Shown: piece after piece, positions 1 through 64,000 of the stretch
How positions within the stretch are numbered: position 1 is the stretch's first letter
Layout of the letters: every line of letters begins with the position of its first letter
Origin: Streptomyces fagopyri
Lineage (GTDB): Bacteria; Actinomycetota; Actinomycetes; Streptomycetales; Streptomycetaceae
Length of the DNA stretch: 64,000 nucleotides
Assembly: GCF_009498275.1 (NCBI RefSeq)
Contig: NZ_CP045643.1
Location: forward strand, 2,418,001 to 2,482,000
Direction: 5' to 3'
Notes under the pieces: generated by a model
What the model saw: the letters and a program-made list of their open reading frames with translations, nothing else
What the model was told of the DNA's origin: nothing
Databases searched by the model: none
Program-made: the position numbers and the translations under genes

Positions 1-416
1 CGGCGTCCTACGACCGGGTGTTCCGTACGAAGGTCGACGGCGCGCACGAACTGCTGGACGCGATCGGCGAGTTGCCCGACGGTCCGCGGTTCGCCGTGCT
101 GTTCGGCAGCATCGCGGCGACCCTCGGCAACCGGGGTCAGAGCGACTACGCCGCCGCCAACGACGCCCTGGAGTCCCTCGGCGCCCGCTGGGCGGCGTCC
201 CGCACGGGCCGCCGGGGGCTGACCGTCCACTGGGGCCCCTGGGCTCCGACCGGCGACGGCCACCACGGGATGGTCACCCCCGAGCTGATGCGGCACTACG
301 CGGGGCGGGGCGTCCACCTCATCGACCCCGAGGAGGGCGCAGCCTGCCTGCTGCGCGAGCTGGCGTGGGGCCCCGCGGCCGACACCGCCGTCGTCTACAC
401 CGCCTCGGGCTGGTGA
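1..416 (+). CDS. Type I polyketide/fatty acid synthase, C-terminal KR domain (partial)
   Basis: This is the last 138 codons of a larger protein whose start lies before the window; the reading frame is open from base 3. It is the C-terminal half of a ketoreductase domain of the SDR type. The catalytic Ser (in FGSIA), Tyr and Asn (in YAAANDAL) are all visible, followed by the usual WGPW segment. The domain would reduce a beta-keto group on an ACP-bound chain with NADPH. The TGA stop overlaps the GTG of the next synthase gene (GTGA), so the two subunits are probably translated together. A KR at the end of one subunit followed by a KS-led subunit resembles the PfaA/PfaC order of polyunsaturated fatty acid synthases. 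The upstream domains cannot be seen. Confidence 0.85.
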   Translation, partial: ASYDRVFRTKVDGAHELLDAIGELPDGPRFAVLFGSIAATLGNRGQSDYAAANDALESLGARWAASRTGRRGLTVHWGPWAPTGDGHHGMVTPELMRHYAGRGVHLIDPEEGAACLLRELAWGPAADTAVVYTASGW

Positions 417-3400
417 CCGGCGTGCCCGACACGCGCGCCGAGCCCGTCGCCATCGTCGGCATGGCGGTCCTCTTCCCCGGCGCCCCCGACCTCGCCGCGT
501 ACTGGCACAACCTCGTCTCCGGCGTCGACGCGATCACCGACGTACCCCCGGGGCGCTGGGACGCCGACGAGTACTACGCGCCCGGCGCGGAACCCCGCGC
601 GGACCGCGTCTACTGCCGACGCGGCGGCTTCGTGGACGAACTGGCGGAGCTGGACGTCACCGAGTTCGGGATCATGCCGGCCGCGGTCCCCGCCACCGAG
701 CCCGACCAGCTCATCGCGCTGCGGGTGGCCGCGCAGGCGCTCGCCGACGCGGGCGGCGCGGACCGGCTGCCCGCCGACCGGCACCGGGTCGGCGTGGTGC
801 TCGGCCGCGGCGGCTACCTCACCCCCGGTCTGGTCCGGCTCGACCAGCGGGTACGGACCGCCGGCCAGCTGGTACGGACCCTGGGCGAGCTGCTGCCCGA
901 TCTCGACAGCGCCCAACTGGAGTCGGTTCGGGCGGCGTTCACCGACCGGCTCGGTCCGGAGGCACCGGAATCGTCCATCGGGCTGGTGCCCAACCTCGCC
1001 GCGTCCAGGCTGGCAGGCCGGCTCGACCTGCGTGGTCCCGCCTACACCGTGGACGCGGCCTGCGCGTCCTCGCTCATCGCCGTCGACCACGCGGTGCGTG
1101 AACTCGGCAGCGGACGCTGCGACGTGATGCTGGCCGGCGGGGTGCACCACTGCCACGACATCACCTTCTGGAGCGTCTTCAGCCAGCTCGGCGCGCTCTC
1201 GCCCAGCGAGCGCATCCGGCCCTTCCACAAGGACGCGGACGGGGTGCTGATCGGGGAGGGCACCGGGGTGGTCGTCCTCAAGCGGCTCGCCGACGCCGAG
1301 CGGGACGGCGACCGGGTCTACGCGGTGATCACCGGCACCGGCGTCGCCTCCGACGGACGGACCACCAGCCTGATGGCGCCCGACTCGGGCGGTCAGGTGC
1401 GCGCGGTCCGCCAGGCCTGGCAGGCCGCCGGGCTCGACCCGGCGGCACCCGGCTCGATCGGCCTCCTGGAGGCACACGGCACGGCCACCCCGGCCGGCGA
1501 CGGCACCGAACTCGCCACCCTCGCCGAGGTGTTCGGACCGCCGGCGGACGAGTGGCCCGACAGGCGGCCGGCCGGTGAGGGGTCCGGACCGGGAGCAGCC
1601 GGTGAGGGGCCCGGCCCGGCACCGGCCGGTGCCGGGCCACGCCACGCGGGGACCTCCGGCGGCCGGTCCGCCGGCCCCCCGGATGACCGGCGCGGCGGTA
1701 CGTCCGGGGGGCCGCCCGGCGGTACGCCCACCCGTAGCCCCGCCGTCATCGGCTCGGTGAAGTCGATGATCGGGCACACCATGCCCGCCGCGGGCATCGC
1801 CGGACTGATCAAGGCCGCGCTCGCCGTCCACCACGGGGTGCTGCCGCCGACCCTGCACTGCGACGAACCGCATCCGGCCCTGGCCCGCACGCGGTTCGCC
1901 CCCATCGGCACCGCCCGTCCCTGGCACACCGACGACCGGCAGCCGGTGCGCCGGGCCGCCGTCAACGCCTTCGGCTTCGGCGGCATCAACGCGCACGTGG
2001 TGCTCGAACAGGCGGCGGCCCGAGGGACGGTCACGGCGTACGAGGTCCATGAGCCGGAGCGGGTGCTGCGGCTCACCGCGCCGACGCCCGCGGCGATGGC
2101 CGCGCTGCTCGACCGCTCCGACTCCGCGCTGCTCGCCGCGGGTCTCGACGAGCGGGCCACCGCGCCCGCCACCGATCCGGTACGGCTCGCCGTGGTCGCG
2201 CCCACCGCGAAACGGCTGGCGCTGGCCCGCAAGGCGGTCGCCAGGGGCAGGGCGTGGCGGGGCCGCAACGACGTGTGGTTCGTGCCGAGGCCGCTGCTGG
2301 GACCGGGCGGCGGCCGGCTCGCGTTCGTCTTCCCCGGTCTGGAGGCCGAGTTCGCGCCCAACTCCGGTGACATCTCGCGTCACTTCGGACTCCCCTGGTC
2401 CACGGCCGTCACCGACGCGACCGTGGGGCACGTGGGCCGGCAGGGCACCGGGGTCTTCGAGCTCGGGCGGCTCCTGGACGCGGCGCTGCGCCGGCTCGGT
2501 GTGGTCCCGGACGCCCTGGCCGGGCACAGCCTGGGCGAGTGGACCGCGATGGCCGTCGCCGGGATCCACCCGCCCGACGAGGTCGACGCCTTCCTCGCCG
2601 ACTTCGACCCGGACGCGCTGAGCGTGCCCGGGCTGGCGTTCGCCGCGATCGGCGCCCCCGCCGGACAGGTGCTCACGGAGCTGGCCGGCCGTACGGACGT
2701 GGTCCTCTCGCACGACAACGCCCCCAACCAGTCGATGATCTGCGGCCCGGAGCCCGCCGTCGCGGCGCTCGTCGGCGTGTTCCGCTCCCGGGCGGTGGTC
2801 TCGCAGATCCTGCCGTTCCGCTCCGGGTTCCACACCCCGATGCTGGAGCCCTATCTCGACCCGATCAGGAAGGCGTCCGAGGCCTACACCCTGCGCCCGG
2901 CCGCGCTCCCGCTCTGGTCGGCGACGACCGTCACCCCGTACCCGGACGAACCGGGCGCGATCCGCGAGCTGTTCGTCCGGCATCTGCTCGAACCGGTCCG
3001 CTTCCGGCCGCTGGTGGACACGATGTACGCGGCGGGTTTCCGCGCCTTCGTCCAGCTCGGGGCCGGACAGCTCGGCTCCCTCATCGGTGACACCCTGCAC
3101 GGACGCGACCACCTGGTGGTCCCCGCGCACTCCCCGCACCGCTCGGGCCTTCCCCAACTCCACCGAGTGGCGAGCGCGTTGTGGGCGGAAGGGGCGGCGC
3201 CGGACCTCGCTCCGCTGCTCGCCGGGCCGCCGGGGACCGCCGCCGCCGCGGCCCGCCCCGTTCGCCGGGCGGCACGGCCGGTCCGGCTGGACCTCGGCGG
3301 TGCGAACGTCTCCCTGGACGCGGCGACCCGCGACCGGGTGGCCGCCGCGCTGACCCGGCACCGCACCCCGGCCGCGGCGCCCGCGGAACCGGGCGCGCTG

Positions 3401-5281
3401 GACGAACAGGGCCCGTTCGGAGCCGAGTTGGCGGCGCTGCTGCGGGACGCGACGGCCCTCGCCTCGGACGTGGTGACGGCCGCCCGTACGGCGCGCCGCG
3501 GGTCCCCGCCGGCCTCCCCGGACACCGGCGCGCCCGTCCCTCGTACGAACAGTCCGCTCCCGGGACTCCGGCCGCTCGAAGCGACTCTGCGTGTCTCCGT
3601 CGACACCATGCCCTACCTCCTCGACCACTGCTTCTTCAGACAGCCCGCACAGGCCGACCCGGCCGACAGATGGCCGGTGGTCCCGGGCACCACCGTGATC
3701 GCCCATCTCATGGAGCACGCCGAGCGGGCCGCCCCCGGCCGCCGGGCCGTCGCCGTCCACGACGTGCGGCTGCACCAGTGGGTCACGGCCGTCCCGGCGG
3801 TCGACATCCCCGTACGGATCGTGCCCGAGGGCCCGGACCGGGTGGCCGCCTCGTTCGGCCCCTACGCCCAGGCCGTCGTCGAACTGGCGCCGGAGCGGGC
3901 CGAGTCGGCGCCCGGCCGGCCCTGGACCTTTCCGGCCGCCGAGGAGGAGAGGCCCGGACTCACCGCCGCGGAACTCTACTCACGCCGCTGGATGTTCCAC
4001 GGTCCCCTCTTCCAGGGCCTGAGCGAACTGACGGCGGTCGGCGACCGGCACGTACGCGGGGTGCTCGTCACACCGCCCGCGCCCGGCGCCCTGCTGGACA
4101 ACGTCGGACAGCTTCTCGGCTACTGGATCATGTCCCGACTGCCGGTGCGCACCACGGTGTTCCCGGTGGGCATGAAGGAGATCCGCTTCCACGGCCCGCA
4201 TCCCGCCCCCGGTGAGCGGCTGGAGTGCCTGATCCGGATCACGTCCGTCACCGACAGCGCCCTCGAAGCCGATATGCAGCTGGTCCATCGGGGCAGGGTG
4301 TGGGCCGAGTTCAGCGGCTGGCAGGACCGCCGGTTCGACAGCAACCCGTGGATCCGCGCGGTGGACCGGGAGCCCGAGCGGTACACGCTGTCGCGGATGC
4401 GGCCCGGCGGCTGGGCCCTGCTCCACGAGGAGTGGCCCGATCTGGCCACCCGCGAGCTGATCATGCGGAACATCCTGGCGGGCGAGGAGCGCGAGCAGTA
4501 CGCGGCCCACACGCCGCGCGGCCGCCGGCAGTGGCTGCTCGGCAGGATCGCCGTCAAGGACGCGGTGCGCCACCTGCTGTGGGAACGGGGCGCGGGCCCC
4601 CTCTACCCGTCCGAGATAAGGGTGGGCAACGAGCCGACCGGCCGCCCCCGCGTGACCGGCGGCTACGGCAGGAGGCTGCCCGCGCTGCACGTGTCGATCG
4701 CCCACCGGGGGACGACCGCCGTGGCGATGGCCAGGACCGACGGGCCCTGCGGGATCGACATCGAGGAAGTGACCGACCGTCCGCCCGCCACCCTCGCCGT
4801 CGCCCTCACCGCCCGCGAGCGCGAACTGCTCGGGACCCTCGTCCGCGAGGCCGGAACCGACGGCGCGCGCGAACCCGCACACGAACCGGCGCCCACCGCC
4901 GAGCCCGAGCACGAACGCGGTGCTGCCGATCCCGGTGCCGGTCCCGAGGCCGGTGCCGATCCCGACGCCGACGCCGGTGCCGCTGCCGCTGCCGCTGCCG
5001 CTGCCGCTGCCGCTGCCGCTGCCGAGCGTCTCTGGTTCACCCGCTTCTGGGCCGCCAAGGAGGCCGTCGCGAAGGCGCGCGGCACCGGACTGGGCGGCGA
5101 GCCGAAGCAGTTCGAGGTCACCGCGGCGGACGACACCCGCCTGACCGTCCGCGCCGCGGGCGAGGACCACCGCGTACGGCACTGCGCGCTGACCGCCCCC
5201 CAGCCGTCCGCGGGACCCGGCACCGAGTACGTCGTGGCCTGGACGGCCGTCAACGATCAGGAGAGCGAAGATGACCACTGA
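413..5281 (+). CDS. KS-AT-DH-PPTase iterative type I synthase (PUFA/enediyne-like)
   Basis: A 1622-aa megasynthase. The N-terminal ketosynthase has its active Cys at about 217 (DAACASS) and His at about 355 (EAHGTAT) and 455 (IGHT). The acyltransferase has Ser about 706 in GHSLGE. A double hot-dog dehydratase has His about 1072 (LLDHCF) and Asp about 1229 (LLDNVGQ). The C-terminal 4'-phosphopantetheinyl transferase shows GIDIEE near 1448 and WAAKEA near 1547. No ACP or KR is inside, so it must work with the KR-bearing subunit before it and the free ACP after it; the PPTase may load that ACP. The GTG at 413 overlaps the upstream stop and puts the KS at residue 9. Two low-complexity stretches are odd: about 65 extra residues between the two KS histidines, and a poly-Ala run inside the PPTase. 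The domain order is closest to PfaC-type and enediyne synthases; the product is unknown. Confidence 0.9.
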   Translation: MTGVPDTRAEPVAIVGMAVLFPGAPDLAAYWHNLVSGVDAITDVPPGRWDADEYYAPGAEPRADRVYCRRGGFVDELAELDVTEFGIMPAAVPATEPDQLIALRVAAQALADAGGADRLPADRHRVGVVLGRGGYLTPGLVRLDQRVRTAGQLVRTLGELLPDLDSAQLESVRAAFTDRLGPEAPESSIGLVPNLAASRLAGRLDLRGPAYTVDAACASSLIAVDHAVRELGSGRCDVMLAGGVHHCHDITFWSVFSQLGALSPSERIRPFHKDADGVLIGEGTGVVVLKRLADAERDGDRVYAVITGTGVASDGRTTSLMAPDSGGQVRAVRQAWQAAGLDPAAPGSIGLLEAHGTATPAGDGTELATLAEVFGPPADEWPDRRPAGEGSGPGAAGEGPGPAPAGAGPRHAGTSGGRSAGPPDDRRGGTSGGPPGGTPTRSPAVIGSVKSMIGHTMPAAGIAGLIKAALAVHHGVLPPTLHCDEPHPALARTRFAPIGTARPWHTDDRQPVRRAAVNAFGFGGINAHVVLEQAAARGTVTAYEVHEPERVLRLTAPTPAAMAALLDRSDSALLAAGLDERATAPATDPVRLAVVAPTAKRLALARKAVARGRAWRGRNDVWFVPRPLLGPGGGRLAFVFPGLEAEFAPNSGDISRHFGLPWSTAVTDATVGHVGRQGTGVFELGRLLDAALRRLGVVPDALAGHSLGEWTAMAVAGIHPPDEVDAFLADFDPDALSVPGLAFAAIGAPAGQVLTELAGRTDVVLSHDNAPNQSMICGPEPAVAALVGVFRSRAVVSQILPFRSGFHTPMLEPYLDPIRKASEAYTLRPAALPLWSATTVTPYPDEPGAIRELFVRHLLEPVRFRPLVDTMYAAGFRAFVQLGAGQLGSLIGDTLHGRDHLVVPAHSPHRSGLPQLHRVASALWAEGAAPDLAPLLAGPPGTAAAAARPVRRAARPVRLDLGGANVSLDAATRDRVAAALTRHRTPAAAPAEPGALDEQGPFGAELAALLRDATALASDVVTAARTARRGSPPASPDTGAPVPRTNSPLPGLRPLEATLRVSVDTMPYLLDHCFFRQPAQADPADRWPVVPGTTVIAHLMEHAERAAPGRRAVAVHDVRLHQWVTAVPAVDIPVRIVPEGPDRVAASFGPYAQAVVELAPERAESAPGRPWTFPAAEEERPGLTAAELYSRRWMFHGPLFQGLSELTAVGDRHVRGVLVTPPAPGALLDNVGQLLGYWIMSRLPVRTTVFPVGMKEIRFHGPHPAPGERLECLIRITSVTDSALEADMQLVHRGRVWAEFSGWQDRRFDSNPWIRAVDREPERYTLSRMRPGGWALLHEEWPDLATRELIMRNILAGEEREQYAAHTPRGRRQWLLGRIAVKDAVRHLLWERGAGPLYPSEIRVGNEPTGRPRVTGGYGRRLPALHVSIAHRGTTAVAMARTDGPCGIDIEEVTDRPPATLAVALTARERELLGTLVREAGTDGAREPAHEPAPTAEPEHERGAADPGAGPEAGADPDADAGAAAAAAAAAAAAAAAERLWFTRFWAAKEAVAKARGTGLGGEPKQFEVTAADDTRLTVRAAGEDHRVRHCALTAPQPSAGPGTEYVVAWTAVNDQESEDDH
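4979..5020 (+). repeat. (GCCGCT)7 microsatellite inside the PPTase domain
   Basis: Seven perfect copies of the hexamer GCCGCT encode 14 consecutive alanines between the GID and KEA metal/CoA-binding motifs of the fused phosphopantetheinyl transferase. The stretch just before it (about 4922-4978) is a less regular run of Pro, Gly, Ala and Asp codons. Because the unit is six bases, slippage would add or remove Ala-Ala without a frameshift. Confidence 0.95.
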
Positions 5282-5618
5282 ACTCGAAGGCCCCCGCACG
5301 GATCCGCGGTCGGCGAAGGGCCCGGCGCCGGACACGGCGACCGTCCTCGCGGACATCTCGGCCATCCTGCGCGTCGTGCTGGAGGAGTACGGGCTCGACG
5401 ACTTCGAGATCACCCTGGAGACGTCCTTCCACGACGACCTGGAGGTGGAGAGCATCGACCTCGTCACCCTCTCCGCCCAACTGCGGGAGTTCTACGGCGA
5501 GCGCGTCAACTTCGCCGCGTTCATCGCCGACCGCGGTCTGGAGGAGATCATCGAGCTGACCGTCGGTGATCTCGTCGGCCATGTGGTGGACACGCTCGCC
5601 GTCGCGGAGGTGCGCTGA
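5271..5618 (+). CDS. Stand-alone acyl carrier protein
   Basis: A 115-aa protein with a four-helix carrier fold pattern. The phosphopantetheine Ser is in DLEVESIDLV at about residue 64, preceded by a charged, probably flexible N-terminus of about 25 residues. Its ATG overlaps the end of the synthase gene by 11 bases, so translation is coupled. It most likely carries the growing acyl chain for the two synthase subunits, or receives the finished chain, and would be activated by the PPTase fused to the upstream enzyme. PUFA synthases normally carry tandem ACPs within a subunit, so a separate ACP may have a distinct loading or off-loading role. That role is inference. Confidence 0.9.
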   Translation: MTTELEGPRTDPRSAKGPAPDTATVLADISAILRVVLEEYGLDDFEITLETSFHDDLEVESIDLVTLSAQLREFYGERVNFAAFIADRGLEEIIELTVGDLVGHVVDTLAVAEVR

Positions 5619-5620
5619 CC

Positions 5621-6424
5621 GTGGCGACGCTCCGGGTGAACGGCATCGACGTCCACGTCCAGCGGCTGGGGCACGACCCCGACGTCCCGCGTCCGGTCGT
5701 GGTGCTCATCCACGGCCTGCTCATCGACAGCCTCGCCAGCTACTACTTCAGCCTCGCGCCGCGGCTCGCCGACGAGGGCATGGACGTCGTCATGTACGAC
5801 CTGCGCGGGCACGGCAGGACCTCCCGGCCGCCGACCGGTTACCGGATGGAGGATTTCGTCCGCGACCTCGACGAACTGCTCGACGCGCTGGCGGTCGAGG
5901 GCCCGGTGCGGCTGGTCGGCAACTCCTTCGGCGGCGCCGTCGCCTACGCCATGGCCGCCGCGCATCCCGGACGGGTCACCGGCGTCGTCGCGATCGAGGC
6001 AGAACCACCGGCCCGCGCCTGGGCGAAGAACATGTACGAGGGGCTTGTCGGGGAGCAGGGCGGCCAGGTCGTCCGGGAGGTCACCGCGTGGCTGCGGGAG
6101 AACCCGGGCGAGCGTAACGCCCGGCCGTTCCGCGCGGCGGGCAGGGTGCTCGACGAGACCGCGCTCGCCCGGGAGATCCCGCTCAGCGCCCTCCTCGACG
6201 AGGATCTGTCCGCGATCCGCTGCCCGGTCCTCGCCGTCTTCGGCGGCGCGTCCGAACTCAGCGCGCAGACCGGGATGCTGGAGGCCTCGCTCGCCGACTG
6301 CCGTACGGTCGTCCTGCCCGACCGGGGTCACTCGGTGCTGGTGGAGGCCACCGAGGAGACGTACGTCCTCGTCCGTGACTGGCTGCTGCGCCCGGAGGCG
6401 CACGCGCTGCGGGAGGCCCGCTAG
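5621..6424 (+). CDS. Alpha/beta hydrolase, possible chain-release enzyme
   Basis: A 267-aa alpha/beta hydrolase. The oxyanion segment LIHGLL, the nucleophile elbow GNSFGG (Ser about 101) and a C-terminal His in DRGHSV are visible, and an acidic member is expected between them. It starts with GTG two bases after the ACP stop and ends directly before the glycosyltransferase ATG, so it sits in the middle of the operon. In this position it could be a thioesterase or acyltransferase that frees the acyl chain from the ACP. General esterase or editing activity is also possible. No signal peptide is seen, so it should be cytoplasmic. Confidence 0.85.
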   Translation: MATLRVNGIDVHVQRLGHDPDVPRPVVVLIHGLLIDSLASYYFSLAPRLADEGMDVVMYDLRGHGRTSRPPTGYRMEDFVRDLDELLDALAVEGPVRLVGNSFGGAVAYAMAAAHPGRVTGVVAIEAEPPARAWAKNMYEGLVGEQGGQVVREVTAWLRENPGERNARPFRAAGRVLDETALAREIPLSALLDEDLSAIRCPVLAVFGGASELSAQTGMLEASLADCRTVVLPDRGHSVLVEATEETYVLVRDWLLRPEAHALREAR

Positions 6425-7687
6425 ATGGGCCGCTTCCTGTTCGTGGTGCCGCCGCTGGTCGGGCACGTGAACCCGGCTGTCGGCACCGCGGCGGTGCTCG
6501 CGGCCCGCGGCCACGACATCGCCTGGGCGGGCCACCCGGAACTGGTCCGGAGCCTCGCGGGCGCCGGCGCCGTCGTCCACCCGTGCGCGCTCCCCGGCGA
6601 CCTGCCGCCCCGGCCGGCCGGACTGAAGGGACCGGCCGCCTTCCGTTTCCTCTGGGAGAACTTCCTCGTCCCGCTGGCCGACGCCATGGCCCCCGGCGTA
6701 CGTTCGGCGATCGGGGCGTACGACCCGGACGTCGTCGTCTGCGACCAGCAGGCGGTGGCGGGCGCGCTGGTCGCCGAGTCGCTCGGGCGGACCTGGGCGA
6801 CGTCGGCCACCACCTCCGCCGAACTGGTCGACCCGCTGGCCGCCATGCCCAAAGTGGCCGCGTGGCTGGACGAGTTGCTCGCGGAACTGCGCTCCAGGAT
6901 CGGTACCGCGGGCGGGGCGGACCCGCGGTTCTCGCCGTACGGCGTGCTCGCGTACACCACCCGCGCGCTGCTCGGGCCGGTCGAACTCCCGGACCGGGTA
7001 TGGCTGGTGGGCCCCTCCGTCGCCGCCCGGCCGACGGCCGCCGACGACTTTCCCTGGGAGTGGCTGGACGCCTCGGCGCTGCCCACCGTCCTGGTGAGTC
7101 TCGGCACCGCGAACAACGACGCCGGCGCCCGCTTCCTGAACGCGGCCGCACAGGCACTGGGCGCCATGGCCGGCCGAGTGCGGGCCGTCCTCGTCGATCC
7201 CGGCGGACTCGTCGGGGGCCGGCTCCCCGACCACCTCCTCGTCCGCCCGCACGTTCCTCAACTCCAGCTGCTGGAACGACTCGACGCGGTCGTCTGCCAT
7301 GCCGGGCACAACACCGTGTGCGAGGCGCTGTGGCACGGTGTCCCGTTGGTCGTGGCGCCTATCCGGGACGACCAGCCGATCGTGGCCGGCCAGGTCGTGG
7401 ACGCGGGCGCCGGTGTACGGCTGCGGTTCGGGCGCGCCGACGCGGCGAGGATCGGCGCCGCCGTCGAGGCCGTGCTCGATCCGGCGCGGGGCCACCGCGA
7501 GGCGGCCGAGGCCGTCGGGAAGTCCTTCCGGGCGGCGGGCGGCGGCGAATCCGCCGCGGACCGCCTCGAAGCGCTGGCGGCCGGGGCGGCCGCGTCCACC
7601 GGGGTCACCGGGGCCGACCGGGGCACCGGCTCCTCCGGGTGCACCGGCGGCGTCGACGACGCCGGCGGCGAGGTGCGTGTCCCGTGA
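6425..7687 (+). CDS. Family 1 glycosyltransferase (UGT/MGT type)
   Basis: A 420-aa glycosyltransferase of the GT1 superfamily. The N-terminal acceptor domain begins with VVPPLVGHVNP. The C-terminal nucleotide-sugar domain has the signature HAGHNTVCEAL, GVPLVV and DDQPIVAGQV around residues 292-325. Such enzymes move a sugar from a nucleotide donor to small lipophilic acceptors such as polyketides. Its ATG follows the hydrolase stop with no gap, and its stop overlaps the next GTG (GTGA). The last 45 residues are Gly/Ala/Asp-rich and not part of the fold. The context predicts a glycosylated lipid or polyketide; which sugar cannot be told from the sequence, and no sugar biosynthesis genes are in view. 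Confidence 0.88.
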   Translation: MGRFLFVVPPLVGHVNPAVGTAAVLAARGHDIAWAGHPELVRSLAGAGAVVHPCALPGDLPPRPAGLKGPAAFRFLWENFLVPLADAMAPGVRSAIGAYDPDVVVCDQQAVAGALVAESLGRTWATSATTSAELVDPLAAMPKVAAWLDELLAELRSRIGTAGGADPRFSPYGVLAYTTRALLGPVELPDRVWLVGPSVAARPTAADDFPWEWLDASALPTVLVSLGTANNDAGARFLNAAAQALGAMAGRVRAVLVDPGGLVGGRLPDHLLVRPHVPQLQLLERLDAVVCHAGHNTVCEALWHGVPLVVAPIRDDQPIVAGQVVDAGAGVRLRFGRADAARIGAAVEAVLDPARGHREAAEAVGKSFRAAGGGESAADRLEALAAGAAASTGVTGADRGTGSSGCTGGVDDAGGEVRVP

Positions 7688-9507
7688 CCGCCGACGACCT
7701 GCCCGCCGCTCCCCCGGGCTCGCTGTCCGCTCTCGTCGGGCATGCGAGACCGCACTGGCGCGTGCTGCTGCTCTCCCTGTTCCTCACCCTGCTGGCCGGG
7801 GCGTCGGGGCTCGCGCAGCCGAAGTTCGCGCAGACCGTCCTCGACCGGCTGGACGGCGGCGGCAGCGTCACCGCGCCGGTCGCGCTGCTCGCCGCGCTCC
7901 TGGTCGCGGGCGCCCTGCTCACCGGCCTCAACGCGTGGCTCCAGCAACGGACTTCGGAGCGGGTGGTCCGGCAGGTACGACGCGGTCTCGTGCACCGGCT
8001 GATCAGGCTGCGGGTGTCCGAACTGGACCGGCGGGCCCCGGGCGACCTCATCTCCCGCGTCACCTCCGACAGCACCCTGCTCAAGAGCGCCGCCACCGAG
8101 GGCCTGATCATGACGGTCAACGGTGTACTGACCTTCGCCGGGGCGCTGTTCATGATGGCGACGCTCGATGTGCGCCTGCTCGCCGTGACCCTGCTGGTGC
8201 TGACCCTGGTCGCCGTCGTCATCACCGTCGTACTGCCCCGGATCAAGGCCGCCGTGGCCCGCTCCCAGGCATCCGTCGGCGCGGTCGGCGCCGTCCTCGA
8301 CCGCACCCTCGGCGCGGCCCGCACGGTCAAGGCGAACGGCGCCGAGGGCCGCGAGACGCGCGCCGCCGAGGACGCGGTCGAGGAGGCGTACGCGGCCGGG
8401 CTGGTCGGCGCCCGCTACGGCGCCCTCGTCGCCATGGTCGGCGGCGCCGCCATCCAGACGGCGTTCCTGGTCGTCCTGGGCGTCGGCGGCACCTTCGTCG
8501 CGAACGGCACGATGTCGGTCTCCGAACTGATCGCCTTCCTGCTGTACGTGTTCTTCCTGGCGAGCCCGGTCTCGCAACTGGTCGGCGGGGCCGCCCAACT
8601 CCAGCAGGGTCTGGGCGCGGTGGGCAGGATCCAGGAGGTGTACGGTCTGCCCGCCGAGGACGACATCGAGGTGGCGTCCGCCTCCGTCCCCGACCACGCC
8701 GCCCCGCCCGCCGTCGAGTTGAGCGGGGTCGAGTTCACCTACCCGGGCCGCGCGCCCGCCCTGCGTGGTGTCGGCTTTACCGTCCCCGGTGGCACCCGGA
8801 CCGCGCTCGTCGGACTGTCGGGAGCCGGCAAGACCACCCTTTTCTCGCTCCTCCAGCGCTTCTACGAACCGACCGCGGGCACCATCAGGATCGGCGGCGA
8901 CGACATCTCCACGCTGTCGCGCGCCGAGGTGCGGCGCCGGATCGCGTACGTCGAGCAGGACTCCCCCGTCATGGCCGGCACGCTCCGCGAGAACCTGGTG
9001 TACGCGGCGCCCTCGGCGACCCCGCGGCAACTGGTGGAGGTACTGTCCCTGACCCGTCTCGACGCTCTGGTCGCCCGCCTGCCCCAGGGTCTGGAGACAC
9101 CCGTCGGCTCGCGCGGTGTGACCCTCTCGGGCGGTGAGCGCCAGCGCCTCGCCATCGCCCGCGCCCTGCTGCGCCGCCCCCGGGTGCTGCTGCTCGACGA
9201 GGCGACGGCCCAGCTCGACGCCCGCAACGAACAGGCCCTGGGCGAGCTGGTCGCACGCGCGGCGGGCCGGTGCACGGTGCTGGTGATCGCCCACCGGCTG
9301 TCCACGGTCACCGACGCCGACCAGATCGTGGTCCTGGAACACGGCCTGGTCCGCGCCGTGGGCACCCACGACTCCCTGGTCGTGGAGGACACGCTCTACC
9401 GCGAACTGGCCGCCACCCAGCTGCCGGCGGCCGGGCCCCCGGCACGTCCACCGGCCGGTCCGGTCGGCGCGGCGTCAACCGCCGCGCCGGCGGCGGGCGC
9501 CCCGTGA
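7684..9507 (+). CDS. ABC transporter, fused permease-ATPase (exporter)
   Basis: A 607-aa half-transporter. Six membrane helices lie in roughly the first 310 residues. The nucleotide-binding domain has Walker A GLSGAGKTT (about 378), signature LSGGE, Walker B LLLDEATAQLD (about 502) and the H-loop AHRLST. This is the type IV (MsbA/BmrA-like) exporter layout, which acts as a homodimer in the plasma membrane. GTG 7684 overlaps the glycosyltransferase stop, so it is the last gene of the operon visible here. It probably exports the glycosylated product or gives self-protection. The C-terminal 30 residues are Pro/Ala-rich and look like a tail of no function. A lipid flippase role is possible. Confidence 0.9.
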   Translation: MTADDLPAAPPGSLSALVGHARPHWRVLLLSLFLTLLAGASGLAQPKFAQTVLDRLDGGGSVTAPVALLAALLVAGALLTGLNAWLQQRTSERVVRQVRRGLVHRLIRLRVSELDRRAPGDLISRVTSDSTLLKSAATEGLIMTVNGVLTFAGALFMMATLDVRLLAVTLLVLTLVAVVITVVLPRIKAAVARSQASVGAVGAVLDRTLGAARTVKANGAEGRETRAAEDAVEEAYAAGLVGARYGALVAMVGGAAIQTAFLVVLGVGGTFVANGTMSVSELIAFLLYVFFLASPVSQLVGGAAQLQQGLGAVGRIQEVYGLPAEDDIEVASASVPDHAAPPAVELSGVEFTYPGRAPALRGVGFTVPGGTRTALVGLSGAGKTTLFSLLQRFYEPTAGTIRIGGDDISTLSRAEVRRRIAYVEQDSPVMAGTLRENLVYAAPSATPRQLVEVLSLTRLDALVARLPQGLETPVGSRGVTLSGGERQRLAIARALLRRPRVLLLDEATAQLDARNEQALGELVARAAGRCTVLVIAHRLSTVTDADQIVVLEHGLVRAVGTHDSLVVEDTLYRELAATQLPAAGPPARPPAGPVGAASTAAPAAGAP

Positions 9508-9620
9508 GCGGAGCCCGCGCCCCGTCGGGGCCGCCGGGGAGCCACGCGTCCGGGTGCTGCGCTCGTCGCGGCTTCTCGGACGACGGCGGGGACAGCGGCG
9601 GCCGCGGTTGCCAGGGGCCG

Positions 9621-9660
9621 CTATAAATGTCGTGTATACACCACCTGTATAGTCGCGGCA
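9621..9660 (+). promoter_or_regulatory. Promoter and palindromic operator of the deacetylase gene
   Basis: An unusually AT-rich patch for this genome. TATAGT (9648-9653) lies six bases before ATG 9660, the usual spacing for a leaderless start, and no Shine-Dalgarno is present. Just upstream is the perfect palindrome GTGTATACAC (9632-9641), which fits the published GTnTAnAC operator pattern of HutC-type GntR regulators on both strands. A second half-site, TGTATA, overlaps the -10. Regulator binding is inference. Confidence 0.45.
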
Positions 9661-10454
9661 TGCCATTTCTGAGCAGGAAGATGAGAAGACCGCGGCCCGG
9701 GTTCCGTCCGATGGCCGCCGTCGTGACGGCCGCCGCACTCGCACTGCCGCTGACCGGGTGCACCACCGTCCACACCACCGCGCCGGCGGCCGTCCGCGCG
9801 CAGACCGCGTCCGGCGCCGAGGCCGCCGGACGGTTCGGTACCGTGGACTGCCGTGAGGCCAAGTGCATCGCGCTGACCTTCGACGCCGGGCCGAGCGAGC
9901 ACTCGGCCCAGCTGCTGGACATCCTCAAGGAGAAGAAGGTCCCGGCCACCTTCTTCCTGCTCGGCAAGCGGCACATCGAGAAGTACCCGGAGCTGGTCCG
10001 GCGGATGGCCGCCGAGGGGCACGAGGTCGCCAGTCACACCTGGGACCACAAGATCCTGACGCAGATCGGGCCCGACGAGATACGCGCGGAGCTGCGACGC
10101 CCGAACGACGCGATAGAGAAGCTCACCGGGCGCCGTCCCACCCTCATGCGGCCGCCGCAGGGCCGGACCGACGACACCGTGCAGAAGATCTGCCGTGAGA
10201 TGGGTCTCTCCGAGGTGCTGTGGAGCGTGACCGCCAAGGACTACAAGACGTACGACCCCAAGGTGATAAAGGAGCGCGTCCTGAAGCAGTCGAGCCGGGA
10301 CGGGATCATCCTGCTGCACGACCTCTACCCGGGCACCGTGCCCGCGGTGCCCGGGATCATCGACGCGCTCAAGGAGCGGGGGTACGTGTTCGTGACCGTG
10401 CCGCAGCTGCTGGCACCCGGGAAGCCGAAGCCCGGCACGGTCTACCGGCCCTGA
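9660..10454 (+). CDS. Polysaccharide deacetylase lipoprotein (NodB/CE4 family)
   Basis: A 264-aa protein with a basic N-terminus, a hydrophobic stretch and the lipobox LTGC at about residue 35, so it is probably lipid-anchored outside the membrane. The NodB domain spans about 65-245: motif 1 is TFDAGP (usual TFDDGP), motif 2 is HTWDH, motif 3 is RPPQG and motif 5 is LLHDL. It would remove N-acetyl groups from peptidoglycan or chitin-like polymers using a metal ion. The second Asp of motif 1, normally a metal ligand, is Ala, and the Tyr of RPPYG is Gln. Both changes could alter metal binding or substrate, although a DAG-type subgroup seems to exist in Streptomyces. ATG 9660 is chosen for its leaderless-type promoter; ATG 9681 is an alternative. 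Confidence 0.85.
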   Translation: MPFLSRKMRRPRPGFRPMAAVVTAAALALPLTGCTTVHTTAPAAVRAQTASGAEAAGRFGTVDCREAKCIALTFDAGPSEHSAQLLDILKEKKVPATFFLLGKRHIEKYPELVRRMAAEGHEVASHTWDHKILTQIGPDEIRAELRRPNDAIEKLTGRRPTLMRPPQGRTDDTVQKICREMGLSEVLWSVTAKDYKTYDPKVIKERVLKQSSRDGIILLHDLYPGTVPAVPGIIDALKERGYVFVTVPQLLAPGKPKPGTVYRP

Positions 10455-10752
10455 CCGCGCCCGGTCCCGCCCGTACCCGCCCGTACCCGCCCGTGCACCG
10501 GGAGCGGCCGGCAACCGGCACGCCGGGCCGACAAGGCGCCCCGCGAGACCGGAACGGGAGCGCTGGAGGAACGCGGCCACAGGACGGACCGGACCTGAAG
10601 GCGGGCGAGACCGCAGGACGGACCAGACCTGAGGACGGACCAGACCTGAGGACGGACCGGGCCTGAGGACAGACCGGACAAGAGGACGGACCGGACCTCA
10701 GGGCGCACGGGAGCCGGGACGCACGGGACGGTCCGCGCACCGGAGCGGCGTG
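10455..10752. other. Intergenic region with short tandem repeats, no gene
   Basis: This 298-base stretch separates two convergent genes. It has three copies of a CCCGCCCGTA-like decamer near 10465-10495 and an array of 17-bp units at 10580-10698. The reading frames across it are Arg/Gly/Pro-rich and not protein-like. Confidence 0.7.
10580..10698. repeat. Seven tandem 17-bp repeats
   Basis: Seven head-to-tail units of exactly 17 bases, consensus GAGGACGGACCNGACCT. Units 3, 4, 5 and 7 are nearly identical and unit 2 (10597-10613) is the most diverged. The array lies between the ends of the deacetylase and DUF2278 genes. Confidence 0.9.
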
Positions 10753-11760
10753 TCAGAAGACGACGGTCCATCCCTCGCGCCCGGCCTGCCCGGCCGTGTA
10801 GGAGACACCGTCGGCCTTCAGGCCGTGCGCGTCGAGCAGGGTGATCCGGCCACCCTGGTTGCCCAGCTGGACGCCGTCCGTGAGGGGCACCACCAGGCAG
10901 GCGCCGGGGGCGAGCGGCCCCGGCGGCACCGCGCAGCCGTGGTCGAGCCGGTCGGCGAGGCGCCAGCCGGTCAGGTCGAGGGGATCGGGCGAGGCGTTGA
11001 GGAGCGTGACGGTCTCGGACTCGGGGGCCGGGCCCCGCGGGTTGACCAGGGCCGCCACGATGCGCACCGGCCGGCCCTCCGGATCGGGGCGGGAGCCGTC
11101 CACGGGGAGGGTGTGCCCGGTGATGTCGTCGGTGTGCCAGGCCTGGCTCTGGAAGGCGAGGAAGATGCCGACCCACCGGGACTGCGCCGGGAAGTGGAGG
11201 AGCAGCCCGCCGTCCTGCCAGACGCCGTCGTCGCCCTGGAACCGCGCGCTGTTGCCCTGGTTCATATGGATGTCGTGGACGCCGTTGCCGGGCAGGAAGC
11301 CGAAGACCTTGTCGCGGACGGCGGCCTCGGGTCCGAAGCGCTCGCCGAAGACGTACATCCGGGCGGCCGGGTCGGCCACCGCGCGCCGGACGTAGTGGTC
11401 GAGCAGGTCGGCCAGGTCGTTGTCGGGCCCCTGTGCGTCCGGGGGCAGCGAACGCATCGCCGCCGGGTCGAAGAGGTTGCCGCGCACGAAGTCGAGGTTC
11501 GGGCCGTCCGGCCCCGGCGGCAGTGTGTTCCAGCCGGACGGCAGACCCTCCAGGTGCGCGGTGACCGGATGCCGGAGGTCGTCGGCGACCAGGTAGAGCA
11601 GCTCGGAGGGCTCCTCCTGGGACCGCACGTTGACCGCCGCCCGGTAGTGCGTTCCCTGATCGTCCGCCAGGTGGATCTGGTAGTGCGGAGTGCCGGTGGA
11701 GCCCTCACGCCGGACGTCGACCGCCCGGGTGATCAGTACGCCGTAGGCCTTCAATGGCAT
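10753..11760 (-). CDS. DUF2278 (YukJ-like) protein with C-terminal lamin-tail domain
   Basis: A 335-aa protein. The first 215 residues match the DUF2278/YukJ family (start MPLKAYGVL; conserved GNGVHDIHMNQGN and WVGIFLAFQSQAW). The last 110 residues have the pattern of a lamin-tail domain, a small beta-sandwich (VNPRGPAPESETVTLLN, LTGWRLAD). The function of DUF2278 is not known; LTD modules often sit in secreted or surface nucleases, but no signal peptide is seen here. ATG 11760 is preceded by GGGGGAG at nine bases and matches the family's start, so upstream codons are excluded. It is divergent from the SRPBCC gene, with only about 60 bases between starts. Confidence 0.75.
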   Translation of the reverse strand: MPLKAYGVLITRAVDVRREGSTGTPHYQIHLADDQGTHYRAAVNVRSQEEPSELLYLVADDLRHPVTAHLEGLPSGWNTLPPGPDGPNLDFVRGNLFDPAAMRSLPPDAQGPDNDLADLLDHYVRRAVADPAARMYVFGERFGPEAAVRDKVFGFLPGNGVHDIHMNQGNSARFQGDDGVWQDGGLLLHFPAQSRWVGIFLAFQSQAWHTDDITGHTLPVDGSRPDPEGRPVRIVAALVNPRGPAPESETVTLLNASPDPLDLTGWRLADRLDHGCAVPPGPLAPGACLVVPLTDGVQLGNQGGRITLLDAHGLKADGVSYTAGQAGREGWTVVF

Positions 11761-11819
11761 GCCCGTCAACTCCCCCTGTAGACAGTGCGGTTGGCCGCTC
11801 AATGGGGAATGGTAGGTCC

Positions 11820-12359
11820 GTGGCGCGCCCTTTCGTCCGGTTGCGCGGGAAGTTCGTCCGGCGGCCGGCCGCCTACGATCGGCCGGTGGTCCTCTTCCTG
11901 CTGGAACGCCTGTCCCCGACTCCCCCCGCCGAGACCTGGCGCCGCCTCACCGAGTGGCCCCGGCACGCGCGGGTCGTACCGCTGACCCGGGTCAGCGTGG
12001 TCACCCCGCCGCCGACGTCCGAGGGCACGGTGTTCGTCGCCCGGTCGGGGATCGGGCCGGTGGCGTTCGACGACCCGATGGAGGTCGTGACCTGGCGGCC
12101 GCCCCGGGGAGGGGACCCGGGGCGGTGCCGGCTGGTCAAGCACGGCACGTTCGTCACGGGGTGGGCCGAGATCGAGGTGCGTCGCGCGGCCGGCGGGGGC
12201 TCGCTGGTGCTGTGGCGGGAGGATCTGCGGGTGCGCTGGCTGCCCGGGTTCTGCGACCGGCCGCTGGCGTGGGCGGGGAGGTGGATGTTCGGCCGGGCCG
12301 TGGACGGACTGCTGCGGGAGCCCCTGGCGGAGCGTGCCCCGGGGCCGTCCTCGCCGTGA
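11820..12359 (+). CDS. SRPBCC/polyketide cyclase-like protein
   Basis: About 179 residues with the pattern of the START/Bet v1-like SRPBCC fold, which encloses a hydrophobic ligand. The helix after the first strand (PPAETWRRLTEWPRH), the central GPVAFDDPMEV and the segment GWAEIEV are typical of actinobacterial members annotated as polyketide cyclase or dimerase, mostly of unproven function. The start is unsure: GTG 11820 has a weak AGG behind it, ATG 11802 and GTG 11886 are in frame, and the family normally has about 15 residues before the first helix. It has no link to the PKS cluster beyond distance. Confidence 0.65.
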   Translation: MARPFVRLRGKFVRRPAAYDRPVVLFLLERLSPTPPAETWRRLTEWPRHARVVPLTRVSVVTPPPTSEGTVFVARSGIGPVAFDDPMEVVTWRPPRGGDPGRCRLVKHGTFVTGWAEIEVRRAAGGGSLVLWREDLRVRWLPGFCDRPLAWAGRWMFGRAVDGLLREPLAERAPGPSSP

Positions 12360-12413
12360 CCTCCGGGTCACCTGCCCGGTAAGGCGAACCACCCTGTGGG
12401 TCGAGGGCCCCGG

Positions 12414-13565
12414 TCAGGCGAAGGACCCGATCCGGCGGACCACAGCGGGCGTCGTGTCGTGGTGGATCGGCGTGTGCGCGCCGGTGAGGGAGACGCCGCT
12501 GCCGCCGCGCCTGCGGGCCACGATCTCCGAGGCGATGGACAGGGCCGTCTCCTCGGGGGTGCGGGCGCCCAGGTCCAGGCCGATGGGAGACCGGAGGCGG
12601 GCGAGCTCCAGCTCCGTGACTCCGACCTCGCGCAGCCGCTCGTTGCGGTCCAGATGGGTCCGCCGGGACCCCATCGCGCCGACGTACGCGACCGGCAGGC
12701 GCAGTGCGAGCCGGAGCAGGGGCACGTCGAACTTGGCGTCGTGGGTGAGCACGCACAGCACGGTGCGCGCGTCGACCTGGGCGCGCTCCAGGTATCTGTG
12801 CGGCCAGTCCACGACGATCTCGTCGGCGTCGGGGAAGCGGCCGGTGGTCGCGAAGACCGGGCGGGCGTCGCAGACCGTCACGTGGTAGCCGAGGAACTTG
12901 CCGATGCGGACCAGCGCCGCCGCGAAGTCGATCGCGCCGAAGACGATCATCCGGGGCGGCGGCACCGAGGACTCGACCAGAACCGTGAGCGGTGCTCCGC
13001 AACGAGAGCCCTGCTCACCGATCTCCAGGGTCCCGGTGCGGCCCGCGTCGAGGAAGGCGCCCGCCTCGGCGACCACGGCCCGGTCGAGTTCCGGGTGGGC
13101 GCCGAGGCCGCCCTCGTACGAACCGTCGGGGCGGACGAGCAGCGCGCGCCCCAGCAGTTCCGCGGGACCGTTCACGATCCGCGCGAGGGCCGCGGCTTCT
13201 CCCCCGGTGGCGGCCGCCAGCGCGGCTGCGGCCACCGCCCGGTCCGGGCCGCCCGCCCGTACCGGGGTGACGAGGATGTCGATCACGCCGCCGCACGTCA
13301 GGCCGACGGCGAAGGCGTCCTCGTCGCTGTATCCGAAGCGCTCCAGGACGGTCTCACCGTCCTGGAGCGCCTGTCGGCACAGTTCGTAGACCGCGCCCTC
13401 CACGCAGCCGCCGGACACCGAGCCGATCGCCGTGCCGTCGGTGTCGACGGCGAGCGCGGCGCCGGGCCTGCGGGGTGCGCTGCCGCCGACGGCCACCACG
13501 GTGGCGACGGCGAAGTCACGTCCCTGCCCGACCCACCGGTACAGCTCCTCGGCGATGTCCAGCAT
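12414..13565 (-). CDS. xdhC: XdhC/CoxI-family molybdenum cofactor insertion protein
   Basis: A 383-aa protein. An N-terminal XdhC/CoxI domain (residues about 10-75, with GSAPRRPGAAL and GSVSGGCVEGAV) is followed by a Rossmann-like XdhC domain near 200-340 (MIVFGAIDFAAALVRIGKFLG, VGAMGSRRT). Proteins of this family bind sulfurated molybdenum cofactor and deliver it to xanthine dehydrogenase-type enzymes. ATG 13565 has GGAG eight to nine bases upstream and fits the family start; the open frame continues upstream with Pro/Arg-rich sequence that is not protein-like. It lies downstream of the permease and the dehydrogenase subunits on the same strand, separated by 226 bases. It probably matures that enzyme. 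Confidence 0.88.
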   Translation of the reverse strand: MLDIAEELYRWVGQGRDFAVATVVAVGGSAPRRPGAALAVDTDGTAIGSVSGGCVEGAVYELCRQALQDGETVLERFGYSDEDAFAVGLTCGGVIDILVTPVRAGGPDRAVAAAALAAATGGEAAALARIVNGPAELLGRALLVRPDGSYEGGLGAHPELDRAVVAEAGAFLDAGRTGTLEIGEQGSRCGAPLTVLVESSVPPPRMIVFGAIDFAAALVRIGKFLGYHVTVCDARPVFATTGRFPDADEIVVDWPHRYLERAQVDARTVLCVLTHDAKFDVPLLRLALRLPVAYVGAMGSRRTHLDRNERLREVGVTELELARLRSPIGLDLGARTPEETALSIASEIVARRRGGSGVSLTGAHTPIHHDTTPAVVRRIGSFA

Positions 13566-13791
13566 GTCTCGGTCTCCTTCGGCAGCGGTTGCGGGGGGCC
13601 TCGCGGCGGGCGTCCGGCGCCGCGGCGCCGAGGGCTGTCCCGTGATTCCCGGTGGATCGGCGCGCGGCGTCGGACGCGGTGCGTCGCGAGGCGGAGGGGC
13701 GTCCTCGTACCGGGTGTGTCCGGGCGGCCCCGACGACGCGGCGGGGTGCCGTGCCGTCGTCGTGGGCCCGCCGGGGATCACGGGACGGCCC

Positions 13792-15249
13792 TCAGTGGAC
13801 GCCCATCCAGCTCTCGATGGGGTGGAGGGCGTAGAAGACGAGGAAGACCGCCGTCAGGCCCCACATGAACGCCCCGATCTCCCGGGCCTTGCCCTGGGCG
13901 ACTTTGATGGCGACGTACGAGAGGACTCCGGCCGCGACGCCCGCGGTGATGGAGTAGGTGAACGGCATGATCACGACGGTGAGGAAGACCGGGATCGCCG
14001 TGGCGCGGTCGGCCCAGTCGACGTGGCGGGCGTTCATCATCATCATGGCGCCGATGACGACCAGTGCCGCCGCCGCGACCTCGCCGGGGACGATGGCGGT
14101 CAGCGGCGTGAAGAAGAGGCAGGCGGCGAAGAACAGGCCGGTGACGACGGAGGAGAGGCCGGTACGGGCCCCCTCGCCGACCCCGGTCGCGGACTCGACG
14201 AAGACGGTCTGGCCGGAGGCGCCGGCGACCCCGCCGACCGCTCCGCCGGCGCCGTCGACGAACAGTGCCTTGGACAGGCCCGGCATCCGGCCCTTCGCGT
14301 CGGCCAGTCCGGCTTCCGTGCCGACGCCGATGATGGTGGCCATCGCGTCGAAGAACCCGGCGAGGACGAGGGTGAAGACGATCATGCCGACCGTCATCGC
14401 GCCCACGTCGCCCCAGCCACCGAACTCGACCTGGCCGAAGAGCGAGAAGTCCGGCATCGAGACGGCGCCGCCGTGCAGTTCGGGGGCGCCGCTCGCCCAC
14501 TGCCCGGGGGCGATGACGCCGAGGGTGTTGAGGACCACGGCCAGTACGGTGCCGCCGACGATGCCGATCAGGATGGCACCGGGGACGCCCCGCGCCTGGA
14601 GCATGAAGATGGCGAGCAGGGTCGCCGCGAAGAGCAGCACCGGCCAGCCGGCGAGTTCACCACTCGCCCCGAGGGTGACCGGGGTGGCCTTGCCCTGGTG
14701 CACGAAGCCGGCCTTGTAGAAGCCGATCAGCGCGATGAACAGGCCGATGCCCATGGTGATCGCGTGTTTCAGCGCGAGCGGTATCGCGTTCATGATCATC
14801 TCGCGCAGGCCGGTGACGACGAGCAGCATGATGACGACGCCGTACATCACGCACATGCCCATGGCCTGCGGCCAGGTCATCTGCGGGGCGACCTGGGAGG
14901 AGAGCACTCCGGAGACGGAGAGTCCGGCCGCCAGGGCGAGCGGCACCTTGCCGACGAAGCCCATCAGGAGCGTGCTGAAAGCGGCGGCGAACGCGGTCGC
15001 GGTGATCAGTGCCTGCTGGCCGAGCGTGTTCCCGGCCGCGTCCTTGCCGGACAGGATCAGGGGGTTGAGGAGCAGGATGTACGCCATCGCCATGAAGGTG
15101 GTGACGCCGCCGCGCACCTCGCGCGCGACGGTGGATCCCCGCCGGGTGATGTGGAAGTACCGGTCGAGCCAGGACCGTCCGGCCGGGACGCGGCTACCCG
15201 CACCCGCGTCGTCGGCGACGGTCCTGGGTTCCACTGACTGGTGGGTCAT
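13792..15249 (-). CDS. NCS2-family purine permease (AzgA-like)
   Basis: A 485-aa membrane protein with 12-14 predicted hydrophobic helices. It has the AzgA-branch features ITRRGSTVAREVRGG and FMAMAYILLLNP in the first helix region, and GFFDAMATIIGV with TEAGLADAKGRMPG in the substrate region. Members import hypoxanthine, guanine, adenine or xanthine with protons. ATG 15249 follows GGGAG at eight bases. Lying between the xanthine dehydrogenase genes and xdhC, it probably supplies purine for oxidation. The Val/Ser-rich N-terminal 30 residues are cytoplasmic. Its exact base preference cannot be read from the sequence. Confidence 0.88.
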   Translation of the reverse strand: MTHQSVEPRTVADDAGAGSRVPAGRSWLDRYFHITRRGSTVAREVRGGVTTFMAMAYILLLNPLILSGKDAAGNTLGQQALITATAFAAAFSTLLMGFVGKVPLALAAGLSVSGVLSSQVAPQMTWPQAMGMCVMYGVVIMLLVVTGLREMIMNAIPLALKHAITMGIGLFIALIGFYKAGFVHQGKATPVTLGASGELAGWPVLLFAATLLAIFMLQARGVPGAILIGIVGGTVLAVVLNTLGVIAPGQWASGAPELHGGAVSMPDFSLFGQVEFGGWGDVGAMTVGMIVFTLVLAGFFDAMATIIGVGTEAGLADAKGRMPGLSKALFVDGAGGAVGGVAGASGQTVFVESATGVGEGARTGLSSVVTGLFFAACLFFTPLTAIVPGEVAAAALVVIGAMMMMNARHVDWADRATAIPVFLTVVIMPFTYSITAGVAAGVLSYVAIKVAQGKAREIGAFMWGLTAVFLVFYALHPIESWMGVH

Positions 15250-15284
15250 GGTGCCAACTCCCAAGGTTCACAGGGGCACCCGCG

Positions 15285-15305
15285 TCGGTCGCCGGAGGCG
15301 ACCGA
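15285..15305. terminator. Hairpin between the Mo subunit and permease genes
   Basis: A perfect 9-bp stem (TCGGTCGCC / GGCGACCGA) with a 3-base loop lies between the end of the dehydrogenase large subunit gene (15416) and the permease start (15249). There is no T-run, so it may attenuate rather than stop transcription, or it may stabilise mRNA ends. Confidence 0.4.
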
Positions 15306-15415
15306 GGTGAACCGCCGTTGCGGTTGCGGGATTTGGGAAGGTGCACGACCCGGGGGACGGCCCGAGACGAACGAAGGGGTCGCAGGCGGAACAAGTCCCG
15401 CCCGGCCCCTGGGGG

Positions 15416-17797
15416 TTACTTGCCGGTGAGGTGTTCGGGCCGTACCGGCGTCCGGTTGAGCTCCAGCCCTGTCGCGTTCCGGATCGCCGCGAGGACGGCC
15501 GGGGTGGACGACAGGGTGGGGGCCTCGCCGATGCCACGGAGCCCGTACGGGGCGTGGTCGTCGGCGAGTTCGAGCACGTCGACCGGGATGGTCGGCGTGT
15601 CGAGGATCGTGGGGATCAGGTAGTCCGTGAAGGAGGGGTTGCGGACCTTCGCGGTGACGGGGTCGACGATGATCTCCTCCATCACCGCGATGCCGAGGCC
15701 TTGGACGGTGCCGCCCTGGATCTGGCCGACCACCGACAGCGGGTTGAGCGCCTTGCCGACGTCCTGGGCACAGGCCAGTTCGATGACCTTGACCAGGCCG
15801 AGTTCGGTGTCGACCTCGACGACGGCGCGGTGCGCGGCGAACGAGTACTGGACGTGGCCGAAGCCCTGTCCGGTGCGCAGGTCGAAGGGTTCCGTCGGAC
15901 GGTGCCGCCATTCGGCCTCGACCTCGACGGCCTCGTCCTCCAGCACGTCCGCCAGGCCGGCGAGCACCTCGCCGGCGTCGGTGACGACCTTGCCGCCCTC
16001 CAGCAGAAGCTCGGCCGTCGCCCATGCCGGGTGGTACGTGCCGAACTTGCGGCGGCCCCTCTCCAGGACCTTCTCGCGCACCAGCTCGCAGGAGTTCCGG
16101 ACGGCGCCGCCGGTGACGTACGTCTGACGCGACGCGGACGTCGAACCGGCGCTGCCCACCTGGGTGTCGGCGGGGTGGATGGTCACCTGCGCGACGCCGA
16201 GCTCGGTGCGGGCGATCTGCGCGTGGACGGTGACACCGCCCTGGCCGACCTCCGCCATCGCGGTGTGCACGGTCGCGACCGGCTCGCCGCCCACCACCTC
16301 CACGCGGACCCTGGCGGTCGAGTAGTCGTCGAAGCCCTCGGAGAAGCCGACGTTCTTGATGCCGACGGCGTAGCCGACACCGCGAACGACGCCCTCGCCG
16401 TGCGTGGTGTTGGACAGTCCGCCCGGCAGCTGGCGTACGTCGGCCCCCTCGGAGCTCTCCCACTGGCGCTCCGGCGGCAGCGGCATCGCCTTGACGCGGC
16501 GCAGCAGTTCGGCGACCGGGGCCGGTGAGTCGACCGGCTGTCCGGTCGGCAGCAGGGTGCCCTGCTCCATCGCGTTGAGCTGCCGGAAGGCGACCCGGTC
16601 CATGCCGACCGCGTCCGCGAGCTTGTCCATCTGCGCCTCGTACGCGAAGCACGCCTGGACGGCGCCGAAGCCGCGCATGGCTCCGCAGGGCGGGTTGTTG
16701 GTGTAGAGCGCGATGGCCTCGATGTCGACGTCCTCGACGACGTACGGGCCGACGCTCAGTGAGGAGGCGTTGCCGACGACCGCCGGGGAGGCGGACGCGT
16801 AGGCGCCGCCGTCCAGCACGATACGGGCCCTCATGTGCGTGAGCTTGCCGTCCTTGGTCGCCCCGTGCTCGTAGTACAGCTTCGCGGGGTGGCGGTGGAC
16901 GTGGCCGAAGAAGGACTCGAAGCGGTTGTAGACGATCTTGACGGGCTTGCCGGTGCGCAGGGCCAGCAGGCAGGCGTGGATCTGCATCGACAGGTCCTCG
17001 CGGCCGCCGAAGGCGCCGCCGACGCCGGAGAGCGTCATGCGGACCTTGTCCTCGGGCAGGCCGAGGACGGGGGCGATCTGCTTGAGGTCCGAGTGCAGCC
17101 ACTGGGTGGCGATGTACAGCTCGACGCCGCCGTCCTCGCAGGGCACGGCGAGACCGGACTCGGGGCCGAGGAACGCCTGGTCCTGCATACCGAAGGTGTA
17201 CTCGCCCTTGACGACGAAGTCGGCCTTCTTCGCGGCCTCTTCGACGTCGCCGCGGACGATCGGCTGCCGGTGCACGATGTTGGGGTGCGGGACGTGGCCG
17301 ATGTGGTGGTCGTCGCGATTCTCGTGGACGAGGATCGCGTCGGGCGCGGTCGCGGACGCCTCGTCCGTGATGACGGGCAGCTCCTTGTACTCCACCTTGA
17401 TCCTGGCGGCGGCGCGCCGCGCGGTCTCGGGGTGGTCGGCGGCGACGATCGCGACGGGCTCGCCGTGGTGGCGGACCTTGCCGTGCGCGAGGACCGGGGT
17501 GTCCTGGATCTCCAGGCCGTAGGTCTTCACGGCGGTGGGCAGGTCGTCGTAGGTGAGGACCGCGTAGACGCCGGGCTGGGCGAGGGCCTCGGAGGTGTCG
17601 AGGGACACGATCTCGGCGTGGGCGACGGTCGAGCGCAGGATCTGGCCCCAGAGCATGTCCTCGTGCCACATGTCGGAGGAGTACGCGAACTCGCCGGTGA
17701 CCTTGAGGGTGCCGTCCGGGCGGAGCGTGGACTCGCCGATGCCGCCCTTGGACTCGGTACCCTGGGTGATCTTGGTAGGTGTGCCGGTGGTTCCCAT
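15416..17797 (-). CDS. Xanthine dehydrogenase family, molybdopterin-binding subunit
   Basis: A 793-aa large subunit of a molybdenum hydroxylase. The N-terminal a/b hammerhead domain starts near residue 20 (GIGESTLRPDGTLKVTGEFA). The two molybdopterin-binding domains follow, with GVGGAFGGRED, PCGAMRGFG and, near the C-terminus, GGTVQGLGIA and RGIGEAP. The last contains the expected catalytic Glu region. It would oxidise hypoxanthine or xanthine together with the FeS and FAD subunits. ATG 17797 lies two bases after the stop of the 2Fe-2S gene. The subunit order FAD, FeS, Mo is typical of this family. Substrate assignment rests on the neighbouring purine permease, PucR and XdhC, since related enzymes act on aldehydes or other heterocycles. 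Confidence 0.88.
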   Translation of the reverse strand: MGTTGTPTKITQGTESKGGIGESTLRPDGTLKVTGEFAYSSDMWHEDMLWGQILRSTVAHAEIVSLDTSEALAQPGVYAVLTYDDLPTAVKTYGLEIQDTPVLAHGKVRHHGEPVAIVAADHPETARRAAARIKVEYKELPVITDEASATAPDAILVHENRDDHHIGHVPHPNIVHRQPIVRGDVEEAAKKADFVVKGEYTFGMQDQAFLGPESGLAVPCEDGGVELYIATQWLHSDLKQIAPVLGLPEDKVRMTLSGVGGAFGGREDLSMQIHACLLALRTGKPVKIVYNRFESFFGHVHRHPAKLYYEHGATKDGKLTHMRARIVLDGGAYASASPAVVGNASSLSVGPYVVEDVDIEAIALYTNNPPCGAMRGFGAVQACFAYEAQMDKLADAVGMDRVAFRQLNAMEQGTLLPTGQPVDSPAPVAELLRRVKAMPLPPERQWESSEGADVRQLPGGLSNTTHGEGVVRGVGYAVGIKNVGFSEGFDDYSTARVRVEVVGGEPVATVHTAMAEVGQGGVTVHAQIARTELGVAQVTIHPADTQVGSAGSTSASRQTYVTGGAVRNSCELVREKVLERGRRKFGTYHPAWATAELLLEGGKVVTDAGEVLAGLADVLEDEAVEVEAEWRHRPTEPFDLRTGQGFGHVQYSFAAHRAVVEVDTELGLVKVIELACAQDVGKALNPLSVVGQIQGGTVQGLGIAVMEEIIVDPVTAKVRNPSFTDYLIPTILDTPTIPVDVLELADDHAPYGLRGIGEAPTLSSTPAVLAAIRNATGLELNRTPVRPEHLTGK

Positions 17798-17799
17798 GG

Positions 17800-18372
17800 T
17801 CAGACCGCCTCGGACTGCCGGGCGGCCGCGAGGCGGACCGCGTCCATGATCTTCTCGTATCCGGTGCAGCGGCAGAGGTTGCCGGAGAGTGCCTCGCGGA
17901 TGTCCGCGTCGGTCGGGGTCGGGTTGTGCTCCAGCATCTCGTCGGCCGCGACCAGCAGACCCGGGGTGCAGAAGCCGCACTGGACGGCGCCGGCGTCGAT
18001 GAACGCCTGCTGGATCGGGGAGAGTTCGGTGCCCTCGCCGGTCTGCGAGTCATGGCCCCGGGCGCCCCACCGCCGGGCCTCGTCCAGCGACGTCCCGCAC
18101 GGGGCCGCCGCGCGGGAACGCTGCTGGGCGTACTGGGCGAGCCCCTCGACGGTGACGACCTCGCGGCCCTCGGCCTGACCGGCCGCCACCAGGCACGAGC
18201 ACACCGGCACACCGTCCAGGCGGACGGTGCAGGAACCGCACTCGCCCTGCTCGCAGGCGTTCTTGGAGCCGGGCAGGCCCAGCCGCTCCCGCAGCACGTA
18301 GAGCAGGGACTCACCCTCCCACACGTCGTCGGCTTCCTGGGGACGGCCGTTGACCGTGAAATTGACGCGCAT
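17800..18372 (-). CDS. Xanthine dehydrogenase family, 2Fe-2S subunit
   Basis: A 190-aa iron-sulfur subunit. The plant-type ferredoxin domain has the cluster cysteines in ACEQGECGSC and CSC (about 43-63). The second, helical 2Fe-2S domain has CGFCTPG and CRCTGY near 125-170. It passes electrons from the Mo site to the FAD subunit. The ATG at 18372 overlaps the TAA of the FAD gene by one base. About 25 polar residues between the two domains (around GTSLDEARRWGARGHD) exceed the usual linker and may be a clade-specific loop. Confidence 0.9.
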   Translation of the reverse strand: MRVNFTVNGRPQEADDVWEGESLLYVLRERLGLPGSKNACEQGECGSCTVRLDGVPVCSCLVAAGQAEGREVVTVEGLAQYAQQRSRAAAPCGTSLDEARRWGARGHDSQTGEGTELSPIQQAFIDAGAVQCGFCTPGLLVAADEMLEHNPTPTDADIREALSGNLCRCTGYEKIMDAVRLAAARQSEAV

Positions 18373-19259
18373 TACGCGACTCCCTCCGTGCCGGCGGTGC
18401 CGCGGTACGACTCCCAGGTCCAGGTCAGGGTGCGGCGGGCCATCACGCCGACCGCGTGGCGGCGGTAGCTCGCCGTGCCCCGGACGTCGTCGATCGGGTT
18501 GCAGGCGGCGGAGCACAGGTCCGCGAACTGCTTGGCGACCGACGGGGTGATGATCCGGCCGTTGTCCCAGAAGCCGCCCTCGTCGAGGGCCGCGTTCAGG
18601 AACTCCTCGGCGGTCCTGGCGCGGACCGGGGTCGGCGCCGCGGAGCCGATGCCGGTGCGCACGGTGCGGGTCGCGGGGTGCAGGGCCAGACCGAAGGCGC
18701 ACACCGCGATCACCATCGCGTTGCGGGTGCCGACCTTGGAGTACTGCTGCGGGCCGTCGGCCTTCTTGATGTGGACGGCCCTGATCAGTTCGTCGGGGGC
18801 GAGCGCGTTGCGCTTCACCCCGGTGTAGAACGCGTCGATCGGGATCAGCCGGGAGCCGCGTACCGACTCGGCCTCGACCTCGGCGCCCGCCGCGAGCAGG
18901 GCCGGGTGTGCGTCACCGGCCGGGGACGCGGTGCCGAGGTTTCCGCCGACGCCGCCGCGGTTGCGGATCTGCGGGGAGGCCACGGTGTGCGAGGCCAGGG
19001 CCAGGCCGGGCAGCTCGCCGCGCAGGTTCTCCATGATCTGGGTGTACGGGACGGAGGCGCCCAGACGCACGCTCTCCTCACCGACCTCCCACTCGCTCAG
19101 CTCGCCGACGCGGTTCAGGTCGAGGAGGTACTCGGGCCGGCGGTGGTCGAAGTTGATCTCGACCATCACATCGGTGCCCCCCGCGATCGGCACAGCGGTG
19201 GGGTGCTCGGCCTTCGCGGCGAGCGCCTCCTCCCAGCCGGCGGGGCGAAGGAAGTCCAT
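18372..19259 (-). CDS. Xanthine dehydrogenase family, FAD-binding subunit
   Basis: A 295-aa FAD-binding subunit of the molybdenum hydroxylase family (FAD_binding_5 plus CO dehydrogenase flavoprotein C-terminal domain). The FAD motif PIAGGTDVMVEIN lies near residue 29 and the second motif IRNRGGVGGNLGTASPAGD near 105. It is the first gene of the minus-strand purine operon. The start ATG 19259 (MDFLRPAGWEEAL) matches the family start. The weak AGAGAG before it is the only ribosome-site candidate. Its promoter must lie in the region shared with the divergent PucR gene. Confidence 0.88.
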   Translation of the reverse strand: MDFLRPAGWEEALAAKAEHPTAVPIAGGTDVMVEINFDHRRPEYLLDLNRVGELSEWEVGEESVRLGASVPYTQIMENLRGELPGLALASHTVASPQIRNRGGVGGNLGTASPAGDAHPALLAAGAEVEAESVRGSRLIPIDAFYTGVKRNALAPDELIRAVHIKKADGPQQYSKVGTRNAMVIAVCAFGLALHPATRTVRTGIGSAAPTPVRARTAEEFLNAALDEGGFWDNGRIITPSVAKQFADLCSAACNPIDDVRGTASYRRHAVGVMARRTLTWTWESYRGTAGTEGVA

Positions 19260-19592
19260 GAGTGGCTCTCTTCTTCTTCGTCGAAGGTCGTGTCGATCAA
19301 GCCAGATCGTGTGCGGCGGCCCCGGCTCGTCCATGAGTTGTTCACGCGGATCGAGGCCAGTACACAGCGCTGTGCTCCACCGGGGTCAGTCACCGAAACC
19401 ATGAAGGAGTTGGCTGGCCAGGGCACTCATCTTGTAGATTCATATGAACGAGAGGCGTCAGTAACCTCTCCGGTTTCCCAGTGAAACACCCAGCACATGC
19501 CGGGACCTGGGAATACGGCTCACGGGCGCGTCCGCCCCGTGCCCACCTTCAGTTCCATCGTAGATTTCGAGACAAGAACGGCGGCGACGAGA
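19260..19592. promoter_or_regulatory. Divergent control region between xdh genes and pucR
   Basis: About 330 bases, lower in GC than the flanks. It holds three symmetric elements: the perfect 12-bp palindrome CACAGCGCTGTG (19363-19374), the 10-bp palindrome TTCATATGAA (19439-19448), and the inverted repeat GAGAGG-N9-CCTCTC (19450-19470). TAGATT (19435-19440) is a possible -10 for pucR with TTGGCT (19410-19415) as a poorly spaced -35 (19 bases). The repeats are candidate PucR sites acting on both directions; none matches the Bacillus PucR box well. Confidence 0.5.
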
Positions 19593-21266
19593 ATGCGGCT
19601 GCGCGCACTGCTGGACACCGACGCGCTGGGCCTGCGGCTGCTCGGCGGCGAGGGCGAGCTCGACCGCACCGTACGCGGTGTGATGACCACCGACCTCAAG
19701 GACCCCAGCCGCTATCTCTCGGGCGGCGAACTGGTCCTCACCGGTCTGGCCTGGCGGCACGGCGCCGCGGACTCCGAGGCCTTCGTACGCATCCTCGCGG
19801 GCGCCGGGGTCGCGGCCCTCGCCGCGGGCGAGGCGGAGCTCGGCGACATCCCCCAGGACCTGGTCCTGGCCTGCGCCCGGCACCGGATGCCGCTGTTCGC
19901 CGTGAACGAGTCGGTGGCCTTCGCGACGATCACCGAGCACGTCGTACGGCAGGTCTCGGGCGAGCGCGCCGGGGACCTGGCGGCGGTGGTGGACCGCCAC
20001 CGGCGGATGATGACGTCCGGTCCGGCGGGCGGCGGACCCGACGTGGTGCTCGACCTGCTCGGATCCGACCTGGACCTGCGGGCCTGGGTGCTGTCGCCCA
20101 CCGGGCGGCCCGTCGCCGGCTCGAAGCTCGCGGGGGCCGCGCTGCCCGCCGACGTGTGCGCCCGGCTGGCCGCCGAGCACCTCACGGCCGTGCGCACCGG
20201 ACGGCGCGGACCGCACCGGGTCGTGGTGGGCACGACGGCGTACTCCCTGTTCCCGGTCCGGCCGTCCGGACGCTCCGCGGGCGCGGGGCGCGACGTGCGG
20301 GAGACGGTGCTCTCCGACTGGCTGCTCGCGGTCGAGGCGGACGCCGCGGACTGGCCGGCGGAACGCCTCGACCTGCTCCAGGGTGTCACCCAGCTGATCG
20401 CCGTCGAACGGGACCGCCGGGACGCGGCACGCACGGTACGGCGGCGTCTCGCGCAGGAGGTGCTCGAACTGGTGCAGTCGGGCGCCGCGCCCGCGGAGAT
20501 CGCCGCCCGGCTGCGGGTCGCCGCACCGGTCCTGCTGCCCGGACTCGGAGCGGCCCCGCACTGGCAGGTGGTGGTGGCCCGCGTCGAATGGGACGGCGGC
20601 GGGATGGACGGCGGACCGGTCGCGCAGTCGCTCCTGGAGGAGATGCTCGTCGACCCGCTGACGACCGGCCCCGAGCACGCGGACCGCATCGCCGTCGCCC
20701 ACACGGACGGCGAGGCGATCGCGCTCGTCCCCCTTCCGGCGGTCTCCTCGGAGCACGACGGTTCGGAGACCGGACTGCTCGCGGACGCGCTCCTGGCGGC
20801 CGTCCGCGATCCGCTGTCGGCGGGCCTGGACGACGACGGGCGGCTCACCCTGGGCGTCAGCGCCGCGGTGCACTCGGCGGAGGGGCTGCGCGGCGCCCTG
20901 GAGGAGGCCCGGCACGCCCGCCGGGTCGCCGCCGCACGCCCCGGCCGGGTGTGCGCGGCCGGACACCAGGAACTGGCCTCCCACGTCCTGCTGCTGCCCT
21001 TCGTACCGGACGACGTGCGCCGGGCCTTCACCGCCCGGCTCCTGGACCCGCTGCGCGACTACGACCGCCGTCACCGCGCCGAACTGATCCCCACCCTGGA
21101 GGCCTTCCTCGACTGCGACGGCTCCTGGACACGCTGCGCCGCCCGTCTCCACCTGCACGTCAACACACTGCGCTACCGGGTGGGGCGTATCGAGCAGTTG
21201 ACGGGCCGTGACCTCTCGCGCCTGGAGGACAAGCTCGACTTCTTCCTGGCCCTGCGCATGAGTTGA
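19593..21266 (+). CDS. pucR: PucR-family transcriptional regulator of purine catabolism
   Basis: A 557-aa regulator. The N-terminal PucR domain has MTTDLKDPSRYLSGGELVLTG and covers about 1-125. A central CdaR/GGDEF-like region lies around 290-420. The C-terminal PucR-type helix-turn-helix (FLDCDGSWTRCAARLHLHVN, LRYRVGRIEQLTG) is at about 500-545. It is transcribed away from the xanthine dehydrogenase operon and probably activates it when purines are available. ATG 19593 begins where homologues usually start; ATG 19497 is in frame but would add 32 residues of low quality and has no ribosome site. Effector and mode of action are inferred from the family. Confidence 0.82.
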   Translation: MRLRALLDTDALGLRLLGGEGELDRTVRGVMTTDLKDPSRYLSGGELVLTGLAWRHGAADSEAFVRILAGAGVAALAAGEAELGDIPQDLVLACARHRMPLFAVNESVAFATITEHVVRQVSGERAGDLAAVVDRHRRMMTSGPAGGGPDVVLDLLGSDLDLRAWVLSPTGRPVAGSKLAGAALPADVCARLAAEHLTAVRTGRRGPHRVVVGTTAYSLFPVRPSGRSAGAGRDVRETVLSDWLLAVEADAADWPAERLDLLQGVTQLIAVERDRRDAARTVRRRLAQEVLELVQSGAAPAEIAARLRVAAPVLLPGLGAAPHWQVVVARVEWDGGGMDGGPVAQSLLEEMLVDPLTTGPEHADRIAVAHTDGEAIALVPLPAVSSEHDGSETGLLADALLAAVRDPLSAGLDDDGRLTLGVSAAVHSAEGLRGALEEARHARRVAAARPGRVCAAGHQELASHVLLLPFVPDDVRRAFTARLLDPLRDYDRRHRAELIPTLEAFLDCDGSWTRCAARLHLHVNTLRYRVGRIEQLTGRDLSRLEDKLDFFLALRMS

Positions 21267-21319
21267 GGTCACGGGGCGGTGTGGGGCGTGTCACCAAGTG
21301 GCGCCCCTGTCGCACGACT

Positions 21320-21337
21320 TTGTGAAATCCTTCACCC
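21320..21337 (+). promoter_or_regulatory. Rex-like operator
   Basis: TTGTGAA-ATCC-TTCACCC matches the published Streptomyces Rex operator (TTGTGAA, four bases, TTCACAA) at all positions except the last two. It lies about 80 bases before the TPR gene. If real, NADH/NAD balance would control that gene. Confidence 0.4.
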
Positions 21338-21415
21338 AGCCCCTTGGCCGGGTGCCTTGATCCGTGCTGAGATGCCACCACTCAACAGCTCAATGGCGTG
21401 CTCGGGGAGGGCAAC

Positions 21416-22189
21416 GTGGCGCATTCCGCCATGTCTGGTTCCGGAACGAACGCAGGGGACGATCCACTCCAGACCGCGGTATGGCGGCTGCGCTCGCGCG
21501 CCTGCTGGGTCGACGCGGCCGCGCTGATCGAGCCCCTGACGGCCCAGGCCTCGCTGCAGCGGGCCTCGCTCCTCGTCGAGCGGTGCCTGTACACCGAGCA
21601 GGGCTGGGCGGAGGCCGAGGACGCGCTCCGCACGGCCGAGGCGGTGGCCCGCAGCGACGACGAACGGGGCGCCGCCGCCTGTGAGCGCGGACAGCTCGCC
21701 TACGCGGCCACCCTGCTCGGGGTACGGGACCGGGCGGACGAGGCGCGGGCCGCGCTCGGCCGGGCCGCCGCCCTGATCGCGCCCGGGGCGCCGGGCCGCG
21801 CGCTCCTGGACTTCCGGCGCGGGCTGCTGGCGGAGAACCTCGCGCAGTCCCCGCAGTCCGCCCGCGCCGCCTACCGGCGCGCCCACGCGGGCGCCTCCGC
21901 CCTGGGCGACCCGCTGCTGCTGTCGTTCACCTGGCGGCACCTGGCCGGACTAGCCCTGCGGGAGGGTGAGTTGGCGGAGGCCCGGCACGGATTCGGGGAA
22001 TCTCTCAGGATTCGCGAGGAGTTGGGATATCTGGTGGGGACGGCTCCGGCGCTGGCGTCCCTCGCGGACGCCGAGACCGAGCCCGAGGCGTCCCGGCTGC
22101 GGGCGGAGGCGGGACGGCTGTTCCGGCTCCTCGGGGGTGTACCGACCTGGCTGGCGCGGCAGTTGACCCCGCCCGCCGCCACCGCCTGA
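21416..22189 (+). CDS. TPR-repeat protein of unknown role
   Basis: A 257-aa, Ala- and Arg-rich helical protein. Several degenerate tetratricopeptide pairs are visible, such as ERCLYTEQGWAEAEDALRTA, ACERGQLAYAATLLG and ARAALGRAAALIAPG. The last third reads WRHLAGLALREGELAEARHG. It has no enzyme motif, signal peptide or membrane helix, so it is probably a cytoplasmic scaffold or sensor. GTG 21416 follows a good GGGGAGGG ribosome site at four bases, preferred over the in-frame GTG 21398. It stands alone after pucR, with a Rex-like operator in its upstream region. The gene product is otherwise unrecognised. Confidence 0.7.
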   Translation: MAHSAMSGSGTNAGDDPLQTAVWRLRSRACWVDAAALIEPLTAQASLQRASLLVERCLYTEQGWAEAEDALRTAEAVARSDDERGAAACERGQLAYAATLLGVRDRADEARAALGRAAALIAPGAPGRALLDFRRGLLAENLAQSPQSARAAYRRAHAGASALGDPLLLSFTWRHLAGLALREGELAEARHGFGESLRIREELGYLVGTAPALASLADAETEPEASRLRAEAGRLFRLLGGVPTWLARQLTPPAATA

Positions 22190-22260
22190 CACCGTGGCCG
22201 ACACGGGGCGCGGGCCGCTCCCCGTCACCGCCGGACGCCGTCACCTGCCGCGGCATGCCG

Positions 22261-22566
22261 TCAGTGCTCCGGCCGGCCGCTCTGCACCTTCGACAGCATG
22301 TCGCGGGCGAACGTCTCGACGGTGGTGCGGAGTTCGGGGTCGTGGGCCGCGTAGAGGACCGCGGCCACGACCACGAGGAGGAGCAGGACGCCGCCCAGAA
22401 CGCCGCCCCGGACGGAGCCGTGGGACACGGGGCGGTACCGGTGCGGCACGCCGGTGTGACGGGCGCGCGCCATGTGGTGCGCGTCGAGATGCCGGCGTAC
22501 GTGGTTCCGATGGATCCGCTGGGCCTGCTCGGCCTGCCGCATCGCCTGCCAGGACGGGTCGGGCAT
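22261..22566 (-). CDS. Small single-pass membrane protein
   Basis: A 101-aa protein of unknown function. The first half is rich in His, Arg and Gln (QAEQAQRIHRNHVRRHLDAH). It is followed by a single hydrophobic helix (GGVLGGVLLLLVVVAAVLYA, about 56-76) and a short tail of about 25 residues. The positive-inside rule predicts the N-terminus in the cytoplasm. ATG 22566 has GGGGGAG six bases upstream. The open frame extends further upstream but with Pro/Arg-rich sequence that is not protein-like. The gene stands alone on the minus strand between the TPR and GntR genes. Confidence 0.65.
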   Translation of the reverse strand: MPDPSWQAMRQAEQAQRIHRNHVRRHLDAHHMARARHTGVPHRYRPVSHGSVRGGVLGGVLLLLVVVAAVLYAAHDPELRTTVETFARDMLSKVQSGRPEH

Positions 22567-23084
22567 CGGTGTCTCCCCCGGTTTCGGTCGGCTCGCGCCG
22601 TGTACCGGTGGGCACGCGGACCGGGTCGTGCGGGTTCCCGTCGACGGGTCTCGCGACCGGGCCCGTACGAAGCCGTTACGTCCAGGGCGGGAACGCCACA
22701 TACCGGCCGGCCGGGAACGCCCGCCCTACGGACAGTGGACCCGGACACCCGGACACCCGGACACCGATGCCGCGACAGGCGACGTCCCCCCTGTGGCAGC
22801 ACGTACCAAGGGCCGTCCGCGCTCCCCGATGGACCGGTGCCCGGCGTCGGGTCCGGTGCGTCGCCCGGCGAGGGGGCCGCAGGCCACTGTGTCGCGAGGC
22901 GGGGGCCGTGCCCGTAGGGGGCGTGTTCGGGGATCCGGCGGGACGGTGGGTGCCGTCGCTGTCGTCGCGCGCCCGCAGGCGTACACGGAGTCGCTCGCCC
23001 GCGGGAGTACACGGAACCGCGTCGCGCGCCCGCCGGGGATCAGGGACCAGCCCCGTCCGCCCGCCAGGGATCGCGGGGCAGCCG
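22567..23084. other. Intergenic region without a convincing gene
   Basis: All frames are Arg/Pro/Gly-rich. Structures seen are an inverted repeat AGGGCGGG / CCCGCCCT (22684-22691 and 22720-22727) and three tandem copies of CCGGACAC (22741-22764). Nothing else was found. Confidence 0.6.
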
Positions 23085-23966
23085 TCAGGCGCCCGCGAAG
23101 TGCTCCCGTACGAGGGACTGCACGACCGGGAGGTCCTGGACGATCAGGGCCTCCAGAAGGGCGGTGTGCTCGGCGGCGTCGGCCACCAGGTCCGCGCGGC
23201 CCCGGGAGACGGGGCCGCCGACCAGCGGCCACTGGGCGCGGCGGTGCAGGTCCTCGGCGATCTGTACGAGCTGGTCGTTGCCCGCGAGGCCGAGGACGGC
23301 ACGGTGGAAGGCACGGTCGCACTCGGCGTACGTGGCGCGGCACCCGGTGGACGCGGCCCGCACCGTGGCCTCGGCGAGCGGGCGCAGCTCGGCCCAGCGC
23401 GCGGCGGTCACCGTGCGCGCGAGACGCAGCATCACCGGGACCTCGATGAGCGCGCGGATCTCGGCGAGTTCGGCCAGCTCGCGCGTCCCGCGCCGGACGA
23501 CCCGGAAGCCCCTGTTCGGCACGACCTCGACGGCGCCCTCCAGCGCCAGTTGCTGCATCGCCTCCCGGACCGGCGTGGCGGACACGCCGAACCGCTCACC
23601 GAGCACGGGCGCCGAGTAGACCTCGCCGGGGGCGAGGTCCCCCTGGACGAGGGCGGTGCGCAGGGCGTCGAGGATCTGCCCGCGGACCGAGGCGCGCTGG
23701 ACCACCGGACGCGCGGTCTCCGTGCGGGACGGCCGGTTCTCCGCGGGAGGGCGGACGGGAGGAGACGGGAGGGGCACCTCGCTGTGGGTGTGCTCACCGC
23801 GGGCCGCGGCACCGGCCGTGGAGGTGCCCGCGGCGACGTCCCACTCCCGCTCCCGGCGCCGTTCCGGCATCCGCGACTGGGCGGGCACCCGGGCGGCCGG
23901 CGTGCGCGTGTCCGGGGCACCGTGCCCGGTGGAGCCGTGCGTGCCCAGCGAACCGGCCTGCTCCAC
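23085..23966 (-). CDS. GntR-family regulator (FadR/FCD subfamily)
   Basis: A 293-aa regulator. The winged helix spans about 93-160 (QILDALRTALVQGDLAPGE, FGVSATPVREAMQQLALEG). The all-helical FCD ligand-binding domain covers about 165-285, with conserved Asp and His in ECDRAFHRAVL and the His of EHTALLEAL, which usually bind a metal and a carboxylate. The first 85 residues are disordered, Pro/Arg-rich and longer than usual. GTG 23966 is supported by GGAGGAGG five bases upstream. The gene is divergent from the FhuF-like gene; no neighbouring catabolic target is obvious. Confidence 0.85.
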   Translation of the reverse strand: MEQAGSLGTHGSTGHGAPDTRTPAARVPAQSRMPERRREREWDVAAGTSTAGAAARGEHTHSEVPLPSPPVRPPAENRPSRTETARPVVQRASVRGQILDALRTALVQGDLAPGEVYSAPVLGERFGVSATPVREAMQQLALEGAVEVVPNRGFRVVRRGTRELAELAEIRALIEVPVMLRLARTVTAARWAELRPLAEATVRAASTGCRATYAECDRAFHRAVLGLAGNDQLVQIAEDLHRRAQWPLVGGPVSRGRADLVADAAEHTALLEALIVQDLPVVQSLVREHFAGA

Positions 23967-24054
23967 GGGGGCCTCCTCCGGGCTTGGTGGTACTTGGGGT
24001 CAATGGGGTGGTTGTCACCTGTCCGTCAAGCACCATAGGCGCACACGGCCCCAG

Positions 24055-24094
24055 TTCAAACATCCGGAAATATGGGTAAGGTAAGCCTTACCTG
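24055..24094 (+). promoter_or_regulatory. Iron-box-controlled promoter of the fhuF-like gene
   Basis: TTCAAA (24055-24060), a 16-base spacer and TAAGGT (24077-24082) form a plausible -35/-10 pair. The -10 is embedded in AGGTAAGCCTTACCT (24079-24093), a perfect 7+1+7 palindrome that matches the DtxR/DmdR iron-box core. Repressor binding under iron-rich conditions would block the promoter. Confidence 0.7.
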
Positions 24095-24122
24095 TCAACG
24101 ATCGTGAAGCGGTGGTCACCGG

Positions 24123-25001
24123 ATGTCCGCTCCCGCCCTGGCCGCAGGCGTCCCGGCCCGCCCGGACGCCCGCCCGGCACTCTCGGCGGTCACGGGTGCC
24201 TACACCCGGCTGACCGAGGTCCTTCCTGACCTGAGCGTCACCGAGCTCGAACCGGGCGAGGCCGCCCCCGAGGGCGTCGGCTGGGCCGGCGCGGCCCGGC
24301 TCGCGGCGGGCGGTCCGGAGCTAGACGCCTTTCTCGCCTGGGACGAGGCGCAGATCGTCCGGGACTATGGAGAGCGGGCACGTCCGGACGTCGTCGCCAC
24401 GTTCGGCCTGCACCGGTACGCCTGGCCCGCCTGCCTCCTGATCACCGTCCCGTGGTTCCTGGAGCGCCGCGTGCCCCGGTTCCCCGTGGAGCACGTCACA
24501 TTCCAGCGCACCCTCGGCCGGATGGCCGTGCGGACCACCGGGTTCGCCTGCCTGCCGGGCGACCCGGCGGCCGGCCTGCCCGGCGCCCGCGTCGTACCGG
24601 ACGAGGAGGCCCTGCGGGCCGAGGTGCGGGCCGCGGTGGCCGAGCACCTGGAGCCGGTCCTCGGCGGCTTCGGCCCCCGCATGCGTCGCCGCGGCCGCGC
24701 CCTGTGGGGCATGGCCACCGACGAGATCGTCGAGGGCCTCTGGTACGTCGCCGGCCTGCTCGGCGAGGAGGAGCGCGCGCTGCGCGAACTGGAACTCCTG
24801 CTGCCGGGGACGACCCGGCCCTACGTCGGGTCCGCCGCGTTCCGTGAGCTGGCCGGCCCGGACGGCGAAACCCTGACCACCCGCGACCGCGCGAGCTGCT
24901 GCTTCTTCTACACGCTGCGCCCCGACGACGCCTGCCCCACCTGCCCGCGCGTCCGCGACGCCGAGCGCGCCGCCAAGTTGACGGCCGACCTCGCCAGTTG
25001 A
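24123..25001 (+). CDS. FhuF-like 2Fe-2S siderophore-iron reductase
   Basis: A 292-aa protein with the C-terminal cysteine set CC-X10-C-X2-C (SCCFFYTL then CPTCPR, about 259-274), which binds an unusual 2Fe-2S cluster in FhuF-type ferric reductases. The middle contains WPACLLITVPWFLERRVP and a GRMAVRTTGFACLPG segment found in actinobacterial members. Such proteins reduce Fe(III)-siderophore complexes in the cytoplasm to release iron. The iron box over the promoter supports this role. No siderophore transport or biosynthesis gene lies beside it. ATG 24123 lacks a clear Shine-Dalgarno. Confidence 0.82.
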   Translation: MSAPALAAGVPARPDARPALSAVTGAYTRLTEVLPDLSVTELEPGEAAPEGVGWAGAARLAAGGPELDAFLAWDEAQIVRDYGERARPDVVATFGLHRYAWPACLLITVPWFLERRVPRFPVEHVTFQRTLGRMAVRTTGFACLPGDPAAGLPGARVVPDEEALRAEVRAAVAEHLEPVLGGFGPRMRRRGRALWGMATDEIVEGLWYVAGLLGEEERALRELELLLPGTTRPYVGSAAFRELAGPDGETLTTRDRASCCFFYTLRPDDACPTCPRVRDAERAAKLTADLAS

Positions 25002-25303
25002 GGACCCCGCGGCAGAGGCATGGTTCCGGATGCCCTAAGATCAACTGCGACTGAGACACCCCTAGGGTTACAGATGCTTCACAACTTCCTCACTCGTCGC
25101 AGGAACTTTCCGTTGAACCATCCGTACGGGTAATCTTATTCGCACTCAGCTCCCGTCCCTCGCGCGGCAGTTCGAGCAGAATGTCGCCCTGCGCATCCCT
25201 TGGCACTCCCTTGGCGGCCTCTTGCCGCGAAACCCCTTGAGGGGCGACGGGCTTGGGCCAATATGGCGGGCGTTACGCCCTATCCCAATGCAAGGGACCC
25301 CAG
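25002..25303 (+). promoter_or_regulatory. AT-richer leader/promoter region of the DUF2637 gene
   Basis: A 302-base region, richer in A/T than its surroundings, with no gene. Two small hairpins lie close to the start codon: CCCCT-TG-AGGGG and GGGCG-TTA-CGCCC. A direct repeat of CCCTTGGC occurs near 25198-25214. A promoter is expected around TAATCTTATTC (25131-25141), but no -35 at good distance is seen. Confidence 0.4.
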
Positions 25304-26350
25304 ATGAGACTGACCGACATATCGCTGAATTGGCTGCTTCCGGGCGCCGTTTTGCTCCTGGGACTGCTGGCGGCGGTGGCGGTGCTCGCGCGCGGCAAGC
25401 GGTCCGGGGGCGGCGCGGGCAGCGGTAACGAGGAATCATGGGAGCGCAGCGAGGAGCGCCGCCGGCGCAAGGAGGCCGTCTACGGCACGGCCTCCTACGT
25501 GCTGCTGTTCTGCTGTGCCGCGGTTGCCGCCGCGCTGTCCTTCCACGGTCTGGTCGGCTTCGGCCAGCAGAACCTCGGGCTGACCGACGGCTGGGAGTAC
25601 CTCGTCCCGTTCGGCCTGGACGGCGCGGCCATGTTCTGCTCCGTACTCGCCGTGCGCGAGGCCAGCCACGGTGACGCGGCGCTCGGTTCCCGCATACTCG
25701 TGTGGACCTTCGCCGGTGCCGCGGCCTGGTTCAACTGGGTGCACGCGCCGCGGGGCGTGGACCACTCGGGCGCTCCCCAGTTCTTCGCGGGCATGTCCCT
25801 GTCGGCCGCCGTCCTGTTCGACCGGGCGCTGAAGCAGACCCGCCGTGCCGCGCTGCGCGAGCAGGGCCTGGTCCCGCGTCCGCTGCCGCAGATCCGGATC
25901 GTCCGCTGGCTGCGCGCACCCCGCGAGACGTACAGCGCCTGGTCGCTGATGCTCCTGGAGAACGTCCGTACGCTGGACGAGGCCGTGGACGAGGTGCGTG
26001 AGGACAAGCGCCAGAAGGAGCAGACGCGTCTGCGCCGCCGCAACGAGGAGCGGGTCGAGCGGGCGCACCTGAAGGCGCTCAGCCGTGGTCACCGCGGTCT
26101 GCCGGGCCGCGCGAGCGCACGGGCGCAGCTGGAGACGACCGTGGAGCGCGCTCCCGCTCAGGCCTCTACGGAGCCTGCTCTATCGGCGTCGGATCCCCTG
26201 CCCGTACGTTCGCGGCCCTCCCTTCAGCCCGTCCGCAAGAGCGCTGACCCGATAACCGTCGACCTCACCACGGAGGACGACACCATGGCCCTGCCGCGGC
26301 TCGACTCCCTGGAGCGCAAGCTCAAGGACCTGGAGCAGCAGTTCGGCTGA
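25304..26350 (+). CDS. DUF2637 (SpdB2-like) membrane protein
   Basis: A 348-aa protein with about five membrane helices in the first 200 residues: WLLPGAVLLLGLLAAVAVL, YVLLFCCAAVAAALSF, GLDGAAMFCSVLAV, WTFAGAAAWFNWVHA and FAGMSLSAAVLF. A long charged cytoplasmic tail begins near 235 (EDKRQKEQTRLRRRNEERVE) and ends in a short helical segment. It matches DUF2637, a family named after Streptomyces plasmid spread proteins (Spd) and also common on chromosomes. No plasmid replication or transfer gene accompanies it, so the chromosomal role is unknown. ATG 25304 has AGGGA at about five bases. Confidence 0.8.
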   Translation: MRLTDISLNWLLPGAVLLLGLLAAVAVLARGKRSGGGAGSGNEESWERSEERRRRKEAVYGTASYVLLFCCAAVAAALSFHGLVGFGQQNLGLTDGWEYLVPFGLDGAAMFCSVLAVREASHGDAALGSRILVWTFAGAAAWFNWVHAPRGVDHSGAPQFFAGMSLSAAVLFDRALKQTRRAALREQGLVPRPLPQIRIVRWLRAPRETYSAWSLMLLENVRTLDEAVDEVREDKRQKEQTRLRRRNEERVERAHLKALSRGHRGLPGRASARAQLETTVERAPAQASTEPALSASDPLPVRSRPSLQPVRKSADPITVDLTTEDDTMALPRLDSLERKLKDLEQQFG

Positions 26351-26385
26351 CAGGCCGTCGGACAGGTCCCCGGTGAAGTCCGGGT

Positions 26386-26410
26386 GGTCCGGCCGGGATC
26401 CGGCCGGACC
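26386..26410. terminator. Bidirectional hairpin between convergent genes
   Basis: A perfect 11-bp stem (GGTCCGGCCGG / CCGGCCGGACC) with loop GAT lies between the DUF2637 gene (ends 26350) and the ATPase gene (ends 26523), which converge here. A direct repeat containing GACACGAACGACGCC follows at about 26413-26448. There is no T-run, as is common in GC-rich genomes. Confidence 0.65.
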
Positions 26411-26522
26411 CGGACACGAACGACGCCGGGACACGAACGACGCCCGGACGGGGAGTCGGCCCCGCCCTGGGTGACACCCGGACGGGAATTCCGTCCGGAC
26501 AGGAATTACGGCGGCGCGGTGA

Positions 26523-27023
26523 CTACACCGCGCCGCCGTCCAGTTCGAACCAGACCGACTTGCCCACCCCGTGGGCCCGGACACCCCACGCGTCCGCGAG
26601 GGACTGTACGAGGACGAGTCCCCGGCCGTGCGTACCGTCGTCGGCGTCCGGTACCCGCGGTCTGGGCCTGCGTCCCACGAAGTCCCGTACCTCCACGCGG
26701 AGTCCGGAGGGGCGGACCGTGGCCGTCAGGATCGCGTCGTGATCGGTGTGGATGAGGGCGTTGGTGACGAGCTCGCTGGTCAGCAGCTCGGCTATCTCGG
26801 ACTTTCCCGGCCTCCCCCAGTGCCGTAAGAGTTCCCTCAGCGCTCTGCGGGCCTCGGGCACCGCCCGCAGGTCCGCCCTCGCCAGCCTGCGCCTGAGCTG
26901 CGCGGTGGCGGGTTGATCCGCCGTACTGCCGGACGTCTCCTCCATCATCGCCTTTGCCGTGGAGGCCCCGATCGCCACGGGACCGCGCCCTCGTACCTGC
27001 CTTCTCATGACCCCCGCCTGCAT
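26523..27023 (-). CDS. RsbW-like ATP-binding (HATPase) regulatory protein
   Basis: Up to 166 residues with a HATPase_c_2 fold. The N-box is ELLTSELVTNALIHT and the G-box is DDGTHGRGLVLVQ. Proteins of this type in Streptomyces are mostly anti-sigma or anti-anti-sigma kinase relatives, or ATP-binding modules of two-part switches; no sigma factor or STAS partner is adjacent. The start is uncertain: ATG 27023 has GAGGGG about twelve bases upstream, and ATG 27008 and ATG 26948 are in frame. The core domain begins only at about residue 45. A 10-bp palindrome GAACATGTTC (27049-27058) lies upstream of the first ATG. Confidence 0.75.
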   Translation of the reverse strand: MQAGVMRRQVRGRGPVAIGASTAKAMMEETSGSTADQPATAQLRRRLARADLRAVPEARRALRELLRHWGRPGKSEIAELLTSELVTNALIHTDHDAILTATVRPSGLRVEVRDFVGRRPRPRVPDADDGTHGRGLVLVQSLADAWGVRAHGVGKSVWFELDGGAV

Positions 27024-27800
27024 GCCGATGCCGATTCCCCTCGTGATCGAACATGTTCACGGGAATCCATGCCCTCCTACGCGAGGCGGCAGTCATGTCG
27101 ATTCGTCAACCCTGTGCCATGCGGGAGCGCGGGCGCGGCGGCGTGACGGGCCGGTGCCCGCGCGCCCCGTCCGCCCCCGCTCCGGGGACCTGCTTCCGTC
27201 CGGGGAGGCGCACCCGTACCGGGGCGCTCCGGCCGGCCGGCGCGAGGCCCGGTCCGGACGCCGTCGATGGAGTGGCGACGGCGCGCACGCCCGGGGCCGA
27301 TGACCTGTGGAGCCCGCGCTCCGGGCCGCCCACGAGCCCTTCGCGGCCGTCCCGGCGCCGGCGGGAAAGCCCTGGTGGGCGGGCGGGAATCGGCCACGGG
27401 GCGGACGGCCCGCCGCCTCGGGTGCGGCGCCCTGTCCTCCGTACCCGAACGTCCTGCGCGCCTCGGAGCGGGCCCGGGGCACCCTGGATCCGGCCACCCC
27501 CGGCGCCGCGCATTCCCTCCGCGTACCGCCTCCCGCGGGGCGCGAGGGGGAGATGAACCGGAGCGCGGACGGCTTGCGCCGGCGGCGCGTCCGACGACGG
27601 CGCACCACCCGGAGCCGCCGGTGCGCGGTGGCGTGCCGAGTGCGGGCGCTCGGCCCATCTACCGACCCTCGGCTGCGCCTCCGGCCGTACTCGACGGGGC
27701 ACACGGTCCGGCGACGGCACCGACCGTGCCGCGGAGGCCCCGCCCGCCCCGCGACGCCCCGCACGTCCTTAGAGCGGGCGGCGGGGCTTTCCGGACCGCC
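27024..27800. other. 777-base region with no convincing gene
   Basis: The frames are open in several phases, but all read as Arg/Pro/Gly-rich sequence with no domain. Hairpins formed by GCCCCGCC (27737-27744) and GGCGGGGC (27780-27787) lie next to the end of the pyruvate oxidase gene and may help terminate it. Confidence 0.6.
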
Positions 27801-29543
27801 CTACGGCCTCGGCACGTTCCTGATGTTCGAGCGGGCCATCTGGAGCATGCGGCCGACCCCGCCGTCGAGGACGATCTTCGACGCGGACAGTGCGAACCCG
27901 GTCACCATGTCCGCGCTGATCTTCGGCGGGATGGACAGGGCGTTGGGGTCCGTGACGATGTCGACGAGGGCGGGGCCCTTGTGTTTGAAGGCCTCCTTCA
28001 GAGCGCCGGCCAGTTGCCGGGGCTTCTCGACGCGGATGCCGTAGGCGCCGCAGGCCCGGGCCACGGCCGCGAAGTCGGGGTTCTTGTTGGTGGTCCCGTA
28101 CGACGGGAGTCCGGCGACCAGCATCTCCAACTCGACCATGCCCAGGGAGGAGTTGTTGAAGAGGACGACCTTCACCGGCAGGTCGTACTGGACGAGGGTG
28201 AGGAAGTCGCCCATGAGCATGGAGAAACCGCCGTCGCCCGACATCGACACGACCTGGCGTCCGAGGTCGCTGAACTGGGCGCCGATCGCCATCGGCAGCG
28301 CGTTCGCCATCGAGCCGTGCGAGAACGAACCGATGATGCGGCGGCGGCCGTTGGGCGAGATGTAGCGTGCCGCCCAGACGTTGCACATCCCGGTGTCGAC
28401 GGTGAACACCGCGTCCTCGTCGGCGAGTTCGTCCACCACCGAGGCCACGTACTCGGGGTGGATCGGAACGTGCTTCTCGACCTTGCGGGTGTACGCCTTC
28501 ACCACACCTTCCAGCGCGCCCGCGTGCTTCCTCAGCATCTTGTCCAGGAAGCGGCGGTCCCCCTTGGACCGCACCCGCGGGATGAGACAGCGCAGGGTCT
28601 CCTTGACGTCGCCCCAGACCGCCAGGTCCAGCTTCGAGCGCCGGCCCAGGTGTTCGGGACGGACGTCGACCTGGGCGATCTTCACGTCGTCGGGGAGGAA
28701 GGCGTTGTAGGGGAAGTCGGTGCCGAGCAGGATGAGCAGGTCGCACTCGTGCGTGGCCTCGTAGGCCGCGCCGTAGCCGAGCAGACCGCTCATGCCGACG
28801 TCGAACGGGTTGTCGTACTGAATCCACTCCTTCCCGCGCAGCGCGTGTCCCACCGGCGACTTGATCTTCTCCGCGAACTCCATGACCTCGGCGTGCGCCC
28901 CCGCCGTCCCGCTGCCGCAGAAGAGGGTGACCCGGTCGGCCTCGTCGATGAGCGCGACGAGCTTGTCGATCTCGGTGTCGCCGGGGCGGACACTCGGCCG
29001 GGAGGTGACGAGGGCGGTCTCGACGGTCTTCTCCGGGGCGGGCGCGGCGGCGATGTCGCCGGGCAGGGAGACGACGCTGACGCCCGACTGGCCGATCGCG
29101 TGCTGGATGGCCGTCTGCAGCAGCCGGGGCATCTGCTTCGGGTGGGAGATCAGCTCGCTGTAATGGCTGCACTCGGTGAAGAGCCGGTCGGGGTGGGTCT
29201 CCTGGAAGTAACCGAGGCCGATCTCGCTGGAGGGGATCTGCGAGGCGAGGGCGAGGACCGGGGCCATGGAACGGTGGGCGTCGTACAGACCGTTGATGAG
29301 ATGCAGGTTGCCGGGGCCGCAGGAGCCCGCGCAGGCGGTGAGGCTGCCCGTGATCTGGGCCTCCGCGCCCGCGGCGAAGGCGGCGGTCTCCTCGTGCCGG
29401 ACATGGATCCAGTCGATCGCGGAATTGCGCCGGATCGCGTCGACGACCGGGTTCAGGCTGTCGCCGACGACGCCGTACAGGCGCTTGACCCCCGCGCGGG
29501 CGAGGATGTCGACGAACTGTTCGGCGACGTTCTGCTTGGCCAT
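27801..29543 (-). CDS. poxB: Thiamine-dependent pyruvate dehydrogenase (quinone)/pyruvate oxidase
   Basis: A 580-aa thiamine diphosphate enzyme with the three-domain layout of the acetolactate synthase/pyruvate oxidase superfamily. The N-terminal Pyr domain has the catalytic Glu in HVRHEETAAF. The middle domain is Rossmann-like (about 190-330). The PP domain has GDGGFSML and NNSSLGM (about 435-470), which hold the TPP-magnesium. The sequence is PoxB-like: it oxidatively decarboxylates pyruvate to acetate, passing electrons to the quinone pool, and the C-terminal end of such enzymes contacts the membrane. Acetolactate synthase is less likely because no small subunit is near. ATG 29543 follows AAGGGG at about ten bases. 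Confidence 0.85.
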   Translation of the reverse strand: MAKQNVAEQFVDILARAGVKRLYGVVGDSLNPVVDAIRRNSAIDWIHVRHEETAAFAAGAEAQITGSLTACAGSCGPGNLHLINGLYDAHRSMAPVLALASQIPSSEIGLGYFQETHPDRLFTECSHYSELISHPKQMPRLLQTAIQHAIGQSGVSVVSLPGDIAAAPAPEKTVETALVTSRPSVRPGDTEIDKLVALIDEADRVTLFCGSGTAGAHAEVMEFAEKIKSPVGHALRGKEWIQYDNPFDVGMSGLLGYGAAYEATHECDLLILLGTDFPYNAFLPDDVKIAQVDVRPEHLGRRSKLDLAVWGDVKETLRCLIPRVRSKGDRRFLDKMLRKHAGALEGVVKAYTRKVEKHVPIHPEYVASVVDELADEDAVFTVDTGMCNVWAARYISPNGRRRIIGSFSHGSMANALPMAIGAQFSDLGRQVVSMSGDGGFSMLMGDFLTLVQYDLPVKVVLFNNSSLGMVELEMLVAGLPSYGTTNKNPDFAAVARACGAYGIRVEKPRQLAGALKEAFKHKGPALVDIVTDPNALSIPPKISADMVTGFALSASKIVLDGGVGRMLQMARSNIRNVPRP

Positions 29544-29618
29544 GCTGCACGCACCCCTTAGTGGTCCTGGAACCCTTGAGTCCGTCCTCTGGGGTCCATG
29601 AATTCACAGGGAACGCGG

Positions 29619-32012
29619 TTACGCCTCCCAAACGGCCGCCGCCGTCCGGTCGTCCGCGTAGCCCTTGACCCTCACCTGGGTGTCGGCCAGGAACGCGGCC
29701 AGTCCCGGCGGGCCACCCGTGGACCAGCGGGTCGTCAGGTGCTCGCAGAGACCCGGTTCGCCGCGCAGGGGATCGGCGAGGCCGCCCGTGCACAGCAGGA
29801 GCGTGTCACCCGGCCGGGCGACGGAGGCGCGGAAGCGGAAGGGGGCGCGCGGCGGCGCGGGGGCGGGCTCGTACGGGCTCGGGGGCGTCGTGATGCCCAG
29901 GTCCATGGTGAGCCGGTCGCCCTCGGGGGTCTCGTGGGGCAGCGACCCGAAGCCGACCACAGGCTCCCCGGTGGCATCGCCCACCCGTGGCTCTATGTCC
30001 TGCCACTCGCCGTCCCGCAGCCGGAACAGCCCGCCGTCGCCGACACCGAAGAACACGCGCGTACGGCACTCGGGGTCCGCGGTGAGCAGCAGGCAGCGCA
30101 GGCTCGCGGTGTAGTCCTCGGGCTCGACACCCTGCTCGGCCGCGCTCGCGCGCAGCTTGCCGAGACTGCGGTCGGTGAGCCGGTGCAGCCCCGACTTCAG
30201 ATCCCCGCGCCGGGCGGCCCGGATGTCCTCGGCCAGCCGTGCGTGACTGCGGCCGACGGCACGCCCGATCCACCGGCAGGCCTCGGCGGCCGCCCGGTGC
30301 GCGCCGGGGGTGGCGCGGGCCCCGGTCGCCATCGCCACCAGCACCAGCGCCTCCTCCGCGGTACCGAAGCGGGCGGTCAGCAGGGCGTCACGGCGCGGCT
30401 CTCCCCGGTAGCGCGCGGAGTCCCCGCGCACGGAGACCGCCCGCAGCGTGCTGGTCCCGTAGCGCGCGCCGTCCAGCACGGTGTCGGAGACCAGGTCGTC
30501 GAGGCCGTCCGGGTCGGCGGGCGGAAGCGTGGTGGGTTCGGCGTCGTAGGTGGGCGGGCCCGAGCCCACGTGGGCCACGGAGGGCCGTTCTCCCGGAGCG
30601 GCGGGCAGGGACTCGTACGGCGCGAGGACGGGCAGGTCGGGACGGGTGGGCGGCGGACCGGCGGGCGGGGTCCCGCGGGATGGGGCCGCGGGGAGGGCCG
30701 GGGGCCCCTGGGAAGGGGCGGTGGGGAGGGCCGGGGCGTGCGGGGCCCATGGGTCGGGCCGTGCGCCGCCCGGGGAGGCGGTGGGCGGCGGAAGCGTGGC
30801 CCGGGTGTCCAGAGGGACCCCGGGGGGCCACGGCGGCACGGCGGCAGTCCCGGGCGCGGCAGTCCCGGTCGACCCGGGTGCGGGCGACGCGGGTGCGGGC
30901 GGGGACGCCGAACCCCACGGAGGCTCGGCTCGGAACCCCGGAGGCGTCGGACCGGGCGGGAGGGCCGCGGGGGCGGGCGCGGAGGAGCCGGCGGTACCGG
31001 CGGGTGACGGCCGGGCGGGTGCCGGCGATCCCTCAGCGGTCGGTGGAGCGGCGGGCCTGGGCGGGTCGGCGGCGGGCGCGGGAGGACCGGCGGGCGCGGG
31101 CGCACTCCCCGGTGTGGACGGGCCGACCGGCGCCGGTGGGCCGGCGGCCACGGACGGACCCCCTGGCCCGGACGGACCGACGGGCACGGACGGACCGGTC
31201 GGCGCCGAAGGCCCGGCATCCGCCCACGGACCGGCGGGCGCCGACGCATCGGTGCCTGCCCACGGGCCGGGGGACGCCGGCGGGGCGCCGGGCGCCGGCA
31301 GCCCGGCGGAGGTCCGTGGAGCGGCGGACCCCGGCGGCTGGGTGAACGTCGGCGGAGGGGCGGGCACGGGCGGATCGGCGGGCACGGACGGACCGCCGGG
31401 CCCCGGCCGGTCGGAGGCGGCGGGCGGCCCCGCGGGCACGGACGGACCCGCCGGCGCCGACGAACCCGCACCCGCCCACGGCCCGGCCGACGCGGGCGGA
31501 GCGGCCGGCGCCGACCATCCGGCGGAGGTCGGTGGAGCGGCGGACCTCGGCGGAGCGGCGGGCTCGGACGAATCCGTGGGCGCGGGTGTCCACGGACCGG
31601 CGGGAGCGGGCGGGGTGAAAGGAGCCGGCGGGTCGGCCGGAGGTTCCCAGGGGGCCCGCCCCCATAGGGGTTCGTCCCGGCGCGGCGGGGTCGCGGGAGG
31701 CTCGGGAGCCACGCCGCGGCGTGAGGCGCCGTGCCAGGGCCCGGCGCCACCGCCGCGCCGTTCCGGCGGAGCGGGTGGTTCCCCCGGTGGTGCCGGTGCG
31801 TCGCACTCCGGCGGCTGCGACCGGGCGGCGGGACCCGCCCCGGCCGACTCCGCCCCGACCGACTCCGCCCCGACCGTCCCCGCGGCCGACGCGAACCGGT
31901 CGTCGAGGGAGTCCGGCGCGGCGACCGCCCCGGTGTCCTGGGTGGAGTCGTCGTACAACTGCCCCCACCAATCGTCCTCGTGACCGGTGCGGCTCTCCCC
32001 CTGCTGGCTCAT
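29619..32012 (-). CDS. PP2C-like protein with long disordered N-terminal arm (probable pseudophosphatase)
   Basis: A 797-aa protein. Residues about 30-490 are a Pro/Ala/Gly/Ser-rich disordered arm of irregular repeats such as PAGPSVPAGP. The last 270 residues resemble a PP2C phosphatase: VSVRGDSARYRGEPRRDALL, GVGDGGLFRLRDGEWQDI, GDTLLLCTGGLADPL and YADDRTAAAVW. The two metal-binding aspartates expected at VADGMGG and SDGL are missing: the segments read VAMATGA and TGGLADPL. Only the final DD is kept. It therefore probably lacks normal phosphatase activity and may bind partners instead. The start MSQQGESRTGHEDDWWGQL at 32012 has AGGGG close upstream. Confidence 0.75.
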   Translation of the reverse strand: MSQQGESRTGHEDDWWGQLYDDSTQDTGAVAAPDSLDDRFASAAGTVGAESVGAESAGAGPAARSQPPECDAPAPPGEPPAPPERRGGGAGPWHGASRRGVAPEPPATPPRRDEPLWGRAPWEPPADPPAPFTPPAPAGPWTPAPTDSSEPAAPPRSAAPPTSAGWSAPAAPPASAGPWAGAGSSAPAGPSVPAGPPAASDRPGPGGPSVPADPPVPAPPPTFTQPPGSAAPRTSAGLPAPGAPPASPGPWAGTDASAPAGPWADAGPSAPTGPSVPVGPSGPGGPSVAAGPPAPVGPSTPGSAPAPAGPPAPAADPPRPAAPPTAEGSPAPARPSPAGTAGSSAPAPAALPPGPTPPGFRAEPPWGSASPPAPASPAPGSTGTAAPGTAAVPPWPPGVPLDTRATLPPPTASPGGARPDPWAPHAPALPTAPSQGPPALPAAPSRGTPPAGPPPTRPDLPVLAPYESLPAAPGERPSVAHVGSGPPTYDAEPTTLPPADPDGLDDLVSDTVLDGARYGTSTLRAVSVRGDSARYRGEPRRDALLTARFGTAEEALVLVAMATGARATPGAHRAAAEACRWIGRAVGRSHARLAEDIRAARRGDLKSGLHRLTDRSLGKLRASAAEQGVEPEDYTASLRCLLLTADPECRTRVFFGVGDGGLFRLRDGEWQDIEPRVGDATGEPVVGFGSLPHETPEGDRLTMDLGITTPPSPYEPAPAPPRAPFRFRASVARPGDTLLLCTGGLADPLRGEPGLCEHLTTRWSTGGPPGLAAFLADTQVRVKGYADDRTAAAVWEA

Positions 32013-32499
32013 GCCCCTAATTGTCACCGCGGGAGCCGGTTGAAAACGGGGCATCCGGAAATCCGGCCACCCGGACCGGTCCGCCGGGCGTCCCGCCTCC
32101 GAAATGTCGAACAACACGACGGGCAAAGGAGGTTCGGGAGAAACCGCCGGACGGTCCCACCCCCCACGGGAGAACCGCCCGGCGGCGCCTGGACGACCGG
32201 GCCTCACGCGCCCCGCGGTCCCGTGCCACGGTCGGACCCGCCCAACACGTTTTCCAGATAGGCCGGTTCACCCCTCAGCGTGACCTGCTTCCCTGGGACG
32301 TCCGTGAGATCCCGCCAGGACTTTCCCGGGACTCCCCCGAGATTCCCGGCGGGCCTCCGCCGGCGGTGGCCGCTGCCCCGGTGACGTGAGCTTGGCAGAG
32401 TTGCGGGTGCTGCGGCGATGATGTGCCGAGGCGGGTTTGCGCCGTGGCCGGTTTCCGCCACGGCCCGGCCGGAACGGAATCTGGGGAGGGCGTCGCCGC
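32013..32499. other. Divergent intergenic region, no gene seen
   Basis: 487 bases between the PP2C-like gene (minus) and the LuxR-type gene (plus). An open frame over 32021-32389 has no domain and a Pro/Arg-rich composition. An AAAGGAGG at about 32125 has no start codon at a useful distance. The promoters of both genes should lie here, but none is clear. Confidence 0.5.
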
Positions 32500-33480
32500 A
32501 TGCTGGGAGCGATAGGTCTGGACGAGACGCACGAGTCGGCGTACCGGGCGCTGGTGTCCGTGGGCGCCGCGGACGTGCCCGATCTCGCGCGCCGGCTCAC
32601 GCTCGGCGAGTACGACACCGAACGCGCCCTGCGCCGGCTCGAACGGCACGGTCTCGCGGCCCAGTCGTCGGCGCGGCCGGGACGCTGGGTCGCGGCGCCA
32701 CCGGGGGTCGCCCTCGGTGCGCTGCTCACCCAGCAACGGCACGAGCTGGACAAGGCGGAGCTGGCGGCCGCGCTGCTCGCCGAGGAGTACCGGACCCAGG
32801 CCACCGAACCCGCCGCGCACGACCTGGTCGAGGTGGTGATCGGCGCGGCGGCGGTCGCCCAGCGGTTCCTGCAGCTCCAGCTCGGCGCGAGCGAGGAGGT
32901 GTGCGCACTGGTCACCGGGACCCCGATCGCGGTCTCCGGGGCGGACAACGAAGCGGAGGAACAGGCGGCCGGGCGCGGTGTCCGCTACCGGGTGGTCCTC
33001 GAACGCGCCGTACTCGACCAGCCCACCGGCGTCACGGAGCTGTCCGCCGCGCTCGGCCGCGAGGAACAGGTCCGGGTGATGGACAAGGTGCCGACCAAAC
33101 TGGTGATCGCCGACCGGACCCTCGCGATGGTGCCCCTCACCGCCCACACCGCCCAGCCCGCCGCACTGGTCGTGCACGCCAGCGGGCTGCTGGAGCTGCT
33201 GTCGGGCCTGTTCGAGTCGGTGTGGCGGGACGCGCTGCCGCTGCGGCTCGGCAGCCGGGGCTTCGTCGAACAGGGCCCGGACGGCCCGGACGGCACCGAT
33301 CTGGAGATCCTCTCGCTGCTGCTGGCCGGGCTGACCGACGCGAGCGTGGCCAAACAGCTCGACCTGGGCCTGAGGACCGTGCAGCGCCGGGTGAAGCGGC
33401 TGATGGAGCTGACCGACGTGACGACCCGGCTCCAGCTGGGCTGGCACGCCTACGAGAAGGGCTGGGTGGCCCGGGGCTGA
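32500..33480 (+). CDS. LuxR-type regulator with TrmB-like N-terminal helix-turn-helix
   Basis: A 326-aa regulator. The N-terminus (about 1-60) is a winged-helix of the TrmB type (ESAYRALVSVGAADVPDLAR, LERHGLAAQ). A central helical/effector region follows. The C-terminal HTH reads LEILSLLLAGLTDASVAKQL then LGLRTVQRRVKRLM (about 272-310). This two-HTH layout is common in Streptomyces regulators that lack a receiver domain, and usually without a known signal. ATG 32500 has GGGGAGGG nine bases upstream. It may form a short transcript with the DUF456 gene 36 bases downstream. Confidence 0.85.
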   Translation: MLGAIGLDETHESAYRALVSVGAADVPDLARRLTLGEYDTERALRRLERHGLAAQSSARPGRWVAAPPGVALGALLTQQRHELDKAELAAALLAEEYRTQATEPAAHDLVEVVIGAAAVAQRFLQLQLGASEEVCALVTGTPIAVSGADNEAEEQAAGRGVRYRVVLERAVLDQPTGVTELSAALGREEQVRVMDKVPTKLVIADRTLAMVPLTAHTAQPAALVVHASGLLELLSGLFESVWRDALPLRLGSRGFVEQGPDGPDGTDLEILSLLLAGLTDASVAKQLDLGLRTVQRRVKRLMELTDVTTRLQLGWHAYEKGWVARG

Positions 33481-33516
33481 CCTGCGCCCTCCCGTCCGCT
33501 CCGGCACCCTTGACAG

Positions 33517-33999
33517 ATGGGAGCGTGGGAACTCCTGCTGGTCGGCGTGGTGATCGCGCTCGGCGTGTGCGGAGTGCTGGTGCCCGGTGTGCCGGGGTCG
33601 TGGCTCGTCTGGGCCGCGGTCCTGTGGTGGGCGCTGAGCGCCACGCAGGCACTGGCCTGGGGCGTGCTCGTGGGCGCGACCCTGGTCCTGCTGCTGGCCC
33701 AGGCGATCCGCTGGGCGCTGCCTCCCCGGCGGCTCCGGGAGGGCGGCGCCACCCCGCGTACGGGGCTGTACGCGGGGACCGGGGCGCTGCTCGGCTTCTG
33801 TCTGCTGCCGGTGATCGGCGCGGTGCCGGGTTTCCTCGGCGGGATCTACCTCCACGAGCGGCTGGCCGCGGGCGGGCACGAGGGGGCCTGGTCGACGGTG
33901 CGGACCCTGATGCGCTGCGGCGGCTGGAGCGTGCTGACGGAGCTGTTCGCCTGTCTGCTGATCGCGGGCGCGTGGCTGGGCACGGTGGTCTGGGGCTGA
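33517..33999 (+). CDS. DUF456 membrane protein
   Basis: A 160-aa protein with four hydrophobic segments: ELLLVGVVIALGVCGVLVPG, WLVWAAVLWWAL, the pair around GTGALLGFCLLPVIGAVPG, and TELFACLLIAGAWLGTVVW. The repeated GxxxPGxPG pattern (VLVPGVPGSW and IGAVPGFLG) marks the DUF456 family, whose function is not known. ATG 33517 is the only sensible start; no Shine-Dalgarno is clear. It follows the LuxR-type regulator closely and converges with the SGNH hydrolase gene. Confidence 0.8.
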   Translation: MGAWELLLVGVVIALGVCGVLVPGVPGSWLVWAAVLWWALSATQALAWGVLVGATLVLLLAQAIRWALPPRRLREGGATPRTGLYAGTGALLGFCLLPVIGAVPGFLGGIYLHERLAAGGHEGAWSTVRTLMRCGGWSVLTELFACLLIAGAWLGTVVWG

Positions 34000-34162
34000 C
34001 ACGTAGGACCCGCCGGAACCTCCCCGGCCCCCGGCCCCCGGCCCTTCCTTTCTGGGCCTCCCCGGGTCCCCCTGGACCGGCCCCGGATCTCCCCGGCCCC
34101 ACCCCGGGCCGCCGCGAACCTGCCCAGACCTCCCCCGACCTCCCCAGCCCCCCCGCCCTCTC

Positions 34163-35407
34163 CTAGGGAGCCAGCGTTCTCAGATCCACCGTGTCGGCCA
34201 TCGCCCGCATGCCCGCGTCGTTGAAGTGGAGGTGGTCGCCGGGGTCGTAGGCGGGGCTGATGCGGTACGGGTCGGCCGGGTCGCGGACGGCGGCGTCGAA
34301 GTCCGCCACCGCGTCGAAGAGACCGCCCTCGCGCAGGAAGGCGTTGACCTCCTGCCGGACGGCCTCGCGCGCCTCGGTCCACGCGGGATGGCCGCCGTAC
34401 GGCGTGATCGTGGCGCCGACGACCCGAATTCCGAGGGCGTGGGCGCGCGTCACGATCCGGCGGTACGCGTCTTCCAGCGCGCGGGGGTCCCGCTGCTCCG
34501 GCGTGCCCTTGATGTCGTTGATGCCCTCCATCACGATCACCGCCCGTACCCCGGCGCGGGAGAACACGTCGGCGTCGAGCCGGTCCAGGGCGCTGGGACC
34601 GCTGCCCGCGAGCAGGAGCCGGTTTCCGGAGATGCCCGCGTTGAGGACACCGAGCCGGCGGTACGCCGGGAGATCGCGCAGCCGGGCGGCGAGCCGGTCG
34701 GGCCAGCGGTGGTTGGTGTCGGGGGTCGAACCGGTCCCGTCGGTGATGGAGTCGCCGAGCGTGACCACGCTGCCCCTGGCGTGGGTGCCCAGAACGTCGA
34801 CACCGGTCACGTAGAACCAGTTGCCGAGGTCGGCGGTGTACCGCGTACCGCGCTCGTCCGCGGTCCGGTCACCGTCGCGGGCGAGGAAGTTGGTCTGGTG
34901 GGCCGAACGGTGGTACGTCGCCGGGCCCGAGTCGGCCGGGGTGTGGACGGAGACCAGCAGGTTGGCGTCGGCGGGGATCCGCAGCCGCACGGGGTCGCCG
35001 AGCAGGTCCGTGCCCGGCGGGACGACCACCGACGCCGCGCCGGCGAAGGTCACCGTCCGCATCGATCCCGGGACGGCGTCCGGTTCCGCGGGCTCGCCGG
35101 GTTCCTGCAACGCGACCGTGACGGCCCCGAGTCGCAGGGGCGCGGTGCCCAGCCGGTTGGAGATCCGGACGCGGACCGCTTCGCCGCCGACGCTCGTGTG
35201 CACGACGTTGCGGATCGAGGCGCCGGGCCGGGGCCGGGTGGTGCCGGAGGGGGCTGCCTCCCAGGTGCCGGTCCAGTGCGGGCCGGTGGCGGGGGCGCCC
35301 CCAGGGCCGGCGCCGGGCCCCGTGTCGGCTCTCGCGCACGGCGTGGCGAGCGTCAGGACGGTCGCCAGGGCGGCGACCAGGTGCCGGACCATGATCACGC
35401 GGGTCAT
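34163..35407 (-). CDS. Secreted SGNH/GDSL hydrolase
   Basis: A 414-aa protein with a signal peptide of about 28 residues (MTRVIMVRHLVAALATVLTL then TPCARA). An N-terminal beta-rich region of about 150 residues carries WTGTWEAAPSG. The SGNH core begins near 205: block I GDSITDGTGS, block III GINDI and block V DHLHFNDAG. It should act outside the cell on esters of polysaccharides, lipids or other substrates; Streptomyces members include lipases, acetyl-xylan esterases and rhamnogalacturonan esterases, and this one cannot be placed. ATG 35407 follows GGGGAAG; ATG 35392 is an alternative. Confidence 0.88.
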   Translation of the reverse strand: MTRVIMVRHLVAALATVLTLATPCARADTGPGAGPGGAPATGPHWTGTWEAAPSGTTRPRPGASIRNVVHTSVGGEAVRVRISNRLGTAPLRLGAVTVALQEPGEPAEPDAVPGSMRTVTFAGAASVVVPPGTDLLGDPVRLRIPADANLLVSVHTPADSGPATYHRSAHQTNFLARDGDRTADERGTRYTADLGNWFYVTGVDVLGTHARGSVVTLGDSITDGTGSTPDTNHRWPDRLAARLRDLPAYRRLGVLNAGISGNRLLLAGSGPSALDRLDADVFSRAGVRAVIVMEGINDIKGTPEQRDPRALEDAYRRIVTRAHALGIRVVGATITPYGGHPAWTEAREAVRQEVNAFLREGGLFDAVADFDAAVRDPADPYRISPAYDPGDHLHFNDAGMRAMADTVDLRTLAP

Positions 35408-35556
35408 GCGGCATGGCTTCCCCGGTCGACCGCGCCCCCAACGGTATGTCACACCGTCAGCCGCACTCCGTTGCAGGGACATTGGCCCGCGGAGGCGGCC
35501 CGTTCTCCTGCGGGGACCAGGGTCCGGGGCCCGGCGCGTGCACGGCGCCGACGTGT

Positions 35557-35919
35557 TTGCCTGCCGCCACGACCCGATTCGTCGAGGCCGAACGCGCGTA
35601 CCCGACGTCGCGGCGGCCCGGGCGGCCGGCCACCGTCGACGCCCACGGCCGGCGGCCGGCGAACCCCGCCGGCTTCTTCCCCCGGGACGACGGGACGATC
35701 CTGATCGGCGGACACGCGAGGGGCACCACCGAGAAGTGGCGCAATCTGCGGAAGAACCCCGAGGTCGCCCTCGTCGTCGACGGCGTGGTCGGTCTCCGGC
35801 CGTGCAAGCTCCGTGGCGTCGACGTCCGCCGTGCGGCCGAACTCCGCACCGGTCCGCACGACTTGGGCCCCCACTTCAGCGAGGAGCTGGTCCGTGTCCA
35901 CCCGCGGCGGATTCGCGGC
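35557..35919 (+). pseudogene. Decayed PPOX-class F420-dependent oxidoreductase
   Basis: About 115 residues resemble a full-length PPOX/F420 split-barrel enzyme (NPAGFFPRDDGTILIGG, TTEKWRNLRKNPEVALVVDG, TGPHDLGPHFSEELVR). The N-terminal helix carries several Leu-to-Pro type changes (AYPTSRRPGRPATVD), a Trp is replaced by Cys in LRPCKLRG, no ATG or GTG lies at the expected start (only TTG 35557 or a distant ATG 35446), and no stop occurs where the family ends. The frame instead runs on to 36198 through the opposite gene. This points to a gene in decay. Confidence 0.6.
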
Positions 35920-37351
35920 CGGGGTCCGGAGGACCGACCTCGCGGCGGCCCTCGCCCCGTGCCACCGCCTCCTCGTCCTCCGCCCGGAGGTGTCGCACCC
36001 CGTACGAACGCCACGGGCGCCAGACCTCCGGGACGTCCTCGCCGGGTGGTGCCACGTCGGGATCGCCGAGGGCGCGGGTCCGAATGGCGGCGACCGTGTG
36101 CGCGTCCAGACCGGGCAGCGCGAGCATGGCCGCCTGCGCCGCGTCGCGATCGGCACCGGCGTCGAGCCGCAGCGTGCCGTCGGCGAGGGCGGCGGTGAGC
36201 GTACCGAGGGGGCCGTCCGGCTCGGCCTCCGCGAGGACGGCCGGCTCCGGGAACACATGGGTGAGCGACTCGTGCGCGGCGTCCAGTACCTTCCCGTATC
36301 GGCGCACCAGGCGCTCCGCGGCCGGCCGGCCCACCAGGGCGCGCACGGCCAGCTCGTCCGGGTCCGCGGCGCCCGGTGACCGCAGACCGGGTCGCGCGGC
36401 GACCGAGGCCGCCAGCCGCGGATCGGCTCCCAGCCGCTCGTCCACCGCGTACGGATCGGCGTCGAGATCGAACAGCCGCCGCAACCGCTGGACGGCGGTG
36501 GTCAGATCGCGCAGGTCGGTGAGGTGGAGCCGGGTGTCGAGCCAGCCGCCCGGCTGGGAGGCCTGCCCGTCGGGACACTCGTTCACCGCGACGACCCCGG
36601 TGCCGTACGGAAGGCGGAGGGTGCGCCGGTAGGTGCGGCGGCCGCGGGGTCCGCTCATGTCCTCCACCCCCGCGACCGCCTCCTGGGCGAGGAGATCGAA
36701 GACGGCCGTCGACCGGTACGGACCCCGGTGGGCGAGGCGCAGCGGGATCCCGGCGGCCGGGGCGTCCGCGCGCCTGGCGCCGGGCCCTTCGCGCGAGGCC
36801 GCGGCGCGCAGTGCGCTGGGTGTCGAGGCGTACACCGCGCGGATCGTGTCGTTGAACTGCCGCACGCTGGCGAACCCGGCCGCGAACGCGATCTCCGTGA
36901 CGGGCAGCCCGGTGGTCTGCAACAGGACCCGCGCCGTGTGGGCCCGCTGGGCACGGGCCAGTGCGACGGGGCCCGCGCCGACCTCGGCGGTGAGCTGCCG
37001 CTGCACCTGGCGGGTGCTGTACCCGAGTCGTGCGGCGAGGCCGCCGACGCCTTCGCGGTCCACCACACCGTCACCGATCAGCCGCATGGCGCGACCCACG
37101 ACGTCGGCGCGCACGTTCCACTCCGCGGAGCCGGGCACGGCATCCGGGCGGCACCTGCGACAGGCCCGGAAGCCTGAGCCCTGGGCGGCGGCCGCGGTGG
37201 TGTAGTAGCGCACGTTCCGCTGCTTCGGCGTCACCGCCGGGCAGCTCGGCCGGCAGTAGATCCCCGTCGTCTCCACGGCGAAGAAGAACTCCCCGTCGAA
37301 CCGGGCGTCCCTGCTCCGCACGGCCTCGTACCTGGTCTCTTCATCGATCAC
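35876..37351 (-). CDS. Ada-AlkA fusion: methyl-DNA sensor and 3-methyladenine glycosylase
   Basis: A 491-aa protein. The Ada zinc domain has the four cysteines C33, C37, C64 and C67 (YCRPSC, CRRC); one takes methyl groups from phosphotriesters. An AraC-type HTH lies at about 85-185 (VGGLAARLGYSTRQVQRQL, FASVRQFNDTIR). AlkA N-terminal and HhH-GPD glycosylase domains follow (LPGLDAHTVAAIRTRALGDP). The segment between ALGDP and WRPWRSY (residue 444) is about 20 residues shorter than usual, just after the expected catalytic Asp, so glycosylase activity is doubtful. The 36-residue tail after VRHL is antisense to the decayed PPOX gene and is probably recent. The GTG start at 37351 has only a weak ribosome site. 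Confidence 0.82.
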   Translation of the reverse strand: MIDEETRYEAVRSRDARFDGEFFFAVETTGIYCRPSCPAVTPKQRNVRYYTTAAAAQGSGFRACRRCRPDAVPGSAEWNVRADVVGRAMRLIGDGVVDREGVGGLAARLGYSTRQVQRQLTAEVGAGPVALARAQRAHTARVLLQTTGLPVTEIAFAAGFASVRQFNDTIRAVYASTPSALRAAASREGPGARRADAPAAGIPLRLAHRGPYRSTAVFDLLAQEAVAGVEDMSGPRGRRTYRRTLRLPYGTGVVAVNECPDGQASQPGGWLDTRLHLTDLRDLTTAVQRLRRLFDLDADPYAVDERLGADPRLAASVAARPGLRSPGAADPDELAVRALVGRPAAERLVRRYGKVLDAAHESLTHVFPEPAVLAEAEPDGPLGTLTAALADGTLRLDAGADRDAAQAAMLALPGLDAHTVAAIRTRALGDPDVAPPGEDVPEVWRPWRSYGVRHLRAEDEEAVARGEGRREVGPPDPGRESAAGGHGPAPR

Positions 37352-38118
37352 GAGTCCCAGTGTGCGGGGCGGCTGCCGCCGGGGCTGGCGGGAATCGGAC
37401 CTGACGCTGCTACCCGTTCCCGGGGACCGCCGCCCCCGGACCCCCGCATCGGCCCCAAGGGCCTCGTCCTCAAGCGCCGGACGGGCTGGGGATGCGGGCC
37501 TGCGCCGGATCGTTCCCGATGGGCCCGGGCGTGCGGGCGTGCGGGCGTGCGGGCGTGCGGGCGTGCGCTACATGGTTTCGGACAGGCTGGGCGCACGCCG
37601 GGAGACCGCCGCCAGGCTCACCCACTTCAGCCTGTCCGGCGTTAGCGGACACAGTCCCCTGACCTGGGGGTCCCGGACGGGCCCGGCGTACGAGCCCACA
37701 CCAAGAAACCGACGCCGCGCTCACACACTTCAGCCCGTCCGGCGATTGAGGACGAGCCCTTCGGGCGATGGCGGGAATCCAGGACGCGCCCGGCGTACGA
37801 GCCCACACCAAGAAACCGACGCCAGGCCCGCGCATTTCAAGCCCGTCCGGCGATTGAGGACGAGCCCTTCGGGCGCAGGCGGGAATCCAGGACGCGCCCG
37901 GCGTACGAGCCCACACCAAGAAACCGACGCCAGGCCCGCGCATTTCAAGCCCGTCCGGCGATTGAGGACGAGCCTTTCGGGCGAAGGCGGGAATCCAGGG
38001 GGCGCAACCCCTTGGCGGGGGTCCGGGGGGCGCAGCCCCTTGGCGGGGGTCCAGGGGGCCGCACCCCATTGCCGGAGCCGGGGGGGGCCGGCCCCCCACC
38101 CCCTGCCCAGACCCAGTG
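37352..38118. other. 767-base repeat-rich intergenic region
   Basis: No gene is seen. From left to right it holds an inverted copy of the GCCCGTCCGGCG-type repeat (about 37450-37490), four perfect GTGCGGGC octamers (37531-37562), three 108-bp tandem units (37681-38000), and two copies of a unit containing CCCCTTGGCGGGGGTCC (about 38007-38053). Open frames through it are artefacts of the repeats. Confidence 0.8.
37681..38000. repeat. Three tandem ~108-bp repeats
   Basis: Units begin at 37681, 37788 and 37896. Each runs from GCCCGGCGTACGAGCCCACA through AAGAAACCGACGCC, then GCCCGTCCGGCGATTGAGG and a small GCCC-TTC-GGGC hairpin, to GGCGGGAATCCAG. Units 2 and 3 are almost identical. The core GTCCGGCGATTGAGGACGAG is familiar from many Streptomyces intergenic regions, where it behaves like a REP-type element. 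The spacing is too long and too few copies exist for CRISPR. Confidence 0.9.
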
Positions 38119-39210
38119 TCAACGTCCCCGTTTGGCCTCCATGGCCGCCTTCCCCTCCGCCCCCTTCCGCTTCCAGTCCCGGCGGATCTCCGCCCGCAGC
38201 CGCGCGTCGGTCTTCGCGACGATGCGCTGGTTCTCTCGCAGGAGCTTGCGGTAGCTGTCGAGGCGCCGTTCGGGCAGGGCACCGGACTCGACGGCGGTGA
38301 GCACGGCGCAGCCGGGCTCCGCGACGTGCGCGCAGTCGTGGAAACGACAGCCCGCGGCGAATTCCTCGATCTCCGAGAAGACCTGCCCGACCCCGGACTC
38401 GGCGTCCCAGAGGCCGACGCCGCGCAGTCCGGGCGTGTCGATGAGGACGCCGCCGCCGGGGAGGGCGAGGAGGTTGCGGGTGGTCGTGGTGTGGCGGCCC
38501 TTGCCGTCCACGTCACGCGCGGCCCGCACATCCATCACGTCCTCGCCGATCAGCGCGTTGGCGAGGGTCGACTTGCCCGCGCCGGACTGTCCGAGGAGCA
38601 CGGTCGTGCCTCCGGACAGGACGGCGGCCAGCACGTCGAGCCCGTCCCCGGTGGCGGCGCTCACCGGGAGTACGGCGACCCCCGGCGCGGTGGTCTCCAC
38701 GTCCTGTACGAGGTGACCGAGTGTGACGGGGTCCGGCACCAGGTCGGCCTTGGTGAGGACGACGACCGGTTGCGCGCCGGACTCCCAGGCCAGCGCGAGG
38801 AAGCGTTCGATACGGCCGAGTTCGAGTTCCACGGCGAGCGACACGGCGACGACGGCGAAGTCGACGTTGGCCGCCAGGATCTGTCCTTCGGACCGCTTGG
38901 AGGAGGTGGAGCGCACGAAGGCGGTGCGGCGCGGCAGATACGTGCGGACGTAGCGCGGGGTGCCCGCGGGTTCGACGGCGACCCAGTCGCCGGTGCACAC
39001 GACCCGCAGCGGATCGTGCGGGGTCACGAACGCGGTGTCCGCGCGCAGGACACCGTCGGCGGTGACCACGTCGCACTGACCGCGGTCGACGCGGACGACC
39101 CGGCCGGCCAGCAGCCCTTCGGCCACGTACGGGGCGAACTCATCCGCCCAGGCGTCGTCCCAGCCGTACGACTGGAGAGCGTGTGCCGCAGGAAAAACGG
39201 AGGAAGTCAA
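38119..39210 (-). CDS. rsgA: Ribosome small-subunit-dependent GTPase A
   Basis: A 363-aa circularly permuted GTPase. An OB-fold N-terminal domain (about 35-105) precedes the G-domain in the order G4 (LTKADL), G5, G1 (GQSGAGKST), G2 (RHTTTTRN) and G3 (DTPGLRG). The C-terminal zinc site is CRFHDCAH...C. RsgA checks and releases late-assembling 30S subunits. The start is the rare TTG at 39210, with AAGGG six bases upstream. That ribosome site is paired in a small hairpin and preceded by a 23-codon ORF. To my knowledge Streptomyces often has another rsgA near aroA, so this may be a second copy. Confidence 0.9.
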   Translation of the reverse strand: MTSSVFPAAHALQSYGWDDAWADEFAPYVAEGLLAGRVVRVDRGQCDVVTADGVLRADTAFVTPHDPLRVVCTGDWVAVEPAGTPRYVRTYLPRRTAFVRSTSSKRSEGQILAANVDFAVVAVSLAVELELGRIERFLALAWESGAQPVVVLTKADLVPDPVTLGHLVQDVETTAPGVAVLPVSAATGDGLDVLAAVLSGGTTVLLGQSGAGKSTLANALIGEDVMDVRAARDVDGKGRHTTTTRNLLALPGGGVLIDTPGLRGVGLWDAESGVGQVFSEIEEFAAGCRFHDCAHVAEPGCAVLTAVESGALPERRLDSYRKLLRENQRIVAKTDARLRAEIRRDWKRKGAEGKAAMEAKRGR

Positions 39211-39270
39211 GGGAAACCCTTCACAAGGGTGGCCCCGGCGCGCGCACTGTGGCGCGAAGAAGGTGGAAGG
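39211..39270 (-). promoter_or_regulatory. Hairpin covering the rsgA ribosome-binding site
   Basis: On the minus strand, ACCCTT-GTG-AAGGGT (39230-39216) forms a 6-bp stem with a 3-base loop whose right arm is the AAGGG Shine-Dalgarno of rsgA. The TTG start follows six bases later. The hairpin lies 40 bases after the stop of the 23-codon ORF. This is the layout of a translation-attenuation leader, but the stem is short. Confidence 0.5.
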
Positions 39271-39342
39271 TCAGCCGGCGGCCACGGAAGTGGACTTGAT
39301 GAACTTCTGGATGCGGGCAACGCCCATCTCAGTGACAGCCAT
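39271..39342 (-). CDS. 23-aa leader or small peptide upstream of rsgA
   Basis: A 72-base ORF with an excellent ribosome site (AAGGAGG, eight bases before ATG). The peptide starts MAVTEMGVARIQ, has a basic amphipathic middle (QKFIKS) and ends STSVAAG. It has no Cys and no signal peptide. Codon choice is less GC-extreme than in normal genes. It lies 60 bases before rsgA on the same strand, so it may be a leader that couples rsgA translation to ribosome behaviour. It could equally be an independent small membrane-active peptide. It is not a family I recognise. Confidence 0.6.
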   Translation of the reverse strand: MAVTEMGVARIQKFIKSTSVAAG

Positions 39343-39545
39343 CGGTCACACCTCCTTCAACGCTCAGCCGGTGACGGCGGCCGACGGCCACCGCGTGAAG
39401 CGATCTTCACCATATAGAGGGCCCGTATTCGGCGCCACCGGTTTTCCGCTCCCTCGGGGGACCGGGCCGGCGCACCCGCCCACGCGGCCGGGGCGAGCCC
39501 TTCCGCCCTCCCCGGCCAACCCCTTTGCCCCCACCCACCACGGAC
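39343..39545 (-). promoter_or_regulatory. Promoter and operator-like dyad before the small ORF and rsgA
   Basis: Reading on the minus strand, CTATATGG is followed at once by the dyad GTGAAG-ATCG-CTTCAC (39410-39395). If TATATG is the -10, the dyad covers the transcription start, as a repressor site would. The leader from there to the small ORF is about 50-60 bases. The rest of this 200-base stretch, up to the sigma-like/CBM gene, holds nothing recognised. Confidence 0.45.
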
Positions 39546-41024
39546 TCAACTGCCGTCGTCGCACCTGTCGTCGTTCAGAGTGAAGTCGCGCGGGGCCGAG
39601 TTGGTGCCGCTCCACGAACCGAGGAAGCCGAAGGCGACGGTGCCCTTCGCGGCGACGGACTTGTTGTAGTCGGCGGCGGTGGCGGTGACCCCGGCGCCGT
39701 GCTGGGCGAAGGCGGCGTCCCACATCTGGCCGACGCGCTGGCCGTCGTCGAAGGTCCAGCCGAGCCGCCAGCCGCTGAGGGCCCGTGCCGAGGTGACGGT
39801 GACGGTGGCCTGGAAGCCGTCGGGCCACTCGTTGACGATCTCGTACTTCACCTCGCAGGACGCCGGCGCGCTCTTGGTGACGTCCGCCGGTGGGTCCGAC
39901 TTGTTCGCGGGCTCGGACGACTCTCCCTGGGCCTCGGGATCGGAACCGACCTCCGGCCGGGTCGTCGAAGCCGCGGTGGCGGTGGCGGGCGGATCGGACA
40001 CGGCCGCCGGCGAGGGTGGCACGGGCTCCGCCACCGGCTGTCGCTCGCCCGGCGCGTCGCTCGCGGGCGCACCACCGTCGTGGGAGCCGCCGAAGGGCAT
40101 CAAGGAGACCGCGAGTGCCAGTGCCGACACGACGAGGGCCGCCACCAGGATCCCGGTCCGGCCGATCCGGGGCCGGACCGGCCTGCCCTCGGCCAGGCCG
40201 GTGTCCACGGCCGCGTCCGTCCGGCCGCCGGTCAGCCCCGCCTCCGCGGCACGGCGGCGCCGTTCCAGATACGCGAGGCCGCCCCAGCCGATCACGCCGC
40301 CGGAGATCGCCGCGGGCAGTCCCCCTTCGTGCAGCCGCAGACAGGCGGCCGCCTCCGCGCACCGCACGCAGCGCGCGAGGTGCCGCGAGAGGTCTCCGGG
40401 GGTCTCGGCGCCGGACGAGCGGGTGACCGCGTCGAGGAGCCGTGCGTAGCTGCGGCAGTCGGCGTCCATCGGCGTGTCGAGGTGATTGCGATGGCAACGG
40501 TCCCGGAACAGCGCCCGCACCTGGGTGAGTTCGGTGGTGACGGCCGCCGGGTCCAGGCCGAGCCGCCGGGCCACGGCGGGCAGCGGCAGCGACTCGACCT
40601 CGGCCAGCCAGAGCAGAGCCGCGTCCGGCTCCTGCATGTCCTGAAGGCCGCGCAGCGCGATGGGGCGGTGCAGCGGCGGCCCGGTGTAGCGCCCGGCCTT
40701 CTCGGAGTTGAGCCACAGACGCAGGTCGGGGTCGAGCCGGTGGCCCAGACCGCCCGCCTCCCAGGCGGCGGCCGCGACCCGGACCGAGGTCAGCATCAGG
40801 GGGATGCGGGGCAGCCTGAGCGCCCTGCGCCCGGTGCCGGTGGTCTTCGACGCCGCGGTGGCGGCGCGCAGTTCGGTGATGCCGTGCGTGAAGGCCTCGG
40901 TCGCCAGTTGCGTGGCCGCGGCCGAACCCGACGTGCACAGATCGGCGTACGACAGGACCGCGTCCCAGCACTCCGAGAGCAGTGCGGCCTCGGCGGCGTC
41001 CTGGGGGGTCGGCAGGTCGGGCAT
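39546..41024 (-). CDS. Sigma-like / zinc-finger / transmembrane / CBM2 fusion protein
   Basis: A 492-aa protein with an unusual layout. Residues about 10-190 look like sigma-factor region 2 and 4 remnants (LSYADLCTSGSAAATQLATE; VESLPLPAVARRLGLDPAAV). A short zinc-type motif HLARCVRCAEA follows, as in ZAS anti-sigma factors. One membrane helix (GILVAALVVSALALAVSLM, about 285) leads to a Pro/Ser/Thr linker. The C-terminal 100 residues are a family 2 carbohydrate-binding module (WPDGFQATVTVTSARALSGW, GFLGSWSGTN, terminal Cys pair). It probably exposes a cellulose- or chitin-binding module outside and a regulatory domain inside. ATG 41024 has AGGAG at six bases; upstream starts are weaker. Confidence 0.8.
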   Translation of the reverse strand: MPDLPTPQDAAEAALLSECWDAVLSYADLCTSGSAAATQLATEAFTHGITELRAATAASKTTGTGRRALRLPRIPLMLTSVRVAAAAWEAGGLGHRLDPDLRLWLNSEKAGRYTGPPLHRPIALRGLQDMQEPDAALLWLAEVESLPLPAVARRLGLDPAAVTTELTQVRALFRDRCHRNHLDTPMDADCRSYARLLDAVTRSSGAETPGDLSRHLARCVRCAEAAACLRLHEGGLPAAISGGVIGWGGLAYLERRRRAAEAGLTGGRTDAAVDTGLAEGRPVRPRIGRTGILVAALVVSALALAVSLMPFGGSHDGGAPASDAPGERQPVAEPVPPSPAAVSDPPATATAASTTRPEVGSDPEAQGESSEPANKSDPPADVTKSAPASCEVKYEIVNEWPDGFQATVTVTSARALSGWRLGWTFDDGQRVGQMWDAAFAQHGAGVTATAADYNKSVAAKGTVAFGFLGSWSGTNSAPRDFTLNDDRCDDGS

Positions 41025-41227
41025 GGGGGGCTCCTGCATCAACTGCTTCCATGTGCTACGTCAAAGAACGCAAATTCCAACTCATCTTCCGTACTGGAGA
41101 GTTGGTAACCATCTCAACGACGGGGCCCGAGCCTTTCACGGTTCCCACACAACTGACAAGCGAGGCATTCATTGATGGGGCAAGCGGTTGCGGCGCCTCT
41201 CGTGGCGCCTCTCCCGCCACGACGGAA

Positions 41228-41261
41228 GGCCTCCCTTCCGTAGGAGTACGGAAGGGAGGCC
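41228..41261. terminator. Strong hairpin terminator of the radical SAM gene
   Basis: A perfect 15-bp stem (GGCCTCCCTTCCGTA / TACGGAAGGGAGGCC) with loop GGAG lies 24 bases past the radical SAM stop on the minus strand. It separates that gene from the promoter region of the sigma-like/CBM gene. There is no long T-run. Confidence 0.8.
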
Positions 41262-41284
41262 CGGACGTCTCGGTCAGCCGGCGG

Positions 41285-42640
41285 TCACGAAGCCGGCGGC
41301 CCGCTCACGTCCGCCACCGCGGGTTCCAGCGCCGGGAGGCTGTCCATGAAGGAGCTGACCGAGAAGACCGCGTTGCCGGGGCCGGGCGGGCCGTATCCGG
41401 GCGGGGAGGAGAGCCCGAAGTCGTCCATCGTGGAGCGGTACGCCTCCAGGAGGCGGATGTGGTACTCCAGCGGCGCACCTTGCGGGTTGGCCTTGCCGAG
41501 CGGGGTCGTCGGCTCCGGGCACCAGGTGGTGAAGCGGGGTGTGATGCCGTGCGACATGAAGAAGCGCAGTCCCTCGGTGGTCGAGGCGATGGCCTCGTCG
41601 ACCGTGGTGAAGCCGAACGGTTCGGCCATCTCCACGCCCGCCACGAAGTTGGGGATGACGTTGCGCGCGCCGAAGATCTCCGCCGAGTCGAGGATCCGCC
41701 GGTGCCACTCGTCGCGGCCGACGTAGCGCTCTTTGCCGGGGCAGTAGAGCTCGAAGAGACGGCGGTCCCACACCTCGTAGTTGGGGTGGTAGATCTGCAC
41801 CCCGTAGTCCTTGAACCGCTGTACGTCGTCGCGGGGCAGCGCCTGCGCGACGACCTTGCCGATCCAACGCCCCGGGAAGCGCTCCTCGATGGCCTTGGCG
41901 TAGTGCCCGTAGAAGTCGGCCTCGTCACGGCCCGCGACCTTCGAGGTGATGGCGCCGCCGGTGAGGGTGTACGCGGTGGACGCCTTGGCGGTGTCGTACC
42001 GGTCGATGATCTCCAGCGCCTCCAGGACCTCGTCCACGTCCTTCACGCCGGTGTACGGCCGTCCGGCCGCCTTGTGCTGGCGCCAGTTGTGGTTGATGTC
42101 GCAGTACTGGCACTCCTCCTTGGCGCCGAAGTACTGGCAGACGCGGAAGACGGTGAGGTAGATCAGGTAGCCCCACTGGATGGTGGGAGCCACCTCCATC
42201 ACGGACTTCCCGCTGGAGAGGGTGTGCCGGTAGTACTCGGGCATCGGCGGCACGCCGACGTCGGAGATCCGCTTCCCGTCGAGGTAGAGCCCGAGCACGC
42301 CGTCCTCGTCGGCGGCCACCCGGTACGGCGAGGCGAGGTTGACGCGCACGGACACGACCGTCCGCCGCAGGTCGTACGGGCCGCCGGTGAGGATGATCTC
42401 CTCCGGGGGGCGCCTCAGGGCCGCCTCGCCCAGCTCGGGCAGGGTGCCGTGGTCGAAGGAGAAGATGAAGTACGACTTCGGCTTGACGTCACCCGTCGCC
42501 TCGTTGGTGGTGTCGCTCAGCGCCGAGGCATCGAAGGCCACACCGCCGCGGAGCAGGTCCTCCTTGAAGACCGCTTCCCGTGGTACGTGCGGGAAGCGCT
42601 CCATCAGATCCTCGACCAGCGCGGTGCGGCTGCCGTCCAT
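41285..42640 (-). CDS. Radical SAM protein with unusual CX8CX2C cluster motif
   Basis: A 451-aa protein of the radical SAM superfamily. The FeS site reads CQYFGAKEECQYCD at about 164-177, that is CX8CX2C rather than CX3CX2C. A TIM-barrel pattern follows (YTLTGGAITSK, NFVAGVEM, FFMSHGITPRFTTWCPEP). The first 150 residues form an extra domain. It should cleave S-adenosylmethionine and perform radical chemistry on an unknown substrate. ATG 42640 has GAGGAGA five to seven bases upstream. The FMN-oxidase-like gene lies 72 bases upstream on the same strand and may be co-transcribed. I do not recognise the subfamily or product. Confidence 0.78.
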   Translation of the reverse strand: MDGSRTALVEDLMERFPHVPREAVFKEDLLRGGVAFDASALSDTTNEATGDVKPKSYFIFSFDHGTLPELGEAALRRPPEEIILTGGPYDLRRTVVSVRVNLASPYRVAADEDGVLGLYLDGKRISDVGVPPMPEYYRHTLSSGKSVMEVAPTIQWGYLIYLTVFRVCQYFGAKEECQYCDINHNWRQHKAAGRPYTGVKDVDEVLEALEIIDRYDTAKASTAYTLTGGAITSKVAGRDEADFYGHYAKAIEERFPGRWIGKVVAQALPRDDVQRFKDYGVQIYHPNYEVWDRRLFELYCPGKERYVGRDEWHRRILDSAEIFGARNVIPNFVAGVEMAEPFGFTTVDEAIASTTEGLRFFMSHGITPRFTTWCPEPTTPLGKANPQGAPLEYHIRLLEAYRSTMDDFGLSSPPGYGPPGPGNAVFSVSSFMDSLPALEPAVADVSGPPAS

Positions 42641-42712
42641 CCCGTTCTCCTCGCTCCCGGCTCGTGCCGAGCCCCGTGGCTCGACTCCTCACGGTATGCC
42701 CCTGCCTGTGCG

Positions 42713-43375
42713 TCAGCCGTGCCGGGTCCCCTCGCGTCGCGCGATGTGCGCGGGCGGGGCCAGCCCGGGCTGCAGCAGGGGGTCGGGGTCGGGTGCGCCC
42801 CAGACCGCGGTGAGCGGCAGCGTCCCGGCCCAGAGTCCGAGCGCCGCGTCCGGGCCGTCCCCGTCGTCCGGGGCGCCCGTACGGATCTTCACGGAGGCCT
42901 CTTCGAGGGAGAGCGCAAGGAGGGTGGTCGCGGCCAGTTCCCTGCGGCTGGGGCGGCGGGCGTAGGCCCACTGGCCCGGCGTGGCGTGCTCGGTGAGGCG
43001 GCGCAGCCCTTCCGTCTTCTCCGCCGGGTCGGTCACCTTCCGCGGGACGCCGTGGATCATGGCGCTCCGGTAGTTCACCCCGTGCTCGAACACGGACCGC
43101 GCCAGGACGAGCCCGTCGACGTGCGTGACGGTCACGCAGACCGGCGACTCCGCCGCCAGGCTCCGGCCGGCGACCGACCCGTGCACGTACAGCGACTCCT
43201 CGTCCCGTCCGTAGACCGTCGGCACGACCAACGGCCGGTCCTCGACGACCACTCCCAGATGGCAGACGAATCCCGCGTCCAGGATGGCGTCGAGGTCGTC
43301 CCTGTCCAGGGAACCCTGCTCGCGCAGACGGCGGTGACGGGTGAGGTCGGTCTCGGGGAGCGGATCACGGGCCAT
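42713..43375 (-). CDS. Pyridoxamine 5'-phosphate oxidase-family FMN protein
   Basis: A 220-aa split-barrel flavoprotein (FVCHLGVVVEDRPLVVPTVY, LYVHGSVAGRSL, VNYRSAMIHGVPRKVTDP, WAYARRPSRRELAATTLLAL). It is of the short PNPOx-like type, not true PdxH, and the family includes heme-degrading, F420- and FMN-dependent reductases. Its start at ATG 43375 has no Shine-Dalgarno, but TAGCAT lies seven bases before it, suggesting a leaderless transcript. The radical SAM gene follows 72 bases later. Substrate unknown. Confidence 0.8.
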   Translation of the reverse strand: MARDPLPETDLTRHRRLREQGSLDRDDLDAILDAGFVCHLGVVVEDRPLVVPTVYGRDEESLYVHGSVAGRSLAAESPVCVTVTHVDGLVLARSVFEHGVNYRSAMIHGVPRKVTDPAEKTEGLRRLTEHATPGQWAYARRPSRRELAATTLLALSLEEASVKIRTGAPDDGDGPDAALGLWAGTLPLTAVWGAPDPDPLLQPGLAPPAHIARREGTRHG

Positions 43376-43471
43376 GAGCCGGATGCTACCGATAGCGCAG
43401 ACGCGAGACCAGCTGTCGACTGAATAGGTCGATCAAGGTGTCATTTTCGACGAAATCCGTCGCCGTCCTGT

Positions 43472-43481
43472 GAAGCGCTTC
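43472..43481. promoter_or_regulatory. LacI-type palindrome near the PNPOx-like gene
   Basis: GAAGCGCTTC is a perfect 10-bp palindrome with the central CG step of LacI-family operators. It lies between the hydroxyacid dehydrogenase stop and the start of the PNPOx-like gene, about 100 bases upstream of the latter. Confidence 0.3.
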
Positions 43482-43522
43482 CGGCGGCCGCCGGGAACAT
43501 CCCGCCGCTGCCCCGCGTCCCG

Positions 43523-45960
<2,438 letters not shown>

Positions 45961-46102
45961 CCCCTTGCCGAACGTCCCGGCCCGGCCGTAGCCTTGCGCC
46001 GCGCCGGGGCCCACGCACTCCGTCCGGGGCTCCGGTCCGCACCGCGCGTCACGGATCGGCGACGAGCCGTCCGGGAGTCCGCTCGTGGTTCGGAGGACCG
46101 AG

Positions 46103-47437
46103 GTGGCACGACCCCTGAAGCGCACGTCACGCGACATCCGCACCGCGAACCGCTACGAGGTACTGCGCCAGATCATCGCCAAGTCCCCCGTCTCCCGCCA
46201 GGAGTTGGCGACGGCCACCGGCCTCAGTCTGGCCACGGTCGCCACGCTCGTCGGTGAGTTGCTCGACCTCGGGATGCTGACCGAGGTCGGGTTCGAGGAC
46301 TCCGCGGGGGGCCGCCCGCGGGGTCTGCTGGCGGTCGACGCGTCGGGGGGCGCGCTGATCGGCGTCGACATCGCGGAGACCTACGTCCGGGTGGAGCTGT
46401 TCGACCTCGCGCTGAACGTCCTCGCCCGCGCCGCCGAGGACATGCGGCCCGGCGAGAGCCGCCCGGAGCAGGTCGTCGAGCGGGTCGCCTCCGCCGTGGA
46501 AGCGGTGGTGGCCCGGGCCGGCGGCGGGGCCGCGCGCGTCCTCGGCGTCGGGGTGAGCGTGCCGGGTCAGGTCGACCGTGACACCGGGATCGCCGAGTAC
46601 GCCCCGAACTGGGACTGGCACGACGTACCGCTGCTCGACCTGCTCGCCGAGCGCCTCCCCCACCCGATCCACCTCGACAACCCCCTGCGCGCCTGCACGG
46701 TCGCCGAGTTGTGGTTCGGCGCGGCACGGGGACGCGGGGACGCGGTCGTGGTCAATCTCGGCACCGGGGTCGGCGCGGGACTCGCGCTCGGCGGCGGGCT
46801 GCACCGCGGGGTCAGCAACAGCGCGGGCGAGTGGGGCCATACGACACTGGTCCTGAACGGACGGCCCTGCCACTGCGGCAACCACGGCTGCGTGGAGACG
46901 TACGTCGGAGCGCCCGGCATCATGCTCAATCTGCGGGAGTCCGGCCCGGACAGTCCGCTGCTGCGCCCCGGGGACCAGACCGCCACGATCGAGGCGCTCG
47001 CGCGCGGCGCGGCCGCCGGCGATCCGGTGGCCGTCGAGGTCGTCCGGGACACCGCCCGCTACCTCGGCGCGGGCATCGCGGCCCTCGTCAACCTGCTGAA
47101 CCCGGAGGTCGTGGTGCTCAGCAGCTGGGTCGCCGCCGCGCTCGGCGAACCGCTGCTGCGCGACGTACGCGACGCCGTCGCCCGGCACGCGCTGCAACGG
47201 CCGCTGGCCGCCACCGAGATCGTCCTCTCCCCCGTTCCCGGCGACCCGGTCTGCCTGGGCGCCGCCACCTTCGCCCTGGAAGGCGCCCTCGACGCGGCGG
47301 GGCTCAGACCCGTGAACGGCGCGACCGCCGGGCGCCGTTCCGTCCCCGCCGAGCCCCTCCCCGCCGAGCCGGTCACCGTGCGGCCGGTCACCGTGGGTTC
47401 CACCCCTGTGGAAGGCCGTACCGCACCGCTGTCATGA
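46103..47437 (+). CDS. ROK-family transcriptional regulator
   Basis: A 444-aa regulator. The N-terminal MarR-like winged helix has SRQELATATGLSLATVATLV (about 30-50). The ROK sugar-kinase-like domain shows the ATP-like loop GVDIAETYVRVEL, the signature NLGTGVGAGLALGG and the zinc motif CHCGNHGCVE (about 254-263). ROK repressors respond to sugars or sugar phosphates. GTG 46103 has GGAGG six bases upstream, preferred over GTG 46085. The last 45 residues are Pro/Val-rich and outside the fold. It probably controls the beta-galactosidase gene 130 bases downstream, and perhaps aldO. Confidence 0.9.
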   Translation: MARPLKRTSRDIRTANRYEVLRQIIAKSPVSRQELATATGLSLATVATLVGELLDLGMLTEVGFEDSAGGRPRGLLAVDASGGALIGVDIAETYVRVELFDLALNVLARAAEDMRPGESRPEQVVERVASAVEAVVARAGGGAARVLGVGVSVPGQVDRDTGIAEYAPNWDWHDVPLLDLLAERLPHPIHLDNPLRACTVAELWFGAARGRGDAVVVNLGTGVGAGLALGGGLHRGVSNSAGEWGHTTLVLNGRPCHCGNHGCVETYVGAPGIMLNLRESGPDSPLLRPGDQTATIEALARGAAAGDPVAVEVVRDTARYLGAGIAALVNLLNPEVVVLSSWVAAALGEPLLRDVRDAVARHALQRPLAATEIVLSPVPGDPVCLGAATFALEGALDAAGLRPVNGATAGRRSVPAEPLPAEPVTVRPVTVGSTPVEGRTAPLS

Positions 47438-47555
47438 CGCCCGAAAGGAGGCTCCCGCCGCACCGTCCCACTCGTCGCGCCCCTGGTGTCCGTGTGCGTC
47501 CGCTCCTCGGCACCGACCGGTGCGGGAGCCCGCGCGGACCGGCGTCCGGGGCTGA

Positions 47556-50477
<2,922 letters not shown>

Positions 50478-50748
50478 CCCCTGCCGGGTCGCGCCGGGAC
50501 GGTCGGACAGGGGCTCCACATCCCCGGACGGAGCCGGCCTCAGCGGGTCCCCGCGAACGGCGGCCCCGGAGCCCCCGCCGAGGGGATCGCGGGCCGCCCG
50601 AGGAGCCGGCCGGGCGTGCGGTCGACGGGCGCGCGAGGACTCAGGCGGCCGCGGCGGACTGACCGACGGGCGGACAGACCGACGGACGGGGCGGCCGACG
50701 GACGGGCCCGGCCGACCGCGGGAGCGTCCGGGGACCGGCGGCCGGACT

Positions 50749-51846
50749 TCAGGTGTTGGCCCCGCGCGCGGCCACCCGCCACCGGTCCAGTTCCACTCCG
50801 CCGCGGGCGATCAGCAGTTCGTCCGCGAGGTTCACCGGGGTGCAGACGTGGTTGGGGACGAGTGCGAGGACCGAGCCGAGGGCGGGGGCGGGGGCGCCCT
50901 CGGGGAGGCGGACCATCGCGTGGTGCTCCCAGAGGGCGGTGACCGTGGCGTCCGGGTACCGCGGCAGGTGGCCGTGCCCCGTCACCCACGGCGAGCGGTC
51001 GGCACCGAGGACCTTGCTGCCCGCGTCCAGGACGAAACGGTCCCGGGCCGGTCTGCTGATGACGGTCGTGGCGACGCACAGGGCCAGGTCGTCGGCCGTG
51101 CAGGTGCCGATGGCCAGTTGCTGCGCGTCGTTGAACACATAGACACCGGGGCGGAGTTCACCGACCGGGCCGGCCCGGTGACGGCCGGCCGTCGGGGTGG
51201 AGCCGCCGCTGAGGACCTGGGCGTCGAGGCCCCGCTCCCGCAGGGACTCCGCGGCCTCCGCGAGCGCCTGTTCCTCGTCGCGGGCCGCCCGTTCGCGGGC
51301 CCCGGGATCATGGTCGTACCCGTGCGCGGGGAAGGTGAACGCACCCACCACACGCAGACCGGCGTCGGCGCCGGCCTCGGCCACCCGGCCCGCGTCGGCG
51401 GCCCGCACCCCCGTACGGCGGGCCCCGCAGTCCACCTCCACGAGCACCTCCACCCGGCGGTCGCTGCCCCGCACCGCGTCCGCGAGCCGCCGCACCGCCT
51501 GCACCGAGTCCGCCCCGACCCGCAACGCGACCTTGTCGGCCAGCCGGTGCAGCCGCCGCGCCCTGCCCGCGTCGAGCCAGAGCGGACACGCGACGAAGAG
51601 GTCGTCGACACCGGCCGCCGCGAGGACCTCCGCCTCACTCAGGGTCGCCACCGACAGACCGCTTGCCCCTGCCCGCAGTTGACGGCCCGCGATCTCCGCG
51701 CACTTGTGACTCTTGGCGTGCGGCCGGAGGGCGAACCCACCGGTCCTGGCCGCCTGGGCCATCCGTGCGATGTTCCGGTCCAGCACGTCCGCGTCGACGA
51801 CCAGAACCGGCGTGACAAGCCCCTCGGGCAACTGTTCCACCACCAC
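50749..51846 (-). CDS. D-threonine aldolase-like PLP enzyme (alanine racemase fold)
   Basis: A 365-aa PLP enzyme of the D-TA/DSD1 type: TPVLVVDADVLDRN, the PLP lysine in RPHAKSHK (about 41), VEVDCGARRTGV, SGGSTPTA and the C-terminal beta domain VPNHVCTPVNLADE with the metal ligands His and Cys. Members cleave D-threonine or D-3-hydroxyaspartate, or dehydrate D-serine. The start is one of three consecutive GTG codons; 51846 has GGGAGG about seven bases upstream. It is divergent from the alpha/beta hydrolase gene. Confidence 0.82.
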   Translation of the reverse strand: MVVEQLPEGLVTPVLVVDADVLDRNIARMAQAARTGGFALRPHAKSHKCAEIAGRQLRAGASGLSVATLSEAEVLAAAGVDDLFVACPLWLDAGRARRLHRLADKVALRVGADSVQAVRRLADAVRGSDRRVEVLVEVDCGARRTGVRAADAGRVAEAGADAGLRVVGAFTFPAHGYDHDPGARERAARDEEQALAEAAESLRERGLDAQVLSGGSTPTAGRHRAGPVGELRPGVYVFNDAQQLAIGTCTADDLALCVATTVISRPARDRFVLDAGSKVLGADRSPWVTGHGHLPRYPDATVTALWEHHAMVRLPEGAPAPALGSVLALVPNHVCTPVNLADELLIARGGVELDRWRVAARGANT

Positions 51847-52198
51847 ACCAGCCTCCCACTCCCCACACGGCTGTGCATATTTGGCGAAACCCGGATCCTC
51901 CACGGAGTCGGTCGTCGGCCGGTACCCGGCCGGCCGCGACCCGCCCGCCCGCTCTCGCCGCGGCGAAAAAGCCGTGCGGAGCACCGCTCGACAGCCTTAC
52001 GGTGTCGGTGAGTTCGGGCTCGGGCGGTCGCCACGCCCGCCGTCCGACTCCGCCGCGCGTGCGGACCGCCCGCGGTGTGCGCGGGCACGGGTGCCGTGGC
52101 AGGCACCGTTCGCACCCCGGGACGTGCGGACCCCGTCGGAGCGGGCACCCGACAGCCCGCACACGGCACCCACGCACCGGCCACGGAGGACGACTTCC
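51847..52198. other. Divergent intergenic region, 352 bases
   Basis: No gene is seen. An A/T-rich patch (about 51876-51885, GCATATTTGG) could hold the promoter of the D-threonine aldolase-like gene, and a GGAGG precedes the hydrolase ATG. CGGCCGGTACCCGGCCGGCC-like symmetry occurs near 51915-51935. Confidence 0.45.
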
Positions 52199-53026
52199 AT
52201 GCCTGATCGCCGATCCCATCACGACGTACGCGGCAGCGGACCCGTGCTGCTGATCCTTCCGGGTGGGGCCGGTCACCCCATGGGGCTGGAGGGCGCCACC
52301 GCACGCCTCGCCGAACGGTTCACCGTGGTGACGTCCGACCCGCTCGGGCTGTCCCTCGGCCCCCTCGACGGCCCGGTCGGCGAACAGCGCGTCGAGGCCT
52401 GGAGCGACGGCGCCCACCGCCTCCTCGACTCGCTGCTCCCCGACGACGAGAGCGCGTACGTCTTCGGCAGCAGCTCCGGCGGCATCGTCGCCCTGGACCT
52501 GCTGGCCCGCCATCCGCGGCGGCTGCGGCACGTGGTCGCGCACGAGCCGCCCAGCCTGGCCGTGCTGCCCGACGCCGCGCGGCAGCGGGCGATGATCGAC
52601 GAGGTGGACGAGATCGGCCGCGCGCGGGGCCTCGGTGCCGCGATGGCCCGCCTCCAGGCCGGACTCGTGGGCGGGACGTGGGACGGACCGCCCGCCTCGG
52701 TGCCGGAGGTGGACCCGGACACCCCGATGGGCGTCTTCCTCACCCACGTGCTGCGGCCCTTCACCACCCACACCCCGGACCTGCCGGCGCTGAAGAGCCT
52801 CTCCGCCCGGCTCACCCTCGGCGCCGGCCACGACTCACGGGGCCAACTCCCCTACCGCACGACTGCCTTGCTCGCCGACCTCAGCGGTGGCGACTTCGCC
52901 GAGTTCCCCGGCGGTCACCTCGGCGTCATCGAGCATCCGGTCACGTTCGCGGACCGGCTCACGGCCCTGTTCACCGGGGCCGCCGAGGGTACCCGGGGCC
53001 TGTCGGTCGGGAGGATCTCCGACTGA
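52199..53026 (+). CDS. Alpha/beta hydrolase
   Basis: A 275-aa alpha/beta hydrolase with LLILPGGAGHP, the nucleophile elbow GSSSGG (Ser about 97) and a C-terminal His in PGGHLGVIEHP. The lid is medium-sized and rich in Ala and Arg. Substrate unknown; related proteins are esterases or C-C hydrolases. ATG 52199 has GGAGG nine bases upstream. The last 56 bases overlap the opposite-strand PEP-mutase-like gene tail to tail. Confidence 0.82.
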   Translation: MPDRRSHHDVRGSGPVLLILPGGAGHPMGLEGATARLAERFTVVTSDPLGLSLGPLDGPVGEQRVEAWSDGAHRLLDSLLPDDESAYVFGSSSGGIVALDLLARHPRRLRHVVAHEPPSLAVLPDAARQRAMIDEVDEIGRARGLGAAMARLQAGLVGGTWDGPPASVPEVDPDTPMGVFLTHVLRPFTTHTPDLPALKSLSARLTLGAGHDSRGQLPYRTTALLADLSGGDFAEFPGGHLGVIEHPVTFADRLTALFTGAAEGTRGLSVGRISD

Positions 53027-53867
53027 GCGCCTGCACCGCGTCGTACGCCGGTGCCGTGCCCCCGGCGGGCCGGCCGGCGCGGATGTCCCCCACCGCGTCC
53101 AGGACCGCGCCCAGCGCCCGCCGGTAGAGGAACGAACCGAGACTGACCCTGCGCACACCGAGGTCGGCGAGGTGCGCGACGGGTGGCCCGGAGGGCGAGT
53201 AGAGGATGTTGAGCGGCACGTCGAGGCTCTTCACGAGGGCGGAGATCCGGGTGGGATCGGTCAGGCCCGGGACGAACACACAGTCGGCGCCCGCCTGTTG
53301 GTAGAGGTCGAGCCGGTGGAGCGTGTCCCGATCGTCCGTACCGTCGCCGAGCCAGTGGGTGTCGGTGCGGGCGTTGACGAAGAGGTCCGGTACCGCGGCC
53401 TTGACCGCCGCGATCTTCGCCGCGTGCGCCTCGGCGGGACCGAGCCCGTCCTCCAGGTTGACACCGGCAGCGCCCGCGGCGGCCAGTTCGCGCGCCAGCG
53501 CGGCCACCTCGTCGGGGTCCTGGGCGAAGCCGTCCTCCGCGTCCACGGACACCAGGTACGGGCCGGCGGCGAGCTGCCGGGCCAGGCGCACCGTCAGTTC
53601 CCGGGTCGCCCCGGCACCGTCCGGCAGCCCGGCGGAGGCGGCCACACCGAGACTCGTCGTCCCGATCGCCGCGAAGCCCCCGCCCGCGAGGAGGGCCGCC
53701 GAGGCGTGGTCCCAGGCGTTGGGCAGGAGCAGCGGGGAACCGGTGCCGTGGAGTGCGGCGAAGGGGGTCGGCCGGGAGGCGGTGCGCCGGACCGCCGCGG
53801 CGGGGTGCGCCGGGTCCCCGGTGCGAGGGTCCGGCGGACGGGACGGATGCCTCTGGTCGGCGTTCAT
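52971..53867 (-). CDS. Isocitrate lyase/PEP mutase-family enzyme
   Basis: A 298-aa TIM-barrel enzyme of the PEP mutase/isocitrate lyase superfamily. Features are LPNAWDHASAALLAGGGFAA, GTTSLGVAAS, the metal-binding VDAEDGF and GVNLEDG, and NARTDTHWLG. Family members form or cleave C-C or C-P bonds of small carboxylates, for example 2-methylisocitrate, oxaloacetate or phosphonopyruvate; no phosphonate genes are near. ATG 53867 is preceded by GGGGAAC. The first 30 residues are Pro/Arg-rich. Its 3' end overlaps the convergent hydrolase gene by 56 bases; the last 25 residues look like an extension. Confidence 0.82.
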   Translation of the reverse strand: MNADQRHPSRPPDPRTGDPAHPAAAVRRTASRPTPFAALHGTGSPLLLPNAWDHASAALLAGGGFAAIGTTSLGVAASAGLPDGAGATRELTVRLARQLAAGPYLVSVDAEDGFAQDPDEVAALARELAAAGAAGVNLEDGLGPAEAHAAKIAAVKAAVPDLFVNARTDTHWLGDGTDDRDTLHRLDLYQQAGADCVFVPGLTDPTRISALVKSLDVPLNILYSPSGPPVAHLADLGVRRVSLGSFLYRRALGAVLDAVGDIRAGRPAGGTAPAYDAVQALSRRSSRPTGPGYPRRPR

Positions 53868-53934
53868 GTTCCCCACGCTAGCGGCACGACCCTTCGGCGC
53901 CGACCGAACCGTGTCCGCCGGCGCGAACGGGCGG

Positions 53935-55827
53935 TCACAGGGGCTCCACCGCCCACGACGGCACCGTGGAGCCCCCGTCCACGGCGCTGAAGCGGAACCG
54001 CGCCGACGGACCGGACGCCCAGCTCACCCGGACGTCGTGCGCCCCTTCCACCGTCACCGACACCGTCACCGACACCAGCTCGGCGAGGGGGCGGGGCTCC
54101 GGTTCGGCGGTGAGCCGGGCGAGGGCGACGAAGAGGGTCGCGTCCGCTCCTGCCACGCCGGCCCCCTCCGACAGGCCGTGCAGGGAATGGAGTTCGGACC
54201 GCGCCGCGGGACCGTGCGGCCAGCCCGTCACGCGCACCGGCGTTCCGGGAGCCGCTCCCGCCACCAGGTGCGCCCGCACCTCGACCGCGCCATGTGCGAG
54301 GACGAGGCTCGTGACCCGGACGCCGTCCCCGTTCGAGTGCCGGGACGCCGCCCAGCCGTCCCCCACGCCCAGTGGTTCGATCCGCGTACGGCTCGGGTCA
54401 CCGCCGACGATCACACTGTTGTCGCAGGACGCGCTGTGGCCGGCCGAGGCGCTGTCGCGGGTCGGGGCGTCGTTGCCGGTCGGGGCGTCGTCGCCGGTCG
54501 GGGCGCTGTCATGGGCCGGGGCGTCGTCGCCGGCCGGAACGCCGTCGGCGGTCGAGTCGGCGTCGCGGGCCGGCGCCGAGGGGCGCGTCACCGTCGAGTA
54601 GGCGAGCCGCGTGTAGTACGGGTCCCAGCGGACGTCCTCGCTGCCGTGGTTGTGGAGGCGGACCAGGCCGTCCGAAGCGGTCGTCTGGAGCAGCCAGTTG
54701 GGCGGACCCACGGCTGTCACCGCGTCGGCGCGGTCCGTCGGGCCGGGCTCCTCGTGTGCCGTCCACACCTCGTGGTCGGACGGGAGGAGCAGGCCGAGGA
54801 ACCCCTTGCTCGCCCAGTACGGGGACGCCGGACCCGAATAGCCCTGGAGGACCGACTCGTCGGGGCCGTGCCAGCCGAGGGTGAGCAGCCCCCGGTCGTC
54901 GACCGCGCCGCGGTCGAGGAAGTGGCGCAGGGCACCGGACGCGAGGCGACGGGTCTGTCCCGGGGCCAGCGGAGTACGCCCCGTCAGGGCGCCCAGCCAC
55001 AGCGGCGCGGCGGTCGCGAACCGGTAGGTCAGGGAGCGGCCCTGGTGCACGGGGGCACCGTCGGCGCCGAACAGCCGTGCGTAGTCCTCCAGATGACGTG
55101 CGAGCCGGCCGCCGTACAGGCCGAGCAGCCGCTCGTCGCCGGCCAGCCGGGCGTGCAGCACCGGATACAGGTGCATCGCCCAGCCGTTGTAGTAGTCGAA
55201 GGCGCGGCCGGGACCGTCGCTGTACCAGCCGTCGCCGAGGTACCACTGCTCGATCCGGTCCAGGCCGCGGTCGACCGCGGCCCGCGAGGCCTCCGGCTCA
55301 TGACCGATCTCGGCCAGGAAGCCGCCCACCGTCACCGGGAACAACTCCCAGTTGCAGGGCCAGGGTTCGGCGGTCAGCGCGTCGCCGAGCCACCCCGCCG
55401 CGCGCTGCCGTACGGCGTCGTCGAGCCGGTCCCACAACAGGGGACGGGTCAGCCGCAGGGCCAGGGCGACGGACGCGGCCTCGACGAGGGGCTGGCCGCG
55501 GTCCCGGACCCGGGGCCAGACACCGTCCGTGCCGGCGGCGAGGCCGTCCGCGTAGCGTTCCAGCACCTTCTCGTCGCCGCGGAAGGCCGCCAGGAGCAGC
55601 GTGCGGGCGTATCCCTCCAGCCCGTCGGAGAGCCTGCCGGACCAGCTCGTGCGGTCCGCGGGCAGATGGTAGAGCGCGCCGTCCGCGGTGGCGTACGGGG
55701 CGACCGCCGCGAGCAGGGAGTCGGCGGCCGCCTCCCAGTGGGCGCGGGTGAGGCCGGTGTAGGGGCTGAGGGCGCGGTCCTCGGGGAGTGCGCGGAACGA
55801 CGGCGGTGAAAGGGGAAGGGGCGGCAT
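53935..55827 (-). CDS. DUF2264 protein (putative glycoside-processing enzyme)
   Basis: A 630-aa protein matching DUF2264: an alpha/alpha barrel-like N-terminal half (YTGLTRAHWEAAADSLLAA, WPCNWELFPVTVGGFL, WYLGDGWYSDGPGRAFDYYN, MHLYPVLHARLAGD) and a beta-rich C-terminal part. The family lies beside polysaccharide-degrading genes in many bacteria and has sparse biochemistry. About 40 residues around 455-495 are an Asp/Ala/Thr/Pro-rich imperfect repeat (GDDAPTGNDAPTRDSA), encoded by copies of an 18-bp unit near 54470-54550, which may be a linker. ATG 55827 follows AGAGGAAG. Cytoplasmic by lack of a signal peptide. Confidence 0.82.
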   Translation of the reverse strand: MPPLPLSPPSFRALPEDRALSPYTGLTRAHWEAAADSLLAAVAPYATADGALYHLPADRTSWSGRLSDGLEGYARTLLLAAFRGDEKVLERYADGLAAGTDGVWPRVRDRGQPLVEAASVALALRLTRPLLWDRLDDAVRQRAAGWLGDALTAEPWPCNWELFPVTVGGFLAEIGHEPEASRAAVDRGLDRIEQWYLGDGWYSDGPGRAFDYYNGWAMHLYPVLHARLAGDERLLGLYGGRLARHLEDYARLFGADGAPVHQGRSLTYRFATAAPLWLGALTGRTPLAPGQTRRLASGALRHFLDRGAVDDRGLLTLGWHGPDESVLQGYSGPASPYWASKGFLGLLLPSDHEVWTAHEEPGPTDRADAVTAVGPPNWLLQTTASDGLVRLHNHGSEDVRWDPYYTRLAYSTVTRPSAPARDADSTADGVPAGDDAPAHDSAPTGDDAPTGNDAPTRDSASAGHSASCDNSVIVGGDPSRTRIEPLGVGDGWAASRHSNGDGVRVTSLVLAHGAVEVRAHLVAGAAPGTPVRVTGWPHGPAARSELHSLHGLSEGAGVAGADATLFVALARLTAEPEPRPLAELVSVTVSVTVEGAHDVRVSWASGPSARFRFSAVDGGSTVPSWAVEPL

Positions 55828-56184
55828 CGGCGGACTTCCTCTCTGTGCCGTGGGAACGCCGAAAAGGTAGAGGTGCGGTACGGCGAGGTCAACGGGGCCG
55901 GCGGGGCACGAAGCGGGAGCCGGACGCCGGGGCGGGGGCCGGCCGGTGGCGGCGGGGAGGCGCGGGGGCGGGTCGGTTCCGGGTGCGTCGCACACCGCGG
56001 CTCACGCCGTCGCCTTTCGTCACATGCCACCGCACTTCGTCGCATGCCGTCGCATGCCGTCGCAGGTCGTCGCAGGTCGTCGCAGGTCGTCGCAGGTCGT
56101 CGCAGGTCGTCGCAGGTCGTGAGGAGTGCGTTCGCGCACCGGACACGGGCGGGCGCCGTTCCCCTTGTCGACTAGCGTCGTGAC
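55828..56184. other. Divergent promoter region with decamer repeat
   Basis: 357 bases between the DUF2264 gene (minus) and mmuM (plus). It contains the CGCAGGTCGT array (56061-56120) with two CGCATGCCGT units before it, and more diverged decamers from about 56011. The mmuM -10 TAGCGT is at 56173-56178. The array lies between the two promoters. Confidence 0.75.
56041..56120. repeat. Tandem 10-bp repeats (CGCAGGTCGT)6 plus (CGCATGCCGT)2
   Basis: Six perfect decamers preceded by two related units. Older, diverged units (CGCCTTTCGT, CACATGCCAC, CGCACTTCGT) extend the array leftwards to 56011. The 10-bp period approximates one helical turn. Confidence 0.95.
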
Positions 56185-57129
56185 ATGAGCACTGACGCCT
56201 CCCCCGGTGACCGACCCCGCGCACTCGCCGACGCCCTCGCGTCGGGAACGGTCGTCCTGGACGGCGGGATGTCCAACCAGCTGGAGGCCGCCGGACACGA
56301 TCTGAGCGACGAGCTGTGGTCGGCGCGGCTGCTCGCCGAACGGCCCGAGGCGATCACCGAGGCGCATCTCGCCTACTTCGAGGCGGGCGCGGACGTGGCC
56401 ATCACCTCCAGTTACCAGGCCACCTTCGAGGGCTTCGCGAGACGCGGCATCCCGTACGGCCGGGCGGCCGGGCTGCTGCGCCTCAGCGTCGGATCGGCGC
56501 GCGAGGCGGCCCGTCGCGCGCGGGCCGGGGGCGTCACGCGGCCCCTGTGGGTGGCGGCGTCGGCCGGCCCGTACGGGGCGATGCTCGCGGACGGTTCGGA
56601 GTACCGGGGCCGGTACGGGCTGAGCGTGGCCGAACTGGAGCGCTTCCACCGCCCGCGCCTGGAGGTGCTGGCCGCCGCCGCGCCCGACGTGCTGGCCCTG
56701 GAGACCGTGCCGGACACCGACGAGGCGCGGGCGCTGCTGCGGGCGGTGCGGGGGCTCGGTGTGCCGGCGTGGCTGTCGTACAGCGTCGCCGGTGACCGCA
56801 CCCGGGCCGGGCAGCCCCTGGAGGAGGCCTTCGCCCTGGCCGCCGATGCGGACGAGGTCATCGCGGTCGGTGTGAACTGCTGCGCGCCCGAGGACGTGGA
56901 CGCCGCGGTCGGGATCGCGGCGCGGGTGACCGGCAAGCCGGTGGTGGTCTATCCGAACAGCGGTGAGGTGTGGGACGCGCGGGCCCGTGCGTGGAGCGGG
57001 CGCTCGACGTTCGGCGCCGGACAGGTGGTCGGCTGGCGGCGGGGCGGGGCCCGGCTGATCGGCGGCTGCTGCCGGGTGGGCCCCGCGGCGATCACGGGGA
57101 TCAGGGAGTCGCTGGCCTCAGGCCGGTGA
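56185..57129 (+). CDS. mmuM: Homocysteine S-methyltransferase
   Basis: A 314-aa enzyme of the S-methyltransferase/betaine-homocysteine methyltransferase family: LDGGMSNQLEA, ITSSYQATFEGF, VGVNCCAPEDV and GGCCRVGP carry the three zinc cysteines. It makes methionine from homocysteine with S-methylmethionine or S-adenosylmethionine as donor (MmuM/YagD type). The ATG lacks a Shine-Dalgarno, and TAGCGT (56173-56178) lies six bases upstream, so a leaderless mRNA is likely. Its end overlaps the decayed carboxylesterase sequence on the other strand. Confidence 0.9.
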   Translation: MSTDASPGDRPRALADALASGTVVLDGGMSNQLEAAGHDLSDELWSARLLAERPEAITEAHLAYFEAGADVAITSSYQATFEGFARRGIPYGRAAGLLRLSVGSAREAARRARAGGVTRPLWVAASAGPYGAMLADGSEYRGRYGLSVAELERFHRPRLEVLAAAAPDVLALETVPDTDEARALLRAVRGLGVPAWLSYSVAGDRTRAGQPLEEAFALAADADEVIAVGVNCCAPEDVDAAVGIAARVTGKPVVVYPNSGEVWDARARAWSGRSTFGAGQVVGWRRGGARLIGGCCRVGPAAITGIRESLASGR

Positions 57130-57178
57130 CATCCGCACGGCACGGCACGGCGCGGTCCGGTGAGGGAGTCCTCCCGCG

Positions 57179-57571
57179 GCGGGCGTCCGCGAGCCGGTGC
57201 AGCGGGACCCTCAGCAGGTGGTCGGTGACCATCTGGCCGACCAGCTCGCCGGTGCTCGCCGCCGGATGGATCGCGCGGTAGCCGCGCGGCACCTCGTGGC
57301 CGCAGCGGCAGCGGGCCATGGCACCGGCGACGGCGACCGGACCGAGGCGGTCGACGCGTTCCAGCAGGCCGCCGGGGACCAGCCACAGCCGGTACTCCTC
57401 ACTGGTCCAGCCGAGGAGCAGGTCGACGCCGGGTGCGGCGCCCTCCAGCGGATCGCGGGGGACCAGGTCGCCGTCGACGACGATGCCGAAGGAGGGCCCG
57501 CCGAGCAGGGGGCTGCTGAGCCGGCTCACCTCGGCCTGGGTGCGCAGCAACGGCGCACACGGGGAGGGCAT
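57179..57571 (-). pseudogene. Carboxylesterase type B fragment (remnant)
   Basis: About 130 residues on the minus strand match the C-terminal part of bacterial carboxylesterase B (PLLGGPSFGIVVDGDLVPRD, LLLGWTSEEYRLWLVPGG, VPRGYRAIHPAASTGELVGQ, LHRLADAR). The N-terminal two thirds with the nucleophile Ser, and the sequence after HRLADAR, are missing, and no start codon with a ribosome site lies in front. It sits between mmuM and the ThuA gene. Best read as the leftover of a deleted gene. Confidence 0.6.
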
Positions 57572-57605
57572 CCGAAGCGTGCGCGGGCGGCCGGACGACG
57601 GGACC

Positions 57606-58277
57606 TCAGTGGCCCGAAGCGGCCGGGCCGCGGGCGGCCCAGGTGATGCCGCCGAGCAGGTGCGCACGGAAGTCCGGGTCCTCGTAGGCCTGCGCGGTGT
57701 GGCCGAGCGCGGTGTAGAAGGAGCGGCCCGCGCCCTGCTCGCGGCACCACACCAGCGGGTGGTCGTCGCCCATGCCGCCTCCCTCGTAGGAGGATTCGTC
57801 GGCGCGCACGAGCACGCGTGCCGAACTGTCCGGCCCGGGGCGGAAGTCGTACCACTCGTCGGTGAACTCCCAGACCGGCGGGAGGTGTCGGGTCGCCGGA
57901 TGCGTGCGGTCCGCGACGAGGGCGCGGCCCGGCTGGAGGTCGGGGTGCCGGTCGAAGCGCGCGCCGAGCAGTTCGCCGTAGTACGGCCAGTCGTACTCGG
58001 TGCAGGCGGCCGCGTGCACACCGACGAAGCCGCCGCCGTCCTCGACGTACGCCGCGAGCCGGATCCGGCCCTCCGGTGTCAGCACGTCGCCGCTGGTGGA
58101 GAGGAAGACCACGGCGGCGTACGCGTCGAGGGACCCCTCGAAGCGGCCGGGGTCCTCGGTGGCGACGACATCGAACCCGTGTGTGTCGCCGAGGGAGCGT
58201 ACGGCGGCCACGGCGGCCGGTATGGAGTCGTGCCGGTAGGCGGTGGTGCGGGTGTGGACGAGCACGCGGTTGGCCAT
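57606..58277 (-). CDS. ThuA-like trehalose/glycoside-utilisation domain protein
   Basis: A 223-aa protein of the ThuA family, which has a class I glutamine amidotransferase-like fold. Typical segments are VLVHTRTTAYRHDSIP, VVFLSTSGDVLT, GFVGVHAAACTEYDWPYYGE, EFTDEWYDF and RSFYTALGHTAQAYEDP. ThuA proteins occur with sugar catabolism genes; some take part in 3-keto-glucoside or trehalose use, but the precise reaction is unclear. No sugar oxidoreductase is adjacent. TAGGGT lies seven bases before ATG 58277 with no ribosome site, so a leaderless mRNA is likely. Confidence 0.85.
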   Translation of the reverse strand: MANRVLVHTRTTAYRHDSIPAAVAAVRSLGDTHGFDVVATEDPGRFEGSLDAYAAVVFLSTSGDVLTPEGRIRLAAYVEDGGGFVGVHAAACTEYDWPYYGELLGARFDRHPDLQPGRALVADRTHPATRHLPPVWEFTDEWYDFRPGPDSSARVLVRADESSYEGGGMGDDHPLVWCREQGAGRSFYTALGHTAQAYEDPDFRAHLLGGITWAARGPAASGH

Positions 58278-58366
58278 GGTGGTGACCCTATTCCGCCGCC
58301 GCCCGGCGTTCCCGGACGTCCGATTCGTTCAAGACCTCTCCCCGGCCGGCCGCCTACCGTGACCTC

Positions 58367-58768
58367 ATGACTCCACGATTCGATGTGATCGGCCTGGTCG
58401 CCTCCGACATGGCCGCCACGCTCGCCTTCTACCGCCGTCTCGGTCTCGTCTTCCCCGAGGGGGCCGAGGACCAGCCGCATGTCGAGGCCGGGCTGCCCGG
58501 CGGTCTCCGGCTGGCGATCGACACCGAGGAGACGATCCGGTCGTTCCACCCGGGGTGGCGGCCGGGAGCGGCCGGAGGCGGCCGGGCGTCGCTCGCCTTC
58601 CGTTGCGACAGTCCGGCGGAGGTGGACTCCCTGTACGAGGATCTGGTGGGCGCCGGACACCACGGCGAACTCAAGCCGTGGGACGCCGTCTGGGGCATGC
58701 GGTACGCGGTCGTGCACGACCCGGACGGCAACGGCGTGGACCTGTTCGCGCACCTGCCCGGGAAGTAG
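58367..58768 (+). CDS. VOC-family (glyoxalase-like) protein
   Basis: A 133-aa protein with two beta-alpha-beta-beta-beta repeats of the vicinal oxygen chelate fold (MAATLAFYRRLGLVFPEG; YAVVHDPDGNGVDLFAHLP). The typical metal residues are only partly kept, and members include antibiotic-binding proteins, isomerases and dioxygenases. TACCGT (58355-58360) is exactly six bases before the ATG with no ribosome site, so the gene is probably leaderless. It is divergent from ThuA and convergent with the shorter AraC regulator. Confidence 0.82.
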   Translation: MTPRFDVIGLVASDMAATLAFYRRLGLVFPEGAEDQPHVEAGLPGGLRLAIDTEETIRSFHPGWRPGAAGGGRASLAFRCDSPAEVDSLYEDLVGAGHHGELKPWDAVWGMRYAVVHDPDGNGVDLFAHLPGK

Positions 58769-58805
58769 CCCGGCACCCGGCGGCGGCCCCTCGGGTCGGG
58801 GGATC

Positions 58806-59507
58806 TCAGGAGCGGGCGAGCAGTTCGCCCAGCGGCATGCCCGCGAACTCCTTGACGTCCCGGGCCAGATGGGGCTGGTCGGCGAAGCCGGACCGGCCGG
58901 CGACCTCCGCGAAGGGGACGCCGTCCCGTGCGAGGGCGAGGGCCCGTTGCAGCCTCAAAATCCGGGTCAGCGTTCTGGGTCCGTAGCCGAAGGCCGCCAG
59001 GCAGCGACGATGCAACTGACGTGTGCTCAGGCCCAGTCGGACGGCCGTGACCGCCGCCGGCCGCCCGGCCCCGAGGGCGGCCACGATCTCCCGCGGCAGC
59101 GGATCGGGGGGCCCGGTGCCCGCCGCCCGGTCCAGTGCGACCTCTTCGAGCGCCGTGACGGGGTCGGCCGCCGCGTCGATCCGCGCGGCCAGGCGCCGTA
59201 CCTCGGCGGCGGGCCACAGATCGGCCAGGTCCACCCGCAGGTCACGGAGTTCGTCCGCGGGGACGCCGAGGAGGGCCGGCGCCGTGCCGGGGAAGAAACG
59301 GACCCCCGCCCAGTCGGCGGGCGCGCCGCCGGGAACGTACGCGCGGGTGTCGGGGCCGGCGACCAGCAGCCGGCCCTCGGTCCACAGCAGGTCCATGCAG
59401 CCGTCCGGGAGCACGGGCCGTACGGCCTCGGCGGGCGTGGAGACCGCGCGGCTCCACACGACCGCGCCGGGCAACCGGGACGCACGCTCCACGCACCCGG
59501 ACGCCAC
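58806..59507 (-). CDS. AraC-family regulator (short)
   Basis: A 233-aa regulator. The N-terminal domain ([23 protein letters not shown]) is of the DUF6597 type, which binds small ligands. The C-terminal AraC HTH is at about 150-225 ([42 protein letters not shown]). GTG 59507 follows the TAG of the upstream AraC gene with one base between (TAGCGTG), so the two regulators form an operon. GTG 59492 is an alternative start. Its target may be the convergent VOC gene or unlinked genes. Confidence 0.8.
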
Positions 59508-59508
59508 G

Positions 59509-60444
59509 CTACGCCGCCCGGGTCCGGTGCTCCTGCGGGCTGATCCCGTACACCCGTTTGAAGGCGCTGGACAGGGCGAACGCGCTGCCGTACCCGACCC
59601 GGCGGGCGATCGATCCGAGGGTGTCGTCCGTGTCGCGCAGCCGGTCGGCGGCCAGGGCGAGGCGCCGGCCGGTGAGGTACGTCATCGGGGGCTCGCCCAC
59701 GAGTTCACCGAAGCGCCGGGTCAGCGCGGCCCGCGAGACCCCGGCCTTCACGGCGAGCTCCGCCACCGTCCAGGGGTGCGCCGGGTCGTCCTGGAGGAGG
59801 CGCAGCACCCGTCCGACGACGGGGTCCGCGAGCGCCCGGTACCAGGCCGGGGCCGCCGCCTGCGGACGGGAGAACCAGGCGCGCAGCGCGGCGATCGTCA
59901 GCAGGTCGAGCAGCCGGTCGAGAACGACCTCCTGGCCGGGCTCGTCGCGCGCCATCTCCTCGGCGAGGATCGGCGTGAGCGGGCAGTGCCACACGTCCTG
60001 GGTGAGGGAGAGCAGCGGCGGCAGCGCGTCGAGCAGTCTGCCGCCGATCTCGCCCCGCATCATGTACGTCCCGATCAGCAGCACCGTGGAACCGTCGGGG
60101 CGGTCGCCCCAGCTGCGCACACCGAGGTCCCAGTGGCCCCGGAGCGAGCGTCCGTCGGGGTAGGCGCACTCCCCGCCAGGGAGGATCACCGCCTGCGGCG
60201 CGGTCCCGGGGTCGTCCGCGCAGGTGTACGGGTCCGGGCCGCGGGCGATGGCGAGGTCGCCGGCGCGCAGCAGGACCGGTTCCCCCTCGCCGGGCGTGAC
60301 CCAGGCCCGGCCGCGGACCACGAGCATGACCGTGAGGGGGGCGCGGTCCTCGACGCGCACGCACCAGGGCGGGTCGAAGGTCGCCCGGATCATGAAGGCG
60401 CCGCGTGCCCGGGGGCCCTCCAGCAGGCCGGAGAGTGCGTCCAT
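59509..60444 (-). CDS. AraC-family regulator with cupin-type sensor domain
   Basis: A 311-aa regulator. The N-terminal half is a cupin-like sensor domain (AraC_binding_2 type: [38 protein letters not shown]). The C-terminal HTH pair is at about 210-305 ([40 protein letters not shown]). It is divergent from the NmrA-like reductase, which is a likely target. ATG 60444 ([10 protein letters not shown]) lacks a ribosome site, and TACGCT lies exactly six bases upstream on the minus strand, suggesting a leaderless start. Upstream in-frame codons are Pro/Arg-rich. Confidence 0.88.
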
Positions 60445-60595
60445 GGCGTCAGCGTAGACGGCCCCGCCGGGCCGTCGTGGACGTCCTCTTATGGGAATGA
60501 GCCCTTCAGCGATGGGACCCCGGCGCGGGTGGCACTTGACTGGCGGCATGACGGACCACACGGCACATGATCAGGACATCAGGAGCGTGCGGGAC

Positions 60596-61408
60596 ATGAC
60601 GGTGGTGGTGACGGGGGCCTCGGGGCGCACCGGCCGCCGGGTGGCGGAGGCCGCGCGGGCGGCCGGGTTCAGGGTGCGGGCGGTCTCCCGCGCCCGGGGT
60701 TTCGACTGGACGGACCGGTCGACGTGGGCGGACGTCCTGCGCGGCGCCGACGCGGCGTATCTCGCCCACCCCGCCGACATCGGCTCGCCCGCCGCGGCCG
60801 GGGCGGTCGGCGCCCTGGCGAGGGAGGCGGTCGGGCTCGGCGTGCGGCGGCTGGTGCTGCTGTCGTCGCGGGGCGAGGAACAGGCCCGCCCGGCCGAGGA
60901 GGCGCTCAGGAAGTCGGGCGCGGACTGGACGGTCGTCCGGGCCGCCTGGTTCGCGCAGAACTTCAGCGAGGGCCCGCTGGTGGACGGGCTGCGTCACGGC
61001 GAGCTGGTGTTCCCGGCCGGCGAGGTGCGCGAGCCGTTCATCGACGTGCGGGACATCGCGGACGTCGTGGTGGCCGTGCTGACGGCGGGCGGCCGGTACG
61101 TGGGCCGGGATCTCGAGGTCTCGGGGCCGCGGCTGCTGACCTTCCGCGACGCGGTGGCGGAGATCGCCGGGGCGACCGGCGGTGAACTGGCCTATGTGCC
61201 GGTGACGGCTCGGGAGTACGGGGACGTTCTGGCCGGTTTCGGGGTGCCGTCCGAGGAGGCCGAGTTCCTCGTCGGGCTCTTCGGGAGCCTCCTCGACGGC
61301 CGCAACGCCCATCTGTCGGACGGTGTGCGGCAGGTCCTGGGCCGCGAGCCGCGCGACTTCACGGACTTCGCCCGGGAGGCCGCGGCGGCCGGGGTGTGGA
61401 AGGCCTGA
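60596..61408 (+). CDS. NmrA-like NAD(P)-binding oxidoreductase
   Basis: A 270-aa atypical SDR. The nucleotide-binding loop is VVVTGASGRTGRRVAEAA at the N-terminus. A central LVLLSSRGEEQ and the segment WTVVRAAWFAQNFSEG are typical of NmrA/azoreductase-like SDRs; the classical YxxxK is absent. ATG 60596 is preceded by AGGAG at ten bases; ATG 60548 would add 16 residues (MTDHTAHDQDIRSVRD) outside the fold. TTGACT (60535-60540) could be the -35 for the shorter form. It is divergent from the cupin-AraC regulator, which probably controls it. Confidence 0.82.
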   Translation: MTVVVTGASGRTGRRVAEAARAAGFRVRAVSRARGFDWTDRSTWADVLRGADAAYLAHPADIGSPAAAGAVGALAREAVGLGVRRLVLLSSRGEEQARPAEEALRKSGADWTVVRAAWFAQNFSEGPLVDGLRHGELVFPAGEVREPFIDVRDIADVVVAVLTAGGRYVGRDLEVSGPRLLTFRDAVAEIAGATGGELAYVPVTAREYGDVLAGFGVPSEEAEFLVGLFGSLLDGRNAHLSDGVRQVLGREPRDFTDFAREAAAAGVWKA

Positions 61409-61847
61409 GGACACCGGGAGCCCGCGTCGGCGGGCCGGGGAGCGGGCTCGGCGGCGCGGCGGGGAGCGGGGCCGCGGGCTCGGCGGCGGCGGGGAGCGGG
61501 GCCGAGAACCCGGGCCGCGGGGCGGCGGGCAGGCAGGCCAGTGGGTCACCGGCGGACACGGCGAGCAGGGCCGGCCGGCCGGCAAGGGGCGAAGCCGTTC
61601 GGACGGCGCGAAGCCAGTCGGACGGCGCGAAGCCGCTCGGCCGAGCAAAAAGCCGGTCAGCCGAGGAAAAAGCCAGTCGGCCGGAGGCGAAGCCTGTCGG
61701 CCGGGGGCGAAGACGGACGGCCGGCGCGAAGCCACTCGGCCGAGGACAAAGCCGGTCAGCCGGAGGCGAAGCCACTCGGCCGAGGACGAAGACGGACGGA
61801 CGGCGCGAAGCCGCGCGGCCGGCGAAGCCGGTCGGCCGAGGGCGACG
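61409..61847. other. Intergenic region dominated by tandem repeats
   Basis: 439 bases between the convergent NmrA-like and YihY-like genes. A GC-rich stretch with several GGGGAGCGGG copies comes first (about 61438-61500), then the 17-21-bp repeat array from about 61588. Open frames in it translate to repetitive Ser/Ala/Arg/Pro text and are not genes. Confidence 0.75.
61588..61847. repeat. Degenerate tandem 17-21-bp repeats
   Basis: About 13 units with the core GCGAAGCC-NN-TCGGCCG. The first two units are 17 bases long and others are stretched by AAAA or GGA insertions. The array ends just before the stop of the YihY-like gene. Confidence 0.85.
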
Positions 61848-63014
61848 TCACCCGGCCGGGGGGCCGTCCTCGCCGTCGTGGTTCCTGTGCGGGTGGTGCG
61901 TGCTCTTCACATGGCCGCGGAGCCGGGACGTCACGTCCTCCGGGGGCAGGAAGCGCGACCAGCGCTCGGGGAACTCGGAGGGCATGTCCGGGTCGTCGGG
62001 GTCGGGGTCGGTGGCGAGGGAGGCGGCCGCGCGGGCCACGTACTCGGCGGCCTGCTCGTGGCGCAGCCGCTCGTTCGCGGCGCGGGCCGCGGCCGTGGCG
62101 GCGGCCGGCCAGACCCGGTCGATCGCCGCGTTGACCGCGGCGCCGACCAGCACCGCGAACGCGGACACGCCGATCCAGAGGAGGACGGCGACGGGCGCGG
62201 CCAGCGAACCGTAGATCGTCGGGCCCTCGACCGTGCTGGTCAGGTAGATCCGGAGCAGGAAGCTGCCGAGGACCCACATGGCGAGGGCGACGAGGGCCCC
62301 CGGCACGTCCTCGACCCAGGGCGAGCGCACCGGCACGGAGACGTGGTAGAGCGTGGTGAGGAAGACGACCGAGAGCACGATGACGACGGGCCAGTACAGC
62401 ACCTGCACGAGCGTCGCCGACCACGGCACGATCTGCACCACCGCGTCCGGACCCGCGACCATCAGCGGCAGGGCGATCGAGCCGATGAGCAGCGCCACGA
62501 CGAAGAGCAGGAACGACATCATCCTGGTCTTCACGATCCCGCGGGTGCCGTCGAGGCCGTACATCACGGTGATGGTGTCGACGAAGACGTTCACCGCGCG
62601 CGAGCCCGACCACAGGGCGAACAGGAAGCCGATGGAGATGACGTCGGGGCGGCCGCCCTTCATCACGTCGTGGAGGATCGGCTCGGCGATCTGGTGCACA
62701 CCCTTGTCGGTCAGGACCGTGCGGGACGCCTCCAGGATGTTGGACTCCAGGCTCGCGATCGAGTGCGCGCCGGTCCAGTCGTCCACGTAACCGAGCAGCC
62801 CGATCAGGCTGAGCAGCAGGGGCGGCACGGACAGGAGCGTGAAGAAGGCGGACTCGGCCGCCAGCCCCAGGATCCGGTACTCCATGCAGGAGTTGACGGT
62901 GTCCTTGAGCAGCAGCCAGGCGGTCCTGCGCTTCGACACGTTCCTGTACAGCGCGCGAGCGCGGTGGAAGCGGCCCGAGGGAGGCCGTTCAGGTGTTTCT
63001 TTTGCCTGGTGCAC
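61848..63014 (-). CDS. YihY/virulence factor BrkB-family membrane protein
   Basis: A 388-aa protein with about six membrane helices (for example LAAESAFFTLLSVPPLLLSL, FLLFVVALLIGSIALPLMV, WPVVIVLSVVFLTTLYHVSV, GALVALAMWVLGSFLL, AAPVAVLLWIGVSAFAVLVG). It is a member of the YihY/BrkB family, sometimes misnamed ribonuclease BN. The role is unknown, possibly transport or envelope integrity. The start GTG 63014 fits the family N-terminus (VSKRRTAWLLLKDTVNS) and has TACGGT six bases upstream. This -10 is shared with the opposite gene. The C-terminal 70 residues are acidic and cytoplasmic. Confidence 0.85.
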   Translation of the reverse strand: MHQAKETPERPPSGRFHRARALYRNVSKRRTAWLLLKDTVNSCMEYRILGLAAESAFFTLLSVPPLLLSLIGLLGYVDDWTGAHSIASLESNILEASRTVLTDKGVHQIAEPILHDVMKGGRPDVISIGFLFALWSGSRAVNVFVDTITVMYGLDGTRGIVKTRMMSFLLFVVALLIGSIALPLMVAGPDAVVQIVPWSATLVQVLYWPVVIVLSVVFLTTLYHVSVPVRSPWVEDVPGALVALAMWVLGSFLLRIYLTSTVEGPTIYGSLAAPVAVLLWIGVSAFAVLVGAAVNAAIDRVWPAAATAAARAANERLRHEQAAEYVARAAASLATDPDPDDPDMPSEFPERWSRFLPPEDVTSRLRGHVKSTHHPHRNHDGEDGPPAG

Positions 63015-63031
63015 ATCCTTACCGTATCCGT
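63015..63031. promoter_or_regulatory. Overlapping divergent leaderless promoters
   Basis: Only 17 bases separate GTG 63014 (minus) from ATG 63032 (plus). TACCGTA (63020-63026) contains TACCGT on the plus strand and TACGGT on the minus strand, each exactly six bases before its start codon. Both -10 hexamers therefore share five bases. The -35 regions must lie inside the other gene. Confidence 0.6.
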
Positions 63032-64000
63032 ATGGCAGCCAGCACCCACACCGTGACCAACCAGGCTCCGCCCCTGGTCGGATATGACGTCTTTGCCGCC
63101 GACCGGGCCCTCGTGGAGGCGGTCGAGCGGCACCTGGATCCACGGCTTCTCGACGAGGCGCGGGACGAGCTGACGACGCTCGGCCGCACGACCGGTTCCG
63201 CGCAGGTGCAGGAGTGGGGGGTGCTCGCCAACGAGAACCCGCCGAAGCTGCGCACCCACGACCGCTACGGCAACCGCGTCGACGAGGTCGAGTTCCATCC
63301 CTCCTGGCACCGGCTCCTCGGCAAGGGGGTGTCGGCCGGGCTGACGGCCGCCTGGTCGCGCCCCGGCGGGCATCTGCGGCGGGCGGCCGGCTTCATCGTC
63401 TGGACGCAGGCCGAGGCGGGCCACGGCTGCCCGCTGTCGATGACCCACGCGGCGGTGCCCGCACTGCGCACCGACCCCGCGCTCGCCGCCGAGTGGGAGC
63501 CGCGCCTGACGTCCACCGTCTACGACCAGGGGCTGCGGCCCGCCGCCCAGAAGGCCGGAGTGCTCTTCGGGATGGGCATGACGGAGAAGCAGGGCGGCAG
63601 CGACGTACGCGCCAACACCACGGAGGCCCGGCCGCTGGCCGAGGACGGGACGTATGAGCTGACCGGGCACAAGTGGTTCTGCTCGGCACCCATGTCGGAC
63701 GGCTTCCTGGTGCTGGCGCAGGCCCCCGGCGGTCTGACGTGCTTCCTGGTGCCGCGGGTCCTGGCGGACGGGACCCGCAACGTGTTCCGCATCCAGCGGC
63801 TCAAGGACAAGCTCGGGAACAGGTCGAACGCGTCCGGCGAGATCGAGTTCGACGGGACCTGGGCACGCCGGGTCGGCGACGAGGGCCGCGGGGTGCGCAC
63901 CATCATCGAGATGGTCTCGGCGACCCGGCTCGACTGTGTGCTCGGCGCCGCGTCGCTGATGCGGCAGGCCGTCGCGCAGGCCGTGCACCACAGCGCCCAC
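63032..64000 (+). CDS. AidB-like acyl-CoA dehydrogenase (partial)
   Basis: The first 323 codons of an acyl-CoA dehydrogenase; the frame is open to the window end. The sequence follows the AidB/DNA-alkylation-response branch: GYDVFAADRALVEAVERHL, AGHGCPLSMTHAAVPAL, GMTEKQGGSDVRANTT and GHKWFCSAPMSDGFLVLAQA, then LKDKLGNRSNASGEIEFDG. AidB binds FAD and DNA in E. coli; actinobacterial members may be ordinary acyl-CoA dehydrogenases. ATG 63032 has no ribosome site but TACCGT six bases upstream. No other adaptive-response gene is adjacent; the Ada-AlkA gene is 26 kb away. Confidence 0.85.
   Translation, partial: MAASTHTVTNQAPPLVGYDVFAADRALVEAVERHLDPRLLDEARDELTTLGRTTGSAQVQEWGVLANENPPKLRTHDRYGNRVDEVEFHPSWHRLLGKGVSAGLTAAWSRPGGHLRRAAGFIVWTQAEAGHGCPLSMTHAAVPALRTDPALAAEWEPRLTSTVYDQGLRPAAQKAGVLFGMGMTEKQGGSDVRANTTEARPLAEDGTYELTGHKWFCSAPMSDGFLVLAQAPGGLTCFLVPRVLADGTRNVFRIQRLKDKLGNRSNASGEIEFDGTWARRVGDEGRGVRTIIEMVSATRLDCVLGAASLMRQAVAQAVHHSAH

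Follow-up and report, generated by a model that had tools for sequence, protein, structure and literature searches.

Erm-type attenuators, such as those of ermC and ermB, place a leader open reading frame (ORF) ahead of a main gene whose Shine-Dalgarno sequence (SD) is sequestered, contain pairings that compete with one another, and respond through drug-dependent stalling on the leader peptide. The upstream ORF (uORF) leader of whiB7/wblC, known from Streptomyces and mycobacteria, is part of the actinomycete antibiotic-stress circuit, and the translation state of its uORF selects between RNA structures; the wblC leader acts through an anti-terminator and a terminator of the Rho-independent kind (PMC11550727). 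The leaders are5scL1 and tiaAL of Streptomyces coelicolor ABCF genes belong to the antibiotic response, with drugs stalling ribosomes at the uORF start codon (PMC12421871). A survey of non-coding RNAs in 50 genomes likewise put forward uORF candidates as comparative motifs in bacterial leaders, with ilvB and fthC shown as examples and rsgA absent from the main text (PMC11109978).

Here we describe a leader upstream of an rsgA gene in Streptomyces fagopyri. Like the erm attenuators, it has a leader ORF and sequesters the SD of the gene that follows, and its pairings may compete, but the uORF is conserved as RNA and not as a peptide. It resembles the whiB7/wblC leader in its predicted circuit and in the proposed selection of RNA structures by uORF translation, whereas no terminator was found and it is the rsgA SD that is sequestered. 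The leaders are5scL1 and tiaAL differ from it in the genes they precede, in their much shorter uORFs and in attenuation that is transcriptional (PMC12421871). We found no report of the rsgA leader in the available text of the open-licence literature, and by sequence comparison it is probably a new form of translation attenuation, with conservation at the level of RNA.

The accessory rsgA gene and its leader

The window analysed here is a stretch of 64,000 nucleotides of the S. fagopyri genome; the features of the locus are listed in Table 1. The rsgA product matches PF03193 with 164.4 bits (Pfam) and TIGR00157 with 155.5 bits, above the cut-off of 100, and scores under the cut-offs of the longer NCBIfam RsgA models NF008931 and NF008932. 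As judged from these profiles, the gene encodes RsgA, with 30S binding and GTPase activity as predicted functions. A second RsgA is encoded in the same genome at G000:C1:3466816, making the window gene one of two copies. Upstream of the second copy lies a coding sequence that we take by eye for aroA, and no leader of the window type was seen in the 601 bases inspected there.

Table 1. Features of the rsgA locus, in window coordinates
Feature	Position	Strand	Basis
rsgA, accessory paralogue, 363 aa, TTG start	38119..39210	-	PF03193 and TIGR00157 matches
rsgA SD hairpin ACCCTT-GTG-AAGGGT (39229-39230 common to helix P)	39216..39230	-	sequence, comparison
Helix P, 3' arm GCCGGGGCCAC	39229..39239	-	pair counts
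Variable GC-rich hairpin CGCGCCACAGTGCGCG, between the arms of P	39241..39256	-	sequence; left out of covariation counts
uORF, 23 codons plus TGA, 72 bases, ATG...TGA, MAVTEMGVARIQKFIKSTSVAAG	39271..39342	-	sequence; comparative rule
Helix P, 5' arm GTGGCC-G-CCGGC, last four uORF codons, one bulged base	39274..39285	-	pair counts
Helix H1 partner CACTTCC, codons 17-19, complementary to SD1	39286..39292	-	duplex energies versus permutation
uORF Shine-Dalgarno AAGGAGGTG (SD1)	39349..39357	-	sequence
-10 TATGGT, 66 nt before uORF start	39409..39414	-	comparison; too weak for consensus scan
-35 TGGCGC	39432..39437	-	comparison; too weak for consensus scan
WblC/WhiB7-type box GAAAAC, 3 nt before -35	39441..39446	-	comparison

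On the minus strand, the last base of the uORF's AAGGAGG lies 8 bases ahead of its ATG, 60 bases (39211-39270) separate its TGA from the rsgA TTG, and the AAGGG of the SD hairpin sits 6 bases before that TTG. The uORF, its strong SD, the gap, the TTG start and the stem around AAGGG had all been reported in a preliminary description of the locus, and each was confirmed at its position. Two features of erm-type attenuators are thus visible: a putatively translated leader ORF with its own SD, and a gene SD within a hairpin. A search of the S. fagopyri genome with the uORF peptide returned no second copy. Folded as a single sequence, the window leader is unremarkable (z -1.33), and the evidence presented below is therefore comparative.

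The surroundings of the gene hold further elements. Downstream of rsgA, CCCGTCCGGCGATTGAGGACGAG occurs three times with 108-base spacing, at window positions 37734, 37842 and 37950, and a protein with Ada zinc-binding, AraC and AlkA_N domains is encoded at 35876-37351 on the same strand as rsgA. Directly upstream of the leader, 39546-41042 encodes a protein of 498 aa whose C-terminal part is a cellulose-binding domain (CBM_2) and whose remainder is without a Pfam match.

Recurrence of the leader and conservation of its uORF

A protein search found an rsgA match in all 150 genomes of a genus sample, with either paralogue counted, and upstream regions were inspected for 110 of these genomes. By a scripted rule, a uORF of 22-24 codons occurs in 97 of the 110, ending in TGA in every case and preceded by GGAG or GAGG in 95 (the exceptions are L026 and L098); of the rsgA starts, also assigned by rule, 108 are TTG and two are GTG. 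In L026, as judged by eye, two GGTGGC repeats flank the place where the uORF SD has been lost, and the start that remains is GTG. The 13 upstreams missed by the rule are variants on inspection by eye: five differ in the second codon of the frame or begin it with TTG/GTG (L034, L080, L093, L099, L100), four have a longer frame (L074, L085, L095, L116) and four a 40-51-codon frame that overlaps rsgA and has its real TGA 47-71 nt past the rsgA start (L109, L112, L114, L117). Among the 97 tandem forms, the uORF terminates 36-98 nt short of the rsgA start; in nine of the ten compact loci examined, it terminates 41-71 nt past that start. The L168 variant, unlike the other compact forms, has a 28-codon uORF whose stop falls 8 nt before the rsgA TTG. 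Among the best 80 named loci (79 Streptomyces and one Kitasatospora, at least 11 of them repeating DNA already in the 110), a looser rule that does not require an SD found the uORF in 79.

With a covariance model, the leader was detected in 121 of 150 Streptomycetaceae genomes and in 13 of 17 genera, counting weak matches up to an E-value of 0.1; a class-wide search of 246 genomes gave no match with E < 0.001 outside the genus, and Rfam gave none up to E 1. Forty matches selected from the family-wide and class-wide searches divide into 33 before an RsgA gene, two of these genes being aligned only in part, and seven that are not. Of 20 lower-ranking R2 matches, L366 precedes rsgA and L367-L369 and L380 precede GNAT-like genes, while the other 15 were judged by eye to be chance matches in or at other genes. 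The frame, the stem and the TTG, whose joint conservation the preliminary description had proposed to check, recur together across Streptomyces and other Streptomycetaceae. By this comparison, the arrangement of uORF, SD, hairpin and TTG is real and beyond chance, and it constitutes a Streptomycetaceae-wide, putatively regulatory leader.

Two unusual loci were noted. In L157 (G263), the leader stands before only about 60 aligned residues of rsgA, and a second copy of the leader lies 7 kb away in the same genome. In L176 (G375), from another actinomycete family, a 23-codon uORF, MAVPVMSRAFDGAQSALFTSPAG, precedes a RIO1-domain kinase gene (E 0.002) and may be a chance match; no member of the RIO1 family was found in the S. 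fagopyri genome, so this uORF remains a lead.

The uORF differs from rsgA in how it varies. Across 80 uORFs of 23 codons, pN/pS is 1.74, compared with 0.69 for the two shifted frames. Where uORF and rsgA were compared in a common set of 19 genomes, the uORF has a pS of 0.09 and a pN of 0.19 (ratio 2.08, about 2.1) and rsgA a pS of 0.37 and a pN of 0.09 (ratio 0.25); 27 windows of 22 codons along rsgA range from 0.06 to 0.58, all under the uORF value. The quiet sites of the 80 uORFs are third codon positions and paired stretches. The start, the frame and the TGA are kept through whole-codon length changes in the 97 leaders, and this persistence, together with the quiet third positions, indicates that the frame is most likely translated and that nucleotides are what selection keeps. 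Residues V3, A9 and G23 are invariant in all 80, which would fit a functional 23-residue peptide; with the uORF ratio above 1 against 0.25 for rsgA, and the quiet sites falling where codon third positions and pairing lie, we rejected such a product as very improbable, and the earlier suggestion that the small peptide acts by itself is disfavoured. The same ratio speaks against a conserved stalling peptide of the erm-like kind, which was not found. An amino-acid attenuator was also rejected: the uORFs are without an amino-acid codon run, the longest run of a single residue being 1-3 in 101 uORFs.

Pairings of the leader before rsgA and methyltransferase genes

The end of the uORF pairs with the base of the rsgA SD hairpin in a helix, P, with the consensus GUGGYC-N-CCGGC (codons 20-23) against GCCGGGRCCRC; the stop codon follows directly on the 5' arm, and few uORF positions vary as much as the bulged base, codon 22.1. 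Helix P was proposed by eye and counted afterwards; it was absent from the RNAalifold result for 98 leaders aligned with MAFFT. In 79 of the 97 leaders, chosen by a 3'-arm pattern that favours P, 867 of 869 cells are paired, a value reached by one of 5000 shuffles; several of the 18 excluded leaders still pair by eye. In a set of 46 leaders made without a 3'-arm filter (A1; 48 non-redundant leaders of the 97, with L026 and L101 left out), 99.2% of 504 cells are paired and 10 cells show double changes, with 0 of 500 shuffles as high; two of the five measures, the counts of doubly changed pairs and of additional pair types, are not above shuffles. The named loci, again filtered by the 3'-arm pattern, gave 706 of 715 cells paired in 65 of 79 leaders. 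All these shuffle tests ignore relatedness among the leaders.

Helix P and the rsgA SD hairpin overlap by two bases, RC (39229-39230); by pattern matching, 84 of 101 leaders have this layout. Covariation links the shared base to uORF position -11 (UA 24, UG 15, CG 7, no CA). The SD hairpin itself is paired in 92.9% of 266 cells, with covariation mostly within shuffles (three of five measures). The preliminary description had held the shortness of this hairpin against the case; the hairpin is indeed short, but it is only part of the device, as helix P joins the end of the uORF to its base. The two elements are contiguous and could stack coaxially, and with P formed, a 4-bp SD hairpin might still stack on P. 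A further helix, H1, pairs SD1 with codons 17-19: the leaders' own duplexes average -14.2 kcal/mol in 96 rsgA leaders, against -13.6 kcal/mol when permuted (0 of 200 as low), and the window leader gives -11.6 kcal/mol. The SD of methyltransferase leaders with the rsgA region gives -10.7 kcal/mol.

S. fagopyri carries a second such leader ahead of a SAM methyltransferase gene, with GAAAAC upstream (G000:C1:1892420-1892565; L197 / L308); elsewhere, leaders of this type stand before methyltransferase genes or, often, methyltransferase-GNAT fusions. The methyltransferase gene occurs in 30 of 101 genomes (E 1e-40), with a uORF by rule at 27 of the 30 loci; no consistent WblC box was found in these leaders. 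We aligned 19 of 26 methyltransferase references with 17 rsgA leaders without a 3'-arm filter (A2), excluding L315, L322, L323, L326, L330, L332 and L334 for odd ends or starts. In this joint alignment, helix P is paired in 97.8% of 358 cells with 28 double-change cells (0 of 500 shuffles), and versions of P slid along the alignment reach 60.5% at most. At pair -11, the 19 methyltransferase leaders have G-C or G-U and the 17 from rsgA have U-A, U-G or C-G; this pair accounts for 17 of the 28 double changes, which may be one event between the families, and the other 11 lie on three other pairs. Leaders with uORFs of 21-22 codons precede GNAT-like genes at five loci (L163, L367, L368, L369 and L380; Pfam checked on one), where the uORF SD can pair with the uORF end at -16.8 to -20.3 kcal/mol.

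These pairings bear on the idea that a protein or ligand binds the leader, for instance RsgA itself through a 30S-like mimic, with the uORF serving only as part of the fold. The constraint on RNA spans the uORF, and the partner of SD1 is a CACCUCC-like stretch similar to the 3' end of 16S rRNA. A frame with a strong SD and a TGA is nevertheless kept through whole-codon length changes, the leader also stands before genes unrelated to RsgA, and the Rfam search was empty; we regard such binding as improbable.

A proposed ribosome-responsive switch and its WblC-type promoter

We favour a reading, at a probability of roughly 0.58, in which the leader acts in cis as an RNA switch of the accessory RsgA gene and responds to translation, with ribosome position as the signal, relayed through RNA structure. 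A ribosome finishing the uORF would cover the 5' arm of P, so that P could not form; RCCCUU would then pair fully with AAGGGU, and rsgA translation would be low. A ribosome stalled at the uORF start, by ribosome-targeting drugs or starvation, would leave codons 17-23 free; P would form, capture the two leading bases of the arm that sequesters the SD, and allow rsgA to be translated. What is sensed would be the position of the ribosome, not the sequence of the peptide. In the overlapping forms, a ribosome running along the uORF would block the rsgA start directly, giving the same sign. Translation of the uORF, control of rsgA, the sign of that control and the antibiotic signal are what we infer from these comparisons.

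By folding of 80 leaders, opening the rsgA SD costs 5.95 kcal/mol with a ribosome masked at uORF codon 1, 6.46-6.47 kcal/mol at codons 7-9 and 6.56-6.69 kcal/mol at codons 17-24; with no ribosome, the cost is 6.44 kcal/mol, near the value of the finished state. Opening is costlier with the ribosome at the stop than at the start in 62 of 96 leaders and cheaper in 34. The effect is about 0.6 kcal/mol in a model that omits stacking and kinetics. The model leans towards a ribosome held at the uORF start opening rsgA and a finishing ribosome closing it, as a small effect that does not extend to stalls at codons 7-9, and this sign would be in line with that of the wblC uORF. As the ribosome-free state resembles the finished one, failed initiation would not open the SD in the model. 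That resemblance, and the arrangement in L168, weaken our confidence in the sign: the leader is likely to be translation-responsive, but that stalling at the start turns rsgA on has somewhat less than even odds.

The opposite sign would arise if ribosomes completing the uORF melted P and the SD hairpin stacked on it, so that uORF translation was needed for rsgA expression. The contiguity of the two elements, with the stop directly after the 5' arm of P, would suit such coupling, as would the stop 8 nt before the rsgA start in L168 and the ribosome-free leader folding about as closed as the finished one. The stops of the 97 tandem forms and of nine of the ten compact loci are far from the rsgA start for reinitiation, and folding slightly favours the other sign; we consider positive coupling rather unlikely.

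Early termination at P or another stem, decided by uORF translation, has a precedent in the same circuit in wblC itself (PMC11550727). At the window locus, no terminator-like site occurs in 39150-39480, and the longest T run between the uORF stop and position +12 of the rsgA start is 2-4 in 101 leaders. Intrinsic termination was rejected on these counts, and transcription attenuation as a whole appears improbable.

A consensus scan of 39150-39480 found no sigma-70-like promoter, and the promoter claim rests on comparison. Scored without the AT box, a promoter was called in 100 of 110 upstreams, leaving 10 without, and its -10 lies mostly 50-89 nt before the uORF. Ahead of the -35, positions -8 to -5 are A/T in 90, 100, 100 and 100% of the called promoters, against a background of 31%, and an AT box is present in all 100. 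A strict GAAAWY rule is satisfied in 28 of 110 upstreams and a looser box rule in 45, each against 0 of 2200 shuffles. The WblC box of S. coelicolor is GAAAWY, 3 nt upstream of the -35, and WblC-activated genes are given there together with paralogues, RsgA/EngC SCO6149 and SCO5211 among them (PMC7157823). SCO6149 would be the activated copy, judging from the word order of that passage, and WblC-dependent induction of RsgA is reported there at the RNA level (PMC7157823). We did not find SCO6149 elsewhere in the available open-licence literature.

The leader is predicted to belong to a gene with a WblC/WhiB7-type promoter. A transcription start downstream of the uORF, named in the preliminary description as evidence against the leader, is not what comparison indicates, the called promoter lying upstream. 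The window rsgA is the putative SCO6149 orthologue, going by its promoter box and by the other copy adjoining the presumed aroA; judging by gene numbers, the other RsgA copy of S. coelicolor presumably lies beside aroA as well. Feedback from the state of the 30S subunit had been suggested earlier; given two RsgA copies, with the WblC/WhiB7-type promoter on the window copy, antibiotic or translation stress is likelier than plain 30S feedback, and the context of the RsgA switch is probably antibiotic stress.

Tentatively, and as a possibility we would not yet call probable, homologous uORF-RNA switches before rsgA and SAM methyltransferase or methyltransferase-GNAT genes, and more loosely before stand-alone GNAT genes, may form a second, translational tier of the actinomycete ribosome-stress response, with ribosome traffic on a peptide-indifferent uORF as the sensor. 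From recent work on S. coelicolor, it was inferred that translation may add a further layer of control over proteins of the WblC regulon (PMC12421871). The rsgA leader is a specific candidate for this, open to experimental test. Its uORF is conserved as RNA in two unrelated gene families, and peptide-based searches would undervalue uORFs of this kind.
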